A stretch of DNA of 64,000 nt from Flavobacteriaceae bacterium (lineage in GTDB: Bacteria; Bacteroidota; Bacteroidia; Flavobacteriales; Flavobacteriaceae), in contig JABDMU010000033.1 of assembly GCA_013001285.1 (NCBI GenBank), positions 1 to 64,000 of the forward strand, written 5' to 3'. A model generated the notes under the pieces. The model saw only the letters and a list, made by a program, of their open reading frames with translations, searched no databases and was not told the origin of the DNA. Shown piece by piece: positions 1-64,000 of the stretch (position 1 is the stretch's first letter; every line of letters starts with the position of its first letter). Position numbers and translations under genes: made by a program.

Positions 1-1170
1 TTCATAGCGATCGGTTTTCGGATTAAAATATGAAAACGAAATGCTTGGGATTGGATATTTTCCTTGATATTCTGGAACAATTGTATAGGAATCCATTATT
101 TTTCCTTGCATCCCATCTAATTTTGTACTGACGTTTTCGGTATGCTCTGGTTCATACACCTCTAATGAACTCGGCAAGGTGATCTTCGGAAGTTTAAACA
201 ATTTCAAATTTCCTTTTCCTGCAACTTCAACATTTGCCACCAAGGCTTCCGTTGCTTTTAATTCATTTTTTGAGGTCGTTACTTTAAAACTAAATTCTCC
301 TACTGCACCAGAAAAATTTAAAGGTTTTCCCTTTTCAGGCAACGGTTTTACGTTTATTGTGCGATTCCCCGCAGCAACAGTACGGTGCACTGATTGCATC
401 AACCTGCCACCAAAAATATCTCGCCTATTAGTAGGCACTTCAACTGTAATGTCTAAGGTTAAAGGTTCTATAATCAATTTTCCCGTTTTCTGTGGATAGA
501 GTACCGTTTTTCTTAAAATAACATAGCGGTAGTCTTCTCCCTTATAAGTGCCGTTTTGGACTTTTAGACCTTTCATGTCAATGTTTTGACTCCAAAAGTC
601 ATTGTATCTCGGATTGTCAATTTCTCGCCAATTGCTTACGCCTGTATTTGGTGAAACGTATAATTTATAGACAACAGTAATGGCTTCATTCAAATAGGGT
701 GTCGTTTTTGAAACCTCTGCTACCAAGTGAATATTTTGAGATACAATATAATCTGGATCATTCGGATCTTTAGGTTTATCTACAGCCGATGTGACAACAA
801 CTTGAACTGGAATTGATTTATATACATTTCCTTTGATCTCAATAGTGGCCTGACCTATAGTGAAAGTACCTCTCTTTTTAGGTGCTAAAAAGTAGCTATA
901 GGTTTTTGAATAGGAGCGTTTCCCATTAACCCATGAATTGCTTATGGATGTATTAGGACCACCAACAACAGTGAAATTTTGAAAGTTCGGAGGATTGAAA
1001 TTATCACCATCCTGATCCATTACAAAATCGATTCTGAGTCGTTCGTTTATCCCTAACTTTTTCTTACTAACTTTCGCTTCAAAAGTTACTGTTTCAACAT
1101 CATTTTGAGCTAATGATACATTTAAAAAGAGTAAGATACTTAAACATGTTATGTACTTAATGACCTTCAT
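1..1170 (-). CDS. batD: BatD family protein, N-terminal 390 residues (gene runs off the window)
   Basis: This reading frame is open from an ATG at 1170 to the window edge, so only the N-terminal part is present. The protein begins with a typical export signal (basic start, hydrophobic stretch, cut near residue 21 in the context SLAQ), followed by beta-rich sequence with a PPNF segment typical of BatD/DUF6683-like aerotolerance proteins. BatD proteins are usually near 580 residues and carry a C-terminal membrane anchor, which would lie outside. It starts 3 bases after the stop of the TPR gene (batC), as the last visible gene of the Bat operon. The role of BatD is not biochemically established; the family is linked to oxygen tolerance in Bacteroides. 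The family call rests on both sequence flavour and operon position. Confidence 0.82.
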   Translation of the reverse strand, partial: MKVIKYITCLSILLFLNVSLAQNDVETVTFEAKVSKKKLGINERLRIDFVMDQDGDNFNPPNFQNFTVVGGPNTSISNSWVNGKRSYSKTYSYFLAPKKRGTFTIGQATIEIKGNVYKSIPVQVVVTSAVDKPKDPNDPDYIVSQNIHLVAEVSKTTPYLNEAITVVYKLYVSPNTGVSNWREIDNPRYNDFWSQNIDMKGLKVQNGTYKGEDYRYVILRKTVLYPQKTGKLIIEPLTLDITVEVPTNRRDIFGGRLMQSVHRTVAAGNRTINVKPLPEKGKPLNFSGAVGEFSFKVTTSKNELKATEALVANVEVAGKGNLKLFKLPKITLPSSLEVYEPEHTENVSTKLDGMQGKIMDSYTIVPEYQGKYPIPSISFSYFNPKTDRYE

Positions 1171-1173
1171 TTT

Positions 1174-2010
1174 TTACCAATCTTTTTCAGTTTCAACTCG
1201 CGTTCCTTTGGTTTTTTTGGCGTTTATTTTCTCTTGAACTTTCTTCTCTTGATTATTCATTGCCTCTAGCAAATTCTTAACCTGCTGTGGTGATAATTTC
1301 CCAGGCTGCGGTTGCTGTTGTTTTTTCTTTTCATCGCCTGGTTTATTATCTTCTTTATTATCTTTTTCATCCTTAGGCTTTCCATTGTCATCCTCTTTGT
1401 CATCGCCCTCTTTTTGATCTTCTTTGTCGTCTCCCTCACTATCATTCTCATCTTGATCCTCTCCTTGATCTTTTTGCTCCTTTTCATCTTCATTATCGTC
1501 TTTTTTCTCATCTTCTTTTTCTTCTTCATCGTCATCACCTCCGCCACCTTGATTTTTGGCACATTCTTTAGCTAGAGCAAGGTTATATCTTGACTCATCG
1601 TCTGAAGGGTTATTTCTCAAGGCATTTTTAAAAGCTTCCACCGCTTCTTTACACAGTTCTTTTTGCATTAAAATATTACCAATATTGTGATAGGCTAGGT
1701 GTCTTTCGGATTTAGAATTAGCATTTTTTGCAGCTTCCACGTGTCTTATCATGGCTTCATCAAAATGCCCAGAATTGTAATATGCATTCCCCAAATTATA
1801 ACTGCCAATGGTATTTGAAGGCGCTTTTGATAGTGCTTTTCTATACTCTTTTTCAGCTGAGACAAAATCTTCATCTATGAGTTCATTGCCCTCATATACC
1901 AGATCATTTGATTTTTGCAACATCTCGTTTGGTTTTTGAGCATGCAAAAAGCTCACAAAAAGTGAGAAAATCACAATTAAACTATATTTTAATTGTTTCA
2001 CTGCGTTCAT
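1174..2010 (-). CDS. batC: BatC-type TPR protein with acidic low-complexity tail
   Basis: The protein has a signal peptide (cut near residue 24 after FLHA), about three tetratricopeptide repeats at residues 45-145, and a strongly charged Asp/Glu/Lys stretch at about 155-230 before a short C-terminal helix. TPR domains mediate protein contacts, so it probably scaffolds the Bat VWA proteins at the periplasmic side. I chose the ATG at 2010 because it gives a normal 25-residue signal peptide. An in-frame ATG at 2061 overlaps the batB stop in an ATGA arrangement and would add 17 residues before the signal; coupling from batB makes that start possible. The acidic region has long antisense open frames that are not genes. 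Confidence 0.86.
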   Translation of the reverse strand: MNAVKQLKYSLIVIFSLFVSFLHAQKPNEMLQKSNDLVYEGNELIDEDFVSAEKEYRKALSKAPSNTIGSYNLGNAYYNSGHFDEAMIRHVEAAKNANSKSERHLAYHNIGNILMQKELCKEAVEAFKNALRNNPSDDESRYNLALAKECAKNQGGGGDDDEEEKEDEKKDDNEDEKEQKDQGEDQDENDSEGDDKEDQKEGDDKEDDNGKPKDEKDNKEDNKPGDEKKKQQQPQPGKLSPQQVKNLLEAMNNQEKKVQEKINAKKTKGTRVETEKDW

Positions 2011-2057
2011 TTCATTTGGTTCTAACCCGAATATTAATAATTTTTTATGTGAAAAAA

Positions 2058-3095
2058 TCATAAGTTTTCGTTAAATAAATTTAAACGTTTAAGCCATGCT
2101 GTCTTGCGTTCCAGCAAGAAAACATCGATAAAAAGGAAAAATATTGCGAATCCCAGGAACCACTGAAATTGGTCCTTGAATTCAGCAAATTGTTTCGCTT
2201 CAAATTCCTTTTTATCCATTCTATTCAGGATCTCTCTAATGGTTTCAACAACTTCACTTGTGTTCTTCCCATTGATGTATTGACCATTGGCTTCTTCAGC
2301 AATTTCAATGAGCGTTTCCTCGTCAAGTTTAGTGATAACCGTTTCGCCATTATTGTCTTTTTTATAATTTAAAACAATCCCATTGCGTTTTATTGGGATT
2401 GGTGCTCCTTTAGTCTCGCCAACACCAATAGTAAAAATTTTAATGCCTTCGTCGCTCGCTGCTTCAGCAACCTCTACGGCAATATCGTTATGATCTTCGC
2501 CATCAGAAATGATGATAAGCACTCTATTGGTTTGATCTTCATCATCGTAATAGGTTCTGGCAAGCTGGATGGCCTCATCTATCGCTGTTCCTTGTGAAGA
2601 CAACATGTCTGTGTTCATGCTTTGTAAAAACATTTTTGCTGCAGCGTAGTCTGTGGTTATAGGCAGTTGCGGAAAGGCCTTTCCAGCATATGCTATAATA
2701 CCAATTCGGTCGCTAGCCAGATTGTTAATGATCTGAGCAACCAATTGTTTTGTTTTTTCAAGTCGATTTGGTGCAATATCTTCAGCCAACATACTTTTTG
2801 AAACATCGATTGCAAAAACGATATCAACGCCTTCTCTTTTTACAGTTTCCAGTTTTGTTCCAATTTTAGGATTGACCAGGGCAATAGTGAGGCAAAAGAA
2901 AGCCATTGACAGTACCGTAATTTTTAAAATGGATTTGAAAAAAGATCTGTTCGGACTTAATCTACTGAGTAGTCTTTTATTGGCGAACTTTTGTTGCGTT
3001 TTATACTTCCATATTTGCAGAATACCGAATATCAGAATGATAGCCGGGATCACCAACAAGGTCCAAAACCAAATTTTTTCTTCTAACTGATACAT
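2058..3095 (-). CDS. batB: BatB, VWA-domain membrane protein
   Basis: A 345-residue protein with two membrane segments near residues 8-28 and 58-76, a von Willebrand factor A domain, and a C-terminal membrane segment near 313-331. The MIDAS metal site is visible as DVSKS (Asp97, Ser99, Ser101), with a downstream SQGT and an ISDGED segment. BatA and BatB are paralogous VWA proteins thought to form a complex anchored in the inner membrane and served by a MoxR ATPase. The start follows directly on the TAG of batA with no gap, and its own stop overlaps a possible batC start. The length is normal for the family. Confidence 0.93.
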   Translation of the reverse strand: MYQLEEKIWFWTLLVIPAIILIFGILQIWKYKTQQKFANKRLLSRLSPNRSFFKSILKITVLSMAFFCLTIALVNPKIGTKLETVKREGVDIVFAIDVSKSMLAEDIAPNRLEKTKQLVAQIINNLASDRIGIIAYAGKAFPQLPITTDYAAAKMFLQSMNTDMLSSQGTAIDEAIQLARTYYDDEDQTNRVLIIISDGEDHNDIAVEVAEAASDEGIKIFTIGVGETKGAPIPIKRNGIVLNYKKDNNGETVITKLDEETLIEIAEEANGQYINGKNTSEVVETIREILNRMDKKEFEAKQFAEFKDQFQWFLGFAIFFLFIDVFLLERKTAWLKRLNLFNENL

Positions 3096-4100
3096 CTAAA
3101 TAAAACTTCTAAATAATGTGAAACGCAATAAAATTTCCAGCAGGATCAATAATCCGGCAAGCAATACCAACGGGCGGTATTTTTCTTCATAGTTATAGAA
3201 TTTAAATTCTTCTACATCTGTTTTCTCGAGTTTATCAATTTCCTTATAGATCTCTTTTAATTTTCGGTTATCTGTAGCTCTAAAATATTTTCCGCCAGTA
3301 GCATTTGCAATTTCTTTAAGTAATTCTTCATCAATTTCAACTTGTACACGTCCGTATTGAAATCTTCCATTCGGTGAAAGTGCAATTGGTGATAATGCCA
3401 TCCCGTTTGTTCCTAGCCCAATAGTATAGGTTTTTATGCCATACTCAACGGCTAGTTCGCTCGCAGTGTTAGGATCGATAAATCCAGAATTATTAACGCC
3501 ATCGGTTAAGAGGATGATGATCTTACTTTTCGCCTTACTATCCTTTATTCTATTTACTGCAGTAGCCAGGCCCATACCAATGGCTGTTCCTCCTTCAATG
3601 ATGGTATTGTATTTAATTTCCATCAATGACTTTAAAACGATAGACTTGTCGCTCGTGATTGGTGTTTTTGTATAACTTTCTCCTGCATATTCCACAAGAC
3701 CAATTCGATCATTAGGGCGTCCTTTTATAAAATCGGATGCTACATCTTTTAATGCTTCTAATCTGTTTGGTTTGAGATCCTTCGCCAGCATACTTGCTGA
3801 AACATCTATAGCCATAACTATGTCAATACCTCTGGTGGTTTTTGTTCTAGAAGATATGTCAACGGTTTGTGGTCTTGCCATTGCCATAATTAATAGAGTT
3901 AATGCTGCAAGCCTTAAAACAAACAGGACATGTTTTAATTTAGGAAGCCAAGAAGGTGTTGCCTTAAAGCCTTTTAAGCTCGAGATTTTAAGCTCAGCGT
4001 TTTGCTTTTGGTTTTTAAACAAATACCAAAGGATTGCTATTGGGATAAGCAACAGCAGCCAAAATAATTCTTTATTTAAAAATTCAATTCCTTCTAGCAT
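3096..4100 (-). CDS. batA: BatA, VWA-domain membrane protein
   Basis: This 334-residue protein resembles its neighbour BatB. A membrane segment near 11-28 and a second near 58-75 precede a VWA domain with the MIDAS motif DVSAS (Asp99, Ser101, Ser103), a GGTAIG threonine loop and LLTDGVNN. A terminal hydrophobic segment (about 310-326) anchors the C-terminus. The start ATG overlaps the stop of the preceding gene by one base (TAATG), which suggests translational coupling. Within the Bat operon it is expected to act with BatB in envelope stress or oxygen tolerance; the molecular activity is unknown. Confidence 0.93.
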   Translation of the reverse strand: MLEGIEFLNKELFWLLLLIPIAILWYLFKNQKQNAELKISSLKGFKATPSWLPKLKHVLFVLRLAALTLLIMAMARPQTVDISSRTKTTRGIDIVMAIDVSASMLAKDLKPNRLEALKDVASDFIKGRPNDRIGLVEYAGESYTKTPITSDKSIVLKSLMEIKYNTIIEGGTAIGMGLATAVNRIKDSKAKSKIIILLTDGVNNSGFIDPNTASELAVEYGIKTYTIGLGTNGMALSPIALSPNGRFQYGRVQVEIDEELLKEIANATGGKYFRATDNRKLKEIYKEIDKLEKTDVEEFKFYNYEEKYRPLVLLAGLLILLEILLRFTLFRSFI

Positions 4101-5794
4101 TATTTGTCCTTTTCTTCAAGTTTCAATAATTCAATTGATGCTATTACGCGATCTGTGATCTTTTTGGCATAAGGGTCGTCTTGTGGCCAAATTATCCTGA
4201 TTTGTTGTAAAATATTTTCAGTTGTGAACACCAACAATACATAATCGCCTTTTATTCGTTGGTCCTCGTTAGTCATAAAAAAGTCCCCTTGACCGTGTAT
4301 TTTTAAACCTTCTTGACCATTAGGTGTGATAAACTGTTCGGTTTTCGTGGTAATATTTTCAACCCCTTCACTTTCAAATTTTAGCAAATTTTGTTCTGCT
4401 ATTTGACGCAGATCGAGTTCTGGGGTTTTCATAGTTGTCTCCCCAGTATCCGGATTAACGTGTTCTACCGGTTTGAATCTCGTGTTTGTTACGAGTAAGG
4501 ATAAAGGGAAATTATCACCTAGTTTAAATGAAGCGATATCCGCAATTTTTTTCTGCTCTTCAGTCATTTCAATGTCATCGCGCTCCAAAACCAATGGTGT
4601 GGTCATTGTAATAGGTGGCGCGCCATAATCACTTGTAATCCATTCTTTTTGTTCCAAAAGTTCTTTACTAGGATGCCCAATAACCGTATCTTTCACATAG
4701 TCGAAACCATAGTGAATGGTCAATCCTACAAGGGTTCCAACAAACAAGATTGCAGCAATAGCAACCGTTATAAGAATGCGCTTTTTCTTTTTCTTTAGTG
4801 CAATTTCTTCCTGATATTTTAAATCGGCTAGTCGTTCTTCTTCTGTTGGCTCCGGAAGCGATTCTTTGACATGATCAATTTCAATATCAATGGTATTTCT
4901 GTCCATTTTTGCCAATTCTTTATCCGGTTTTGATTTCGCAAATTTTACAAGATCGGCACGACGGAGTATATTTTGTAGGTTAAGAATGGTTTCATTATCA
5001 ATATCGATACGATGACCATCTCTTAATAATTGTAATCTTTTGATAAGTTCTTCGGTGGTACTTTCTAACGAATGATCATAAACCTTTTCATCGAGATATT
5101 TACGAATGATCAAGGTGAGGTCAGAATAATAGGCTTTAATCTCATCATTTTCTAGATAAGCTGATTCATCCAGAGTCTTTAACGCTAATTTCGCCCGTTC
5201 ATAAGGAGGTAATAGTGCTATTTTTTCCTCTTTTGTTAAAGGTTTTTCACGCCAAACAAACCAATACACAAGAAAACCAACAAGACTTAGGATCAACAAG
5301 GCAATAAACCATTTGAGCCACCAATAACTTGGGCTTTTTTCTACGCCGATTATAGGTTTGATATCATATAATTTTTGTTTGGTGGTATCAACCTCAACAG
5401 TATTTACTTCAACTTTTAAAGAATCTGTGAAAAATTCTTTACCAGCTATCACTATTTTTTGTCTAGGGATGGTATAAGATCCCGAATCGAATTGTGTCAA
5501 TCCGTATTTTTTTATTAGCTGAAACCTAGCATCCTTCCTAACACTATCAATTTTGTAGGATTCAATGACTTCAAGCGGTAAAAAAGTTTGCCCTTCAGGA
5601 AACAAAACAGCATCTGTGGTGTCTACTTCAACTTCAATTTTATAGGTTATCTGTTCTCCAATCTTTATTGAAGTTGAATCGATTGACGATCTCACTTGAG
5701 CATTTGAGATATTAAAAAACAATAGGAGTCCTAAAAACAGTTTGAATACCATTTTTGAAGTTCTAAATCGTTCTATTTTATTATCCTGGCTCAT
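4100..5794 (-). CDS. BatD-like membrane protein of the Bat operon
   Basis: A 564-residue protein with a signal sequence after a short basic leader (an alternative start at residue 15 would give a cleaner signal peptide), a beta-domain at about 35-130 resembling the N-terminus of BatD, a membrane segment at about 158-178, a cytoplasmic helical part (about 185-330), a lysine-rich stretch and second membrane segment near 335-360, and a C-terminal domain of unknown fold. The middle region resembles DUF4381-like proteins found between DUF58 and VWA genes in such operons. It overlaps the DUF58 gene by one base (TAATG), with an AGAGGA that could serve as ribosome binding site. Function is unknown; the call is from architecture and position. 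Confidence 0.75.
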   Translation of the reverse strand: MSQDNKIERFRTSKMVFKLFLGLLLFFNISNAQVRSSIDSTSIKIGEQITYKIEVEVDTTDAVLFPEGQTFLPLEVIESYKIDSVRKDARFQLIKKYGLTQFDSGSYTIPRQKIVIAGKEFFTDSLKVEVNTVEVDTTKQKLYDIKPIIGVEKSPSYWWLKWFIALLILSLVGFLVYWFVWREKPLTKEEKIALLPPYERAKLALKTLDESAYLENDEIKAYYSDLTLIIRKYLDEKVYDHSLESTTEELIKRLQLLRDGHRIDIDNETILNLQNILRRADLVKFAKSKPDKELAKMDRNTIDIEIDHVKESLPEPTEEERLADLKYQEEIALKKKKKRILITVAIAAILFVGTLVGLTIHYGFDYVKDTVIGHPSKELLEQKEWITSDYGAPPITMTTPLVLERDDIEMTEEQKKIADIASFKLGDNFPLSLLVTNTRFKPVEHVNPDTGETTMKTPELDLRQIAEQNLLKFESEGVENITTKTEQFITPNGQEGLKIHGQGDFFMTNEDQRIKGDYVLLVFTTENILQQIRIIWPQDDPYAKKITDRVIASIELLKLEEKDK

Positions 5795-6675
5795 TATCCT
5801 CTTTGCTTAAAATAGCCCAACAATTTCTTCACATAACTTTCATCAACGCGGCAATTGATGGTTCCTGCTCCTGATTTGGCGAAACTGTCTTTAAAATAAT
5901 CTACTTTCTCTTTATAAAACCTATTATAGTTTTGGCGTACCTTTTTGGAGCTCGTATTCACCAACATGATCTCTTCTGTTTCCTCGTCATACATTTGAAC
6001 CATTCCTAAATTAGGGATCTGTTCTTCACGAAGATCAAAAATCCTTATTCCCGTTACGTCATGTCGGTTTGCTGCAATTTTTAAAGTATGCTGATAATCG
6101 TCGGCAATAAAATCTGACATCATAAAAACAATAGCTCGTTTTTTCATGACATTAGATAAAAATTTGAGTGCTTCTGCAATATTCGTTTTTTTACTTTTCG
6201 GATGAAATTCAATGAGCTCTCTAATAATTCGCAAGACATGCGAGCGTCCTTTTTTAGGCGGAATATAAAGTTCAACCTCATCGGAAAACAAGATCAATCC
6301 AATTTTATCATTGTTTTGAGTCGCAGAAAATGCAAGGGTTGCAGATATTTCTGTTACGATCTCGTTTTTGAAGCGTTCTTGAGTTCCAAATAATTCTGAT
6401 CCAGAAACGTCTACCAGCAACATCATGGTAAGTTCACGTTCTTCTTCAAAAACCTTGACATAAGGTTCGTTGTAGCGCGCAGTTACATTCCAATCAATAC
6501 TTCTTACATCATCTCCATATTGATACTGTCTAACTTCACTAAAAGTCATACCTCGACCTTTAAAGGTAGAGTGGTACTCACCTCCAAAAATATGATCAGA
6601 CAGACGACGTGTCTTAATCTCAATTTTTCGTACTTTTTTTAGTAATTCTTTAGTATCCATATTTTCCTTCGACAA
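5794..6675 (-). CDS. DUF58 domain protein
   Basis: A 293-residue soluble protein with the DUF58 hallmark RSIDWN (residues 58-63) followed by a VWA-like fold with DVSGS (Asp89, Ser91, Ser93). DUF58 proteins are almost always encoded next to MoxR ATPases and are thought to be adaptor or substrate proteins of the ATPase. Here it lies 33 bases downstream of moxR and is coupled to the next gene by a TAATG overlap. No membrane segment is seen, so it is probably cytoplasmic. Function is inferred from family and position. Confidence 0.9.
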   Translation of the reverse strand: MSKENMDTKELLKKVRKIEIKTRRLSDHIFGGEYHSTFKGRGMTFSEVRQYQYGDDVRSIDWNVTARYNEPYVKVFEEERELTMMLLVDVSGSELFGTQERFKNEIVTEISATLAFSATQNNDKIGLILFSDEVELYIPPKKGRSHVLRIIRELIEFHPKSKKTNIAEALKFLSNVMKKRAIVFMMSDFIADDYQHTLKIAANRHDVTGIRIFDLREEQIPNLGMVQMYDEETEEIMLVNTSSKKVRQNYNRFYKEKVDYFKDSFAKSGAGTINCRVDESYVKKLLGYFKQRG

Positions 6676-6708
6676 TAATCACAATAATAGTTTTGAACCA
6701 GATTTGGT

Positions 6709-7713
6709 TTAAGGCACCTCAATCTCGTTCACAATCTTATTAATGATATCTTCGGAAGTAACGTTTTCAGCTTCGGCTTCGTAAGTAATCCCTATTCTAT
6801 GACGGAGTACGTCGTGAACAACAGCTCGAACGTCTTCTGGTATGACATATCCTCTTCGCTTAATAAAGGCGTAACATTTTGCTGCAATGGCCAAATTAAT
6901 ACTTCCTCGAGGTGATGCACCAAATGAAATTAATGGGTCTAGTTCTGCAAGTTTATATTTTGAAGGATATCGTGTTGCAAATACAATATCAAGAATATAT
7001 TTTTCAATTTTTTCATCCATATAGACTTCTCTAACAGCCTGTTGAGCTTTTAAAATCTGCTCGATCGAAACTACAGGATTTACTTTTTCAAAGCGTTCTT
7101 TTAAGTTTGAACGGATGATCATTTGTTCCTCTTCCATTTTTGGATAATCGATTACCGTTTTAAGCATAAATCTATCCACTTGCGCTTCAGGTAAAGGGTA
7201 GGTTCCTTCTTGTTCGACAGGGTTTTGAGTAGCCATGACCAAAAACGGTTCATCTAAAATAAAGGTTTCATCACCAATTGTGACTTGACGCTCTTGCATT
7301 GCTTCTAACAAGGCCGACTGTACTTTGGCTGGTGCTCTATTGATCTCATCAGCAAGCACGAAATTAGCAAAAATAGGACCCTTCTTTATTGAAAAGTCGT
7401 TTTGCTTTATATTATAAATTAAGGTTCCAACAACATCGGCTGGAAGAAGGTCAGGTGTAAATTGAACTCTGCTAAATGACCCGTGAACAGCTTGTGATAA
7501 GGTATTAATTGCCAAGGTTTTTGCCAACCCGGGAACACCTTCTAAGAGTATATGCCCGCGACCCAATAAACCAATAAGTAATCGTTCGATCATATGTTTC
7601 TGACCAACTATTACCTTATTCATTTCAAGGGTTAATAAGTCAACAAATGCACTTTCCTTCTCAATTTTTTCGTTTATTTCTTTAATATCAATCGTACTGT
7701 TTTCCTCCATCAT
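6709..7713 (-). CDS. MoxR-family AAA+ ATPase
   Basis: This 334-residue ATPase has a Walker A motif GVPGLAKT at residues 59-66, a Walker B with DEINRAP starting at Asp122, a sensor-1 region (ATQNPVEQEG) and a sensor-2 region with SPRGSINL. These match the MoxR family, chaperone-like AAA+ ATPases that remodel VWA-domain partners. It is the first gene of the seven-gene Bat operon, preceded by about 150 bases of non-coding sequence, so the operon promoter should lie there, although no perfect TAnnTTTG box was found. Two adjacent ATG codons (7713 and 7710) are possible starts. Confidence 0.94.
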   Translation of the reverse strand: MMEENSTIDIKEINEKIEKESAFVDLLTLEMNKVIVGQKHMIERLLIGLLGRGHILLEGVPGLAKTLAINTLSQAVHGSFSRVQFTPDLLPADVVGTLIYNIKQNDFSIKKGPIFANFVLADEINRAPAKVQSALLEAMQERQVTIGDETFILDEPFLVMATQNPVEQEGTYPLPEAQVDRFMLKTVIDYPKMEEEQMIIRSNLKERFEKVNPVVSIEQILKAQQAVREVYMDEKIEKYILDIVFATRYPSKYKLAELDPLISFGASPRGSINLAIAAKCYAFIKRRGYVIPEDVRAVVHDVLRHRIGITYEAEAENVTSEDIINKIVNEIEVP

Positions 7714-7810
7714 AATTTGATTTTTCTCGTGTTAATTGAACGTTCATTATTTAACACCGCAAATTGTTAAAATATTTTAGGTTTTGATGTTAATAATTGG
7801 TTAAAAAAAT

Positions 7811-7837
7811 AAAGAGCAATACAGGGTATTGCTCTTT
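7811..7837 (-). terminator. Rho-independent terminator after the DUF4382 gene
   Basis: A perfect 12-bp inverted repeat with a 3-base loop. On the minus strand it is followed by a T-rich tract, so it should end transcription of the DUF4382 lipoprotein gene that stops at 7864. It also insulates the Bat operon from that gene. Confidence 0.8.
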
Positions 7838-7863
7838 ATAATATTTCAAATTTATTTAAATGA

Positions 7864-8673
7864 TCATTCGAGTTCAATGAGTCCTAAATCAGTTGTTTCT
7901 CCAATAGTAACATTTACATTTTCTATAGTAGTAGAAAGCAAGCCAGAAAGCGGATCAGGATTAAACGTTACAGTATATGTTCCTTCAGGTAGCCCTGCTA
8001 AAACAAAATTTCCGTCAGCATCAGCAAATGTCTCATAATCATCTAGGCCATTTGCAGCAATTACCGCGACTTGAACATCTGATGGCGCAATTGTCCCAGA
8101 AATAGCTCCAGACTGGGCTTCAACTGATGCTCTAATCACTGGTTTTAGATTGATATTACCCGAATTTCCAGCAATTACAATAGATTCATCCACTTCAAAG
8201 TCTAAGAGAAAAGTATAGGCAATATTAGTTTCTAAGGGTTCATCAATTTTAATTTTTAACCCAGATTGTTGTCCGCTCGGTGTATTTAAAGGAAAGGTTT
8301 CGCCGTCAATAACGATGGAGTTGTTTTCTCCGAGAACCAAACGAATCTGATTTAATTCCCCAGAAGGGATCTGAAAATCATCAACCAGAAGCACATTTAC
8401 GCCTCCTGTTAATTCAAGAAGGTCATAAATCCCCGTGTTAATGGGATCAAGACTTTGCCACCCATTCTCATTTTCGGAGTCATCATTAACTTTTACTCTG
8501 ACATCAAGGATCTCCACAAATACATTATCATAATCTCCTGGGGCATCCATTAATTTAATAGAAATGGTTGAAATTTCCTGAGGCCCAATATCAGAATTAG
8601 TCGTTTCACATCCCGTTAAATAAATACCGACTAAACAAAAAAGGATTAATTTGATCTTCATTAATGATCTCAT
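7864..8673 (-). CDS. DUF4382 lipoprotein with C-terminal carboxypeptidase-regulatory-like domain
   Basis: A 269-residue predicted lipoprotein: the signal sequence ends in a lipobox LTGC with the acylated Cys at about residue 22. Residues 35-180 match the DUF4382 family (the SIKLMDAPGDYDNVFVEI segment is characteristic), and residues about 190-269 resemble a beta-sandwich of the carboxypeptidase regulatory type (GTYTVTFNP). A start at the internal ATG at 8661 (MKIKL) gives a tighter signal peptide. It is monocistronic, with its own terminator downstream. Ligand and role are unknown; it is probably on the outer membrane or periplasmic face. Confidence 0.85.
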   Translation of the reverse strand: MRSLMKIKLILFCLVGIYLTGCETTNSDIGPQEISTISIKLMDAPGDYDNVFVEILDVRVKVNDDSENENGWQSLDPINTGIYDLLELTGGVNVLLVDDFQIPSGELNQIRLVLGENNSIVIDGETFPLNTPSGQQSGLKIKIDEPLETNIAYTFLLDFEVDESIVIAGNSGNINLKPVIRASVEAQSGAISGTIAPSDVQVAVIAANGLDDYETFADADGNFVLAGLPEGTYTVTFNPDPLSGLLSTTIENVNVTIGETTDLGLIELE

Positions 8674-8801
8674 ATATAAAAAATTTTAAAGGTTGTATCT
8701 TATATATACGAAGTTAATGCATATACAGACTATTTTCATATAATAAATATGAATAATAGTGTGCTTTTCGGTAATTTTATAACCAAGAAAAGATATTAAT
8801 T

Positions 8802-9665
8802 TTGAACTATTCGAAAATAATTGCAGGAACCATGAGTTGGGGTTCTTGGGGAAAAGGATTTGACACAAATGAGATGACTAATATAATTCATCATTGTGTT
8901 GATAATGGGGTAACTACCTTTGATCATGCCGACATTTATGGTGATTATTCAACCGAAGCACAATTTGGATCTGCCTTCCTAAAAAGCGGAATAGAACGCG
9001 ACAAAATGCAATTCATTTCAAAATGTGGTATTCAATATGTAGGTGAGAGCAGATCTAATTCTGTCAAGCATTATGATTATTCTTCAAAATATATTATTCA
9101 ATCTCTAGATTCAACTTTGAAGAATTTACGAACGGATTATCTAGATTTGTTTTTATTACACCGTCCTAGTCCGTTAATGCATCCTCATGAAGTACTTGAA
9201 GCTGTAGCTAAATTGACTCAGGAAGGGAAGCTTAGAAACTTCGGGGTTTCTAATTTTACACCTTCACAAATGCAACTGATAAATAGTGAAGTTCCTATAA
9301 AAGTAAATCAAATTGAGTTTTCATTAACCCATTTTGAAGCTATGCAAGATGGCACTCTTGATTACATGTTGTTGAACAATATCTTACCTATGGCTTGGTC
9401 ACCATTAGGTGTTGTTTTTAAGTTGGAAGACGAACGAACACGCCGAATTCATAAGCAGCTCCAGCAACTTCGAAATAAATATAATGCTACCGAAGATCAG
9501 TTATTATTAGCTTGGATCATGAAGCATCCGTCTAATATTCATCCTGTCATTGGAACAACCGATTTGCAACGTATTGAAAATGCTAGTAAAGCCATTGCTT
9601 TTGATTTGGAACTTGAGGACTGGTTTCATATTCTTGTTGCAAGCCAAGGTTTTAAAGTTCCATAA
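8802..9665 (+). CDS. Aldo/keto reductase (TTG start)
   Basis: A 287-residue TIM-barrel oxidoreductase of the YdhF-like aldo/keto reductase group. The catalytic tetrad is visible: Asp41 and Tyr46 (FDHADIYG), Lys74 (ISKCG) and His120 (LLHRPSP). The family normally begins with a strand of the form YSKIIAGTMSWG, and the only start that includes it is the TTG at 8802; the next ATG (at about 8832) would remove the first strand. It should reduce a carbonyl substrate with NADPH in the cytoplasm, but the substrate cannot be named. It is followed 22 bases later by the AlbA_2 gene, possibly co-transcribed. Confidence 0.9.
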   Translation: MNYSKIIAGTMSWGSWGKGFDTNEMTNIIHHCVDNGVTTFDHADIYGDYSTEAQFGSAFLKSGIERDKMQFISKCGIQYVGESRSNSVKHYDYSSKYIIQSLDSTLKNLRTDYLDLFLLHRPSPLMHPHEVLEAVAKLTQEGKLRNFGVSNFTPSQMQLINSEVPIKVNQIEFSLTHFEAMQDGTLDYMLLNNILPMAWSPLGVVFKLEDERTRRIHKQLQQLRNKYNATEDQLLLAWIMKHPSNIHPVIGTTDLQRIENASKAIAFDLELEDWFHILVASQGFKVP

Positions 9666-9687
9666 TCGAAATTATTATTAATATCCC

Positions 9688-10827
9688 ATGATCAATAAAC
9701 GCTTACTTATTAAAAATCTTTTGGCTCATAATGATGAGAACAGTTTTTATGATAAAAAGCGAAAAATTGATATTAGTCAAAGGGAGGGTAAAGCTAAATT
9801 TCTAAAACACATCTGTGCCTTATCAAACAGTAATCCAAATAACAACTCATATATTGTAATTGGTGTTGAAGACGAGGACAATAAAATAGTTGGTGTTGAT
9901 TTCTTTGACGATAGTAAGATCCAAAATCTTATCAATGCTTATTTGAGCAATCCGCCAATCGTGCAATATGAAAATATTCCATTCCCCCATTTACAAGATG
10001 ATAAAGTCGTTGGGCTAGTCACTATAAGATCAAAATCTAACAATGAGGTCACCTCTTTACGCCGAAATATTTGGAAATATTATGGTGGTGCTGTATTTAT
10101 GAGAGAAGGTAGTATGAGTATGCCTAAAGTATTCGATATTGAAATCAAGGATTTAAATTCGGATATCGTTACTGCTATTGAAAGCCATGCTCAGAATAAT
10201 ATAGAACACACTCTTGACGGTGTTTTCGATTTCATGAATAAGCGTCAAGATTTTTCTCCTCAATACAAAGTGTTCAGGGAATATTTTGTCGTTTGCTGGG
10301 CCGGACAAAGAAAAGAAATTGGAACGGTGGCGTTCTATTCCAGAGTTGATATTGAGTTGATCAATGAGCAGGTGCGACTATTTTATTCGGCTTTAGATGA
10401 AGTTTCTATCCAATTTGATGAAGGCTCCTTTAAAATTATTGAATATGTTAATTTAGGTTTACATAATCAAGATAAATATTTTCCGCTTGAAAAGACGATC
10501 ATCACCTTTGAAAACAACGCCAATTATAACTTAGAAACCTCTCTTTTATTCGAGCCTCCTCAATATGATAAGAAAATTTTGCATCATATTTATAATGCAA
10601 ATAATGCGATTCTAAAAAAATTAAAAAAAGGAATTACACTACATAAAGACGAAGAAAGGGATATAAAAAATTTACCCGTAACTTATCTTATTTGCTATTT
10701 CAATGGCTTTGAAGAGGCCATTGACAAACTTAATGAGTCAAAGAATTATTTAAAATCATACAGCGAAGAAATATTTTCTATTTATAAAGAATCGATTAGA
10801 ATTTTAAGAAAGGTAAAGTACAGTTAA
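9688..10827 (+). CDS. AlbA_2 (Schlafen-type) domain protein with uncharacterised C-terminal half
   Basis: The first ~150 residues look like an AlbA_2 domain (also called Schlafen AlbA_2, often annotated as ATP-binding or putative DNA-binding): an early EGKAKFLKHICALSNS segment, a YIVIGVEDED strand and a later IRSKSNNEV strand. The remaining ~220 residues (to 379) show no domain I recognise and end in a lysine-rich helical part. There is no helix-turn-helix tail or ATPase companion. The gene sits 22 bases after the aldo/keto reductase and ends at a strong hairpin. AlbA_2 proteins occur in regulators and in some defence loci, but nothing nearby supports a defence role. Confidence 0.72.
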   Translation: MINKRLLIKNLLAHNDENSFYDKKRKIDISQREGKAKFLKHICALSNSNPNNNSYIVIGVEDEDNKIVGVDFFDDSKIQNLINAYLSNPPIVQYENIPFPHLQDDKVVGLVTIRSKSNNEVTSLRRNIWKYYGGAVFMREGSMSMPKVFDIEIKDLNSDIVTAIESHAQNNIEHTLDGVFDFMNKRQDFSPQYKVFREYFVVCWAGQRKEIGTVAFYSRVDIELINEQVRLFYSALDEVSIQFDEGSFKIIEYVNLGLHNQDKYFPLEKTIITFENNANYNLETSLLFEPPQYDKKILHHIYNANNAILKKLKKGITLHKDEERDIKNLPVTYLICYFNGFEEAIDKLNESKNYLKSYSEEIFSIYKESIRILRKVKYS

Positions 10828-10830
10828 AAA

Positions 10831-10858
10831 AAATGCTCCTTAAAATTAAGGAGCATTT
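10831..10858. terminator. Bidirectional terminator hairpin between convergent genes
   Basis: A perfect 13-bp inverted repeat with a 2-base centre lies between the AlbA_2 gene (stop at 10827) and the convergent lipoprotein gene (stop at 10880). On the minus strand a run of six T follows; on the plus strand the following tract is AT-rich. It likely serves both genes. Confidence 0.8.
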
Positions 10859-10879
10859 ATAATTTAAATGTTTTATTCT

Positions 10880-11437
10880 TTAATTTGGTTCATCAGCATC
10901 CTTTTTAGGACAAACAACCGCATGCGCAATGATATAGAGTTCTCCTGAGACATCATCTATTTTGTAATCATCATAAGATTCTCCCTCATCGAAACTATCG
11001 GAGTTTCCATACTGTCCAGGTGCAACTGTCTGCTGTCCATTAGGTTTTAGTGGATACGGGTCATTCCCTACATATAAGTGCGTTTCATAGAGCATCCATT
11101 CACCATTGGTCTGATACTCTACAACCACATAATCATCCATATATACGATACTTACACTACCTACGATTTCTCCTTTCGAAGTTTCGCATTTTCCAGCCCC
11201 AGCATAAAGATCATGAGTTTCGCTGTACGGTGCTGTTATTGGTCCAACGTGCCAGCCCCATCTTTTAAATCCATCATCTCTAAAGCAACCATCCTTTGCA
11301 TATGCAAATGCAGTTTCACAGCCTTCAGCCGGATCTTTCAATTGTTCTAATATTTCATCATTAAATACGCCTTCATTTTCACAAGAAGAAAATGACAGTA
11401 CCATGGTCAAGGCAATTAAGAAAAGTTTTGATTTCAT
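10880..11437 (-). CDS. Hypothetical lipoprotein
   Basis: A 185-residue protein with a signal sequence ending in a lipobox SFSSC (Cys at residue 19). The mature part is acidic, has four further cysteines that could pair (CETAFAYA, GCFRDD, KCETSK and VVCPKK), and contains beta-rich segments. I do not recognise the family with certainty; short Bacteroidota lipoproteins with a Trp-Gly-Trp (RWGWHVGPI) segment like this one are common near T9SS-using species. It is a single-gene unit with a terminator just downstream. Function unknown. Confidence 0.75.
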   Translation of the reverse strand: MKSKLFLIALTMVLSFSSCENEGVFNDEILEQLKDPAEGCETAFAYAKDGCFRDDGFKRWGWHVGPITAPYSETHDLYAGAGKCETSKGEIVGSVSIVYMDDYVVVEYQTNGEWMLYETHLYVGNDPYPLKPNGQQTVAPGQYGNSDSFDEGESYDDYKIDDVSGELYIIAHAVVCPKKDADEPN

Positions 11438-11566
11438 TATTTTAAGAATTTGATTAATAGCTATTTAAAGATACAAAAAAAGTTTTTAAATTAATTTTTT
11501 TTAATACTTGTTAGCCGTAAATCATCATTTTTAGATTAAGATGAATTTTTTGTGAGAAAGAGACCA

Positions 11567-11666
11567 CTATTGTTTTCGAGGAATTGAAAATTCTGAGCTT
11601 TTGCCAAGGGCTTGATATTCATCGGCAACCACAGAATTCGGATCTGAAAAAATGGTTTGATTAAAA
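11567..11666 (-). pseudogene. Possible 3' gene remnant in the spacer after the DUF1501 gene
   Basis: In the 229-base spacer between the lipoprotein and the DUF1501 gene, the minus strand has about 33 stop-free codons ending in TAG at 11567. The encoded peptide includes SDPNSVVADEYQALGK, which has the composition of real protein and loosely resembles the C-terminus of Mrp-type ATPases. It has no start codon of its own and lies in a different frame from the DUF1501 stop. It may be a decayed gene end or chance. Nothing else is seen in this spacer. Confidence 0.25.
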
Positions 11667-12857
11667 TTATATAAAGTCTAATTGTTCAAAGTTCTTGTTC
11701 AAAACAACTTGTCCATCAACATCGAGCCATTTGTTTAATACTGTTGCATATATAGTTCGAAAATCTATTTCAAATTTTAAGTCGCCATTGTTGTCGAGAT
11801 CTGCTAAACTTCCAAGTTTGTTATAAATCCCACTCGTCTTCAAATTCTTTCCAATAATAAACACATTATTAGCCGCTCCATGGTCTGTTCCATTCGCAGC
11901 ATTCTGCTCTACGCGTCTACCGAACTCTGAAAAGGTCAAAATCAAAGTATCCTCTAAGGTTCCTTTTTTATCTAGCTCATTAACAAATACTTCCAAATTG
12001 CTTGCGTACACATTTAACAATCTACTTTGAGTTTCTGTTTGCCTAGCATGGGTATCAAATCCACCCAAAGATGTATAATAAACTCTTGTTTTAAGCCCAG
12101 AATTAATAAATTCTGCTGTCGTTTTTAATTGCTTTCCAAATGGATGATTTGAATAATTCTCCTGCGAATTTGCTGTTTTTGTAGTTTCATAAATATATCT
12201 TGCCGAAGATTCTGCTTCTATAGACATTTTATAGAGATATCCTAAATTGTGTTCACTCAAATGTGCATCGTTATGGTGTTTCAAAATACTTTTAATATAG
12301 GGTTGCTCAACGGTTCTAAAAAGTCGTTTAGCATCATTGGTTGCAATACCACTAATTTTATTACCCTTCAAAGTCAGAGATAAACTTTCATCAACTTCAA
12401 TGGCGTTGTAGGGTTCATCACCGAAGTTATCCAGATAACGACCCACCCATCCAGTCTGTAGTTGAACATTAGCATCACTAGCAGTTTGCCATATATCGGT
12501 TGATCTAAAATGAGAGCGGTCTGGGTTTGGATATCCAACATTATTAATAATACTTAAATAGCCTTTATCGTATAGTCTTTTTAGAGGTAACAATTTAGGG
12601 TGTAGACCAAATTCATCGGTCAATTTTATAAGCGTGTTTGCTTTGAGCGCCAATCTTGGTCTTTTTCTGTAATAAATATCATTTCGAAATGGTACCAAGG
12701 TATTTAAGCCATCATTTCCTCCTGATAGTTGAACAATAACAAGTCGTTTATATCCTGAGGATGCCCTTAAAACATCGTCAAATGCCTTCACAAAACTAGG
12801 CACCATGAATAGGCTACTTGCTAAAGCCGAATTTTTTATAAAATCTCTTCTTTTCAT
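11667..12857 (-). CDS. DUF1501 family exported protein
   Basis: A protein of 396 residues from the preferred start. It opens with a twin-arginine style signal (KRRDFIKNSA) and contains the DUF1501 core: LSGGNDGLNTLVPF near the N-terminus, RSHFRSTDIWQTA, and FSEFGRRVEQNAANGTDHG, which resembles the metal-binding part of the alkaline phosphatase/sulfatase superfamily. DUF1501 proteins are encoded next to DUF1800 proteins across many phyla, and the pair is exported; no biochemical role is agreed. The ATG at 12857 comes two bases after the DUF1800 stop; an ATG at 12866 would overlap it by 7 bases and is less likely because it puts extra residues before the RR motif. Confidence 0.9.
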   Translation of the reverse strand: MKRRDFIKNSALASSLFMVPSFVKAFDDVLRASSGYKRLVIVQLSGGNDGLNTLVPFRNDIYYRKRPRLALKANTLIKLTDEFGLHPKLLPLKRLYDKGYLSIINNVGYPNPDRSHFRSTDIWQTASDANVQLQTGWVGRYLDNFGDEPYNAIEVDESLSLTLKGNKISGIATNDAKRLFRTVEQPYIKSILKHHNDAHLSEHNLGYLYKMSIEAESSARYIYETTKTANSQENYSNHPFGKQLKTTAEFINSGLKTRVYYTSLGGFDTHARQTETQSRLLNVYASNLEVFVNELDKKGTLEDTLILTFSEFGRRVEQNAANGTDHGAANNVFIIGKNLKTSGIYNKLGSLADLDNNGDLKFEIDFRTIYATVLNKWLDVDGQVVLNKNFEQLDFI

Positions 12858-12859
12858 AG

Positions 12860-14236
12860 CTAACACATTTGATATTCAGGAATAGACATGAGTTGTATAC
12901 AATACTCCATTTTAGAAGCTTTCCCTAAATTATTCAGGACAGTTTTGGTTCCTGAATTCAGGGGTGAAACAATCAGATGATCTATCATGTTCTCAACAGA
13001 AACATTCTGATATTGCCGTTCGAAATGTTTCCAATCACAGTCGACTTTAAAGAATCTATTTCTTCCATTATTTTTATCAATAAATTTTGCGAGTTGATCA
13101 TTAAACTCACCTTTTTTCTTTGTAGAAATTAGGCCATTGCTCAACAAAAGAGAAGGCAATCTCAACCTTAATAAAATAGTATTACTATCTATCCAGGTAC
13201 GCCCTCCTGTCCAACCTGCTACATTAGGTGGATCTAATAATACTTGTCCTAATACTCTTTGAAGGGCTAGGATTTGTTTTTGGACTCTAAAATTTAATGG
13301 GACCGTTTTATGAATGCCTACTAAAAAATCAATTGGTGATTTGATCTTACTACCAATATTTTCAGAATTATAAAACCATTCAGACATAAATACATAGCGC
13401 ATTAATTGTCCAATATTATACTTAGGATACAATACCTTAACCATTTCGCTAATATGACTTTGATTTATTTTATCATTTACGAAATAGCTATAGATCTTTT
13501 CACATATGTAGTGTGCACATTCTCGTTTAGAGAATATGATATCGATAATATCATCGCCATTAAAACGCCCTCGTTTTCCTAAAAATCGCTTGAGTCCGTA
13601 ATCATGTTGTAATCGCCGAACCATGAATTCTCCTTTGAAATTATGGAAGTATCCTGTAAATGCACGAGCACTCTCTTTAATGTCTTTCTCAGAATAGTTG
13701 CCTTTTCCAAGGGTGAACAATTCCATTAATTCCCGCGCAAAATTCTCATTCGGATTACTTTTTACATTCTGTTTATTATTCAAATATTTCAGCATGGCCG
13801 GCTGCTTAGAAACAGCCTTAGTGAATTCTATTAAATCACCTAAGGCATACTTTCTAAGTGTATTATTGTACTGCTGAACGTAAAAAATATTATGGTCCTT
13901 ACACACAAAATGATTGGCCCAAAATAGGGTCATTCTTTCTCGTAGTAGATCTTCTGAATTTGCAATCCTTTTTATCCAGGCATAATTGTATTCAATCGAA
14001 AGCTCCTGACTTCTTTTTATAAAAGCTCTAAGCTTTTTCTTGTCTTTGAGAATGGTTAATGGATTGATGTTATTGAATTCGGAAGTATCAATAGAAAGTG
14101 GTTTTGGATATTTAGATTCCGTAAACAAGTCCCCAACAATTTCCTTTCTGGAACTTTTTTTAATTTGATCCAACTTATCTGGAGTGATGCCGAAACCTGC
14201 TCGCCAATATAAATGTTGTATTTCTTTGCTGTTCAT
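12860..14236 (-). CDS. DUF1800 family protein
   Basis: A 458-residue protein with the DUF1800 features HLYWRAGFG at the N-terminus, a WANHFVCKDH motif near residue 105, NENFARELMELFTLG near 163, and DPPNVAGWTGGRTW near 335. It has no obvious signal peptide, unlike its DUF1501 partner, which begins two bases after its stop. The two form a two-gene operon that starts after a short AT-rich leader. Pairing of these families suggests they act together, but the function is not known. Confidence 0.92.
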   Translation of the reverse strand: MNSKEIQHLYWRAGFGITPDKLDQIKKSSRKEIVGDLFTESKYPKPLSIDTSEFNNINPLTILKDKKKLRAFIKRSQELSIEYNYAWIKRIANSEDLLRERMTLFWANHFVCKDHNIFYVQQYNNTLRKYALGDLIEFTKAVSKQPAMLKYLNNKQNVKSNPNENFARELMELFTLGKGNYSEKDIKESARAFTGYFHNFKGEFMVRRLQHDYGLKRFLGKRGRFNGDDIIDIIFSKRECAHYICEKIYSYFVNDKINQSHISEMVKVLYPKYNIGQLMRYVFMSEWFYNSENIGSKIKSPIDFLVGIHKTVPLNFRVQKQILALQRVLGQVLLDPPNVAGWTGGRTWIDSNTILLRLRLPSLLLSNGLISTKKKGEFNDQLAKFIDKNNGRNRFFKVDCDWKHFERQYQNVSVENMIDHLIVSPLNSGTKTVLNNLGKASKMEYCIQLMSIPEYQMC

Positions 14237-14335
14237 TAACTTTTTGACTGCTCTAAACTCAATTCGTTTAATTTACAACAAAAACAAAGCCAAAATATTA
14301 TGATTAGGCCAAATCTTATTTTTAGACATAAAAAA

Positions 14336-14357
14336 AACCGCTTCTTTCAAAGCGGTT
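14336..14357 (-). terminator. Terminator of the ALDH7-type dehydrogenase gene
   Basis: An 8-bp GC-rich stem with a 6-base loop is followed on the minus strand by eight T, directly downstream of the dehydrogenase stop at 14378. Confidence 0.82.
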
Positions 14358-14377
14358 CCGTTATATTATTCAAATTT

Positions 14378-15931
14378 TTACAAATCGAATTTAATACCTT
14401 GAGCCAAAGGTAGATCGGTTGTATAATTAATCGTATTTGTTTGGCGTCTCATATAAACCTTCCATGCATCACTTCCAGATTCACGACCACCACCAGTTTC
14501 CTTTTCACCTCCAAAAGCACCGCCGATTTCTGCGCCTGAAGTACCAATATTAACGTTGGCTATACCACAATCACTACCAGCGTGTGATAAAAAGCGTTCG
14601 GCTTCTCTTAAATTATTTGTCATGATAGCTGAGCTTAAGCCTTGGGCTACACCATTTTGAATGTCTATCGCATTTTCAACATCACCAGAATATTTTATCA
14701 GATAGAGCACAGGAGCAAATGTCTCGTGCTGGACAATCTTAAAGGAATTATCGGCTTCGGCTATTGCTGGTTTCACATAACATCCGCTTTCATATCCTTC
14801 TCCTTCAAGGACGCCACCTTCAACAACAATATGACCTCCTTCAGAAACGACTTCCTTCAAAGCTTTTTGATACATTTTTACAGCATCTTTATCTATAAGT
14901 GGCCCAACATGATTATTTTCATCAAGTGGATTCCCAATTCTTAACTGTTTATAAGCATCTACAACAGCCGACTTTACTTTGTCATAAACACTTTCATGAA
15001 TTATAAGTCGACGTGTTGAAGTACAGCGTTGACCACAAGTTCCAACAGCGCCAAAAACAGCACCAATGACCGTCATTTTTATGTCGGCGTCCGGTGTTAC
15101 GATAATTGCATTATTCCCTCCTAATTCTAATAGGGATTTTCCTAAACGCTCACCAACGGTTTTCGCTACAATTTTTCCCATACGAGTTGACCCTGTCGCA
15201 GAAATAAGCGGCACTCTCTTATCGGTGGTCATCATTTCTCCAACGCGGTAATCCCCATTGATTAAACAGCAAATGCCTTCAGGGAGTCCATTTGCTTTAA
15301 ATACTGAAGCTGCAATATTTTGACAGGCAATTCCGCATAATGGGGCTTTTTCGGAAGGTTTCCAAACGCATACATCGCCACATACCCAAGCCAATGCTGT
15401 ATTCCATGCCCAAACTGCTACAGGAAAATTGAAGGCTGAAATAATGCCAACCACACCTAATGGATGATATTGTTCATACATACGATGTCCAAAGCGTTCA
15501 CTGTGCATCGTTAGTCCGTGTAATTGTCTTGACAAGCCTACTGCAAAGTCGCAGATATCAATCATTTCCTGTACTTCACCTAATCCTTCCTGGTAAGATT
15601 TTCCCATTTCATAGGAGACTAGTTTTCCTAACGGTTCTTTTAACTCGCGTAACTTATCTCCAAATTGTCGAACGATCTCACCACGTTGTGGTGCGGGCAT
15701 TATACGCCAAGTTTTAAATGCTGAAGTGGCAGCGTCCATCATTTTTGAATAATCGTCTGGTGTTGTACTTTTTACACTTCCTATTAATTGACCATCAACT
15801 GGCGAATAACTATCGATCAATTCGCCATTTGAAAACCAATTTGATCCGGTTGAAGTACCATCATTGACTTGCTTGACACCTAATTTGTTCAAAGCTTCAT
15901 GTATCCCGAAATCAGTTGCAACTGCTTCCAT
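14378..15931 (-). CDS. amaB: ALDH7-type aldehyde dehydrogenase (probable alpha-aminoadipic semialdehyde dehydrogenase)
   Basis: A 517-residue NAD(P)-dependent aldehyde dehydrogenase. The NAD-binding ISAFNFPVAVW segment, Glu269 (LLELGG), catalytic Cys303 in GTCGQRCTSTRR, and the antiquitin-like tail with GEKETGGGRESGSDAWK identify the ALDH7 group. Members oxidise L-2-aminoadipate 6-semialdehyde (or its cyclic form piperideine-6-carboxylate) in lysine breakdown. A saccharopine dehydrogenase-like gene at 61157-62311 in this window could make that substrate, although the two are far apart. It is a single-gene unit with a strong terminator. The exact substrate is inferred from the family. Confidence 0.88.
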   Translation of the reverse strand: MEAVATDFGIHEALNKLGVKQVNDGTSTGSNWFSNGELIDSYSPVDGQLIGSVKSTTPDDYSKMMDAATSAFKTWRIMPAPQRGEIVRQFGDKLRELKEPLGKLVSYEMGKSYQEGLGEVQEMIDICDFAVGLSRQLHGLTMHSERFGHRMYEQYHPLGVVGIISAFNFPVAVWAWNTALAWVCGDVCVWKPSEKAPLCGIACQNIAASVFKANGLPEGICCLINGDYRVGEMMTTDKRVPLISATGSTRMGKIVAKTVGERLGKSLLELGGNNAIIVTPDADIKMTVIGAVFGAVGTCGQRCTSTRRLIIHESVYDKVKSAVVDAYKQLRIGNPLDENNHVGPLIDKDAVKMYQKALKEVVSEGGHIVVEGGVLEGEGYESGCYVKPAIAEADNSFKIVQHETFAPVLYLIKYSGDVENAIDIQNGVAQGLSSAIMTNNLREAERFLSHAGSDCGIANVNIGTSGAEIGGAFGGEKETGGGRESGSDAWKVYMRRQTNTINYTTDLPLAQGIKFDL

Positions 15932-16048
15932 ATATATAAATTTTATTTTTTTAGTAATTATCTGCGAAGATACTAATTAATTAGAAGAGGATATTTACAA
16001 TTACATCATAAAACAGTACCTTTAATTTCCATTTTTAATCTTCAATTC

Positions 16049-17119
16049 ATGAAAACTATCTTGCCTTTATTATTAGCCCTATTTGTGATTACCTCATGTA
16101 CACAAAACTCAAAGGAAAATCCTGTTAGTGAGGTTGCTAAATCCAATAAAACGGATGAAGGTGGCGCAGAATTTGCCATTGTCATTCATGGTGGTGCTGG
16201 AACGATTTTGAAAAAAAATATGACGGATGAAAAAGAGGACGCTTATAGAAAAATACTTGAAAAAGCTATTAGAACTGGTTATGAGATCTTAAAAAATGGC
16301 GGTACTAGCCTTGATGCTGTGACCAAGACCATAAATATTATGGAGGATAGTCCATTGTTCAATGCTGGTAAAGGTGCTGTATTCACAAATGCTGGAACCA
16401 ATGAATTGGACGCATCTATAATGGATGGAAAAACCTTAAACGCTGGTGCTTCTGCAGGAACCACAACAGTACGAAACCCTATTGATTTGGCTAGAGCTGT
16501 CATGGATAAATCTCCACATGTGATGCTTTCTGGAAAAGGCGCCGAAGTATTCGCAGAGGCGCAAGGGCTTGAAATTGTAGACCCAGAATATTTTTATACC
16601 GTAAATAGGTTTAATGCGCTTCAACGTGCTAAAGAGCGGGAACAGATTGAGCTAGATCATGACGATAAATCGGCATTCTATGATGCAGAAATCAAAGATT
16701 TTAAATTCGGTACGGTTGGATGTGCAGCTTTAGATAAAGATGGTAATCTGGCAGCTGGGACTTCAACTGGAGGAATGACCAATAAGCGCTGGGGGCGCAT
16801 TGGAGATGCGCCAATAATTGGTGCCGGAACTTATGCCAATAATGCGACCTGCGCTGTGTCTAGTACAGGCTGGGGAGAATATTTTATTCGGGCTATGGTT
16901 GCTCATGATATATCGGCACTTATGGCCTATAAGGGTCTGACCTTAAAGGAGGCTGCTCGTGAGGTCATACATGATAAAGTTGGCGGACTGGGAGGCGACG
17001 GTGGTATTGTTGCAGTTGACAAAAACGGCAATATGGTTTTTGAGTTCAATACCGAAGGCATGTATCGCGCCTCTATGAACGATCAAGGTGAATTGACTAT
17101 AGAGATCTACGAAAAATAA
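16049..17119 (+). CDS. Isoaspartyl peptidase/L-asparaginase family lipoprotein
   Basis: An N-terminal nucleophile hydrolase of 356 residues, with a lipoprotein signal (lipobox ITSC, Cys17). The alpha chain starts with IVIHGGAGTILKK, and the autocleavage site is FGTVG with Thr222 as the new N-terminal nucleophile; GTSTGGMTNKRWGR follows as the substrate-binding segment. Enzymes of this type release aspartate from beta-aspartyl peptides or asparagine. The lipoprotein signal puts it in the envelope. It is divergent from the dehydrogenase gene and appears monocistronic. Confidence 0.93.
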   Translation: MKTILPLLLALFVITSCTQNSKENPVSEVAKSNKTDEGGAEFAIVIHGGAGTILKKNMTDEKEDAYRKILEKAIRTGYEILKNGGTSLDAVTKTINIMEDSPLFNAGKGAVFTNAGTNELDASIMDGKTLNAGASAGTTTVRNPIDLARAVMDKSPHVMLSGKGAEVFAEAQGLEIVDPEYFYTVNRFNALQRAKEREQIELDHDDKSAFYDAEIKDFKFGTVGCAALDKDGNLAAGTSTGGMTNKRWGRIGDAPIIGAGTYANNATCAVSSTGWGEYFIRAMVAHDISALMAYKGLTLKEAAREVIHDKVGGLGGDGGIVAVDKNGNMVFEFNTEGMYRASMNDQGELTIEIYEK

Positions 17120-17238
17120 ATATTTAAGAACAAATTAACACCTCTTAAAAATCTAAGACTAAAAAACGCAGCGTAAATAAATTAACAAGAATAAGCTTAC
17201 AACTTGTATCGTGAATTGTTAATTTAAAATTTTTAGTT

Positions 17239-18102
17239 ATGTTTTTTAGAATAGTAGTATTAGCGTTGTTAACGCTCGGAACAACTCATGCACAAGACAT
17301 TCAATATGTTTCGGCAGAAAACGGTCTCATTGTTAGGGAGGATCCTAATAGAGGCGCAATAAGAGTAGGCTTATTGGATTATGGCACCAAGGTAGAGGTG
17401 ATTGAGCATACCAATTTAAAAGTAGATGTACTTGATCGCGGCACAAAAGTCCAAGGCGAATGGGTAAAGATAAAAGGCCTTGAAGATTATGAATCTTTTG
17501 ACGAAGGCTATGTTTTTAATGGTTATTTGACCGAAGAAAAAATAAAAAAACCCTTCAAGATTCCATTTAAAGAATTTACAATTTATATAGATGACCTTGA
17601 TGCATTTCACAATGAAAAATTTAGGTCGGTAATTTTAGCCGATACCGCATCTGTCGGAATTGAATTGGGGGCGTCTCCTGAAAATAAATCGTTAAAAGTT
17701 CAACATCATCAGGATTTTAAAACAATCGAAATATTTCAAATGCATGAAAATAGCATTTCAATTATGAATGAAGGCCCACATTGTGATCTTCTTGATTATG
17801 TTCATTATAATTCAAGTTGGAAACCATTAACGACCATTTCGAATAACAAAAATTTCAAAAGCTTGTCTTATGGTCAAAAAGATTGGAATAAGTTTGTTGA
17901 AGTTGATCTTAAGGATCTGGTTGCTTATGTTAAAGATCAATGTGGTGAAGAATGGAGTGCCATGATGAAAAGTACCACATCTATTTTCGATAATCCTTTG
18001 GGTGTTTCCATAAGTCGAATTTTCTTCAAAGTAGTTATGACAGATATAGATGGTTATAAAACCAAAAAAATTATCATCTTTGATATTCCAATGGGATGTT
18101 AA
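17239..18102 (+). CDS. Secreted SH3-like domain protein, function unknown
   Basis: A 287-residue protein with a signal peptide cut near residue 18 (THAQ). Residues about 20-100 look like a bacterial SH3 domain (NGLIVREDPN, GTKVEVIEH, GEWVKIKG, GYVFNGYL), which usually binds peptidoglycan stems or other polymers. The rest (about 100-287) has no family I recognise and contains a few cysteines. The next gene starts 4 bases after its stop, so the two may be co-transcribed. Function unknown. Confidence 0.78.
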   Translation: MFFRIVVLALLTLGTTHAQDIQYVSAENGLIVREDPNRGAIRVGLLDYGTKVEVIEHTNLKVDVLDRGTKVQGEWVKIKGLEDYESFDEGYVFNGYLTEEKIKKPFKIPFKEFTIYIDDLDAFHNEKFRSVILADTASVGIELGASPENKSLKVQHHQDFKTIEIFQMHENSISIMNEGPHCDLLDYVHYNSSWKPLTTISNNKNFKSLSYGQKDWNKFVEVDLKDLVAYVKDQCGEEWSAMMKSTTSIFDNPLGVSISRIFFKVVMTDIDGYKTKKIIIFDIPMGC

Positions 18103-18106
18103 ACCA

Positions 18107-18421
18107 ATGAAACCTTTTAAACCTTATTTCGCAGTAATATTTACATCGAAACAGAGCCAGACAATTGAAGGCTATGATAAAATGGCACGCCATATGGAAG
18201 CTCTTGCAAAAGAACAACCAGGATTTCTTGGCCTTGAATCTGCTCGAAACCATGTGGGTATTACTGTGAGTTATTGGGAAAGTCTAGAAGCTATTAAAAT
18301 GTGGAAGGAGCATTCAGAACATATTATAGCTCAAAAATATGGGCGATCAAAATGGTACGACTCCTATTGCGTGCGAATTTGTAAAGTAGAGCGTGAATAT
18401 GCCTTTGGGTCAACGCTTTAG
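18107..18421 (+). CDS. Antibiotic biosynthesis monooxygenase (ABM) domain protein
   Basis: A 104-residue protein with the dimeric alpha-beta barrel ABM fold: strand YFAVIFTS, helix with ARHMEALAKEQPGFLGLESAR, strand GITVSYWES, and helix IKMWKEHSEH. Such proteins are cytoplasmic monooxygenases or heme-degrading-like enzymes, though many have no known substrate. The ATG at 18107 gives the canonical N-terminus; an in-frame upstream ATG at 18050 would overlap the previous gene and is rejected. Its 3' end overlaps the convergent gliding-type gene by 12 bases. Confidence 0.88.
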   Translation: MKPFKPYFAVIFTSKQSQTIEGYDKMARHMEALAKEQPGFLGLESARNHVGITVSYWESLEAIKMWKEHSEHIIAQKYGRSKWYDSYCVRICKVEREYAFGSTL

Positions 18422-20692
18422 TGAAAAATGCCCTTTAAATTCTTGATCGTTTATCCTGATGATATACCAGTAATCTGAAGTTGGAAGCGATTGGTTATTA
18501 AATGTTCCGTCCCAAATAAATGGTTGATTTCTTGAGCTTTTTATTAGTTTACCATATCGATCAAACAAATAAACTTCTGATTTGTCATAATATTCAATTC
18601 CTCTTAAAGCAAAAACATCATTTATACCATCATTATTCGGGGTGAAAAATTTAGGAATTACAAAATGTAAATGCACCGTGGTGCTCAATCCACAACCATG
18701 TATATCTCTAACATAAACATTATAAAATCCGCCTTGAACCCCATAAAAGATATTGCTTAATTGATATTGAATCCCATCCAATGAATATTCAAATTCGCCA
18801 ATATTTGCTGCTGTGATTATGATAGCGCTACCATCAGAAATGACAGATTCTATGATTGGGCTTTCATTTTGAATGACATGAATAGTTTTTACCGTCGTAA
18901 AGCACGTATTGTTTGATATTTCAACAACGTATGTCCCGGGGTCAGTTACAACTATTTCTTCCGTAATTTCTCCAGAATCCCATAGATAGGAAGGGTCTAT
19001 TATTCCAATATTACCACTTAAAGTCAGTTCTTCTCCCTCACAGAAGGATAGGTTTTCTTCTATGAATTCAATAGGTTCTAGCCCTGTAATTTCCCATTCA
19101 CATGAGGTGTCATTAAATAAAGTTGTTTGCCAACATTCAAGGTCATTTGGCTCCTCTGGTTGTGTACCTGTAATTTCCCAACTACAAATTACATTATTAA
19201 ATAGTGCAGTTTCCCAGCATGCTAAATTTGTGGGTTCTTCAGGTTGAGTGCCTGAAACTTCCCAAGCACAGTTTATAGTATTAAATATTGATGTTTCCCA
19301 ACATTCTAAGCTTGGTTCTTCGGGCGGTGATCCAGAAATCTCCCAACTACAAGTTACATTATTAAATAGTGCAGTTTCCCAGCATGCTAAATTTGTGGGT
19401 TCTTCAGGTTGTGTCCCCGTTATGTCCCAACTACAAGTCGTATGATTAAACGTTGTCGTTTCCCAGCATTCAATGCTTGGTTCTTCAGGTTGTGTTCCCG
19501 TAATGTCCCAACTACAAGTGGTATCATTAAATGTAGCTATTTCCCAACACTCTAAATTTGTGGGCTCTTCAGGTTGTGTCCCGGTTATGTCCCAATTACA
19601 AGTTGTATTATTAAACGTTGTCGTTTCCCAACATTCAACACTTGGTTCTTCCGGCATAGTTCCAGTAATGTCCCAAGTACATGTGGTATCATTAAAAGTG
19701 GCAAATTCCCAGCATTCAACTACGGGTTCAATAGGTGCTTGAATTACTGTAACAGGAAAAACATTTGAAAATGTTATACAATCTTCATCATTCAAATTTG
19801 TAGCAGATTCAGCTACTTTGGCTCTATAAAACATTGAAGATGTAATTCCATTTAATATTAATTCTGCATTTATTTCTCCAACAATATCTACCCAAATACT
19901 ATTGTCAGTACTCTCTTGCCATTGATAAAAATGGCTGGTGAATATGCTATTATCTGGTAGCGCTGTTATTGTGGTATTGTAGGGCGTCTGACTGCTACAA
20001 ATGCTAATACCACTATTATTGGATGGATCTGAAATGGAAATAAAATCTCCACAAGTTTTAAATACAATATCGTCTATAGCCAGATCGTTTCCACACCCTC
20101 CAGCACCATTATTGATCATTTTTAGAATCACAGCTGTTTGACTTGGAACAGTTTGAAATACTAACCCGTATTGCTGCCAATTTGGTGTTGTTGTCCCAGA
20201 AATATTTCCGGTGTCTCCAGATGCTAACAAATTAGTGTCTGTAATATCCCAAATTTCAAATCTCACATTAATAGGAATACCATTTCCTCCGCAACCATTC
20301 GGGGGTAATAAATTTAACACCCAAGAAGAAAATTCATACGATGTGTTTTCACAAAGTCCATTTATAGTTGTCTTATAAAATTCTCCTGCGGTAAAATCGG
20401 CATTAACAATTAAACTTTTGCCATTAACATCTCCTACGGTATGATCTGATGTATTATGCCAATCAAAATAGCCTGTGGTATTAGATACAGTGTAAAATCC
20501 ATCTTGAGGGTCGAAGCTGGCAAAAGTATAGGTTGTTGTTCCGGGAGGAAGAGCTGTGCTTGTTGTTCCAGTACCAAATGTTTCTATAAAGATGGGGTCG
20601 CCGGAATTACCTTCACAAAAACCTAGCTGAGCATGTGCCTTTATGCATAAAAAACATATTAAAATACACCATATTTTATTGGTTCTCTTCAT
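18410..20692 (-). CDS. Gliding motility-associated C-terminal (CHU_C) secreted protein with eight Cys-Trp repeats
   Basis: A 760-residue protein with a signal peptide cut near residue 21 (AHAQ), a MAM/jelly-roll-like N-terminal domain (about 25-215, SGDPIFIETFGTGT start), an Ig-like segment, a block of eight tandem repeats of 27-28 residues at about 323-540, another beta-domain and a C-terminal CHU_C domain (about 675-760, FFTPNNDGINDVF and the terminal FKGHFSLKR). CHU_C is the T9SS type B sorting domain of Bacteroidota, so the protein should be exported to the cell surface or medium. The convergent ABM gene overlaps its last 12 bases. Binding target unknown. Confidence 0.9.
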   Translation of the reverse strand: MKRTNKIWCILICFLCIKAHAQLGFCEGNSGDPIFIETFGTGTTSTALPPGTTTYTFASFDPQDGFYTVSNTTGYFDWHNTSDHTVGDVNGKSLIVNADFTAGEFYKTTINGLCENTSYEFSSWVLNLLPPNGCGGNGIPINVRFEIWDITDTNLLASGDTGNISGTTTPNWQQYGLVFQTVPSQTAVILKMINNGAGGCGNDLAIDDIVFKTCGDFISISDPSNNSGISICSSQTPYNTTITALPDNSIFTSHFYQWQESTDNSIWVDIVGEINAELILNGITSSMFYRAKVAESATNLNDEDCITFSNVFPVTVIQAPIEPVVECWEFATFNDTTCTWDITGTMPEEPSVECWETTTFNNTTCNWDITGTQPEEPTNLECWEIATFNDTTCSWDITGTQPEEPSIECWETTTFNHTTCSWDITGTQPEEPTNLACWETALFNNVTCSWEISGSPPEEPSLECWETSIFNTINCAWEVSGTQPEEPTNLACWETALFNNVICSWEITGTQPEEPNDLECWQTTLFNDTSCEWEITGLEPIEFIEENLSFCEGEELTLSGNIGIIDPSYLWDSGEITEEIVVTDPGTYVVEISNNTCFTTVKTIHVIQNESPIIESVISDGSAIIITAANIGEFEYSLDGIQYQLSNIFYGVQGGFYNVYVRDIHGCGLSTTVHLHFVIPKFFTPNNDGINDVFALRGIEYYDKSEVYLFDRYGKLIKSSRNQPFIWDGTFNNQSLPTSDYWYIIRINDQEFKGHFSLKR
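19075..19735 (-). repeat. Eight tandem coding repeats of 78-84 bp
   Basis: Within the CHU_C protein gene, eight units each encode a consensus of about CWETxxFNxTxCxWxITG followed by xxPEEP. Each unit has two Cys and two Trp. Two pairs of units are almost identical in DNA and are offset by 165 bases, so a two-unit block was duplicated or converted recently (compare 19177-19250 with 19342-19415). These are coding repeats, not a CRISPR array. Confidence 0.9.
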
Positions 20693-20848
20693 GATGAGCT
20701 ATAGGACCTTAATTTTTACAAAAAATGATTTTGGGGAAATAGTAAGCTATAATAATGAAATTTAATTGAAGGAAAGAATTATTTAGATGAACGTCACCTA
20801 TACAAATACTATACATCACTGAGTCATGATATAGAAATCAGCATTTAA

Positions 20849-21334
20849 TCAACGCAAAGGAAATCCTTTTGCCGCCCACCAGGGATGCATCTCGATCACC
20901 AAACGACCTGCTTTTACCATAGGATCAGAATTGGCTAAGCTATCAGCCATTTTTAAGGTTGGTGTATTATAAATAGTGATACCTCTAATGTCACCATCAT
21001 CTCCAAACGGCCCTGAAATATCAGCATAACCAAGCTCATACATCTTTCCTAAATGTGCTAAATGCGCTTCTTGTAATTTGCTTGCTTCTTCAACTGATTG
21101 CGTACGATTAGGGCCGGTTTTTAAAAACGCAATAAAATATTGTTGCATAATTATGGTGTCCTGAGTTTTAGGATCGATATAATCGAAGATCTCAAATCCT
21201 TTTTTCTTTAGTTGAATCTTTAACTGAGCAACCGATGGCGAATTATCCTTAGGGTCATCGGTCTTAAGCTCTTTTTGTTTACATGAGAAACAGCACATTA
21301 GAGCAATTACTAAGATGAGTTTTATGTGTTCCAT
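20849..21334 (-). CDS. YciI-like (YCII-related) domain lipoprotein
   Basis: A 161-residue protein with a lipoprotein signal (lipobox CFSC, Cys18) followed by a YCII-related domain at about 60-160, visible in IAFLKTGPNRTQ, EAHLAHLGKM, ISGPFGDDG and the terminal HPWWAAKG. YciI-type proteins have a ferredoxin-like fold with a conserved His and Asp; the family has no single activity. A lipid-anchored version is less usual than the plain cytosolic form. The gene overlaps the upstream CYTH gene by 13 bases, so the two form an operon. Confidence 0.87.
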   Translation of the reverse strand: MEHIKLILVIALMCCFSCKQKELKTDDPKDNSPSVAQLKIQLKKKGFEIFDYIDPKTQDTIIMQQYFIAFLKTGPNRTQSVEEASKLQEAHLAHLGKMYELGYADISGPFGDDGDIRGITIYNTPTLKMADSLANSDPMVKAGRLVIEMHPWWAAKGFPLR

Positions 21335-21795
21335 AGCTTAAATGGTTTTTTACTTAATTGTGAATTGTAGTATCTAATGTCTCCAGTGACCTCCTTCCCT
21401 AGCCATTCTGGTTTAATAAATTCTTCTGTTTCATGTTCGAGCTCTATCTCAGCAATAACTAAGCCTTCATTATCGCCGTAAAATTCATCCACCTCAATAA
21501 TGTGTTTTCCAACAATGACATCGTAGCGTAATTTATCGATTATACTAAATTCACAATAATCGAATAAAGCCTCTGCTTCTGATTTTGAAATGTCTTTTTC
21601 CCATTCAAAGCGAATTAAGCCATCTTCAGATGACAAGCCTTTTACAGTGAGAACCCCTTTATCATTTTTAATTCGAACCCTTACCGTTCGTGCTGGATCG
21701 GTATTTAAAAACCCTTGCGCAATTCTTGTCTTTTGAAAGGCCAACTCTTTATAAGTTGATGATTTCACTAAAAACTTTCGCTCAATTTCAATCAT
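21322..21795 (-). CDS. CYTH domain protein (triphosphate-tunnel metalloenzyme)
   Basis: A 157-residue protein with the CYTH signature ExExK at residues 3-7 (EIERK) and later basic and acidic tunnel residues (RVRIKNDKG, RFEWEKDIS, EVDEFYGDNEGL, AEIELEHE). The fold binds triphosphates with metal ions; bacterial members are inorganic triphosphatases or adenylate-cyclase-like, and short Bacteroidota members are of the triphosphatase type. It is divergent from dinB with 33 bases between the two starts, and overlaps the following lipoprotein gene. Confidence 0.92.
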   Translation of the reverse strand: MIEIERKFLVKSSTYKELAFQKTRIAQGFLNTDPARTVRVRIKNDKGVLTVKGLSSEDGLIRFEWEKDISKSEAEALFDYCEFSIIDKLRYDVIVGKHIIEVDEFYGDNEGLVIAEIELEHETEEFIKPEWLGKEVTGDIRYYNSQLSKKPFKLWNT

Positions 21796-21828
21796 AAGTG
21801 TTCTACTAATAAGTTTTAAATTTACGTC

Positions 21829-22926
21829 ATGAATAATGAATTACCAATAAGAAAGATCATTCATGTAGATATGGATGCATTTTATGCTTCAGTTGAGCAA
21901 CTTGATCATCCTGAACTTAGAGGTAAACCCGTTGCCGTTGGCGGAGGTGGGAAACGCGGCGTGATAAGCGCAGCAAGTTATGAAGCTCGTAAATTCGGAG
22001 TAAAAAGTGCCATGAGCGGAGCTTTTGCCATAAAAGCGTGCCCGGAACTTATTTTTGTGAAACCCCGCTTTGATCGTTATACAGAAATTTCGAAAAAAAT
22101 ACGTTCGATTTTTTTAGAATATACAGATCTCGTCGAGCCCTTATCATTAGACGAAGCTTACTTAGATGTCACTCACAATAAAAAGGGAAACCCTAGCGCC
22201 ACTTTAATCGCTCAAGAAATCAGAAAACGTATTTTTGATGACCTTGGTTTAACGGCTTCAGCTGGTATTTCAATTAATAAATTTGTTGCCAAAATTGCAA
22301 GCGATTATAATAAGCCCAATGGACAAAAAACAGTTAACCCTGAAGAAGTGCTTGAGTTTCTTGAAAAATTAGATGTTCGTAAATTCTATGGCATCGGTAA
22401 AGTAACTGCAAAACGCATGTATGATCACGGGATATTCACTGGACTTGACTTAAAATCGAAATCTGTCGATTACCTTGAATCTCATTTTGGAAAATCTGGA
22501 GCATCTTACTATAAATTGGTGCGAGGACAACAACAAAGTGCCGTAAAACCGGATCGCATTAGAAAATCACTTGCCGCTGAACATACTTTTATAGAAAATT
22601 TGTCGAGCGAAGTGTTCATGCTAGAAAAATTAGATCGGATTGCAGAGGAAGTTGCAATTAGACTCGAACGTAGTCAAGTAGCAGGAAAAACGGTGACCTT
22701 AAAAATTAAATACAGTGATTTCACTCTTCAAACGCGAAGTAAGACCTTAAGTTATTTTGTAAGTCAAAAGGATATTATATTAGAAACCGCGAGAATACTG
22801 CTGTATCAAGACCATCTCAGGGAATCTGTTAGGTTATTGGGAATTTCTATGTCGAATTTGAATACCGGAAAGCAAAAATCAAAGACCGACGATGAAGTAA
22901 GTGTACAATTAAAATTTGATTTTTAA
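21829..22926 (+). CDS. dinB: DNA polymerase IV
   Basis: A Y-family translesion polymerase of 365 residues. The catalytic acids are visible: Asp14 in HVDMDAFYASVE and Asp108-Glu109 in LSLDEAYLDVT. A helix-hairpin-helix thumb (YGIGKVTAKRMYDHG) and a little-finger domain follow. It copies damaged templates with low fidelity. The promoter must lie in the 33-base divergent gap or inside the CYTH gene. A C-terminal beta-clamp motif is plausible in the last residues (VQLKFDF). Confidence 0.96.
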   Translation: MNNELPIRKIIHVDMDAFYASVEQLDHPELRGKPVAVGGGGKRGVISAASYEARKFGVKSAMSGAFAIKACPELIFVKPRFDRYTEISKKIRSIFLEYTDLVEPLSLDEAYLDVTHNKKGNPSATLIAQEIRKRIFDDLGLTASAGISINKFVAKIASDYNKPNGQKTVNPEEVLEFLEKLDVRKFYGIGKVTAKRMYDHGIFTGLDLKSKSVDYLESHFGKSGASYYKLVRGQQQSAVKPDRIRKSLAAEHTFIENLSSEVFMLEKLDRIAEEVAIRLERSQVAGKTVTLKIKYSDFTLQTRSKTLSYFVSQKDIILETARILLYQDHLRESVRLLGISMSNLNTGKQKSKTDDEVSVQLKFDF

Positions 22927-22993
22927 TTTTGATGATCACTCATAAAAGATGATAAAACCCCTTGAAATCACAGCTATCAACTGATTTGCGTTT

Positions 22994-24436
22994 TTAAAAA
23001 CTGCAACTGGTGATTTCAGTTACGCGAAGCGTATTTACCATGCCTTTATCCTGAATAGGCATTGCAGCTAAGCTAATGAGCATGTCACCAACTTCGAGAT
23101 ATCCCTGTTTGCAGGCAATGGCATTAACATCCTCAATAGTTTCATCGGTACTTACAAAACGATTGTAGTAAAAAGCATAAACACCCCAAAGTAAATTGAG
23201 TTGAGTTAAGATGCGTTTATTTGATGTAAACACCAAAATATGTGCAGCTGGGCGCCATGCTGAAATTTGAAATGCCGTATAACCACTATTGGTTAATGTT
23301 GAAATGGCCTTTGCATCGATCTCATTAGCCATGTTCGCAGCATGATAGCAAATTGACTTTGTAATATAACGTTTGGTTCGAATATGTGGCGGTGATTGTG
23401 GTACAGAAATAAGGTGAGAATCTTCAACGCTCTTTATAATATCCGACATTTTCTGGATCACTTGAACAGGATAGCTTCCGACTGAAGTTTCGCCAGAAAG
23501 CATCACGGCATCAGCCCCATCCATGACAGAATTCGCAACATCGTTCACTTCGGCACGCGTAGGGGTTAGGCTGGTGATCATGGTTTCCATCATTTGCGTG
23601 GCGATGATCACAGGGATTCTAGCTCGCTTTGCTCTCAACACCAATTGCTTTTGAATGAGAGGCACTTCCTGAGCTGGAATTTCTACCCCAAGATCTCCTC
23701 TGGCAACCATAAGACCATCGCAATAGGCCACCAGCTTATCTATATTTTCAACAGCCTCTGGTTTTTCAATTTTAGCAATGATCGGGATTTTATGATCACT
23801 ATGCTCGCGTATGATCTCTTCTAATTGCATCAAATCTTCGGCATGCCTAACAAAAGAAAGTGCGATCCAATCAACCTTTTGTTGAACGGCAAATATGGCG
23901 TCTTCAATGTCTTTTTCGGTTAATGCTGGTTGAGAAATATTGGTATTGGGTAGGTTCACCCCTTTTTTCGAGCGCAACGGTCCTCCTTGAATAACTTTGG
24001 CCAGAACCTTAGATTTTTTATCGGTTTTAACCACTTCAAAAATCAATTTTCCATCATCTAATAAGACACGTTCCCCAGGTTTAACATCTTTTGGAAAGTT
24101 ATCGTAGTTCATATAAATACGATTTTTATTCCCTTTGAATTCCTTTCCTGTTTCAAAATTAATTTCATCACCTTCATTCACAACAACCTCATTTCCCATA
24201 ACACCTACGCGAAGCTTAGGTCCTTGAAGATCTGCTAATATTGCCGTATTGAAACCGAATTCTTCATTTAATTCACGAATCATTTCTATGCGCTTTTCGA
24301 CATCAGAATATTTGGCATGCGAAAAATTAATTCGAAAAACATCAGCACCTTCTTCGATCATTGCTTTTAGTGTTTCCTTATCTTTTGTGGCAGGACCTAA
24401 TGTGGCAACTATTTTTGTTTTTTTACGTGTTGGCAT
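22994..24436 (-). CDS. pyk: Pyruvate kinase
   Basis: A 480-residue enzyme for the last step of glycolysis (phosphoenolpyruvate plus ADP to pyruvate plus ATP). Landmarks are KIVATLGPAT at the N-terminus, the catalytic IPIIAKIEKPEA segment with its lysine, MVARGDLGVEIP, and IATQMMETM with TPTRAEVNDVANSVMDGADA. The C-terminal regulatory domain is present, so the length is normal. It follows the IPExxxVDY gene by two bases, an arrangement I believe is common in Flavobacteriia. Confidence 0.97.
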   Translation of the reverse strand: MPTRKKTKIVATLGPATKDKETLKAMIEEGADVFRINFSHAKYSDVEKRIEMIRELNEEFGFNTAILADLQGPKLRVGVMGNEVVVNEGDEINFETGKEFKGNKNRIYMNYDNFPKDVKPGERVLLDDGKLIFEVVKTDKKSKVLAKVIQGGPLRSKKGVNLPNTNISQPALTEKDIEDAIFAVQQKVDWIALSFVRHAEDLMQLEEIIREHSDHKIPIIAKIEKPEAVENIDKLVAYCDGLMVARGDLGVEIPAQEVPLIQKQLVLRAKRARIPVIIATQMMETMITSLTPTRAEVNDVANSVMDGADAVMLSGETSVGSYPVQVIQKMSDIIKSVEDSHLISVPQSPPHIRTKRYITKSICYHAANMANEIDAKAISTLTNSGYTAFQISAWRPAAHILVFTSNKRILTQLNLLWGVYAFYYNRFVSTDETIEDVNAIACKQGYLEVGDMLISLAAMPIQDKGMVNTLRVTEITSCSF

Positions 24437-24438
24437 AA

Positions 24439-24921
24439 CTAATTAAAAATTAAATGGTCTCCAGACTTTAATGCTTCGGCATCTATAGCAAAGACTGTTG
24501 CAATTTGAGGTATATTTTGAATTTTATTGATAATTGATTTTTCGTTTACGGGATTTCCTTCGCTACTAATCTTCAACAAATAATTAACATTTTTATACTC
24601 TGGTAAGAGGTTAAATGTTCTAACTATTTTTTCTTTTTCTGAAAAAAGGGACCCTGAACTCGTAAGGCTATCTTCCTCTCTTCTGCAAATATTTGCAACC
24701 AGATTCCAAGTCATTTGCTTTTTTTCGTCTTCCCATTCATAAATCGCATAGGAAGCCGTTGTATATTCAAAATCTAGATCGCGTTTAAGTCGTTTTAACT
24801 TTATGTTCAGATTTGAATTTAATAAAAAGGCAACCCGATAATCCTCTAAAGTACAATGAAGAGCAAAGAGTGAATAACTATCGTCATAAAACTGATCAAC
24901 ATGTAGTTTATGTAGTGCCAT
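24439..24921 (-). CDS. IPExxxVDY family protein
   Basis: A 160-residue protein of the Bacteroidota-specific family named for its C-terminal motif, here IPQIATVFAID near residue 138. It starts with LHVDQFYDDSYSLFALHC and has no signal peptide or transmembrane segment. The role is unknown. It lies two bases upstream of pyk and 121 bases downstream of rnc, which suggests an operon with pyruvate kinase and a possible link to central metabolism; that link is inference only. Confidence 0.9.
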   Translation of the reverse strand: MALHKLHVDQFYDDSYSLFALHCTLEDYRVAFLLNSNLNIKLKRLKRDLDFEYTTASYAIYEWEDEKKQMTWNLVANICRREEDSLTSSGSLFSEKEKIVRTFNLLPEYKNVNYLLKISSEGNPVNEKSIINKIQNIPQIATVFAIDAEALKSGDHLIFN

Positions 24922-25042
24922 TTGACAAAATTATGAACTGTAAATATAGTATTTTACACTGATTCTAGATGACCTCCAACATTAATAATGAATAGAATTG
25001 ACTACGCAAACGAAATAGTTCGTCTTAAATTAAATCGATTAT

Positions 25043-25783
25043 CTAATCGGCTCTTGAGATTTTACTTTGAAATGCGAAATAGGCACGTTTAGAGGCTTTT
25101 TCTTCTGCCTTTTTTTTAGAGGTTGCGCGAGCCTTTGAGATCACCTTATCATTAATTGATAATTTTACTGAGAAATGTCTCAACTCATCATTGCCTGTGT
25201 CTTCATAAACTTCATAATTGAAAGTCTTTTTTTCTTTCTGACACCATTCAATAAGCAAGCTTTTATAACTAATAACTTTTCCTTCAAGTTTTTCAATATC
25301 AACATGCGGTAAGATCACGGTAGTATAAATAAATTTCTCGCAAAATGAATATCCTTTATCGAGATATATTGCACCAACCAAGGCTTCAAACAGATTACCA
25401 TAAATGTTATTCCCAAAATTATCTTTTGGAATCTTGCTTTCAACATAAGCAATAAGATTTAGCTCTTTACCTAACTCATTGAGGTGTTCACGGCTCACAA
25501 TTTTAGATCGCATTTTAGTAAGGTAACCTTCATCCCCTTGTGGCACTTCATTGTACAAATGGGTAGCTATAATCGAGCTCAGCATGGCGTCTCCAAGAAA
25601 TTCTAGACGCTCATAATTAATGGGATTACCTTCATCGTCGCGTTTATTCATCGAGCGATGTGTAAATGCAATTTTATAGATATCTACATCTTTTGGCTTA
25701 AAACCAAGAATATTCTGTAATCGCACAAAAAAATTCCCGTCTTCATCTGAGCGGGAATTTAATATGTTTCGAATGAAGTTCAT
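25043..25783 (-). CDS. rnc: Ribonuclease III
   Basis: A 246-residue double-strand-specific endoribonuclease. The nuclease motif ERLEFLGDAML (residues 58-68) has metal ligands Glu61 and Asp65, and the second catalytic pair lies in NLFEALVGAIYLDKG. A double-stranded RNA-binding domain occupies about 172-240. It processes rRNA and other transcripts. It follows fabF by 7 bases in the classical acpP-fabF-rnc cluster. Confidence 0.97.
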   Translation of the reverse strand: MNFIRNILNSRSDEDGNFFVRLQNILGFKPKDVDIYKIAFTHRSMNKRDDEGNPINYERLEFLGDAMLSSIIATHLYNEVPQGDEGYLTKMRSKIVSREHLNELGKELNLIAYVESKIPKDNFGNNIYGNLFEALVGAIYLDKGYSFCEKFIYTTVILPHVDIEKLEGKVISYKSLLIEWCQKEKKTFNYEVYEDTGNDELRHFSVKLSINDKVISKARATSKKKAEEKASKRAYFAFQSKISRAD

Positions 25784-25790
25784 TCAGTAT

Positions 25791-27041
25791 TTAATCTAAT
25801 TTTTTGAACAACACGCAGGCATTATGTCCACCAAAGCCAAATGTATTACTCATAGCAACCTTAACATCTCTCTTTTGAGCTTTGTTTAAAGTTAAATTTA
25901 ATTCAGGATCAATATTTTCATCTACTGTGGTGTGATTAATTGTTGGTGGAACAACACCATGTGTAATAGAAAGAATTGATGCAATTGCTTCAATGGCTCC
26001 GGCAGCACCAAGGAGGTGTCCCGTCATTGACTTGGTTGAATTGATATTTATATGTTTAGCATGATCTCCAAAAACCTGAGAAATGGCTTTTAACTCGGCC
26101 ACATCTCCTAGAGGCGTTGATGTCCCATGGGTATTAATTGTGTCAACTTCTTCAGGTTGAATTCCTGCGTCTTTGAGACAATTGTTCATTACAGCAATTA
26201 CTCCAATCCCTTCAGGATGTGGTGCTGTCATGTGATGGGCATCTGAAGATAAACCGCCGCCTAAAACCTCGGCATAAATGTTGGCTCCTCTTGCTTTTGC
26301 ATATTCATATTCTTCAAGGATTAATGCGCCAGCGCCTTCACCTAATACAAATCCGTCACGGGTTGCATCAAATGGTCTTGAGGCTGTTTCTGGGCTATCA
26401 TTTCGGGTTGAAAGTGCGTGCATGGCATTAAAACCACCCATACCTGCAATTGCTACTGCGGCTTCACTTCCTCCTGTGACAACAACATCACAATGCCCTA
26501 ATCTAATATAGTTTAAAGCATCAATCATTGCGTTTGCTGAAGAAGCACAAGCAGAGACCGTTGTATAATTTGGGCCCATAAATCCATGCTTAATGGAAAT
26601 ATTTCCCGGTGCAATATCGGCAATCATTTTAGGGATAAAGAATGGGTTGAATCGTGGTGTCCCATCGCCTTGGGCGAAGTTCAATACTTCCTGTTGGAAG
26701 GTTTCCAATCCACCTATTCCTGCTCCCCAAATGACTCCTACTCGTAGTTTATCAATTTGATCCAAGTCCAATTTCGAATCTGCGATAGCTTCATCTGAAG
26801 CCACCATTGCATATTGCGCAAATCGGTCCATTTTACGAGCTTCTTTTCTGTCGAAGAAATCTTCGGCATTAAAGTTTTTAAGTTCGCAAGCGAATTTTGT
26901 TTTGAATTTTTCAGTATCAAAATAGGTTATAGGGGCGGCACCACTTTTGCCATTAATAAGAGCATTCCAATATTCATCTTTGGAATTTCCTATTGGCGTG
27001 AGTGCTCCAATTCCTGTAACTACAACTCGCCTTAAACTCAT
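25791..27041 (-). CDS. fabF: Beta-ketoacyl-ACP synthase II
   Basis: A 416-residue condensing enzyme of fatty acid elongation (malonyl-ACP plus acyl-ACP). The active-site triad is Cys165 (VSACASSA), His305 (NTHGTSTPLGD) and His342 (MTGHLLGAAG). Length and motifs are normal. It follows acpP by 13 bases and precedes rnc, so it is co-expressed with its carrier-protein substrate. Confidence 0.98.
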   Translation of the reverse strand: MSLRRVVVTGIGALTPIGNSKDEYWNALINGKSGAAPITYFDTEKFKTKFACELKNFNAEDFFDRKEARKMDRFAQYAMVASDEAIADSKLDLDQIDKLRVGVIWGAGIGGLETFQQEVLNFAQGDGTPRFNPFFIPKMIADIAPGNISIKHGFMGPNYTTVSACASSANAMIDALNYIRLGHCDVVVTGGSEAAVAIAGMGGFNAMHALSTRNDSPETASRPFDATRDGFVLGEGAGALILEEYEYAKARGANIYAEVLGGGLSSDAHHMTAPHPEGIGVIAVMNNCLKDAGIQPEEVDTINTHGTSTPLGDVAELKAISQVFGDHAKHININSTKSMTGHLLGAAGAIEAIASILSITHGVVPPTINHTTVDENIDPELNLTLNKAQKRDVKVAMSNTFGFGGHNACVLFKKLD

Positions 27042-27054
27042 AAAAAAGTATTAC

Positions 27055-27288
27055 TTATTTTGCGTCTTCAATATAAGAAATTGCTTGACCAACTGTTGCA
27101 ATATTTTCAGCTTGATCATCTGGAATCTGAATATCAAATTCTTTTTCAAATTCCATGATTAATTCTACGGTATCTAATGAATCTGCTCCTAGATCGTTAG
27201 TGAAGCTAGCTTCAGTAACAACTTCATTTTCATCAACACCCAATTTGTCTACGATAATCGCTTTTACTCTTGATGCAATGTCTGACAT
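27055..27288 (-). CDS. acpP: Acyl carrier protein
   Basis: A 77-residue acidic carrier protein with the phosphopantetheine attachment site Ser37 in GADSLDTVE. It carries growing acyl chains in type II fatty acid synthesis. It is the first gene of the acpP-fabF-rnc cluster and has a consensus TAnnTTTG box upstream at 27320-27327. Confidence 0.98.
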
Positions 27289-27319
27289 AATCTTTTAATT
27301 TTAAGTTTTAATTAGGTCG

Positions 27320-27327
27320 CAAAAATA
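27320..27327 (-). promoter_or_regulatory. Predicted -7 box of the acpP promoter
   Basis: On the minus strand the sequence reads TATTTTTG, a full match to the Bacteroidota -7 consensus TAnnTTTG, 31 bases upstream of the acpP ATG. No convincing TTTG -33 element at the usual 17-23 base spacing was found. Confidence 0.5.
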
Positions 27328-27472
27328 AAAAACTTTATTTTAAAACGTGCTTTTACAATAAATAAAGTGATTGTAATTTAAACATTTTAATTTGAAGAAT
27401 TATTTTTTGCTTCTAATTGTTAATAATTATTCATTCTTTTGTTCGAATAATAAAAACATTATAAGTCTGTAA

Positions 27473-28045
27473 ATGAAACGAATTGTAATTTTTGCTTCCG
27501 GGTCTGGAACTAATGCTGAAAATATAATAGAGTTTTTTCACAACAGAGATAATGCGTCTGTTATTCATGTGCTTACCAACAATCCTCGTGCCAAAGTTAT
27601 TGAGAGATGTAATAAATTGAATATTAGTTGTTTATGCTTCAATAAAACGGCGTTCATTGATCCCAATAGCGTTTTGAAGATCTTAATAATGCAGGATCCT
27701 GACTTAATCGTTCTTGCTGGCTTCTTATGGAAAATTCCTGGATTGTTTCTGAAAGCATTCGAAAATAAGATCATTAATTTACATCCTGCGCTATTGCCTA
27801 AATATGGAGGAAAAGGCATGTATGGAAAGCATGTGCATGAGGCCGTTATATCTAATTCAGAAAGTGAATCTGGGATCACCATTCATTATGTAAATGAACA
27901 TTATGATGAAGGCGCCATTATTTTTCAGGCAAAATGCGCTGTAGATCCTAATGATTCACCTAAGCTTTTGGCTCAAAAAATACACCAATTAGAAATGAAA
28001 CATTTTCCACATGTAATTGCCTCAATACTAGAAGGTGATGGGTAA
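27473..28045 (+). CDS. purN: Phosphoribosylglycinamide formyltransferase
   Basis: A 190-residue enzyme that formylates glycinamide ribonucleotide with 10-formyltetrahydrofolate in purine synthesis. The N-terminal ASGSGTNAENI loop binds the ribonucleotide, and the catalytic residues are Asn102 and His104 (INLHPALLPKYGG) with Asp145 (HYDEGAI). It is divergent from acpP. Its last codons overlap the start of the RNase H gene, so the two should be co-expressed. Confidence 0.96.
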   Translation: MKRIVIFASGSGTNAENIIEFFHNRDNASVIHVLTNNPRAKVIERCNKLNISCLCFNKTAFIDPNSVLKILIMQDPDLIVLAGFLWKIPGLFLKAFENKIINLHPALLPKYGGKGMYGKHVHEAVISNSESESGITIHYVNEHYDEGAIIFQAKCAVDPNDSPKLLAQKIHQLEMKHFPHVIASILEGDG

Positions 28046-28670
28046 AAAGAAGTTTTATACGGTTTGGAAAGGACATCATACTGGGGTTTTTGGATCTTGG
28101 GAGGATTGTAAGGCGCAAATCAAAGATTTTAAAGGTGCACAATACAAATCTTTTGAAAGTTTTGAAGCTGCAAAAGAGGCCCTTAAAGGAAATTATAAAG
28201 ATTTCATTGGTAAGTCGAAAGCAAAAAAAAAGCTTTCCAAAGAACAATTAAAAAAAATTGGGCAACCTAATTTGAACTCCATTTGTGTTGATGCCGCTGT
28301 AAGTGGCAATCCAGGGAAAATGGAATACCGAGGTGTAGACCCTAAGACAAAGAAGGTGCTTTTTAAGCAAGGCCCATTTGAGGATGGCACCAACAATATT
28401 GGCGAATTTTTAGCTATTGTTCATGGCCTCGCCTTTTTGCAAAAGAAAAATAGCGATCGAATCATATATACAGATTCGAGAATAGCTATGGGTTGGGTTA
28501 AAAAGAAATCTTGTAATACAAAGCTAAAAAGAACCAAAAAGAATGACACTCTTTTTGAATTGATAGATCGTGCTATTATCTGGTTAAACAACAATGATTA
28601 CAAGACCGTAATCGTGAAATGGGAGACTAAGGCATGGGGAGAAATCCCAGCCGATTTTGGAAGAAAATAA
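28038..28670 (+). CDS. Viroplasmin-RNase H fusion (ribonuclease H family)
   Basis: A 210-residue protein. Residues 1-50 form a caulimovirus viroplasmin-like domain (KFYTVWKGHHTGVFGSWEDC) that binds RNA-DNA hybrids, and residues about 75-210 form an RNase H domain. Metal-binding acids can be seen in CVDAAVSGN, NIGEFLAIVHGL, YTDSRIAMGW and IPADFGRK. It should degrade the RNA strand of hybrids. The ATG at 28038 is preferred; a GTG just before it at 28035 is also in frame. The first 8 bases overlap purN. Confidence 0.92.
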   Translation: MGKKKFYTVWKGHHTGVFGSWEDCKAQIKDFKGAQYKSFESFEAAKEALKGNYKDFIGKSKAKKKLSKEQLKKIGQPNLNSICVDAAVSGNPGKMEYRGVDPKTKKVLFKQGPFEDGTNNIGEFLAIVHGLAFLQKKNSDRIIYTDSRIAMGWVKKKSCNTKLKRTKKNDTLFELIDRAIIWLNNNDYKTVIVKWETKAWGEIPADFGRK

Positions 28671-28690
28671 TCTCTTATTTATCTTAAGTA

Positions 28691-28726
28691 TTTGACTTTC
28701 ATTCGATGTATTTTTTCGTAAGTTTG
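28691..28726 (+). promoter_or_regulatory. Predicted promoter of the PfkB kinase gene
   Basis: TTTG at 28691-28694 and TAAGTTTG at 28719-28726 match the Bacteroidota -33 and -7 elements, with a 24-base spacer, slightly over the usual 17-23. The box ends 22 bases before the kinase ATG. Confidence 0.5.
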
Positions 28727-28748
28727 CACTGAATTTTTAATCGACTTT

Positions 28749-29675
28749 ATGAGCAAATTAGTTATCGTCGGAACCGTCGCCTTTGACGCCATTGAAACCC
28801 CTTTTGGGAAAACCGACAAAATATTAGGTGGTGCCGCAACATTTATTGGTTTGGCGGCCTCGCAGTTTAAAGTTGATTCTGCAATCGTGTCCATTGTTGG
28901 TGGTGACTTTCCAAAAAAATATCTTGAGCTTTTAGAGTCGAAAAACATTAATACTTCTGGTATTGAAGTTGTAGAGAACGGGAAAACCTTTTTCTGGAGT
29001 GGGCGTTATCACAACGATATGAATTCGAGAGATACATTAATAACAGAGTTAAATGTACTTGCTGAATTCAATCCTGTGGTTCCTTCAAATTTTAAAGATG
29101 CCGAAATTGTCATGCTAGGAAATTTACACCCGTTAACTCAAATGAGTGTTTTAGATCAAATGACCTCAACACCTAAACTGGTAATTCTGGATACGATGAA
29201 TTTCTGGATGGATTGTGCGTTAGATGATCTTCATAAGGTGATGAAAAGAATTGATGTGATCACTATTAATGATGAAGAAGCAAGGCAGTTAACTGGTGAG
29301 TATTCATTGGTTGTCGCCGCTCGTAAAATTCATTCGATGGGTCCTAAATTTGTGGTTATCAAAAAAGGAGAGCATGGTGCGTTATTATTTCATAACGACA
29401 ATGTTTTTTATGCTCCTGCCCTGCCGTTAGAAGAAGTGTTTGATCCAACTGGAGCAGGCGATACTTTTGCTGGTGGCTTTGCAGGTTATATTGCTAGAAC
29501 CGGAGACACCTCGTTTGAAAACATGAAAAATGCTGTTATTTATGGATCGACACTAGCCTCCTTCTGCGTAGAAAAATTCGGAACTCTTCGCATGGAACAG
29601 CTAGAAAGTCAAGAAGTCCATCAGCGACTGCAGCAATTCAAAGATTTAACACAATTTGAAATTGAATTATCATAA
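28749..29675 (+). CDS. PfkB-family sugar or nucleoside kinase
   Basis: A 308-residue carbohydrate kinase. The N-terminal substrate lid starts with GTVAFDAIETPFGK and GGAATFIGLAAS, and the C-terminal PfkB signature DPTGAGDTFAGGF contains the catalytic Asp. It resembles ribokinase/adenosine kinase-like proteins, but the substrate cannot be assigned. It has its own promoter and a strong terminator, then the PurF-like gene starts 46 bases later. The neighbourhood suggests a nucleotide or pentose role (inference). Confidence 0.9.
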   Translation: MSKLVIVGTVAFDAIETPFGKTDKILGGAATFIGLAASQFKVDSAIVSIVGGDFPKKYLELLESKNINTSGIEVVENGKTFFWSGRYHNDMNSRDTLITELNVLAEFNPVVPSNFKDAEIVMLGNLHPLTQMSVLDQMTSTPKLVILDTMNFWMDCALDDLHKVMKRIDVITINDEEARQLTGEYSLVVAARKIHSMGPKFVVIKKGEHGALLFHNDNVFYAPALPLEEVFDPTGAGDTFAGGFAGYIARTGDTSFENMKNAVIYGSTLASFCVEKFGTLRMEQLESQEVHQRLQQFKDLTQFEIELS

Positions 29676-29677
29676 TT

Positions 29678-29705
29678 AAACGCGCTCAATTTTTTGAGCG
29701 CGTTT
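29678..29705 (+). terminator. Terminator of the PfkB kinase gene
   Basis: A perfect 12-bp GC-rich inverted repeat with a 4-T loop directly after the kinase stop, followed by TTACTT. It separates the kinase from the PurF-like gene, at least in part. Confidence 0.8.
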
Positions 29706-29721
29706 TTACTTAAAAATAACA

Positions 29722-31620
29722 ATGAGTGACGCTTTAAAACATGAATGCGGTATTGCCTTAATAAGGCTTCTAAAACCATTAGATTTTTACAAAAAAAAAT
29801 ATGGCACTGCGTTTTATGGGGTAAATAAAATGTACCTCATGATGGAGAAGCAACATAACAGAGGGCAAGATGGCGCTGGGTTTGCGAGTATTAAATTAGA
29901 TGCTGTTCCCGGAGAACGTTACATAAGCAGAGTGCGCTCTGTGAAAGCACAGCCAATTCAAGACATTTTTGCTCAAATCAATGAACGTATCAATAATGAA
30001 TTACTAGCACATCCCGAATATATTAACGATATAGGATTACAAAAACGCCACATTCCTTATATAGGTGAATTGTTATTGGGTCATGTTCGTTATGGTACTT
30101 TCGGAAAAAATAGTGAAGAAAGCGTACATCCGTTTTTAAGACAAAATAACTGGATGCATCGGAATTTGATCGTTGCCGGAAATTTTAATATGACTAATGT
30201 CAAGGAGCTTTTTAAAAATCTTGTCGACCTAGGTCAGCATCCTAAAGAATATACAGACACCATTACTATAATGGAAAAGATCGGTCATTTTTTAGATGAT
30301 GCTGTAGGGAAGATTTACAAATCTTTAAAAAATGAAGGCTACAGTAAAAGTGACTGCTCTCCTTTAATTGCAGAACGACTAAGAGTTGATAAAATTTTGA
30401 AGAAGGCAGCAAAAAACTGGGATGGCGGCTATGTCATGGCTGGGCTTTTAGGACATGGCGATTCGTTCGTGCTCAGAGATCCTGCCGGCATTAGACCTGC
30501 CTATTATTATAAAGATGATGAGGTTGTGGTAGTAGCGTCCGAACGGCCTGTTATCCAAACTGTATTTGATGTTGCCTTTGAGGATGTCAGAGAATTGGAT
30601 CCCGGACATGCCATTATCACAAAAAAATCTGGTGAGATCAATATCACTAAAATTTTGGAGCCCTTAGAACGAAAGGCTTGCTCATTTGAACGCATCTATT
30701 TTTCTAGAGGAAGTGATTCCGAAATTTATCGAGAACGAAAAATGTTGGGTAAGTTAATTGTGCCGAAGGTTCTAGAAGCCATTGATAATGATATTGCAAA
30801 TTCGGTATTTTCTTATATTCCGAATACTGCTGAAACCTCATTTTATGGATTGGTTGAAACAGTTGATGATTTTCTTAATAAGCAAAAAACTGAATTCATA
30901 TTAAATGGACAGCGTTCTTTGTCAGCAAAAAATGTCACTGAAATTTTATCACAACGAACCCGTGTTGAAAAAATAGCAATTAAAGATGTTAAGCTTCGAA
31001 CTTTTATAACCGAAGATAGTAGCCGAGATGACCTTGTGGCACATGTTTATGATGTCACATATGGCGTCATAAAACCAAATGATAATCTGGTGATCATTGA
31101 TGATAGTATCGTAAGAGGAACTACTTTGAAGAAAAGTATTCTTAAAATATTAGATCGTTTAAACCCGAAAAAAATAGTTGTGGTTTCATCAGCTCCACAA
31201 ATTAGATATCCAGATTGTTATGGTATCGATATGGCGAATTTAGAAAGTTTGATAGCCTTTAAAGCAGCCCTAAGTCTTCTCAAAGATAGTGGACAATATG
31301 ACCTTGTTGAAACTGTATACAATAAATGTAAAACCCAAATAAGTTTTAAAGACAAGGATGTAAAAAACTATGTTAAGGAAATATATGATCCGTTCACTGC
31401 TGATGAAATTTCAGATAAAATATCTGAATTGCTTAGTAGTTCATCCATTAAAGCAGAAGTAAAGATTATTTTTCAATCGATCGATAATTTACATCAGGCC
31501 TGTCCGAAAAATTTAGGTGATTGGTATTTTACAGGAAATTATCCAACCAACGGTGGCAACCGTGTTGTTAACAAAGCATTCATCAATTTTTACGAAGGAA
31601 ATAAGGAAAGAGCCTATTAG
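29722..31620 (+). CDS. Long amidophosphoribosyltransferase-like enzyme (PurF family)
   Basis: A 632-residue protein with an N-terminal class II glutamine amidotransferase domain. Cys9 is the expected nucleophile, so an eight-residue propeptide would have to be removed; HNRGQDGAG and LLGHVRYGTFGKNS follow. A phosphoribosyltransferase domain carries the PRPP loop VIIDDSIVRGTT at about 456-467. Standard PurF is near 480-510 residues; this one has extra sequence, including a segment between the domains (about 370-420) and a C-terminal tail. It would use glutamine and PRPP to make phosphoribosylamine. The window lacks the rest of the purine cluster apart from purN. Confidence 0.87.
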   Translation: MSDALKHECGIALIRLLKPLDFYKKKYGTAFYGVNKMYLMMEKQHNRGQDGAGFASIKLDAVPGERYISRVRSVKAQPIQDIFAQINERINNELLAHPEYINDIGLQKRHIPYIGELLLGHVRYGTFGKNSEESVHPFLRQNNWMHRNLIVAGNFNMTNVKELFKNLVDLGQHPKEYTDTITIMEKIGHFLDDAVGKIYKSLKNEGYSKSDCSPLIAERLRVDKILKKAAKNWDGGYVMAGLLGHGDSFVLRDPAGIRPAYYYKDDEVVVVASERPVIQTVFDVAFEDVRELDPGHAIITKKSGEINITKILEPLERKACSFERIYFSRGSDSEIYRERKMLGKLIVPKVLEAIDNDIANSVFSYIPNTAETSFYGLVETVDDFLNKQKTEFILNGQRSLSAKNVTEILSQRTRVEKIAIKDVKLRTFITEDSSRDDLVAHVYDVTYGVIKPNDNLVIIDDSIVRGTTLKKSILKILDRLNPKKIVVVSSAPQIRYPDCYGIDMANLESLIAFKAALSLLKDSGQYDLVETVYNKCKTQISFKDKDVKNYVKEIYDPFTADEISDKISELLSSSSIKAEVKIIFQSIDNLHQACPKNLGDWYFTGNYPTNGGNRVVNKAFINFYEGNKERAY

Positions 31621-31721
31621 CTTAATTTTCAAGAAATTGTCAGTTTATCTATAAAAATACACGTTTGAACTAAAAAATATGCATTTCATCTAATATTTAT
31701 AGCCTTTAAACAAATTACATC

Positions 31722-31729
31722 TACTTTAG
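31722..31729 (+). promoter_or_regulatory. -7 box of small RNA copy 1
   Basis: TACTTTAG is one base off the TAnnTTTG consensus. It ends 5 bases before the conserved RNA start (ACCAT), exactly as in copy 2. Confidence 0.55.
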
Positions 31730-31733
31730 TAAG

Positions 31734-31807
31734 ACCATAACATAAGTAGGTTAAGTTCATGGTAGATTTGGGGCAAAAAAAGGTGAACTCTAGTTCACCT
31801 TTTTTTA
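31734..31807 (+). ncRNA. Small RNA, copy 1
   Basis: A sequence of about 74 nucleotides. It begins with a hairpin whose stem pairs ACCAT at 31734-31738 with ATGGT at 31759-31763, continues with the conserved single-stranded segment GATTTGGGGC, and ends in a terminator hairpin (stem at about 31781-31800 extended by A-run/T-run pairing). Copy 2, 235 bases downstream, matches it at 40 of the first 41 positions, while the flanks differ. Conservation of transcript structure and promoter spacing indicates a real RNA gene. The family is not certain; the Bacteroidota Flavo-1 RNA is a candidate to test. Confidence 0.72.
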
Positions 31808-31956
31808 TTTTACACTATATTTTTTATTGAATTTTCTTCCTCTAATTCTCATTTTTTACAAATCCTAATCTTTTTGCCGATTTTTCCATTTTTAGCGCTT
31901 AGACTAATATATAAGTCGTTTGTCTAATAAATTTAATTCTTAGAAATAAGCTCTGT

Positions 31957-31964
31957 TATATTTG
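31957..31964 (+). promoter_or_regulatory. -7 box of small RNA copy 2
   Basis: TATATTTG is a perfect TAnnTTTG match ending 5 bases before the conserved ACCAT, so the RNA would begin at about 31969-31970. Confidence 0.65.
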
Positions 31965-31968
31965 TTTC

Positions 31969-32037
31969 ACCATAACATAAGTAGGTTAAGTTTATGGTAG
32001 ATTTGGGGCAAAAAGGTGGACGCAAGTTCACCTTTTT
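31969..32037 (+). ncRNA. Small RNA, copy 2
   Basis: A sequence of about 69 nucleotides, homologous to copy 1. A C-to-T change in the 5' hairpin restores A-U pairing and lengthens the stem to 7 bp (ACCATAA with TTATGGT). The terminator stem GGTGGAC/GTTCACC keeps pairing through a G-U wobble, and its loop is GCAA, a GNRA tetraloop. These changes keep the structure, which supports a functional RNA. The last hairpin also faces the sodA stop (32048) and may terminate that gene on the minus strand. Confidence 0.75.
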
Positions 32038-32047
32038 ATTTTTCTAA

Positions 32048-32656
32048 CTATTTTGCCTTTGCATATCGTCTCTCAACTTCATTCCAATTGATCACATTAA
32101 AAAATGCTTCAATATAATCTGGACGTCTGTTTTGATAGTTCAAATAATAAGCATGTTCCCATACATCAATTCCTAAAATTGGCATTCCACCACATCCTAC
32201 TCCTGGCATTAAAGGATTATCTTGATTAGGTGTAGAACAGACTTCAACACGTCCGCCTTTATGTACACAAAGCCAAGCCCATCCAGATCCAAATTGCGTT
32301 GCAGCAGCTTTACTAAAAGCCGTTTTAAAATCATCGAAAGATCCAAAGGCCGATTCGATGGCATCTTTTAATTCGCCAGACAATCTTCCTTTATCTTCTG
32401 GATTCATCACTTCCCAAAATAAGGCGTGATTAAAATAACCACCTCCATTATTTCTCACTGCTTTATTGTTCATGTCCATTGTAGTTAAAATATCCATGAT
32501 ACTTTTATTTGCAAGATCGGTGCCTTCAATTGCGGCATTCAACTTGGAGGTATACCCATTGTGATGTTTTGAATGATGTATTTCCATAGTACGTGCATCA
32601 ATGTGCGGTTCTAACGCATCATATGCATATTTTAATTTCGGTAATTCAAAAGCCAT
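32048..32656 (-). CDS. sodA: Superoxide dismutase (Mn/Fe type)
   Basis: A 202-residue enzyme that converts superoxide to oxygen and hydrogen peroxide in the cytoplasm. The metal ligands are His27, His77, Asp164 and His168 ([11 protein letters not shown]). Gln145 in TPNQDNPL suggests the manganese or cambialistic type, but metal choice cannot be proven from sequence. A perfect TAnnTTTG box lies upstream at 32692-32699. The stop is 10 bases from the end of the second small RNA, in convergent orientation. Confidence 0.96.
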
Positions 32657-32691
32657 ATTTTTCTGTTTTAGTTATTATTATTTTATTCAAC

Positions 32692-32699
32692 CAAATTTA
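32692..32699 (-). promoter_or_regulatory. Predicted -7 box of the sodA promoter
   Basis: On the minus strand the sequence reads TAAATTTG, a perfect TAnnTTTG match located 36 bases upstream of the sodA ATG. No clear -33 element was recognised. Confidence 0.5.
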
Positions 32700-32770
32700 C
32701 AACAATGCTTTAAAAATTGTCCTATTAAGTTATTAAGAATACTTATTTTGGTATAAAATTTTTCTTTGAT

Positions 32771-35700
32771 TTGAAACCCTCAACCTTTCATATTTTTGAT
32801 GCTTCGGCAGGCAGTGGAAAAACCTTCACTTTGGTCAAGGAATACCTTAGGGTGCTATTTCAATCACAATCTAAATTTCCCTTTGCAAACATTCTGGCCA
32901 TAACCTTTACGAATAAGGCTGTGGGAGAAATGAAGGCTCGAATCATAAATTCACTTATCGCGTTTTCCTCTGAAAAAATTATAACAGAACCTACTGAACT
33001 TTTTATGCACTTGTGTTCAGAATTAAATATCGACGCAAAGACACTTCATAAGAAGTCTAAAGTAATGCTTCAAAATATTGTTCATAATTATTCGGCTTTT
33101 GATGTGTCGACCATTGATAAATTCAATCAGAAACTGATACGAACCTTTGCATTTGACCTTGAGCTCCCAATAAATTTTCAAGTAGAGCTAGACACAAATT
33201 ACATGCTTTCAAAAGCCGTTGATAATTTAATATCAAAAGCGGGGACAGAAATGGATCTTACGCAACTACTTGTAGATTTTGCCATTGAAAAAATGGATGA
33301 GGACAAAAGTTGGGACGTGTCTTATGATCTAAACCAAATTGCTGAATTACTCATTAAAGAAAATGATGCGGTCTATATAAAAATGCTTGAAGAAAAATCC
33401 TTGGAGGATTTCAGTTCATTAAAATACAGTCTTAAAAACCAGTTTTCGGAAATAGAGGCGTCAGTTCAGGAACAGGCTGAGGGTCTGCTTACTTTTATTA
33501 TTGAAGCTGGACTCGAGTTCAGTGATTTCTCGGGAGGCAGCAGGGCCTATCTACCAAACTATTTTAAAAAGATCATAAAAGGCGATTATGCTATCGATTT
33601 TGAAACCGCATGGATCATCAATATAGAAGAAAAGCCATTATATCCTGTGAGCTCTACGGCATCTAACGTGTCTGATATCCTGGATGAAATTAAACCGAGG
33701 ATTCTTGAAGCCTTTTATCAAACAAAGGCTAAAATTATTCAACTTAAGTTTTTGAAAGGGATATATAAAAACCTTACCCCATTATCTGTTTTGAATGCTT
33801 TGAACAAAGAAATTGAAGCCTTAAAAAAAGATGGCAATTTATTGCTGATCTCCGAATTCAATGCCATAGTTAGCGAACACATAAAGAGCCAACCTGCTCC
33901 ATATATTTACGAGCGCATAGGCGAAAAATTCAAGCATTATTTTATTGATGAATTTCAAGATACTTCCGTTCTGCAATGGGAAAATTTAATCCCATTGATC
34001 AATAATGCGCTTTCAGGAGAACACTCAACGGCCTTGATCGTTGGAGATGCCAAGCAGGCCATTTACCGATGGCGTGGCGGAAAAGCAGAACAATTTATTG
34101 CGCTTCGAAATAAAGAGAACATCCCTTTTCCTATCGAGCAGGACGTAAAAACACTGCCGCAAAACTTTAGGAGTCATAAACAAATTGTCGATTTTAACAA
34201 CACCTTATTCAAGCATTTATCTTCTTTTGTATTTAGTGATGATAATTACAAAGACTTATATGTAAACAGTTGGCAGAATAACGAAAAAAAGAATGATGGC
34301 TTTGTTAATCTTAAGTTTTTATCTAATTCTGATGAAGATGATAAGAATGAGGTCTACCCAAAACAGGTGTTAGAAACGATCAATTTATGTCTTGAAAACG
34401 GATTTAAAGAACAAGATATTGCCATAATTGTTAGAACTCACAAAGAAGGAATTGCAATTACAGATTACTTGAATGCCAACTCTGACGTTCGTATAATTTC
34501 CTCAGAAACACTTTTGCTTTCAAGATCTGAAGAGGTTCAATTCATTGTTAATCTCCTTCAATTAATTACTCAACCTGATAATAAAGCCTTAAAATTTGAT
34601 ATTGGCAACTACCTTCTATCATCTCATATAACCGTTGAGGATAATCATGAGTTTTTATCTGGTATTATTGATCTGGGTCTCTTCAAATTTTTTAATTCTT
34701 TTAAAGATTTCGGAATAGTCTTCAATGTCTCTGAATTCATTCAATTGCCACTATATGAAGGTGTGGAACTCATAATTAACAATTTCAATTTGATAAAAGG
34801 ATCTAATGGTCAAGTACAGTATTTCCTCGATTTTGTTCTGGATTACAGTTTAGACCATCAAACTTCTTTATCCGATTTTATTGAATACTATGATTTAAAA
34901 AAGGACAAACTTAGTGTGACAATCCCTGACGGCGTTGATGCTGTAACTATTATGACGATACACAAAGCAAAAGGGCTTGAATTCCCAGTCGTCATTTTTC
35001 CATATGCAGAAGTTGAAATCTATAATCAGATTAAACCCAGAGTTTGGCTACCTGTTGATCAAGATCAATTTCAGGGCTTTAGTCATTTGCTCTTTAATTT
35101 TAATAAAGACATTGCCTATTTTGGGGATGTCGGTGCTGAGGCATTTCAAGAGCGATTGGCTCAATTGGAACTTGATGCCATCAATATGCTTTATGTGACA
35201 TTAACCCGAGCTGTTGAGCAATTGTACATTATTAGCCGATTGAAAATTAATAAAAAAGGCAATGAGTCCTTAAAAACATTTGATGGTTTATTTATCAATT
35301 ATTTGAAAGCACAAGGCCTTTGGAAGGATAACTTAAGCTCCTATAGTTTTGGGGATGTCAAAAGGACTTCAATAAACGAAGAAGCCAGCGATTCTGCGGT
35401 CATTCAGAATACGTTCATTTCAACACCAAGGAATCAACTGGATATTAAAATTGTTACAAAAGCTGGACTTCTATGGGATACAGATCAACAAAGAGCCATA
35501 GAGCGTGGTAATTTAATTCATCTTATCATGTCATACATCAAAACAGAAATTGACATCCCTTTTGCCATGAACACGCTTTTTAATGATGGCATAATTAATA
35601 CTCAACAAAAGGAATCTTTGCAACCCATTATTTATAGCCTAGTTAGCCATCCATCGCTTAAAATTTATTTCGATCCAGAACTCAAAGTCTATAATGAACG

Positions 35701-35929
35701 TGATATCCTGGTTAATAATGCTCCTGATCAACGTCCAGATAGAGTGACTATAGATAAGGATAATTTTGCCACAGTATTAGATTACAAAACTGGAAATCAA
35801 AGTCAGGCGCATGAGCAACAAATTCAGGGCTATTTAAATGCGCTAAAATCACTTGGACTTCATGTAAAAAAAGGAGTTCTTGTATACATCAACGACGAGA
35901 TTGAAATAAAAGAAATACTACCTTTGTAA
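32771..35929 (+). CDS. addA: AddA-like UvrD/RecB-type helicase-nuclease (TTG start)
   Basis: A 1052-residue superfamily 1 helicase. Walker A is ASAGSGKTFTL (about residues 10-20), Walker B DEFQDTS lies near 396, the later helicase motifs include MTIHKAKGLEFPVVIF and YVTLTRAVEQ, and a RecB-type nuclease motif LDYKTG is at about 1003-1008. It should unwind and cut double-strand DNA ends for recombinational repair, with AddB at 38710. The codon at 32771 is TTG; no ATG in frame gives the N-terminal ASAGSGKT region with a normal leader, so TTG is chosen. It is divergent from sodA. Confidence 0.88.
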   Translation: MKPSTFHIFDASAGSGKTFTLVKEYLRVLFQSQSKFPFANILAITFTNKAVGEMKARIINSLIAFSSEKIITEPTELFMHLCSELNIDAKTLHKKSKVMLQNIVHNYSAFDVSTIDKFNQKLIRTFAFDLELPINFQVELDTNYMLSKAVDNLISKAGTEMDLTQLLVDFAIEKMDEDKSWDVSYDLNQIAELLIKENDAVYIKMLEEKSLEDFSSLKYSLKNQFSEIEASVQEQAEGLLTFIIEAGLEFSDFSGGSRAYLPNYFKKIIKGDYAIDFETAWIINIEEKPLYPVSSTASNVSDILDEIKPRILEAFYQTKAKIIQLKFLKGIYKNLTPLSVLNALNKEIEALKKDGNLLLISEFNAIVSEHIKSQPAPYIYERIGEKFKHYFIDEFQDTSVLQWENLIPLINNALSGEHSTALIVGDAKQAIYRWRGGKAEQFIALRNKENIPFPIEQDVKTLPQNFRSHKQIVDFNNTLFKHLSSFVFSDDNYKDLYVNSWQNNEKKNDGFVNLKFLSNSDEDDKNEVYPKQVLETINLCLENGFKEQDIAIIVRTHKEGIAITDYLNANSDVRIISSETLLLSRSEEVQFIVNLLQLITQPDNKALKFDIGNYLLSSHITVEDNHEFLSGIIDLGLFKFFNSFKDFGIVFNVSEFIQLPLYEGVELIINNFNLIKGSNGQVQYFLDFVLDYSLDHQTSLSDFIEYYDLKKDKLSVTIPDGVDAVTIMTIHKAKGLEFPVVIFPYAEVEIYNQIKPRVWLPVDQDQFQGFSHLLFNFNKDIAYFGDVGAEAFQERLAQLELDAINMLYVTLTRAVEQLYIISRLKINKKGNESLKTFDGLFINYLKAQGLWKDNLSSYSFGDVKRTSINEEASDSAVIQNTFISTPRNQLDIKIVTKAGLLWDTDQQRAIERGNLIHLIMSYIKTEIDIPFAMNTLFNDGIINTQQKESLQPIIYSLVSHPSLKIYFDPELKVYNERDILVNNAPDQRPDRVTIDKDNFATVLDYKTGNQSQAHEQQIQGYLNALKSLGLHVKKGVLVYINDEIEIKEILPL

Positions 35930-35946
35930 AAAAATAAAATTTAAAC

Positions 35947-37140
35947 ATGTACGGGAACATAAAACAACATCTTGAAGATGAGATTCAAGAGATCAAGGAC
36001 AACGGATTATATAAGGAAGAACGTATTATTGTTTCTTCGCAAGGCGCCGAAATCACATTAAATACTGGTGAAAAAGTTCTTAATTTTTGTGCTAATAATT
36101 ATTTGGGCTTGTCTGATCATCCTGATGTTATTCAAGCAGCCAAAGACACCATGGATACACACGGATTTGGAATGTCGAGCGTACGGTTTATTTGTGGCAC
36201 TCAAGATATCCACAAAACTTTGGAGGCAAAAATTGCTGATTTTTATCAAACAGAAGACACCATTCTTTATGCTGCAGCTTTTGATGCCAATGGTGGTGTT
36301 TTCGAGCCTTTATTGGGAAAAGAAGACGCGATCATTTCCGATGCATTGAATCACGCTTCTATTATTGATGGTGTTCGCTTATGTAAGGCCGCTCGATACC
36401 GTTATGAGAATAGTAATATGGAAGATCTCGAAAAGCAATTGAAGGCAGCAAATGCTAACGGCGCACGATTTAAGATCATTGTTACTGATGGCGTGTTTTC
36501 TATGGATGGTATAGTAGCCCCTCTAGATAAAATCTGTGATCTTGCCGATAAATATGAAGCTATGGTAATGATTGATGAATGTCATGCCACTGGATTTATT
36601 GGAAAAACTGGTCGCGGGACTTTAGAGGAAAAGGGAGTGATGGACCGCATTGACATAATAACGGGAACCTTAGGAAAAGCTTTAGGTGGCGCTATGGGTG
36701 GATATACAACTGGCAAAAAGGAGATCATCGCCATGTTAAGACAACGCTCACGACCATATTTGTTTTCAAATTCCTTAGCTCCTGCCATCGTTGGGGCCTC
36801 GATAAAAGTATTTGATATTTTAGCAAATGATACAAGCTTAAGAGACAAACTTGAATGGAACACCAATTACTTTAAAAAAGGGATGAATGCTGCGGGATTT
36901 GACATTGTAGATGGCGATTCGGCTATTGTTCCAGTCATGCTGTACGATGCCAAGCTTTCACAATCTATGGCCAGCATGCTATTAAAGGAAGGAATTTATG
37001 TTATTGGATTCTTCTTCCCGGTAGTACCAAGAGAGAAAGCTCGAATCCGTGTACAACTCTCAGCGGCGCACGAAAAAACGCATCTTGATCAAGCCATAAA
37101 TGCTTTCATAAAAGTTGGCAAGGCGTTGAAAATTATTTAA
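35947..37140 (+). CDS. kbl: Glycine C-acetyltransferase (2-amino-3-ketobutyrate CoA ligase)
   Basis: A 397-residue PLP-dependent enzyme of the alpha-oxoamine synthase family. It splits 2-amino-3-ketobutyrate with CoA to glycine and acetyl-CoA in threonine breakdown. Landmarks are [37 protein letters not shown], and the PLP lysine in [14 protein letters not shown] near residue 243. Length is normal. It starts 17 bases after addA and may be co-transcribed with it. The threonine dehydrogenase partner is not in the window. Confidence 0.95.
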
Positions 37141-37199
37141 AATGTCTCTAAACACGGATATCCTATCATAAAAAAAAGTAATATTTTTCTATATTTGTC

Positions 37200-37230
37200 T
37201 TTGTTAATAACATTTAACAACTTACTTTTG
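37200..37230 (+). promoter_or_regulatory. Predicted promoter of the OmpA-family gene
   Basis: TTTG at 37200-37203, a 19-base spacer and TACTTTTG at 37223-37230 match the Bacteroidota consensus fully. This predicts a 5' leader of about 30 bases, typical of strongly expressed outer membrane proteins. A second TATATTTG at 37190-37197 may be an additional start. Confidence 0.65.
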
Positions 37231-37265
37231 CTTACAATTAACACTTAAAAATTAAATTATTGAAT

Positions 37266-38630
37266 ATGAAAAATCTTAGCAGATTAATGTTCGTTTTGTT
37301 GTTAGTAACTGGTTTTAACAACGCAAACGCTCAAGACGATAACAACCCATGGCAAATATCTATCGGGTTTAATGCGGTAGATCTTTATCCGGTCGGAGAG
37401 AATGCCCCACTTGGCGAATACTTTGATGAGTACTTTAACGTTACTGATCATTACAATGTAGTACCAGTATTATCAACCTTCACAATTTCAAAATACCTAG
37501 GAGATAATTTCTCTTTTGGTGTAACTGGGTCTATCAACCGCATTGAAAAGGTTGGAGATGCTTCAGCACGTGATTTAACTTATTTCGGAGCTGATGGTAT
37601 CATTAAATACGATTTAGGAAATCTTCTTAATCTAGGTAAATTCGATCCATACCTTGGAGTTGGTGGTGGTTATACTTGGGTTCAAAAGATTGGTGCTGGA
37701 ACATTAAACGGTTCTCTTGGTCTAAATTACTGGCTAAGCGATAAGTTTGCAGTAACTGCACAATCAACTTATAAGCATTCTTTCGAAGATTACTTACCAA
37801 AACATTTCCAACATTCTGTAGGTGTTTCTGTTAAATTTGGCGGAAAAGACACAGATGGTGATGGTATCTATGACAAAGACGATGAATGTCCTGAAGTAGC
37901 TGGTTTAGCTGCCTTTAACGGTTGCCCTGATACTGATGGAGACGGTATTAAAGATGGTGATGACGCTTGTCCGAACGAAGCTGGTTTAGCTGAGTTTAAT
38001 GGATGTCCTGATGCCGATGGTGATGGTGTTCCAGATAACGCTGATGACTGTCCAAATACACCAGGTTTAAAATCTTTAGCTGGTTGTCCAGATGCTGATG
38101 GTGATGGTGTTAAAGATGGTGACGATCAATGTCCTAACGAAGCAGGTCCTGCAGCTAACAATGGTTGCCCTTGGCCAGATTCTGATGGTGATGGTGTACT
38201 AGATAAAGATGATCAATGTCCTAACGAAGCTGGAACAGTTGCAAACAATGGTTGCCCTGAAGTAAACCCTACTGAAGAGGTAATGGCTACTTTAAATAGC
38301 TATGCTAGAACGATCTTATTCGATACTGGTAAATCAAGCTTTAAAAACGAAACAATGCCTGTTTTAACAGCAATGACAGCTATTTTTAAAGAATATCCAA
38401 ATGCTGATTTCTCAATTGAAGGACATACTGATAGTGTAGGTTCATCTTCTTCTAATAAGTTATTATCAGAAAGAAGAGCTAATGCTGTAAGAGATTATTT
38501 AATTGCAAATGGAATAAATGCTGATAGATTAACTGCTGTTGGCCTAGGTGAAGAATACCCAATCGATAATAACAAAACGAGATCTGGAAGAAAGAACAAC
38601 AGACGCGTTGAGGTTAAACTTAAAAACTAA
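37266..38630 (+). CDS. OmpA-family outer membrane protein with thrombospondin type 3 repeats
   Basis: A 454-residue protein with a signal peptide (NANAQ cut near residue 20), an N-terminal beta-barrel of about 180 residues, a calcium-binding linker of five thrombospondin type 3 repeats (about 198-335, DGDG and DDxCPN patterns with paired Cys) and a C-terminal OmpA peptidoglycan-binding domain (about 345-454) with [11 protein letters not shown] and [11 protein letters not shown]. It tethers the outer membrane to the cell wall. I chose the ATG at 37266; a TTG two codons before is in frame. A consensus promoter and a strong terminator frame it as a single-gene unit. Confidence 0.95.
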
Positions 38631-38667
38631 GCAATACTTTATTGCATTAAGTTTTATTAAATAAATA

Positions 38668-38696
38668 AAAACGTCTCGAATAATTCGGGACGTTTT
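38668..38696 (+). terminator. Terminator of the OmpA-family gene
   Basis: A 13-bp stem with one G-U pair and a 3-base loop, followed by a run of T, ends 14 bases before the AddB start. Confidence 0.85.
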
Positions 38697-38709
38697 TTAT
38701 TTTTATACA

Positions 38710-41469
38710 ATGACAAGTTTTATTCATGATGTACTGGCGCATTTAAAAGCAAATGGAGTTGACCTAAGTCAGCTCTCTTTTATTCTTCCGAGTAGACGCG
38801 CAGGTATTTTTTTAAAACATGAATTGTCTTCACTAATCGAACACCCTCTTTTTGCACCAGAAATAATAAGTATTGAAGAATTTGTTGCAGAGCTTGCCGA
38901 TCTTAAGCAACTCTCAACTATTGAACTCCTATTTGAATTTTATTCGGTTTACAAGGATTTTACACCTAAGGACGAAATACAGCCCTTTGATGATTTTGTA
39001 AAATGGGCTCAAGTTGCTCTCCAGGATTTTAACGAAATCGATAGGTTCCTTGTTGATCCTGATCATATTTTTGATTACCTCGTTGCTGTTGATGAAATCA
39101 ACCACTGGTCACTTGAAAGCAACCAAACACCTTTAATCAAATCCTACCTTAATTTCTGGGATCATTTAAAGACCTTGTACCATAATTTTTATACGCATCT
39201 TCAAAAAAAGGGAACTGGATATCAGGGGTTATTATATAGAGAAGCTGTTGAAAACCTAGGGAATTACATCCAATTAAATAACAGCAAACAACATATCTTT
39301 ATAGGTTTCAATGCTCTAAACAAAGCCGAAATAGCCATCATTCAAGAATTACTTCATTCTGATATGGCGGAAATATTTTGGGATATCGATAGGACTTTTC
39401 TCGAGCACGAAAATCATGATGCTGGCCACTTTATGCGAGAACATATGAATTCCTGGCGCTATTTTCAAACACATAAATTTAATTGGGTTCATGAATTATA
39501 TGCTGAAGGGAAAAATATCAATATAATCGGAACTCCGAAAAATGTTGGTCAAGCCAAATATGTAGGTGAGCTCCTAAGAAAAATTAATTCTAAGAGCGGA
39601 CCACTAAAAAGTACTGCTGTTGTTTTAAGTGATGAAAATCTCTTGATGCCTGTACTCAATTCTATTCCTTCGGAAATAGATGCATTAAACATAACAATGG
39701 GTTTTCCTTTAAAATCTATTCCGTTGACATCACTATTTGAACTCTTATTTGCCATTCATAAAGATGGTAAGTCTTCATTTTATTATAAAGATGTCATCGC
39801 CTTGCTTTCGCACCAATTTGTGCAACCGCTCTTTCAAACAAGCTCAGGAAATCAAGCCAATACTATAATTAAAACCATACAAAAAAACAACCTCGTATTT
39901 CTAACACAACATAAATTAGAAAAACTATTACTAGAAAGTAATTCATTTGTTAATATTTTATTTTCCTCATGGCCTAATCCTAATGTGGCCATAGAACATT
40001 GTCAAAAGTTGATCATGAAGATAAAAGCTTCGTTTGAAAAGGACGCTGCTTTGAACGCCTTAGCATTAGAATACTTATTCAAGTTTAATGAGATCTTCAA
40101 TACAATTTTTAAATTAAATCATGAGCACAATCATGTAACATCAATAAAGGGGTTATTCGAGTTATTTAAAGAATTATTATACTCCGAAACTTTAGATTTT
40201 CAAGGAGAGCCCCTACAAGGACTTCAAATTATGGGAATGCTCGAATCTCGTGTACTGGATTTTGATACGGTTATAATTGCTTCGGTTAATGAAGGCATTC
40301 TTCCTGCCGGAAAAAGTAGTAATTCTTTTATTCCTTTTGATATCAAGCTGGAAAATAACCTTCCAACATACAAAGAAAAAGATGCTGTTTATGCCTATCA
40401 TTTTTATAGGTTGATACAGCGAGCTAAACATGTTTACATTATATATAATACTGAGCCAGATGCCTTAAACGCCGGTGAGAAAAGTCGGTTTATCACCCAA
40501 CTGGAAATTGATCAACATCACGATATAAATCCCCAGATTGTAGCGCCGCTCTTGCCAAATGTAAACGATTCTTTGCGTCGCATTAAAAAGACGGATTCAG
40601 TCATTAAAAGAATTGAAAGTGTTTTTCAAAAAGGACTTTCACCATCATCATTATTAAACTATATTCGAAATCCAATCGATTTTTATGCTCAAAAATTATT
40701 GGAAACTGAAGAGTTTGATGATGTTGAAGAAATTGTTGAAGCCAAAACCTTAGGAACGGTAATACATGAGACATTAAAAGAGCTCTATGAACCCTATAAG
40801 GGCAGTACGCTCAATCTTGAAAAGCTAGATAATTCTATCGAAAAGACCGATGCTATTGTAGTGCAACAATTTAAAAAATATTACAATGAAGGTGAATTAG
40901 ACCGAGGGAAGAACCTTATCATTTTAGAAGTTGCAAAGCAGTACATTAAAAATTTTCTCAAAAAAGAAAAACAACTCTTAAAGAAAGGAAATACTTTAAA
41001 GATCCTTGAGCTAGAAATTGATGTTGAAACAACAATTAATGTTAATACAATTCCTTTTCCAATTCGTTTGAAAGGTCAAATAGATCGTATAGATGAGCTC
41101 AATGGGGTATTAAGGATCATCGATTATAAAACTGGGAAAGTAGAGCGGCCACAGGTTGAAATTGTGAATTGGAACGATATCACAAGTGATTATAAAAAAA
41201 ATGGAGTGGCATTTCAGGTATTGATGTATGCCTTTATCATGAATCAAAAATCGCCATTTAAAACGCCGATTGAAGCAGGAATAATTTCCTTTAAGAATTT
41301 AAAATCTGGATTTTTAAGTTTTTCAAAGAAAGACAAATCGGGTAATGGCGCGACAAAGAATACCTTAATCACTCAAGAATTTTTAAATGCATTTCAAGAA
41401 GAGCTTGAAACACTAATTTTCGAGATCTACGATAAAAATATTGACTTTATCGAGAAAGAAATAAGCTAA
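38710..41469 (+). CDS. addB: AddB-like PD-(D/E)XK nuclease without iron-sulfur cysteines
   Basis: A 919-residue protein. The N-terminal part resembles an inactivated helicase (no Walker A; SFILPSRRAGIFLKHEL is the AddB-type start), and the C-terminal nuclease carries LKGQIDRIDE and IIDYKTGKVERP (about 790-815). It should pair with AddA to process DNA ends and recognise Chi-like sites. Only one Cys (about residue 430) is visible, and the usual CPxxF cysteine is replaced by Asn in NYIRNPIDFYAQ, so the Fe-S staple of Bacillus AddB is absent. It follows the ompA terminator. Confidence 0.83.
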   Translation: MTSFIHDVLAHLKANGVDLSQLSFILPSRRAGIFLKHELSSLIEHPLFAPEIISIEEFVAELADLKQLSTIELLFEFYSVYKDFTPKDEIQPFDDFVKWAQVALQDFNEIDRFLVDPDHIFDYLVAVDEINHWSLESNQTPLIKSYLNFWDHLKTLYHNFYTHLQKKGTGYQGLLYREAVENLGNYIQLNNSKQHIFIGFNALNKAEIAIIQELLHSDMAEIFWDIDRTFLEHENHDAGHFMREHMNSWRYFQTHKFNWVHELYAEGKNINIIGTPKNVGQAKYVGELLRKINSKSGPLKSTAVVLSDENLLMPVLNSIPSEIDALNITMGFPLKSIPLTSLFELLFAIHKDGKSSFYYKDVIALLSHQFVQPLFQTSSGNQANTIIKTIQKNNLVFLTQHKLEKLLLESNSFVNILFSSWPNPNVAIEHCQKLIMKIKASFEKDAALNALALEYLFKFNEIFNTIFKLNHEHNHVTSIKGLFELFKELLYSETLDFQGEPLQGLQIMGMLESRVLDFDTVIIASVNEGILPAGKSSNSFIPFDIKLENNLPTYKEKDAVYAYHFYRLIQRAKHVYIIYNTEPDALNAGEKSRFITQLEIDQHHDINPQIVAPLLPNVNDSLRRIKKTDSVIKRIESVFQKGLSPSSLLNYIRNPIDFYAQKLLETEEFDDVEEIVEAKTLGTVIHETLKELYEPYKGSTLNLEKLDNSIEKTDAIVVQQFKKYYNEGELDRGKNLIILEVAKQYIKNFLKKEKQLLKKGNTLKILELEIDVETTINVNTIPFPIRLKGQIDRIDELNGVLRIIDYKTGKVERPQVEIVNWNDITSDYKKNGVAFQVLMYAFIMNQKSPFKTPIEAGIISFKNLKSGFLSFSKKDKSGNGATKNTLITQEFLNAFQEELETLIFEIYDKNIDFIEKEIS

Positions 41470-41484
41470 GCTAAATCTCATTCA

Positions 41485-41542
41485 AAATAAAAAACCCACA
41501 CTTACGCATGGATTTTTGGATTGATGTGGAGAAGATGGGACT
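41485..41542. repeat. 58-bp direct repeat, distal copy (tRNA 3'-end fragment)
   Basis: This copy matches 41654-41711 at 57 of 58 positions. Its last 16 bases (41527-41542) equal the 3' end of the tRNA-Ala gene, but the rest of a tRNA is not present. It resembles the distal attachment site left by an element that targeted the tRNA. Confidence 0.8.
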
Positions 41543-41653
41543 AATTTCATTGGACCCAATAGACGCCGCTCCTGCAAATCGAAAATCTACTTCACCCTGT
41601 GAAGTTTATCATTATTTAATTGAAACTGAAAAACATATTTTACAGTTTCCTTC
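41543..41653. other. 111-bp insert between the direct repeats
   Basis: The insert carries two small inverted repeats, 41549-41560 (ATTGG/CCAAT) and 41589-41605 (ACTTCAC-CCT-GTGAAGT). No integrase or transposase frame fits in it. A 61-codon frame crossing the region is taken as spurious. Confidence 0.6.
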
Positions 41654-41711
41654 AAATAAAAAACCCACACTTACGCATGGATTTTCGGATTGATGTGGAG
41701 AAGATGGGACT
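41654..41711. repeat. 58-bp direct repeat, tRNA-proximal copy
   Basis: This copy runs from downstream of tRNA-Ala into its last 16 bases (41696-41711). Together with 41485-41542 it brackets 111 bases. Direct repeats ending in a tRNA 3' end are typical of tyrosine-recombinase attachment sites. Confidence 0.8.
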
Positions 41712-41769
41712 CGAACCCACGACCTCTTGACTGCCAGTCAAGCGCTCTAGCCAGCTGAGCTACATCCCC
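41696..41769 (-). tRNA. tRNA-Ala (anticodon GGC)
   Basis: The minus strand folds as a 74-base cloverleaf: a 7-bp acceptor stem with one U-U mismatch, D arm with GCTC/GAGC, a 5-bp anticodon stem CTTGA/TCAAG with loop CTGGCAG (anticodon GGC), and a T arm with TTCGAGT. A G3-U70 pair, the alanine identity element, is present. No 3' CCA is encoded. Its 3' 16 bases form part of the 58-bp direct repeat. Confidence 0.97.
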
Positions 41770-41775
41770 AAAAAA

Positions 41776-42573
41776 TTATTTCATTTCTCTTAAAACTAAT
41801 ATAGGAATTGTTGTGATATATAGATCTTTTTTCAAAATAGAATTTTTCTCCCAAAGTTTGGTGAAAAATCCGCGTTTCCGTCTCACAACAACTAAGAGGT
41901 CAGGATTAATCTGTTTTATATGTTCTAAAACCCCTAAATACGTTGTTGGATTTTCAGAATAAGTTGTTGAGACCACCATATTTGATAAGGTGTCAGATAC
42001 CTCAAAATCACCTTCTTTATGATACTGGGTCTTGACAAGTAGTAAGTGTATTTTTGCATTAAATTTTGCCTGAATTTCTTTCAATGGATCCAGCGATTTT
42101 TCCTTTTTAAGAATAGCCGATTTAATTGCGAATAAAATGTTCGGCATCGGTTTGTATTTTAGGCCTTCAGGAACGATTAGGATAGGTATCTTTGTTTGTT
42201 TCACTATTCTTCCTGAAGTATTTCCTAGAAAAACCTCCTCCTTCACCGAATTCGTTTTAGGCTCTAATAATAGCAGATCAATATTTAGGGATTTATTTAT
42301 CTTTTCAATTGTGTCAACTAATTTTCCCTTAAACAGTTTCGCGGTAACCTCAACACCAGTTGTGTCAATTTTAGAAATATGCTTTTTCAAAAAAGACAAA
42401 CTTTCTCGTTCAATGATATGATCAACCTTGATTATGGTTCCTGCTTTTGTATATACATTATAGACTTGAACTACAAAAAGATTTGCACCAAAAGCTCGTG
42501 CAAAATCTACCGCATATTGTAAATGACTGACGGCATTTTCTGAAGTACCAACTGGGACTAAAATATTCTTCAT
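41776..42573 (-). CDS. Universal stress protein (tandem UspA domains)
   Basis: A 265-residue protein with two UspA-like domains. The first starts with NILVPVGTSENA and holds the nucleotide-binding pattern LGNTSGRIVKQ before IPILIVPEG; the second (about 140-265) is less conserved. Such proteins bind ATP and are induced by stress in Bacteroidota. ATG at 42573 is chosen; a TTG two codons earlier is also in frame. The gene ends 7 bases from the tRNA 5' end on the same strand. Confidence 0.88.
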   Translation of the reverse strand: MKNILVPVGTSENAVSHLQYAVDFARAFGANLFVVQVYNVYTKAGTIIKVDHIIERESLSFLKKHISKIDTTGVEVTAKLFKGKLVDTIEKINKSLNIDLLLLEPKTNSVKEEVFLGNTSGRIVKQTKIPILIVPEGLKYKPMPNILFAIKSAILKKEKSLDPLKEIQAKFNAKIHLLLVKTQYHKEGDFEVSDTLSNMVVSTTYSENPTTYLGVLEHIKQINPDLLVVVRRKRGFFTKLWEKNSILKKDLYITTIPILVLREMK

Positions 42574-42630
42574 ATTCAATATTTAAAACTAACTTTACCT
42601 AAAATTATGACGCAAAGGTAACTATTAAAA

Positions 42631-43131
42631 ATGATTCGAAAAGCTACTGCTTCTGATATTGATTCCATTGTAGAAATCTCAAAGGCTTGTGCCCAACATA
42701 TGATAGACAATAAAATTTTTCAATGGAATGCAGATTATCCAAATAAACATGCCTTTGAAGAAGACCTGAATCAAGATCAGTTGTATGTCACAGCAACTAG
42801 CGATTCGGTCATGGGATGTGTGGTTATCTCAGAGATAATGGATGAAGAATATAAAGCAATTGACTGGCTAACACCAAGCGGAAATCAGTTTTATATTCAC
42901 CGGCTTGCTGTTCATCCTGATCTTCAAGGACAAGGGTTGGCTCAAGAGCTCATGGCGTTTGCCGAAAATCTCGGGCGCAAAGAGAACATGGATTCGATAC
43001 GCCTAGATACATTTTCAAAAAACGAAAGAAATCAAAAGTTTTACGAACATCGCGGCTATAAACGTCTTGGGAATATTTATTTCCCAAAACAAAGTGTATA
43101 TCCGTTCTATTGCTATGAACTAATTCTGTGA
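42631..43131 (+). CDS. GNAT family acetyltransferase
   Basis: A 166-residue N-acetyltransferase. The acetyl-CoA pyrophosphate loop is HPDLQGQGLAQELM (about residues 92-105), with the preceding IHRLAV strand and downstream SIRLDTF strand and YEHRGYKRLG motif of the GNAT fold. The acceptor is unknown. The stop overlaps the MATE start by 4 bases (GTGA), so the two are translated in a coupled way. Confidence 0.92.
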   Translation: MIRKATASDIDSIVEISKACAQHMIDNKIFQWNADYPNKHAFEEDLNQDQLYVTATSDSVMGCVVISEIMDEEYKAIDWLTPSGNQFYIHRLAVHPDLQGQGLAQELMAFAENLGRKENMDSIRLDTFSKNERNQKFYEHRGYKRLGNIYFPKQSVYPFYCYELIL

Positions 43132-44462
43132 GTCAAATCATAAGTTTAAAACATATAAACAAGCTTGCAATTCCTGCATTGATCTCAGGAGTTTCAGAAC
43201 CTATTCTGTCGATTACAGATACAGCTATTGTTGGGAATATTGATGTTAATGCTACAGAGTCTTTAGCTGCAGTAGGCATCGTAGGTGCATTTATTTCTAT
43301 GCTCATCTGGGTACTCGGACAAACACGAAGTGCCATTTCAGCTATCGTGTCTCAATATTTAGGTGCTAATAAAATAGATGAGGTCAAGAATTTGCCAGCA
43401 CAAGCAATTTTTATAATTACCTCATTAAGTGTATTAATTATCATTAGTACTTATCCGTTCGCAGAACAAATTTTCAAACTTTATAACGCCTCTGATCTTA
43501 TTCTAAACTTTAGTGTTGATTACTATCAAATTCGTGTGTTCGGATTTCCATTCACCTTATTCACCATTGCCGTTTTTGGTACATTTCGTGGATTACAAAA
43601 CACCTTTTACCCGATGGTGATAGCCATTATAGGTGCTTCTGTGAACATTATTTTAGATATAGTTCTTGTTTATGGCATTAGCGATGTGATTCCAGCCATG
43701 AATATCAAAGGCGCTTCCTACGCAAGTGTCGTTGCACAGTTTTTAATGGCCATTTTAGCTGCCTATTTTTTAATTGTAAAAACAAGCATTCCGTTAAAAC
43801 TTAGCTTTCCTTTTAATAAAGAGATCAAAAGTTTTATTATGATGATCTTGAATTTATTTGTTCGAACCTTGGCATTAAACGTGACCCTATATTATGCCAG
43901 TGCTTTTTCTACAAGTTATGGCAAAGAATATATCGCAGCCTATACCATTGCCATAAATCTTTGGTTTCTTGGCGCATTTGTTATTGATGGATACGCTAGT
44001 GCTGGAAATATTTTATCTGGCAAATTATATGGGGCAAAAGAATATGGTCTTCTCATAAAGCTAAGCAACAAATTAATTAAATATGGTATAGTTATAGGTG
44101 TAATCATGGCCATCATTGGAGGACTTCTCTACCATCCTTTGGGATCACTATTCTCAAAAGACCAAGCCGTATTAGATGAGTTTTACAAGATATTCTGGAT
44201 CGTTCTGGCCATGCAGCCTCTTTGCGCTTTGGCCTTTATTTTTGACGGCGTGTTCAAAGGACTTGGAAAAATGAAAATTTTACGGAATGTTTTACTTTTT
44301 GCTACATTTCTCGTGTTCGTCCCTGTCTTATTTTGGCTTGATCATTTAAACTATAAGCTTTATGCCATTTTTATTGCATTCACTTTATGGATTGTTGCTC
44401 GAGGAGCGCCGTTAATCATAAAATTTAGAAAAATATTTATTCCGCTTTCACAAAAGACTTAA
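43128..44462 (+). CDS. MATE family efflux transporter (GTG start)
   Basis: A 444-residue membrane protein with about 12 hydrophobic segments and the MATE start pattern LAIPALISGVSEPILSITDTAIVG. It should export cations or small toxic compounds using a Na+ or H+ gradient; the substrate cannot be given. The start is GTG overlapping the GNAT TGA, and the first codons (SQIISLKHINKLA) match family starts. It opens a closely packed run with two tiny membrane proteins, queD and lpxH. Confidence 0.93.
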   Translation: MSQIISLKHINKLAIPALISGVSEPILSITDTAIVGNIDVNATESLAAVGIVGAFISMLIWVLGQTRSAISAIVSQYLGANKIDEVKNLPAQAIFIITSLSVLIIISTYPFAEQIFKLYNASDLILNFSVDYYQIRVFGFPFTLFTIAVFGTFRGLQNTFYPMVIAIIGASVNIILDIVLVYGISDVIPAMNIKGASYASVVAQFLMAILAAYFLIVKTSIPLKLSFPFNKEIKSFIMMILNLFVRTLALNVTLYYASAFSTSYGKEYIAAYTIAINLWFLGAFVIDGYASAGNILSGKLYGAKEYGLLIKLSNKLIKYGIVIGVIMAIIGGLLYHPLGSLFSKDQAVLDEFYKIFWIVLAMQPLCALAFIFDGVFKGLGKMKILRNVLLFATFLVFVPVLFWLDHLNYKLYAIFIAFTLWIVARGAPLIIKFRKIFIPLSQKT

Positions 44463-44471
44463 ATTTGGCCC

Positions 44472-44657
44472 ATGTTGTTATATTCTCTATTTCAAAATAT
44501 TGACATAAAAGAAAAGATCGAAAATGCACCTGATAAAAGTTATGAAATCGGTGTGTTTATCGGATCATTCTTGCCATTTGTAATTTTGGTCATAATTGCA
44601 TACCTGATCTATAAACACAATAAGAACAGATTAAAAAACGAAGAACATGGGAGGTAA
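44472..44657 (+). CDS. Small membrane protein, 61 residues
   Basis: A short protein with one strong membrane segment (about residues 25-47, VFIGSFLPFVILVIIAYLIY) and a basic tail KHNKNRLKN. It starts 10 bases after the MATE stop. Bias to charged ends and operon spacing argue for a real gene, possibly a regulator or partner of the transporter. No family is recognised. Confidence 0.65.
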   Translation: MLLYSLFQNIDIKEKIENAPDKSYEIGVFIGSFLPFVILVIIAYLIYKHNKNRLKNEEHGR

Positions 44658-44658
44658 T

Positions 44659-44727
44659 ATGTTATTTCTGCTATTAGCCTTAGTCTTAATAATTGTATAT
44701 GTTTACAATAGAAATAAAAGACGATAA
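44659..44727 (+). CDS. Putative 22-residue membrane microprotein
   Basis: The frame from 44659 encodes a Leu-rich single membrane helix followed by YNRNKRR. It is preceded by GGGAGG at 44649-44654, an unusually strong Shine-Dalgarno for this phylum, 4 bases before the ATG. An alternative ATG at 44647 adds four residues (MGGN) and overlaps the previous gene by 11 bases. The TAA overlaps the queD ATG (TAATG), consistent with coupling. The frame is too short to be certain. Confidence 0.45.
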   Translation: MLFLLLALVLIIVYVYNRNKRR

Positions 44728-45179
44728 TGAGCGGCATTAGAATTACAAAACAATTTTCATTTGAAACTGGACATGCGCTTTATGGCTATGACGGTAAGTG
44801 TAAAAATGTTCATGGTCATAGTTACCGTTTGAATGTCACAGTAATTGGATCTCCAATTTCGGACGCAAACCATGTAAAATTTGGAATGGTCATCGATTTT
44901 AGCGACCTAAAACTTATAGTGAAGGAAGAAATTGTAAGTGTGTTTGATCACGCTACTGTATTTAATAAAAACACACCTCATATTGAACTGGCCAATGAAC
45001 TCAAACAACGAGGACATAATGTTCTGTTAGTCGATTATCAGCCTACAAGTGAAATGATGGTCATTGATTTTGCCAAAAAAATAAAGAAACGATTGCCTCA
45101 AAATATCAAATTGTTCTCTCTAAAACTTCAAGAAACAGCCACGTCATATGCGGAGTGGTTTGCAAGCGATAATGAGTAA
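44727..45179 (+). CDS. queD: 6-carboxytetrahydropterin synthase family (QueD/6-pyruvoyl tetrahydropterin synthase)
   Basis: A 150-residue T-fold enzyme. The zinc ligands are His16 (ETGHALYG), His29 and His31 (VHGHSY), and the catalytic Cys25 lies in GKCKN. The motif DFSDLK and a DHATVFN segment complete the family pattern. It makes 6-carboxytetrahydropterin for queuosine, or a related pterin. It overlaps lpxH by 8 bases and lies in the MATE-lpxH operon-like run. Confidence 0.92.
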   Translation: MSGIRITKQFSFETGHALYGYDGKCKNVHGHSYRLNVTVIGSPISDANHVKFGMVIDFSDLKLIVKEEIVSVFDHATVFNKNTPHIELANELKQRGHNVLLVDYQPTSEMMVIDFAKKIKKRLPQNIKLFSLKLQETATSYAEWFASDNE

Positions 45180-45945
45180 TTCTCATCACATATCACTCCC
45201 TGAAGGAAAAAAAATTTACTTCGCTTCCGACAATCATCTTGGTGCTCCATCAAGACAAGCGTCATTAAGCAGGGAAAAGAAATTCGTGAAATGGCTTGAT
45301 GATATCAAAGATGATGCAGCGGTAATTTTTCTTTTAGGTGATTTGTTTGATTTTTGGTTTGAATATAAGAAAGTGGTGCCAAAAGGATTTACGCGAACAC
45401 TTGGAAAACTTGCGGAGATCAGCGATTCTGGAATTCCTATTCACTATTTTGTGGGTAACCATGACCTCTGGATGAATGGTTATTTTGAAGAAGAGCTGAA
45501 CATTCCTGTGTATCATAAACCCCAAGAATTTAAAATCAATAACACTAGTTTTTTTATTGGTCATGGTGATGGACTAGGACCAGGAGATAGAGGCTATAAA
45601 CGCATGAAAAAAGTGTTTACAAATTCATTTTCAAAATGGTTGTTTCGCTGGCTTCATCCTGATCTTGGTGTTAAATTGGCACAGTATCTTTCAGTAAAAA
45701 ACAAACTGATCTCTGGGGAAGAAGATGTCAAGTTTCTAGGAGAAGATAAAGAATGGCTAGTACAATACAGCAAGGATAAACTAAAAGAACAACATCGTGA
45801 TTACTTTATTTTTGGGCATCGACATCTTCCTTTGGAAATTGAACTGAATCACCAATCACAATACATCAATTTAGGTGATTGGATAACTTATTTTACCTAT
45901 GGCGAATTCAACGGCCAGGAGTTCAAGTTGACTACTTACAAATAG
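45172..45945 (+). CDS. lpxH: UDP-2,3-diacylglucosamine diphosphatase
   Basis: A 257-residue calcineurin-like phosphoesterase. Metal-binding motifs are visible: ASDNHLGAP, GDLFDFWFE, VGNHDLW, GHGDGLGPGD and FGHRHLP. LpxH hydrolyses UDP-2,3-diacylglucosamine to lipid X in lipid A synthesis at the membrane. ATG at 45172 is chosen because it gives the normal N-terminus; an ATG at 45148 inside queD is rejected. The gene ends 4 bases before the convergent recJ stop. Confidence 0.92.
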   Translation: MSNSHHISLPEGKKIYFASDNHLGAPSRQASLSREKKFVKWLDDIKDDAAVIFLLGDLFDFWFEYKKVVPKGFTRTLGKLAEISDSGIPIHYFVGNHDLWMNGYFEEELNIPVYHKPQEFKINNTSFFIGHGDGLGPGDRGYKRMKKVFTNSFSKWLFRWLHPDLGVKLAQYLSVKNKLISGEEDVKFLGEDKEWLVQYSKDKLKEQHRDYFIFGHRHLPLEIELNHQSQYINLGDWITYFTYGEFNGQEFKLTTYK

Positions 45946-45949
45946 AGCT

Positions 45950-47644
45950 CTATTGGTTCTTAATATCTTTAATTTTTAATTGTAAGGACACATTGCCATT
46001 CCAATGATTCTCATCAAGTGTAAAGGCAACTTTAAAGGGTTTTCTATTCTCTACAAGCCCCTTTTTATGACCCAGATTAAAACCTATTGCACCATATTTA
46101 CTTGTGCCGTTTTGAGTGAGTGTTAATTTTAAGTGCTTGTCGTCTTCTCCTACACATTTCACATATCCAGTGTCTTTTACGCTTTGAGCCATAAAAACAG
46201 GTGTCATATTCCCAGGCCCAAATGGCGCAAATTGCGATAATATCCTATAAAATTTTGGAGTAACCTGATCTAATGATAATTCCATATCGATCACTATCTC
46301 TGGAATAAGCATAGATGGGTCGATTGTTTTTTCTACAACCGATTCAAATTTGTTTTTGAATTGCCCATAATTTTTTGGATCAAGTGTTAATCCGGCTGCA
46401 TACTTATGTCCGCCAAATTGTTCAATAAATTCGCTACAACCTTCAAGCGCATTGTAAACATCAAAACCTCGCACTGATCTTGCGGAAGCCGCAAGTTTGT
46501 CACCGCTTTTTGTAAAAACCAAGGTAGGGCGATAATAGGTCTCAATTAATCTTGAAGCCACAATACCTATTACACCTTTATGCCAATGTTCATTATAAAC
46601 AACTGTTGTCATTCGATCTTGTTCTTGGTTTTCTTCAATCTGAAGCAAAGCCTCCTCTGTTATTTGCTTATCGGTATCTCGGCGTTCGGTATTAAATTGA
46701 TCGATCTCTGAAGCATATTGAGTTGCTTGATCAAAATTAGATTCGGTCAATAATGTAACGGCATAATTGCCATGTTTCATTCGGCCTGCCGCATTTATTC
46801 GCGGTGCAATAATAAACACCACATCAGTTATGGTGAAACTGCTTTTATTGACTTGTTTCAAGATGGCCTTTATACCATTTCTTGGAGATCCATTAATCAC
46901 TTGTAATCCGAAATAGGCCAAAACACGATTTTCACCTGTCATAGGAACGATATCGGCAGCAATTGCTGTTGCCACTAAATCAAGATAAGAAGTGAGATCG
47001 TCTATGCTTAAATTTGATTTAGAGCCTAGTGCCTGAATAAGTTTGAACCCAACCCCACATCCACATAATTCCTTATAGGGATATTCACAATCATTCCGTT
47101 TTGGGTCAAGCACGGCTACAGCCTCAGGTATTTTTTCTCCAGGCCTGTGATGATCACAAATGATAAAATCAATATTCATGTCTTTGGCGTATGTTACTTT
47201 GTCCATAGCCTTAATGCCACAATCTAAAGCAATGATCAATGAGAAATCATTGTCATGTGCGAAATCTATGCCTTTATATGAAATGCCATATCCTTCATCA
47301 TAGCGATCAGGAATATACGTGGCTACTTGATCATAGGTGTTTTTCAGAAAAGACGACACTAAAGCAACAGCAGTGGTACCATCAACATCATAGTCACCAT
47401 ACACTAAAATATTTTCGTTTTGAGATATGGCCTTTTCAATACGGTCTACAGCTTTGTCCATGTCTTTCATTAAAAAAGGATCATGAAGATCCTCAAGACG
47501 AGGTCTAAAAAAAAGTCTAGCCTGATCATAATCAGTTATTCCACGTTGCACTAATAAGGACGCGACATAAGGTTCTACTTGAAGTCCTTTTTGAAGCAAT
47601 TCAATGGCAGCTTTATCTGGTTTTGGTTTAATAGTCCAACGCAT
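45950..47644 (-). CDS. recJ: Single-stranded-DNA-specific exonuclease RecJ
   Basis: A 564-residue 5'-to-3' exonuclease of the DHH family. Motifs include YGDYDVDGTTA, ALDCGIKA, ICDHHRPGE, DLVATAIAADIVP and a later GGHKYAAGLTL (DHHA1 domain), with an OB domain at the C-terminus. It degrades single strands in recombination and mismatch repair. It appears monocistronic and is followed by the convergent lpxH. Confidence 0.97.
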   Translation of the reverse strand: MRWTIKPKPDKAAIELLQKGLQVEPYVASLLVQRGITDYDQARLFFRPRLEDLHDPFLMKDMDKAVDRIEKAISQNENILVYGDYDVDGTTAVALVSSFLKNTYDQVATYIPDRYDEGYGISYKGIDFAHDNDFSLIIALDCGIKAMDKVTYAKDMNIDFIICDHHRPGEKIPEAVAVLDPKRNDCEYPYKELCGCGVGFKLIQALGSKSNLSIDDLTSYLDLVATAIAADIVPMTGENRVLAYFGLQVINGSPRNGIKAILKQVNKSSFTITDVVFIIAPRINAAGRMKHGNYAVTLLTESNFDQATQYASEIDQFNTERRDTDKQITEEALLQIEENQEQDRMTTVVYNEHWHKGVIGIVASRLIETYYRPTLVFTKSGDKLAASARSVRGFDVYNALEGCSEFIEQFGGHKYAAGLTLDPKNYGQFKNKFESVVEKTIDPSMLIPEIVIDMELSLDQVTPKFYRILSQFAPFGPGNMTPVFMAQSVKDTGYVKCVGEDDKHLKLTLTQNGTSKYGAIGFNLGHKKGLVENRKPFKVAFTLDENHWNGNVSLQLKIKDIKNQ

Positions 47645-47670
47645 ATACGAATATAGAAAATATTCTCTAA

Positions 47671-48093
47671 TTAAGTATTATGAAAATGAACTTTAGTACT
47701 GATTTTAGCAAATTTTCTAAACATTTCCATAACTCCACAATACTTGTCGATAGACAAACCAACAGCTTTATTTATTTTTTTTTCGTGCAGATCTTCGCCA
47801 AAAAAATGGTAATCTATATGAACGCTATGATAATATTTTGGATGTTCCTCAGTAAGTTCCCCTGTAGTTTCCATTCTGAAATCTGCAATTTTTACCTTCA
47901 TTTTGTCCAAAACTGAAATAACATCTAACCCTGAACATCCTGCTAATGATGCCAGCATCATGGCCTTTGGACTCAAACCGGAATTATGACCGCCATGTTC
48001 GGGAGAGGTGTCCATAAGTACGGTTTTTCCATTAGGGTTATCAGCTTCAAATTGTAAATTTCCTTTCCAATGTGTGGTGACTTTTTGTGACAT
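47671..48093 (-). CDS. OsmC family protein
   Basis: A 140-residue OsmC/Ohr-fold protein with the resolving/peroxidatic Cys in LAGCSGLDVISVL and the second Cys in DKYCGVMEMFRKFAK. Such proteins reduce organic hydroperoxides with thiols. The promoter should lie in the 69-base gap shared with the divergent carboxymuconolactone decarboxylase-like gene. The N-terminal ATG is followed by the family-typical VTTHWKGNLQF. Confidence 0.92.
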   Translation of the reverse strand: MSQKVTTHWKGNLQFEADNPNGKTVLMDTSPEHGGHNSGLSPKAMMLASLAGCSGLDVISVLDKMKVKIADFRMETTGELTEEHPKYYHSVHIDYHFFGEDLHEKKINKAVGLSIDKYCGVMEMFRKFAKISTKVHFHNT

Positions 48094-48162
48094 ATATATG
48101 GCTTTTTTTTCGTTTCTTGTTAGTTCAAAAATACGCTTATTAAACTTAAAAATTAAATATAC

Positions 48163-48753
48163 ATGCCTTTAGTAACGCCATTGTCAGCCGATCATGATAT
48201 CGAGACCAAAGAACTTGCAACTTTCTTTAATGAAACTCTTGGGTTTTGCCCTAATTCAGTACTTACTATGCAACGTCGACCGGCCATAAGTAAAGCATTT
48301 ATAAATTTAAACAAAGCCGTTATGGCCAATGAAGGTCGAGTAACTTCGGCTTTAAAACGTATGATAGCCTGGGTTAGTAGTAATTCTACTGGATGCAGAT
48401 ATTGTCAGGCACACGCTATTCGAGCTGCCGAACGTTATGGCGCAGAGCAGGAGCAGTTGGATAATATTTGGGAGTACAGAACACATCCTGCATTTTCGGA
48501 AGCAGAACGTGCAGCACTCGATTTTTCCTTGGCGGCCTCTTTGGTGCCAAACGCCGTTGATGAAGATATTAAAAAGCGTCTTTATCAACATTGGGATGAA
48601 GGCGAGATAGTTGAAATGCTTGGCGTTATTTCATTATTTGGCTATTTAAATAGATGGAATGACAGTATGGGAACGCCTATAGAAGATGGTGCCGTTGAAA
48701 GTGGTAATCAATTCCTAGGCAAGCATGGCTGGAATAAGGGCAAACATAAATAG
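48163..48753 (+). CDS. Carboxymuconolactone decarboxylase-like (peroxidase-related) protein
   Basis: A 196-residue AhpD-like all-helical protein with the redox motif CRYCQAHAIRAA (CxxC plus His, starting at about residue 76). Enzymes with this motif reduce peroxides or act as alkylhydroperoxidase-like proteins. Its divergent arrangement with an OsmC-type peroxidase gene suggests a shared role in peroxide defence (inference). No substrate can be named. Confidence 0.9.
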   Translation: MPLVTPLSADHDIETKELATFFNETLGFCPNSVLTMQRRPAISKAFINLNKAVMANEGRVTSALKRMIAWVSSNSTGCRYCQAHAIRAAERYGAEQEQLDNIWEYRTHPAFSEAERAALDFSLAASLVPNAVDEDIKKRLYQHWDEGEIVEMLGVISLFGYLNRWNDSMGTPIEDGAVESGNQFLGKHGWNKGKHK

Positions 48754-48765
48754 TTTTCACTCTGT

Positions 48766-49338
48766 TTATTGAAGAATCTCGAAAGTCATTTCTTGTAATT
48801 TTGGAAGAATGCGATCCTTGAACCAAGGATTTTTTGTTAACCAAAATCGATTTCTGGGTGAAGGATGTGGAAGTGGAAAATACTTCGGCAAATAATCCTC
48901 AAAATGACTGACAGTTTCAGTTAAGTTGTGTTTCGCTTCTTCTTTTAAATAATACTGCTGAGCGTACTTACCAATTAATATAATCAGGTCAACATTGTGC
49001 ATTGCGCTCAATAACGACTCGTGCCATTGCGGTGCACATTCTGGTCTTGGTGGGAGATCACCATTTTTGCCTTTCCCAGGGTAACAAAACCCCATTGGAA
49101 CAATGGCAAAATTTGAAGTATTATAAAATTCCTTATCCGAAACGTTTAACCATTGTCTTAATTGCCTTCCACTAGCATCATCCCAAGGCTTTCCAGAAGC
49201 ATGAACTTTGGTTCCAGGGGCTTGACCAATGATTACAATTTTTGAATTGACAAGTCCTGTAACAACAGGACGAGGGCCCAGAGGTAAATGTTTTTCGCAA
49301 ATACGGCAATGACTTATTTCTTTCAGTAAGCGTTCCAT
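48766..49338 (-). CDS. Uracil-DNA glycosylase family protein
   Basis: A 190-residue glycosylase-fold protein with the catalytic-loop segment IIGQAPGTKVHASGKPW, a helix motif DDASGRQLRQWL, and a C-terminal LPHPSPRNRFW. It should remove uracil or a related base from DNA. Its start is immediately beside the rsmI stop, so the two overlap by one base in an operon. The exact substrate range is uncertain. Confidence 0.9.
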   Translation of the reverse strand: MERLLKEISHCRICEKHLPLGPRPVVTGLVNSKIVIIGQAPGTKVHASGKPWDDASGRQLRQWLNVSDKEFYNTSNFAIVPMGFCYPGKGKNGDLPPRPECAPQWHESLLSAMHNVDLIILIGKYAQQYYLKEEAKHNLTETVSHFEDYLPKYFPLPHPSPRNRFWLTKNPWFKDRILPKLQEMTFEILQ

Positions 49339-50009
49339 TATTTTTTTCCTGAGACTACAATGACAATTTCTCCTTTTGGCGGTTTTAAAGTGTAATGTTC
49401 TAATACTTCTTGTGCAGTTCCTCGGATGGTTTCTTCAAATAATTTAGTGAGCTCACGTGATACTGAGAGTTGACGATTAGCTCCAAAAAATTCACAAAAC
49501 TGAGAAAGTGTCTTAACTAATTTATGAGGAGACTCATAAAAGATCATGGTTCGGGTTTCCTCTGAAAGCAATTTTAAACGCGTTTGCCGCCCTTTTTTAA
49601 CAGGAAGAAATCCTTCAAAAACAAATTTGTCATTCGGTAAACCTGAATTCACCAATGCAGGCACAAAAGCTGTGGGGCCTGGCAAACATTCTACAGGAAT
49701 ATCTTCTTCAATACAGGATCTAGTGATTAAAAATCCCGGATCGGAAATTGCTGGAGTACCTGCGTCGCTTATTAAGGCAATAGTCATCCCCGATTTCAAT
49801 TTATTCAGAATACCTTCAACAGTCTTATGCTCATTATGCATATGGTGGGATTGCATAGGCGTATTGATCTCAAAATGTTTTAAAAGCTTCCCAGAAGTAC
49901 GCGTGTCTTCGGCTAAAATAAGATCAGCTTCTTTCAGAACTTCAACAGCACGAAAGGTAATGTCTTTTAAATTCCCTATTGGAGTTGGCACAAGGTAGAG
50001 TTTGCTCAT
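49338..50009 (-). CDS. rsmI: 16S rRNA (cytidine-1402-2'-O)-methyltransferase
   Basis: A 223-residue methyltransferase that modifies C1402 in 16S rRNA. Motifs are LYLVPTPIGNLKDITFRA, LAEDTRTSG, ISDAGTPAISDPG, LPGPTAFVPALVNSGLPNDKFVFEGFLP and FYESPHKL. ATG at 50009 fits the family start; an in-frame TTG at 50018 would add three residues. The unknown gene upstream ends 15 bases before. Confidence 0.95.
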   Translation of the reverse strand: MSKLYLVPTPIGNLKDITFRAVEVLKEADLILAEDTRTSGKLLKHFEINTPMQSHHMHNEHKTVEGILNKLKSGMTIALISDAGTPAISDPGFLITRSCIEEDIPVECLPGPTAFVPALVNSGLPNDKFVFEGFLPVKKGRQTRLKLLSEETRTMIFYESPHKLVKTLSQFCEFFGANRQLSVSRELTKLFEETIRGTAQEVLEHYTLKPPKGEIVIVVSGKK

Positions 50010-50023
50010 AAATGGCAAGATGC

Positions 50024-50758
50024 TTATTGAAAAGTATTCTCAATAATTTCCATAAAACGATTTTCGAACTCCTCTTTTCCGCTCCAGTTGTTAAATTCTG
50101 GTTTGATCTTGGTTTCAATAAAATGTGTAGCATCTTTATAAGAGTTTGAGGAATTTAATTCGGTTAAAACACTTTCGTAGGTACTTCGCTTCCCATTAAA
50201 AAGATGTTTTATAAATGCCAACTTATCATTTAGGCCAATATTTAAACCGTTCTTTTTCAACTTGTCATTTAATGAGCGTTGTGAATCATGTCCGGATTGA
50301 ACTACCGGATCAAACACAGGAATCTCCTTAAAATCTGCAGTAATTTCCTCAAAATCATTTTTATGATATTGAGGTTGCGCTATGGTTTTGGCCAGAATAT
50401 CATCTACCTGTTGTGTTTCTTGAGGCATTTGAGCTACAATATCCTTGATCTTCTCCATAACGGGTTCCATGATCTCTTCATTTTCAGATTCGTCAAGATT
50501 GATGTACACTTTATTCTCAACTTCTATGGTATCGCTTACTGTATTGTTGAATGCCTGGTCAAGCATTCCAAAAAATGACGAATCACTGCCAATTGTTGGA
50601 ATTTCTTCATCAAAATTCTCTTCAGCAAATTTTAAAACCGTCAATTTTTCATAAAGTTGAGATACTTCTTCATGCAGTTTATTGACATCTTCTTTTCCCT
50701 TAAGTCTCAAAATCCTGTGTGCAATACTAATTAATTCCGATTCTAATTTCTTCTTCAT
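50024..50758 (-). CDS. Conserved hypothetical protein, coiled-coil N-terminus
   Basis: A 244-residue acidic protein with no signal peptide and no recognisable domain. Residues about 1-50 form a helix suited to a coiled coil (LESELISIAHRILRLKGK), the middle (about 85-170) is Glu/Asp-rich and likely disordered, and the C-terminal part (about 170-244) is helical with LSLNDKLAFIKHLF-like and YESVLTELNSS segments. It precedes rsmI by 15 bases, and tdk is divergent. Its position beside rsmI looks like a conserved Flavobacteriia neighbour, but the function is unknown. Confidence 0.78.
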   Translation of the reverse strand: MKKKLESELISIAHRILRLKGKEDVNKLHEEVSQLYEKLTVLKFAEENFDEEIPTIGSDSSFFGMLDQAFNNTVSDTIEVENKVYINLDESENEEIMEPVMEKIKDIVAQMPQETQQVDDILAKTIAQPQYHKNDFEEITADFKEIPVFDPVVQSGHDSQRSLNDKLKKNGLNIGLNDKLAFIKHLFNGKRSTYESVLTELNSSNSYKDATHFIETKIKPEFNNWSGKEEFENRFMEIIENTFQ

Positions 50759-50860
50759 AACTTATAATATTAATTATATTGATTGCTTTTGATTTTTAAT
50801 AAATTTACGCCACCTTTATACAAACGCAAGGATGCTATTATTTAGTGTTAAAATTACGAA

Positions 50861-51508
50861 ATGTTTCTCGAAAATACAGTAAATCATAAAGAACAATTTG
50901 GGTGGATCGAAGTCATTTGCGGTTCCATGTTTTCTGGTAAAACCGAAGAGTTGATCAGACGTCTTAAGCGTGCGAAGTTTGCAAAACAGAAGGTTGAGAT
51001 CTTTAAACCTGCTGTAGATGTTAGGTATGCCGAAGAGAAAGTAGTTTCTCATGATGCGAACGAAATAAGGTCGACGCCAGTTCCTGCTGCTGCAAATATT
51101 CCAATTTTAGCCGATGGCTGTGATGTCATTGGTATTGATGAAGCTCAATTTTTTGATGATGAGATCGTAAGGGTTTGTAATGACCTTGCCAATAAAGGTG
51201 TTCGCGTCATTGTTGCGGGGCTGGATATGGATTTTAAAGGCAATCCATTTGGCCCAATGCCCAACTTAATGGCGACTGCTGAGTATGTTACCAAAGTTCA
51301 TGCAGTTTGCACACGAACTGGAAATCTGGCTCAATATAGCTATCGCAAAGCGAAAAATGATGACCTGGTCCTTTTAGGAGAAAATGAAGAATACGAACCG
51401 TTGAGCAGGGCAGCCTACTTTAAGGCCATGATGAGAGATAAGGTGAGAAATATTAGAGTAAATGAGGTGGAAATTGTGACACCAAAATCAAAAAGTGCAA
51501 ATGCCTAA
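50861..51508 (+). CDS. tdk: Thymidine kinase
   Basis: A 215-residue type II thymidine kinase. Walker A is [11 protein letters not shown] (about 24-34), followed by [19 protein letters not shown] (Walker B and catalytic Glu), [16 protein letters not shown] and a zinc-binding part with few Cys left. It phosphorylates thymidine in the salvage pathway. Its end overlaps the alr start by 8 bases. The zinc-ribbon cysteines appear reduced: one Cys is seen in HAVCTRTG. Confidence 0.94.
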
Positions 51509-52607
51509 AGCACAAGAAACTATCCTTGAGATCGATCTTCGTGATCTCAAACATAATTTTGAATATTTAAAATCAAAACTAAAGCCAAACACGAAGTTTA
51601 TGGCAGTGGTCAAAGCCTTTGCTTATGGCAGTGAAGCCCTAAAAATTGCGAAGTCATTAGAAGAAAATGGTGTTGACTATTTTGCAGTGGCCTACACTCA
51701 AGAAGGCGTGGCACTTCGTGATGCTGGGATCAAATCTCCCATTTTAGTACTGCATCCTCAAACAGCGAATTTTAAGGAACTAATAGAACGCTGTCTTGAA
51801 CCAAGCCTATATAGCCCAAAAGTATTAGAGGAATTTATTCAAATTGCCGAACAAGAAAGTCAGGAAAATTATCCCGTTCATATTAAATTCAATACTGGTT
51901 TAAATCGCCTTGGTTTCTGGGAAAAGGATGTCGCATTTATTCTTGAGCAGTTAAGAGAAACTAAAAGCTTAAAAGTGGCATCGTTGTTTTCGCATTTAGC
52001 AGCAAGTGAAGATCTTAACGAAAAAGCATTTACCAATAAGCAAATCAAAACATTTGAAAAGATTGTTGAAAATATGTTGCCTAAATTAAAAGATAAGCCT
52101 CTACTGCATATTTGCAATACTTCAGGAATTCTAAACTATCCCGATGCGCATTTTGATATGGTTAGAAGTGGAATTGGTTTATACGGATTTGGAAATTCAG
52201 AAAAAGAAAATAAAAACTTAATTCCAATCGCTACTCTTAAGTCGGTAATCTCGCAAATTCATCATATAGAAAAAGGAGAGTCAGTTGGCTACAATCGCGC
52301 ATTCAAGTCTCAAGATTTTCGAAAAACAGCCACAATACCCATTGGTCATGCCGACGGAATTGGACGGCAATATGGGAATGGCGTTGGATATGTGATCATT
52401 AACGCCAAAAAAGCCTTTATTATTGGTAATGTTTGCATGGATATGATCATGGTTGATGTCTCTGATATAGATTGCAAAGCGGGTGATGAAGTAATCGTCT
52501 TCGGAAAAAACCATACAGCAGAAGAACTTTCTGAAACAATTAATTCTATTTCTTACGAGCTAATTACCGCTATTTCACAGCGCGTAAAGCGTTCGTTTAT
52601 CGGCTGA
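51501..52607 (+). CDS. alr: Alanine racemase
   Basis: A 368-residue PLP enzyme that makes D-alanine for peptidoglycan. PLP lysine is Lys38 in VVKAFAYG; the second-base Tyr lies in SVGYNRAF, and the C-terminal [13 protein letters not shown] is also characteristic. ATG at 51501 is preferred; an in-frame GTG at 51495 lies in tdk and adds two residues. The overlap with tdk implies coupled translation. Confidence 0.94.
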
Positions 52608-52684
52608 TCAAAAAAATCTTCTAAAAATTGTGACTTTTTTAAGTATATTAGTGTCCAATAATTAAATACAAAACATTAACTATT

Positions 52685-53089
52685 ATGCTAAAAGAATTTA
52701 AGAATTTTATTATGACAGGCAACGTGATTGATTTCGCTGTTGCAGTTATTATGGCTGGTGCACTTGGTGCCGTAATTAACGGCTTCGTGAATCACATAGC
52801 CATGCCTTTTGTTGGTTATTTCGCTGGCGGAATGAATTTTGCTGACCTTCATGTTGCCATGGATGGTAATGATTACAAAACCTTAGCTGCTGCTCAAGAA
52901 GCAGGAGGTGCTGTTATTGCTTATGGTGCTTGGATAAATACCATCATCAACTTATTAATTGTTGGACTGGTTATGTTCATGATCGTAAGGGCCTACAACA
53001 AAACTAAAAAGCCACCTGAAGAAGCAGCTCCAGCAGGACCTTCTGAGGTTGATCTATTAACAGAGATCAGAGATTCTTTAAAAAAATAA
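52685..53089 (+). CDS. mscL: Large-conductance mechanosensitive channel
   Basis: A 134-residue inner membrane channel with two helices. The N-terminal KEFKNFIMTGNVIDFAVAVIMAGALG is the family pore region, and a second helix lies near INTIINLLIVGLVMFM (about 85-103). It opens under osmotic downshift to release solutes. A terminator follows, so it is probably a single-gene unit. Confidence 0.96.
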   Translation: MLKEFKNFIMTGNVIDFAVAVIMAGALGAVINGFVNHIAMPFVGYFAGGMNFADLHVAMDGNDYKTLAAAQEAGGAVIAYGAWINTIINLLIVGLVMFMIVRAYNKTKKPPEEAAPAGPSEVDLLTEIRDSLKK

Positions 53090-53128
53090 TTAATTTAGCT
53101 TTACCGCTACATTACATATTTTTAACAC

Positions 53129-53154
53129 AAACCACTTCTTAATTGAAGTGGTTT
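53129..53154 (+). terminator. Terminator of mscL
   Basis: A perfect 10-bp stem with a 6-base loop, whose 3' side runs into eight T, 40 bases after the mscL stop. Confidence 0.88.
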
Positions 53155-53190
53155 TTTTTGTTCAAAAAGTAATAACTCTGATTAAATCTT

Positions 53191-53198
53191 TACTTTTG
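53191..53198 (+). promoter_or_regulatory. Predicted -7 box of the asd promoter
   Basis: TACTTTTG is a perfect TAnnTTTG match, 18 bases upstream of the asd ATG, leaving a very short leader. No -33 element with standard spacing is seen. Confidence 0.5.
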
Positions 53199-53216
53199 CT
53201 GCGTAAATTATAGAAT

Positions 53217-54206
53217 ATGAAATTAGCTGTTATTGGAGCTACTGGTATGGTAGGTCGGGTCATGCTCGAGGTTTTAGAAGAAAGAAATTTTCCGATTGAT
53301 GAATTACTCTTGGTTGCCTCTGAACGCTCTGTGGGTAAATCAATGTCCTTTAGAGGAACAGACTATAAAATAATTGGGCTTGAAGATGCTGTTGCCTCCA
53401 AACCAGATATTGCCTTGTTTTCAGCTGGTGGTGAAACGTCTAAATTGTGGGCTCCAAAATTTGCAGATGCAGGCACCACCGTTATCGATAATTCTTCCGC
53501 TTGGCGCATGGATCAAGACATTCAATTGGTTGTACCAGAGATCAATGCAGATCGTCTATCACTTACCGATAAGATTATTGCGAACCCTAATTGCTCAACC
53601 ATTCAAATGGTTATGGCGATTGCCCCCTTACATAAAAAATATAAGATTAATAGATTGGTTATTGCCACGTATCAGTCTATTTCTGGAACCGGAGTGAAGG
53701 CGGTTAAGCAATTAGAGAATGAGTTGGCTGGTATAAAAGGGGAAATGGCTTATCCTTATCCAATTCATATGAATGCCTTACCGCATTGTGATGTATTTGA
53801 GGAGAACGGCTATACCAAGGAAGAAATGAAGTTAGTTAGAGAAACACAAAAAATTCTGGATGATCGCAGTATTGCAATTACGGCAACAGCTGTCAGAATC
53901 CCAACTTCAGGTGGTCATAGCGAGGCCGTAAATATTGAATTTGAATCGGAATATGATTTGTCGGAAGTTCGCCAAATTCTTAATAACACAACAGGGGTTG
54001 TTGTTCAAGATAATCCTGATGTAAACGTCTATCCCATGCCAATTTATGCAAATGGAAAGGACGATGTTTTTGTAGGTAGAATTAGAAGAGATGAGTCTCG
54101 GCCTAATGCGCTGAATTTGTGGATAGTAAGCGATAATTTAAGAAAAGGAGCGGCGACAAATACGGTGCAAATAGCAGAGTATCTATTAGCCAATAACTTG
54201 ATTTAA
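53217..54206 (+). CDS. asd: Aspartate-semialdehyde dehydrogenase
   Basis: A 329-residue enzyme of the aspartate pathway (lysine, threonine, methionine and diaminopimelate). It has the Rossmann start IGATGMVG, the catalytic Cys126 in NPNCSTIQM, and a C-terminal RIPTSGGHSEAV segment. Length is normal. It appears monocistronic. Confidence 0.97.
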   Translation: MKLAVIGATGMVGRVMLEVLEERNFPIDELLLVASERSVGKSMSFRGTDYKIIGLEDAVASKPDIALFSAGGETSKLWAPKFADAGTTVIDNSSAWRMDQDIQLVVPEINADRLSLTDKIIANPNCSTIQMVMAIAPLHKKYKINRLVIATYQSISGTGVKAVKQLENELAGIKGEMAYPYPIHMNALPHCDVFEENGYTKEEMKLVRETQKILDDRSIAITATAVRIPTSGGHSEAVNIEFESEYDLSEVRQILNNTTGVVVQDNPDVNVYPMPIYANGKDDVFVGRIRRDESRPNALNLWIVSDNLRKGAATNTVQIAEYLLANNLI

Positions 54207-54330
54207 CTATCTAAAAACCAAATACTTTTTACCCATGTTAAGCCCTTAATAGGAAAAACATGCATTACAACTAATTAATTACTAGGCGGTTTGCATTTTT
54301 TCTACATTAGTTGTCCAAATTTTTCTATAA

Positions 54331-55422
54331 ATGTTAAAAAAATACACCTTTTTGTTATGGGGCGTATTCTCATTAGTCATGGTTTCCTGTTCTCAGGACG
54401 AAACCTATGAGCCTATTGATGAGCCTGATATGGTTTCGCCAGTGGTTTTTGACATAAATAGCGTTCCCTACCCTAAATTGTCTGATTACAACTTTTATGA
54501 AGGCCAAATGTCAGATTTAGAGCCTGTATATGGCGTGCTCCCATACACATTGATTAATACACTTTTTACCGATTATGCTAAAAAGAAGCGTTTTATATGG
54601 ATGCCTTCAGATGCCATAGCAACTTATGAAAATGACAACGCTGTTTTGAATTTAGGTGTAGGCACCGTATTAATAAAGAACTTTTATTACGATAATGTCT
54701 TGCCAAATTTGGAAACCAAAATACTAGAAACACGCCTTATGATTCATAAAGAAACAGGATGGACCTTTGCTAACTATGTTTGGAATGAAGCACAAACTGA
54801 AGCTGTTTTGGACCTAGGTGGAAGTTTTTCGGCATTTGACTGGATACAAGACGGCGAAACTAAAAGTGTAAATTATCGTATACCAGCTGGCCCTGAATGT
54901 CAAACCTGTCACAAATCAGGTGATGTGTCAATTCCAATTGGACCTAAACCAAGAAATTTGAATTTAAATTACCCATATGCTGATGGCACCAAAAATCAAT
55001 TAGATAAATTGGTCGCATTTGGTTACTTAGAAAATTCCGTACCGAACAGTATCGAAACCATGGTCGCTTGGAATGATACCTCCCAACCCTTAAATGATCG
55101 TGTTAGATCTTATGTTGATATTAATTGTGCGCATTGTCATTCTGAAGACGCGCATTGTGCTTATCGCCCGATGCGATTTAACTTTGACTTGAGTGACGAC
55201 CCTGTGAACATGGGAGTTTGCGTGGAGCCAGATACTGATCTTGATCAAGGTCAAACACATATTGTAAGTCCATCTAATCAAGTACGTTCAATGATGTATT
55301 ATCGAATTTCCTCAACAGATGAGGCTGTAAGAATGCCATTATTGGGAAGAACTATAGTTCACGAAGAAGGCATCCAATTAGTTTATGATTGGATCGGTTC
55401 TTTGACAACTGAATGCGAATAA
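54331..55422 (+). CDS. Diheme c-type cytochrome lipoprotein (SO2930-like)
   Basis: A 363-residue lipoprotein (lipobox VSC, Cys20). Two heme-binding motifs CxxCH lie at residues 190-194 (CQTCH) and 267-271 (CAHCH). The architecture resembles the SO2930 family of diheme cytochromes (motif IPAGPECQTCH and GPKPRNLNLNYPY). It should carry electrons in the periplasm or at the outer membrane. It is followed 42 bases later by two T9SS cargo genes, which suggests a shared operon or regulon. Confidence 0.85.
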   Translation: MLKKYTFLLWGVFSLVMVSCSQDETYEPIDEPDMVSPVVFDINSVPYPKLSDYNFYEGQMSDLEPVYGVLPYTLINTLFTDYAKKKRFIWMPSDAIATYENDNAVLNLGVGTVLIKNFYYDNVLPNLETKILETRLMIHKETGWTFANYVWNEAQTEAVLDLGGSFSAFDWIQDGETKSVNYRIPAGPECQTCHKSGDVSIPIGPKPRNLNLNYPYADGTKNQLDKLVAFGYLENSVPNSIETMVAWNDTSQPLNDRVRSYVDINCAHCHSEDAHCAYRPMRFNFDLSDDPVNMGVCVEPDTDLDQGQTHIVSPSNQVRSMMYYRISSTDEAVRMPLLGRTIVHEEGIQLVYDWIGSLTTECE

Positions 55423-55464
55423 CATATATAAAATCAACCAAAGAGATATTAAAAATATAACGTT

Positions 55465-57594
55465 ATGAAAAAAATATTACTATCCTTACTAGCTGTAGCT
55501 TTTGCAGTATTTCCCCTTACAGCTCAAACAAGTTCGGATACATGTGCAGATGCGTCTGTAGCAACGGCAATAACAACTCCAGGAGTATTTTCCATCACTA
55601 TAATTGATGGATCGGAGATTCCAGATCCAGTATGTGCAGACAATGGAAGTGGTGCAACAAAAGGAGAGTGGTTCAGATTTATTCCAACAGCTACAGCTTA
55701 TGTAACTGTTTCTTCAGACCTTCCTCAAAACTCAGGCATTGATACCCGTGTTCATATTTATGATGACAATTGTGGTGGTACATTTTCTTGTGTTGGTGGT
55801 GATGACGATGCAGGTTCAGGATTTTTATCGGTTGCTAGTTTTAATGCTGTCGCAGGAGTAACTTATTATATCGCTTGGGATGATAGATGGATGCAAGATC
55901 CAGCTGATAATCTCCCTTTCGATTTTGAAGTGTCGTATTCAGCGCCACCACCACCACCACCAGTAACGTTTACAAGCCAAACGGTTTCAGCTACTGGCTC
56001 AGATAGAGCAATAGTAGATATGAATAACGACGGTTACGACGATCTTGTATCTGTTACCGGTACAAATATTAATATCAACTATAGCATGCCACCTAATACA
56101 ACTACGACGCCTTGGACGGCCGTATTTAATGATGTGGACATCACAACTTCTCAAGCAGATAATACCCCTTCTTGGAGTTTGGCTGCCGGAGATTTTGATA
56201 ACAATGGATATAATGATCTACTTTATGGAGGTGGATCAGGGGTGACGTTTATGAAAGCTAATAGTGATGGAACTGCTTTTACTGAAATTTCAGGGCCGGA
56301 ATATGTGTTCTCACAGCGTTCAAACTTTATTGATATAAATGATGATGGACATCTTGACGCCTTTGTGTGCCATGATGTTGATCCCAACGTATATTATATT
56401 AATGACGGGTTTGGAAATTTAACGTTTTACCAAGGTGCTAGCGCTGCTGTCCCGAAAGGTTTAGGAACACATGCTGATGGAGGTAATTACGGCACGGTTT
56501 GGATCGATTATGATAACGATAAAGATTTGGACTTATTCATAGCAAAGTGTCGCGGAGGAAGTGTAACGCACAAATATAATGAGCTTTGGCAAAATGATGG
56601 TAGTGGCACGTATACCAATGTTGCTGATGGAGCTGGTTATTATCAATCTAATTTTCCTGCCGAAGGTCATAATAACTCTTCAGGTTTAGGCGACCCTATT
56701 CAAACATGGTCTTCTGCCTGGGCTGACTTTGACAATGATGGTGATATGGATGTATATGTAGGCGCAAGTTCTTTTACCGATGGCGGTCATAAGCTAATGC
56801 GAAACAATGGTGACGGTACTTTTTCAGATATTTCTGCTGGCTCCGGAATTTCAGGAGCACCAACAGGAATTGAAAATGCCCCTGGTGATTTTGATAATGA
56901 TGGCTATGTTGATATTCTAACAAATGGTCAGATCTTATTTAATAATGGCGATAGTACATTTACCTTAAATAGTGCAGGAATGCCTCCAAGCGGTCCAATT
57001 GGTGACATCAACCGAGATGGCTTTTTAGATGTGTTTAATGGAAATATCCGCTTGAATGATGGTAACTCGAATAACTGGATGGAAATTTGTACCATAGGTG
57101 TACAAAGTAATAGAAACGGTATTGGTGCACGTGTCGAAATCAATAGCCCAGGACTAGGAACTCAAATAAGAGATGTAAGAAGTGGTGAAGGTTTCAGATA
57201 CATGAGTAGTCTGAATACACATTTCGGATTAGGTTCAGATACCACGGTAAATACCATTACAATTTATTGGCCATCTGGAACTGTTGATCTTATTGTTAAT
57301 CCAACTATAAACTCTAGAATATGTGTAACTGAAGGTGAGACCTTGAGTTTACAACAATCGCTTGTAAATGACCTTATTCTTTATCCTAACCCAACTAAAG
57401 ATGTGCTTAATTTAAATGCAACTTATGGTTTTGAGAATGCTATTTTTACAGTTTTTGATATTAATGGAAAACGTGTAATGAATAGTCGATTCAATACAAA
57501 TTCAATTGATGTTTCTCAACTTAGTGCAGGAAGTTACATTTTACGAATAATGGATGATGGCCTAATGACCTCGCAGAAATTTATCAAACAATAA
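55465..57594 (+). CDS. T9SS cargo protein with FG-GAP/VCBS repeats and ASPIC/UnbV domain (paralogue 1)
   Basis: A 709-residue secreted protein: signal peptide (LTAQ, cut near 22), an N-terminal domain of the pre-peptidase-C-like type (about 25-155), a poly-proline linker, seven calcium-binding FG-GAP-like repeats with DxDxDG patterns (about 175-520, for example DFDNDGDMD), an ASPIC/UnbV domain (about 535-620, GARVEIN and IRDVRSGEGFRYM) and a T9SS type A C-terminal domain (about 635-709, ILYPNPTKD and LSAGSYILRI). The function is unknown; it may bind carbohydrate or calcium at the cell surface. It is followed by a terminator and a close paralogue. Confidence 0.92.
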   Translation: MKKILLSLLAVAFAVFPLTAQTSSDTCADASVATAITTPGVFSITIIDGSEIPDPVCADNGSGATKGEWFRFIPTATAYVTVSSDLPQNSGIDTRVHIYDDNCGGTFSCVGGDDDAGSGFLSVASFNAVAGVTYYIAWDDRWMQDPADNLPFDFEVSYSAPPPPPPVTFTSQTVSATGSDRAIVDMNNDGYDDLVSVTGTNININYSMPPNTTTTPWTAVFNDVDITTSQADNTPSWSLAAGDFDNNGYNDLLYGGGSGVTFMKANSDGTAFTEISGPEYVFSQRSNFIDINDDGHLDAFVCHDVDPNVYYINDGFGNLTFYQGASAAVPKGLGTHADGGNYGTVWIDYDNDKDLDLFIAKCRGGSVTHKYNELWQNDGSGTYTNVADGAGYYQSNFPAEGHNNSSGLGDPIQTWSSAWADFDNDGDMDVYVGASSFTDGGHKLMRNNGDGTFSDISAGSGISGAPTGIENAPGDFDNDGYVDILTNGQILFNNGDSTFTLNSAGMPPSGPIGDINRDGFLDVFNGNIRLNDGNSNNWMEICTIGVQSNRNGIGARVEINSPGLGTQIRDVRSGEGFRYMSSLNTHFGLGSDTTVNTITIYWPSGTVDLIVNPTINSRICVTEGETLSLQQSLVNDLILYPNPTKDVLNLNATYGFENAIFTVFDINGKRVMNSRFNTNSIDVSQLSAGSYILRIMDDGLMTSQKFIKQ

Positions 57595-57616
57595 ACTTTA
57601 TAAAAACAATATAGAC

Positions 57617-57645
57617 AAAGCTTCAGCTTATACGGTTGAAGCTTT
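57617..57645 (+). terminator. Terminator of paralogue 1
   Basis: A 9-bp perfect stem, extendable by G-U pairs, with a loop of about 11 bases, followed by a run of T. It lies 22 bases after the stop of the first T9SS cargo gene. Confidence 0.75.
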
Positions 57646-57720
57646 TTTATGCCTGATTTATAGGAAGATATAATTTTCATACCTTTAAAAGCTTTATTTT
57701 TTTAACTAACTAATTAATTC

Positions 57721-59751
57721 ATGCCAAAACAATTTCCCTCAATTGTGTTTTGCCTTCTTTTTGGAATGGCAGCAGCTCAAGACAATTGTAATTCTGCCGT
57801 GCCTATTTCTGCTGGATTATATACCGTGGACGTCATTAATGGCAATGAAATTCCAAATCCAATATGTGCAGCAAATGGAAATAATGCCACAGCTGGAGAA
57901 TGGTATCAATATACAGCTCCACAAAATGCTTTTGTTACTATAACCACCGACCTTCAACAAAATTCAGGGGGAGATACACGGTTTCATGTTTATACTGGAA
58001 CTTGTGGTGCTTTAACGTGCTACGCAGGCGATGATGATGCCGGAGTTATTGGTAATGGGTATTTGTCAATTGATTCTTTTGACGTCATTCAAGGCACAAC
58101 TTACTATATCGCATTTGATAATAACTGGAGCTCGGGTGGATTTGATTTCGAATTAATCGAGGGTGAACCTCCTCCTCCACCGCCAATAAGTTTTGATGTC
58201 GTACCAATATCAACATCAGGTTCTAATCTTGCTGTTGTTGACCTTAATGGTGATTTCTTAGACGACATTGTTTCTATAAGCTCTACTAATGTTAACGTAC
58301 AATTTCAAGTTGCCGAAGGCGGATTTACAATGCGAAATATTTCAACACCTCAAGCTAATTACACGCCTTCGTGGAGTTTTGCTGCAGGCGATCTTAATGC
58401 CGATGGCTATAATGATCTTTTATATGGAAGCGGAAGCGGTGTGACCTTTATGACCACAATAGTAGATCCTGAAAATTTAAATAATGGCGACGCTTTTGAT
58501 GATGTTTCAGGATTTACTGAAACCTCTGGAAATCAGTATGTGTTCTCACAACGATCAAATTTTGTAGACATCAATAATGACGGAAGCCTTGATGCTTTTG
58601 TTTGTCATGATGTAGCCCCTAATGTTTTTTATCTTAATGATGGCTTAGGAAATCTGGCCTTCAATCAAGGTGGATTAGGTGATTATCCTTCTGGTGGGAA
58701 TTATGGATCGATATGGATTGATTATGACAATGACCATGACCTTGATATGTTTATTGCAAAATGTGGTGGTGAAGTTGCTCGACGCACCAATCAAATGCAT
58801 ACCAATAATGGCGATGGAACTTTTACTGAAAATGCTGCTGCTATTGGACTGGCAGATCCAATGCAAACCTGGTCTTCGGCTTGGGGCGATTTTGATAATG
58901 ATGGTGATATGGATGTATTTGTTGGGGCAAGCTCAGGATACCATAAATTAATGGAAAACGACAATTTTATTTTCAATGATATTACCACTAATTCTGGTGT
59001 CAATTCAATACCAAATAACGCTATTGAAAACGTAACATATGATTTTGACAATGATGGCAACCTTGATTTGGTTTCAGGTGGGAATGTTTTTATGGGGAAT
59101 GGCGATCTAACATTTACAGTATACCCAAATATCCTTCCGGGTTCTGGAGGAGCCTATGGCGATCTTAATAATGATGGTAAGATCGATGCCTTTAACGGCT
59201 CCATGTTTTTAAACAATACCGTTAATTCAAATAATTGGGTAAAAGTAAATACCATTGGAACGGTAAGCAACCTTAATGGAATTGGTGCAAGGGTTGAGGT
59301 ACACACTTCAAGCGGTATCAGAATTCGTGACGTTAGAAGTGGTGAAGGTTTCAGGTATATGAATTCTTTAAACACACATGTTGGACTTGGAACAGAAGAC
59401 GCCATTAATAACATTATAATTTATTGGCCATCTGGGATCGTCGATAATTTACCTTTACCAGCGGTGAATTCTACACATACAATTATTGAAGGTGAAACCC
59501 TTGGCCTTGAAGAGGCATCTCTTTTAGATGTTATTATTCATCCAAATCCAGTAAAGGACCTATTACATATTTCAAGTTCTCAAAATCTTGCTAATGCAAA
59601 AATATTTGTATTTGATATTAGCGGAAAAATGATCCTTAGACCACAACTGTTTTCCAATGAACTAGATGTATCACAACTAAGTTCAGGGCATTATGTTCTT
59701 AAAATCATTGACAATGCGAAAGTCAGGTCACATAAATTTATCAAAGAATAA
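57721..59751 (+). CDS. T9SS cargo protein with FG-GAP/VCBS repeats and ASPIC/UnbV domain (paralogue 2)
   Basis: A 676-residue paralogue of the previous protein with the same order of domains: signal peptide (AAQ near residue 19), pre-peptidase-C-like domain, poly-proline linker (PPPPPP), seven DxDxDG repeats, ASPIC/UnbV domain (GARVEVH and IRDVRSGEGFRYM) and T9SS C-terminal domain (IIHPNPVKD and LSSGHYVLKI). It is shorter mainly in the repeat region. The tandem arrangement indicates gene duplication. It ends 26 bases before the ABC ATPase gene. Confidence 0.92.
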   Translation: MPKQFPSIVFCLLFGMAAAQDNCNSAVPISAGLYTVDVINGNEIPNPICAANGNNATAGEWYQYTAPQNAFVTITTDLQQNSGGDTRFHVYTGTCGALTCYAGDDDAGVIGNGYLSIDSFDVIQGTTYYIAFDNNWSSGGFDFELIEGEPPPPPPISFDVVPISTSGSNLAVVDLNGDFLDDIVSISSTNVNVQFQVAEGGFTMRNISTPQANYTPSWSFAAGDLNADGYNDLLYGSGSGVTFMTTIVDPENLNNGDAFDDVSGFTETSGNQYVFSQRSNFVDINNDGSLDAFVCHDVAPNVFYLNDGLGNLAFNQGGLGDYPSGGNYGSIWIDYDNDHDLDMFIAKCGGEVARRTNQMHTNNGDGTFTENAAAIGLADPMQTWSSAWGDFDNDGDMDVFVGASSGYHKLMENDNFIFNDITTNSGVNSIPNNAIENVTYDFDNDGNLDLVSGGNVFMGNGDLTFTVYPNILPGSGGAYGDLNNDGKIDAFNGSMFLNNTVNSNNWVKVNTIGTVSNLNGIGARVEVHTSSGIRIRDVRSGEGFRYMNSLNTHVGLGTEDAINNIIIYWPSGIVDNLPLPAVNSTHTIIEGETLGLEEASLLDVIIHPNPVKDLLHISSSQNLANAKIFVFDISGKMILRPQLFSNELDVSQLSSGHYVLKIIDNAKVRSHKFIKE

Positions 59752-59777
59752 ACAGCCTCATACGATGAGCATCCCTT

Positions 59778-60731
59778 ATGCTTAAAATTCAAAACATTTC
59801 ATTCGATTATGGTAAACATCCCATTTTAGATCAGGTAAGCTTTAATGTGAAGCAAGGCGATTATACTGCAGTAATTGGTGAAAGTGGATCTGGAAAAACG
59901 ACATTGCTAAAGTTAATCTATGGCTATTTTGATCTTATTGAAGGTGACATATTCTGGGGTGATATAGCTATTCTTGGACCAAAATACAATCTTGTGGTTG
60001 GCTATGATTTCATGAAATATGTCGCTCAAGAGTTTGATCTCATGCCCTATATTTCGGTGGCTGAGAACGTAGGTAAATTTCTTTCAAATTTCTACCCTGA
60101 AGAAAAGCGTCAACGTATTAACGAATTACTGAAAGTGGTGCAATTGGAAAATGTTGCAGATATCAAAGTTCAGTTTTTAAGTGGTGGTCAAAAACAGCGT
60201 GTTGCTCTAGCTCAAGCTATGGCCAAACAACCAGAAGTACTGCTTTTAGATGAACCTTTCAGTCACATCGATAATTTTAAAAAACAGTCTCTAAGGCGCA
60301 ACTTGTTCTCTTATTTGAAATCACAAAATATCACCTGCGTAGTTGCCTCTCACGATAAAGATGACGTTCTCGGTTTTGCCGATCAAATCATAGTCCTAGA
60401 TCAAGGAAAGATCATCGCTCAAGATAGTCCGAAAGCACTTTATAAGCATCCTAATAACCCATTGATCGCGTCTTTTTTTGGTGATTATTCTGTTCTTAAA
60501 AAATCTGAAATTCTAGAGGGTACAACAGATGAAAATGAAGTGATCGTTTATGCGCATCAACTAGAAGTCGTAGATAAATCACATTTTAAAGTAAACGTAA
60601 TTCAGTCTTATTTTAATGGTTCTTATTATTTAATTAAGGCACATTTTAATGGCAAGGACGTCTTTTTTAATTCTTCCGTTCAATTTGAAGAAGAGGCCGC
60701 GGTTTATTTAAAATACCTCGATAATTCTTAG
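59778..60731 (+). CDS. ABC transporter ATP-binding protein
   Basis: A 317-residue ATPase with Walker A GESGSGKTT (34-42), signature LSGGQKQRV (near 135), Walker B VLLLDEP and the H-loop His in VVASHDKDDV. The fold and the C-terminal extension of about 90 residues with a TOBE-like tail (VVDKSHFKVNVIQSYFNGSYYLI) resemble import-type ATPases of the PotA/ThiQ kind. No permease or binding protein is adjacent, so the substrate cannot be named. The 3' end overlaps the convergent GreA-like gene by 24 bases. Confidence 0.9.
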   Translation: MLKIQNISFDYGKHPILDQVSFNVKQGDYTAVIGESGSGKTTLLKLIYGYFDLIEGDIFWGDIAILGPKYNLVVGYDFMKYVAQEFDLMPYISVAENVGKFLSNFYPEEKRQRINELLKVVQLENVADIKVQFLSGGQKQRVALAQAMAKQPEVLLLDEPFSHIDNFKKQSLRRNLFSYLKSQNITCVVASHDKDDVLGFADQIIVLDQGKIIAQDSPKALYKHPNNPLIASFFGDYSVLKKSEILEGTTDENEVIVYAHQLEVVDKSHFKVNVIQSYFNGSYYLIKAHFNGKDVFFNSSVQFEEEAAVYLKYLDNS

Positions 60732-61160
60732 TTCAGTTTCACGAAAGGAAACCAGGTCTCCTTTTGTTTTGGAAATTAGCGCCTGAGCCATCGGTGTTTG
60801 TTGCGAAATTGCAAAATATCTCTCGTTCTCTAATATTATTTCACCAGCGCTAATGGCTATAAAATACTGTCCTTTACTTGTAATGACAACACTTCCTAGA
60901 GCAATTTTATCATGATGTTTAGACCAATCTATTTTGTTTAATACACGTGTTAGTTTTTGTAGTTCAGCTAGTTGCTGCCCCGATTTTTCTCGTTCTATTT
61001 GAATCATAGCGCGACCCGTTTCATGCTTATCTCCTGCCGAACTTTTAGTTTCAGAATCTAAAGAATCCTGTAATTCGGTAATTTTGGCTTTGATCGTTTC
61101 TAGTCTTTCAGAAACAAAACCATAACAATGTTCTAACAATTTTTGTTTAATAGTATTCAC
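60708..61160 (-). CDS. GreA/GreB-like protein
   Basis: A 150-residue protein with an N-terminal helical hairpin (about 15-75) and a C-terminal FKBP-like beta domain (about 85-150). In the second part IALGSVVITSKGQYFIAIS and GEIILENERYFAISQQTPMAQAL resemble the GreA/GreB C-terminal domain. Proteins of this kind in Flavobacteriia are often annotated as 3-oxoacyl-ACP synthase without sequence support. It is encoded right after, and overlapping by 4 bases, the saccharopine dehydrogenase-like gene. The function could be RNA-polymerase binding, but the acidic tip residues were not verified. Confidence 0.72.
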   Translation of the reverse strand: MNTIKQKLLEHCYGFVSERLETIKAKITELQDSLDSETKSSAGDKHETGRAMIQIEREKSGQQLAELQKLTRVLNKIDWSKHHDKIALGSVVITSKGQYFIAISAGEIILENERYFAISQQTPMAQALISKTKGDLVSFRETELRIIEVF

Positions 61161-62311
61161 GAAGTCATTAGATTCACCGTTTTTGTATAGATCACATTGC
61201 GTGCTTTGAGATAATCAAGAATATATTGAAAACAATGCTCATGTTTCCCAACGAGTTCTGGAGGAAATACACCTTTATATGGAAACATGCCTTCTAAAAA
61301 CATATTAGCTGTAGCGGTAGCTGTATAACCTGTTGTTCTGGACATCGATGAGGTTTTTGTGTTTGGGCAGTAGGTGTCTAAAAGATTATAAATCACTTCT
61401 TCTATTTGGCCTTTATCGTTTTCACCTTTTATAGAAACACGCATTACAGTAAGTTCTTCTTCAGTCTCACCTAATTTCCATTCGTTGAATAAAATCTTGC
61501 TTGTAAAATCTAATGGAGAGACTTTATTCCCATTTATGTCTATTTCTTCTTCACTAAAAAATCCGCTTTCCTTTAATACTTTTACATATTCAACATGCCC
61601 TGGGTAACGCAGGGTTTTTTCTTTCATATTTGGAATATGCGGCATAGTAAAAATAATAGACCGCAGGCCGTCAGAATTAAAGGATTCTAAGGTTCCAATC
61701 CCATCAAATTCAACAAACTCACAGTCAGTCAAGGCGTCTCTCACAATAGTTTTACCGTTTTCAACATAGCGAGCAGGTCGTGTATATTCCTCAATAACAT
61801 CAATTGGTGAGAATGGTGCTTTATAGCAAAACGGCCATTTTTTAATTTTCGGAAGTCCCCCTACCAAACACTCAAAATCTGTGAGTTTCATGCGTTCATT
61901 GTAATATCCCAAAATATAGTTGTCCATTCCGGGAGCCACACCGCAATCAACGATAGCTGTCACATTTTTTTCTTTAGCAAGCGCATCTAGATCCAATGAA
62001 TTCTCTGGGAAAAATGAAATGTCAATAACGTTCATTTCAGCTTCAATAATGGCAGTCAAAGTTTGATAACCAAGAAATCCAGGGACGGCGCAAATCACTA
62101 AATCAAATTGTTTAATTGTTGCTTTTAAATGTTTGATGTTGGTAACGTCAAGTTCAAGAATATCTAAGGCCTCACATTTTTCTTTTGCTTTCAAAAGGGC
62201 AGTTTTATCACGATCTGAAATGGTGGTGTTATGGTTTTTAGAAAGGTCGACAGCCATAGCGCTTCCCACCATACCGGCACCTAAAACAATAATATTGCTC
62301 ATAGTTTTCAT
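61157..62311 (-). CDS. Saccharopine dehydrogenase-like protein
   Basis: A 384-residue NAD(P)-binding protein: Rossmann motif VLGAGMVGSAMAVDLS near the N-terminus, followed by a saccharopine dehydrogenase domain with VDCGVAPGMDNYILGYY and a C-terminal SMSRTTGYTATATANMF. It could convert saccharopine to 2-aminoadipate semialdehyde and glutamate, which would supply the ALDH7 enzyme at 14378-15931. An internal ATG at 62302 is an alternative start. The 3' end is coupled to the GreA-like gene. The assignment to lysine catabolism is inference. Confidence 0.85.
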   Translation of the reverse strand: MKTMSNIIVLGAGMVGSAMAVDLSKNHNTTISDRDKTALLKAKEKCEALDILELDVTNIKHLKATIKQFDLVICAVPGFLGYQTLTAIIEAEMNVIDISFFPENSLDLDALAKEKNVTAIVDCGVAPGMDNYILGYYNERMKLTDFECLVGGLPKIKKWPFCYKAPFSPIDVIEEYTRPARYVENGKTIVRDALTDCEFVEFDGIGTLESFNSDGLRSIIFTMPHIPNMKEKTLRYPGHVEYVKVLKESGFFSEEEIDINGNKVSPLDFTSKILFNEWKLGETEEELTVMRVSIKGENDKGQIEEVIYNLLDTYCPNTKTSSMSRTTGYTATATANMFLEGMFPYKGVFPPELVGKHEHCFQYILDYLKARNVIYTKTVNLMTS

Positions 62312-62447
62312 TTTAAAATTGAAGAATAGATTTTAATGGTAAAGGGAAAAGCTAAAGTCCGGGAATGAGAACCCAGGGCATTTGATTTGTTCTAAAGATC
62401 AGCCATTCTAACATGATCTAAATGTACTACTTTATTTTAGTCCATAA

Positions 62448-62476
62448 AAAAACTCCGATGATAAATCGGAGTTTTT
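62448..62476 (-). terminator. Terminator of accC
   Basis: A perfect 12-bp stem with a 5-base loop, followed on the minus strand by a T-run of seven, 3 bases after the accC stop. Confidence 0.87.
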
Positions 62477-62478
62477 AA

Positions 62479-63831
<1,353 letters not shown>

Positions 63832-63916
63832 AACTGTCGTTTTAAAAATTTCAAATTCCAATCACTAAATTCCAAATTATGGATTTTGAGATTTGTCTAT
63901 TGGAATTTTTAAATGG

Positions 63917-64000
63917 TTATGATGGGTCAACTAAAAATAGGGGTTGATCGAACTCAACTGGTGAGGAATCATCAACCAATACCTTAACAATTTTTCCAGA
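63917..64000 (-). CDS. accB: Biotin carboxyl carrier protein, 3' end (runs off the window)
   Basis: The minus strand reads 27 codons and a TAA, with the peptide SGKIVKVLVDDSSPVEFDQ and the end LFLVDPS. This is the typical last part of the biotinyl domain of BCCP (downstream of the biotinylated lysine). Only the 3' end is present because the window stops. It lies 86 bases upstream of accC in the same direction, the usual accB-accC order. Confidence 0.9.
   Translation of the reverse strand, partial: SGKIVKVLVDDSSPVEFDQPLFLVDPS

Follow-up and report, generated by a model that had tools for sequence, protein, structure and literature searches.

The window, a stretch of 64,000 nt from the Flavobacteriaceae bacterium assembly GCA_013001285.1 (contig JABDMU010000033.1), carries, in the interval from a purF-like gene to sodA, two predicted RNA genes of about 72 nt at a distance of 235 bp from each other (window positions 31700-32060; Table 1). 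Their 5' ends lie at about 31734-31735 (copy 1) and about 31969-31970 (copy 2), and the 40-nt cores (31735-31774 and 31970-32009) show a single difference, C or T after GTT. An initial annotation had described two copies 235 bases apart that share a 5' body, the linker GATTTGGGGC and a terminator, as well as base changes that preserve pairing, and both descriptions hold: the cores differ at one base, and the terminator of copy 2 has a G-U pair and a GNRA (GCAA) loop. It also placed a TAnnTTTG-type box 5 bases upstream of each RNA. The spacing was recovered in both copies (before CC), while the strict motif fails in copy 1, which reads TAnnTTAG. The folding of each copy beats all 200 dinucleotide shuffles. 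In addition, the terminator of copy 2 and the sodA stop codon at 32048 are separated by 11 bp (region 32010-32048), and the reverse complement of this terminator also reads as a minus-strand terminator, so that it may end sodA too and serve both genes.

Table 1. Features of the small RNA locus and of the third direct-repeat element, in window positions.
Feature	Position	Strand	Basis or remark
Upstream neighbour, purF-like glutamine amidotransferase-domain protein, 632 aa	29722..31620	+	Pfam GATase_7/GATase_6
Direct-repeat element, copy 1, TTGAACTAA ... GCATTTCATCTAA, LytTR-like	31665..31693	+	20-bp period; PWM 27.9 bits
-7 box, copy 1, TACTTTAG	31722..31729	+	Footprint over 150 promoters, positions -13 to -6
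Small RNA gene, copy 1	31735..31806	+	R1 covariance match 31733-31805, E 6e-21; fold z -4.3
Hairpin loop AUAAGUAGGUUAA, candidate seed 1	31742..31754 (copy 1); 31977..31989 (copy 2)	+	AGUAGGUUA nearly invariant, 150 copies
Linker GAUUUGGGGC, single-stranded, candidate seed 2	31765..31774 (copy 1); 32000..32009 (copy 2)	+	Unpaired in folds; GAUUUGGG nearly invariant
Intrinsic terminator, copy 1, GGTGAAC-TCTA-GTTCACC-T7	31782..31806	+	Covarying stem
Direct-repeat element, copy 2, TTAGACTAA ... TCGTTTGTCTAA, LytTR-like	31899..31927	+	20-bp period; PWM 30.3 bits
-7 box, copy 2, TATATTTG	31957..31964	+	Footprint over 150 promoters, positions -13 to -6
Small RNA gene, copy 2	31970..32037	+	R1 covariance match 31968-32038, E 6e-19; fold z -3.6
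Intrinsic terminator, copy 2, GGTGGAC-GCAA-GTTCACC-T5	32015..32037	+	Covarying stem
Downstream convergent neighbour, sodA (Fe/Mn superoxide dismutase)	32048..32656	-	Pfam Sod_Fe_N/C
Third LytTR-like element	54245..54278	+	PWM 14.6 bits, third-best site

A covariance model of the RNA (R1) was used to search 400 Flavobacteriaceae genomes and retrieved the RNA in 327 of them, corresponding to 202 of 237 genera, with one to seven copies per genome. Thirty-nine bases are identical between genera, and a search with this 39-base pattern, allowing up to three mismatches, retrieved it from 16 of 60 genomes, where most matches were perfect and arranged in tandem. The scan of named genomes located the RNA in Winogradskyella, Tamlana, Algibacter, Aquimarina, Flavobacterium, Formosa and Lacinutrix, and also in Salegentibacter, Christiangramia, Kordia, Aequorivita and others. 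Searches in other families of the order returned weak terminator-like matches alone (E >= 4e-6), several of them on both strands at the same terminator, and these are read as chance. Both purF-like and sodA-like neighbours are present at 46 of the 69 loci examined, a lower bound as the neighbours were called by simple motifs, and in some genomes (G007, G013) the copies occupy separate loci, each beside one of the two neighbours only.

The structure is conserved by covariation. In an alignment of 150 copies (122 distinct) fitted to the R1 model, 13 pairs changed on both sides, a score reached by none of 500 shuffles and far above that of the slid-structure controls, and the same covariation had already been seen in a MAFFT alignment of 28 copies. 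Over the 150 copies, 98.8% of the cells pair; the terminator stem has changes on both sides in 10 of its 11 pairs, and the 5' stem is nearly invariant, with a few compensatory changes. Hardly any variation is seen among the 150 copies in the loop AGUAGGUUA or the linker AGAUUUGGG either. No Rfam 15 family exceeded its gathering score at the RNA loci, the sole match in the window being a tRNA, and the relaxed-threshold matches, none above gathering score, fell mostly on the terminator. Flavo-1 (RF01705), to which the initial annotation had pointed as a check, gave no match to the RNAs at E<=5, and the core sequence is absent from the literature searched. By these sequence comparisons, the family is carried by most Flavobacteriaceae and is lacking from Rfam 15. 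The earlier reading of the two copies as a regulatory RNA pair thus gains support from family-wide conservation, a predicted promoter and terminator for each copy, covariation and syntenic tandem copies; the copies show an own promoter, a terminator and a structure conserved by covariation, the marks of an intrinsically terminated small RNA gene. In the model proposed below, both copies would encode a single trans-acting small RNA of about 72 nt, and each would have a separate promoter and terminator.

The promoters of these RNAs share two features. A TAnnTTTG-like box at -13 to -6 is present in most of the 150 promoters, and 46 of them have the exact TAnnTTTG at this one position, the background being 0.0002 per position. 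Most of the 150 also have a pair of half-sites set 20 bp apart, near -71 and -51, with the consensus TT(A)(A)nCyAA ... GC(A/C)(T/G)TTYRTCTAA; at one locus (L034) both half-sites are TGCATTTCATCTAA. The sites of LytTR regulators are paired repeats of 9-11 nt with spacers of 11-13 nt, and that of the Escherichia coli LytTR response regulator YpdB is GGCATTTCAT, a direct repeat (PMC4847170). The RNA half-site GCATTTCAT resembles GGCATTTCAT, which is the closest described site. The RNA promoters have the paired repeats of about 10 bp, about two helical turns apart, that are typical of LytTR-regulated promoters, their 20-bp period falling at the short end of the known range. This resemblance of sites suggests that the element is recognized by a LytTR-type regulator.

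In the window's genome, the element pattern scores best at the two RNA promoters and then at an array of 20-bp units located before gldK, a core gene of the type IX secretion system (T9SS). Among the 11 closest gldK loci, 8 display the element in inverted orientation, about -115 to -136 from the start, scoring 12-24 bits where the 99.9th percentile of the locus does not exceed 3.8. The element was also searched for in a single genome, G279, the scan covering 2.0 Mb (about 65% of it) and using a matrix from which that genus had been excluded. Cargo was defined by T9SS sorting tails, called by small purpose-built profiles (NCBIfam or Pfam confirmed most of the top genes). A high-scoring element in the same orientation stands before 10 of the 45 cargo genes but before 3 of the 1210 remaining genes (p 3e-13), and one of these three non-cargo sites belongs to the LytTR regulator gene itself (score 15.6). 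The extra 0.4 Mb of G279, considered alone, has the element before 2 of 8 cargo genes and none of 264 others (p 8e-4). The element is found at only about a quarter of the cargo genes. In G279, an OmpA-family lipoprotein gene (L345, 2608-3453) likewise has an inverted element nearby.

The third element of the window is located about 50 bp before a gene for an SO2930-like diheme cytochrome c, followed by a gene whose 709-aa product carries a T9SS type A tail (54331-57594), the pair being identified by TIGR03806 (diheme cytochrome) and TIGR04183 (T9SS cargo). It is likely that the pair at 54245-57594 is a member of the same regulon as the RNAs and the T9SS genes. As this promoter control site is common to the RNAs, T9SS genes and secreted proteins, the two RNAs probably adjust the set of products exported to the cell surface.

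Seven LytTR proteins are encoded in the window's genome, and one of them, between rpsF/rpsR and priA (G000:C77:37346-38038), has the element in its own promoter. Of the 14 closest relatives, 13 also have the element before this regulator gene (12.6-17.4 bits), and the protein is 93-97% identical across many genera. Among the 400 genomes, 290 have both the regulator and the RNA, 37 the RNA only, 6 the regulator only and 67 neither (p 1e-41), so that the presence states agree in 357; with one genome per genus, these counts are 179, 20, 2 and 36, respectively (p 9e-26). The exceptions include G019, with the RNA and no clear ortholog of the regulator, and G009, with the regulator and no RNA. These p-values overstate independence, because the gldK tree explains the presence pattern with only about 4 changes and the co-occurrence is not phylogenetically independent. 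The autoregulatory site and the co-occurrence point to this LytTR protein as the putative binder of the 20-bp repeat. In G279, the element is also found 538 bp before a gene for a TPR histidine kinase (L285, 5743-7758), a possible partner kinase.

Targets were predicted with RNAduplex by pairing the loop and the linker with the region from -60 to +40 of 1679 G279 genes, ignoring mRNA structure and with uncurated start codons. Five of the best 15 predictions are T9SS cargo genes (47 of 1679 overall; 0.4 expected), a number reached by none of 60 shuffled RNAs. A rank test over cargo also gave p 3e-4, yet it was matched by 3 of the 60 shuffles, and the enrichment seen in 1.6 Mb of G279 was not repeated in the further 0.4 Mb (9 cargo genes, p 0.27). 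Non-cargo genes with signal-peptide-like sequences were not enriched in the same ranking. In the best cases, both RNA segments pair around the start codon, e.g., ACCCCAAAUAAAAUGAUUAAAACUACCUACUUAUGC. The cargo start regions with the best predictions are those of the G279 genes at 1540320, 946885 and 941436. The bipartite pattern CCCAAAT-N(3-28)-AACCTAC, counted outside the RNA genes themselves, shows a modest excess in relatives with the RNA (59 vs 38 for the reversed control) and none in relatives without it (23 vs 22). A contiguous-k-mer search for bipartite sites in G279, which was too loose, gave no overall excess over controls. Pairing with the LytTR regulator's own mRNA was rejected, its start region being weak (mean z -1.3). 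These predictions are suggestive only of T9SS cargo mRNAs as targets of the RNA.

The best model, to which we give a little better than even credence as a whole, is that a LytTR regulator switches on the T9SS machinery, its cargo and the RNAs, and that the RNA pairs with the start regions of cargo mRNAs. A conserved and autoregulated LytTR response regulator would bind the direct repeat of 20-bp period and jointly induce the RNAs, its own gene, the T9SS core operon from gldK and a set of T9SS-secreted surface proteins. Less certainly, the RNA loop (AAGUAGGUUAAG) and linker (AGAUUUGGGGC) would pair with the start-codon regions of cargo (pattern GCCCCAAAU ... AACCUACUU around AUG), most likely repressing translation. 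The regulator would thereby activate cargo at the promoter and restrain it via the RNA, an incoherent feed-forward loop that could limit or order cargo, and the several RNA copies may provide dose and speed. Comparison between genomes shows the family, the RNA structure, the promoter element and the sharing of this element, and we infer the regulator identity, the targets and the sign of repression.

More tentatively, and with somewhat less than even confidence, we propose that a family-wide LytTR regulon joins T9SS machinery, cargo and a tandem RNA restraining cargo translation, that is, a post-transcriptional brake on the T9SS. If true, this brake would play a part like that of the sigma-E small RNAs MicA and RybB in the control of outer-membrane proteins. 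Flavobacteriaceae count among the major bacteria of the sea, of soil and of fish, and the T9SS runs their surface and secretion biology; its regulation is poorly known outside Porphyromonas. Given a near-universal, strongly conserved RNA lacking from Rfam, together with a candidate for its regulator, a shared DNA element and a set of predicted targets, the choice of surface proteins becomes testable.

Other readings of these data should be considered. The same promoter regulon and a trans-acting RNA could exist with other envelope mRNAs (lipoproteins, gldK or the regulator mRNA), instead of cargo, as the main targets. On average, the gldK start regions do give stronger pairing than shuffles (mean z -2.0), and a lipoprotein gene of G025 presents CACCCCAAATCC...ATGAAAACCTAC across its start. 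However, the pairing with gldK mostly needs the RNA stem to be opened, the regulator start region pairs weakly, as mentioned above, and signal-peptide-like genes in general are not enriched among the predicted targets; we regard this possibility as unlikely, about one chance in four. Less probable still is a protein-binding decoy similar to CsrB or 6S, in which the invariant G-rich loop and linker would titrate an RNA-binding protein and base pairing would be irrelevant. The extreme family-wide conservation of both unpaired segments and the multiple copies fit such titration, and the Bacteroides protein RbpB binds a multicopy RNA family (PMC11697453). Nevertheless, each RNA has one short motif set and no repeated sites, and the number of cargo genes in the best 15 predictions exceeds that of all shuffled RNAs.

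The control of oxidative stress through sodA, an idea of the initial annotation, is rejected as very improbable: sodA adjoins the RNAs at most loci examined, but it is convergent with them, some copies are at other loci, and the shared promoter element marks T9SS genes and points to a LytTR regulator, not to oxidative stress. Finally, an interspersed repeat or a short coding gene, suggested by the several copies per genome and by a short frame that could start at ATGGTAGATTTGGGG, can practically be dismissed, given that the copies mostly share one syntenic locus, that their promoters are conserved and that their terminators covary. The peptide reading of ATGGTAGATTTGGGG was discarded, its frame being broken in many copies by an A inserted after ATGGTA.

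Several known systems resemble the model favoured here, in which a LytTR regulator would control the RNAs together with T9SS genes. Qrr, PrrF1/F2 and LhrC are tandem or multicopy RNAs with near-identical copies and separate promoters and terminators, as here, although they belong to other phyla and have other regulators and sequences. In Staphylococcus aureus, the LytTR response regulator AgrA activates RNAIII, a regulatory RNA controlling secreted proteins. The path from a LytTR regulator to an RNA and to secreted proteins would be alike in Flavobacteriaceae, where the link to the regulator is a predicted one, whereas RNAIII is about 500 nt long, single copy and unrelated in sequence. PorXY-SigP of Porphyromonas gingivalis is similarly a two-component control of T9SS genes, although PorX acts via an ECF sigma factor (PMC4800418) and the present case would involve a LytTR regulator, its own DNA element and an RNA branch. 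Rfp18 of Flavobacterium psychrophilum, compared here by description only, is also a conserved flavobacterial small RNA, affects metalloprotease mRNAs and has a putative secreted adhesin among its predicted targets, but it is described as pairing via a third stem-loop (PMC9723704), and the present RNA consists of a 5' hairpin and a terminator.

The FopS/GibS RNAs of Bacteroides (RF04319) are likewise short (about 65-70 nt) and multicopy, with a conserved single-stranded segment and a terminator, and their start-region pairing with surface-protein mRNAs has been shown (PMC11697453), as is predicted for the flavobacterial RNA. In contrast to FopS, the latter has a 5' hairpin, a LytTR-like promoter element and tandem copies at one locus. 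Membership in RF04319 was rejected (22.8 bits, E 0.25-0.34, against a gathering score of 56 bits). The string UUCAUGGU..AGAUUU is common to the FopS 5' region and window positions 31750-31809, with 155-238 of 4000 dinucleotide shuffles as good (4-6%). FopS is the nearest Bacteroidota analogue in design, not a demonstrated relative.

Some divergent copies also deserve mention. The window's own genome has a third copy (L013, about 2690-2790; G000:C17:72721-72785) with a weak R1 match of 24 bits, in which CATAAGTAGGTT and TAGATTTG are partly doubled and no clear poly-T terminator is seen; it is possibly a decayed copy. Two variants at L025 (2469-2538 and 11093-11162), 8.6 kb apart and away from purF-sodA, end in GATTTGGGTA instead of GGGGC and have different terminators. 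In another clade (L066, L067, L072-L076), the variant AGATTTGGGACGA occurs in some copies, and the half-sites of the first array copy are inverted (TCGATGAAATGCAT ...); the copies of this clade may thus differ in targets and control. The RNA was also found on contigs labelled as Lentimicrobium, Bacteroidota or Bacteroidetes MAGs (L187, L139, L143 and L204), which may be loosely binned or named flavobacterial contigs.
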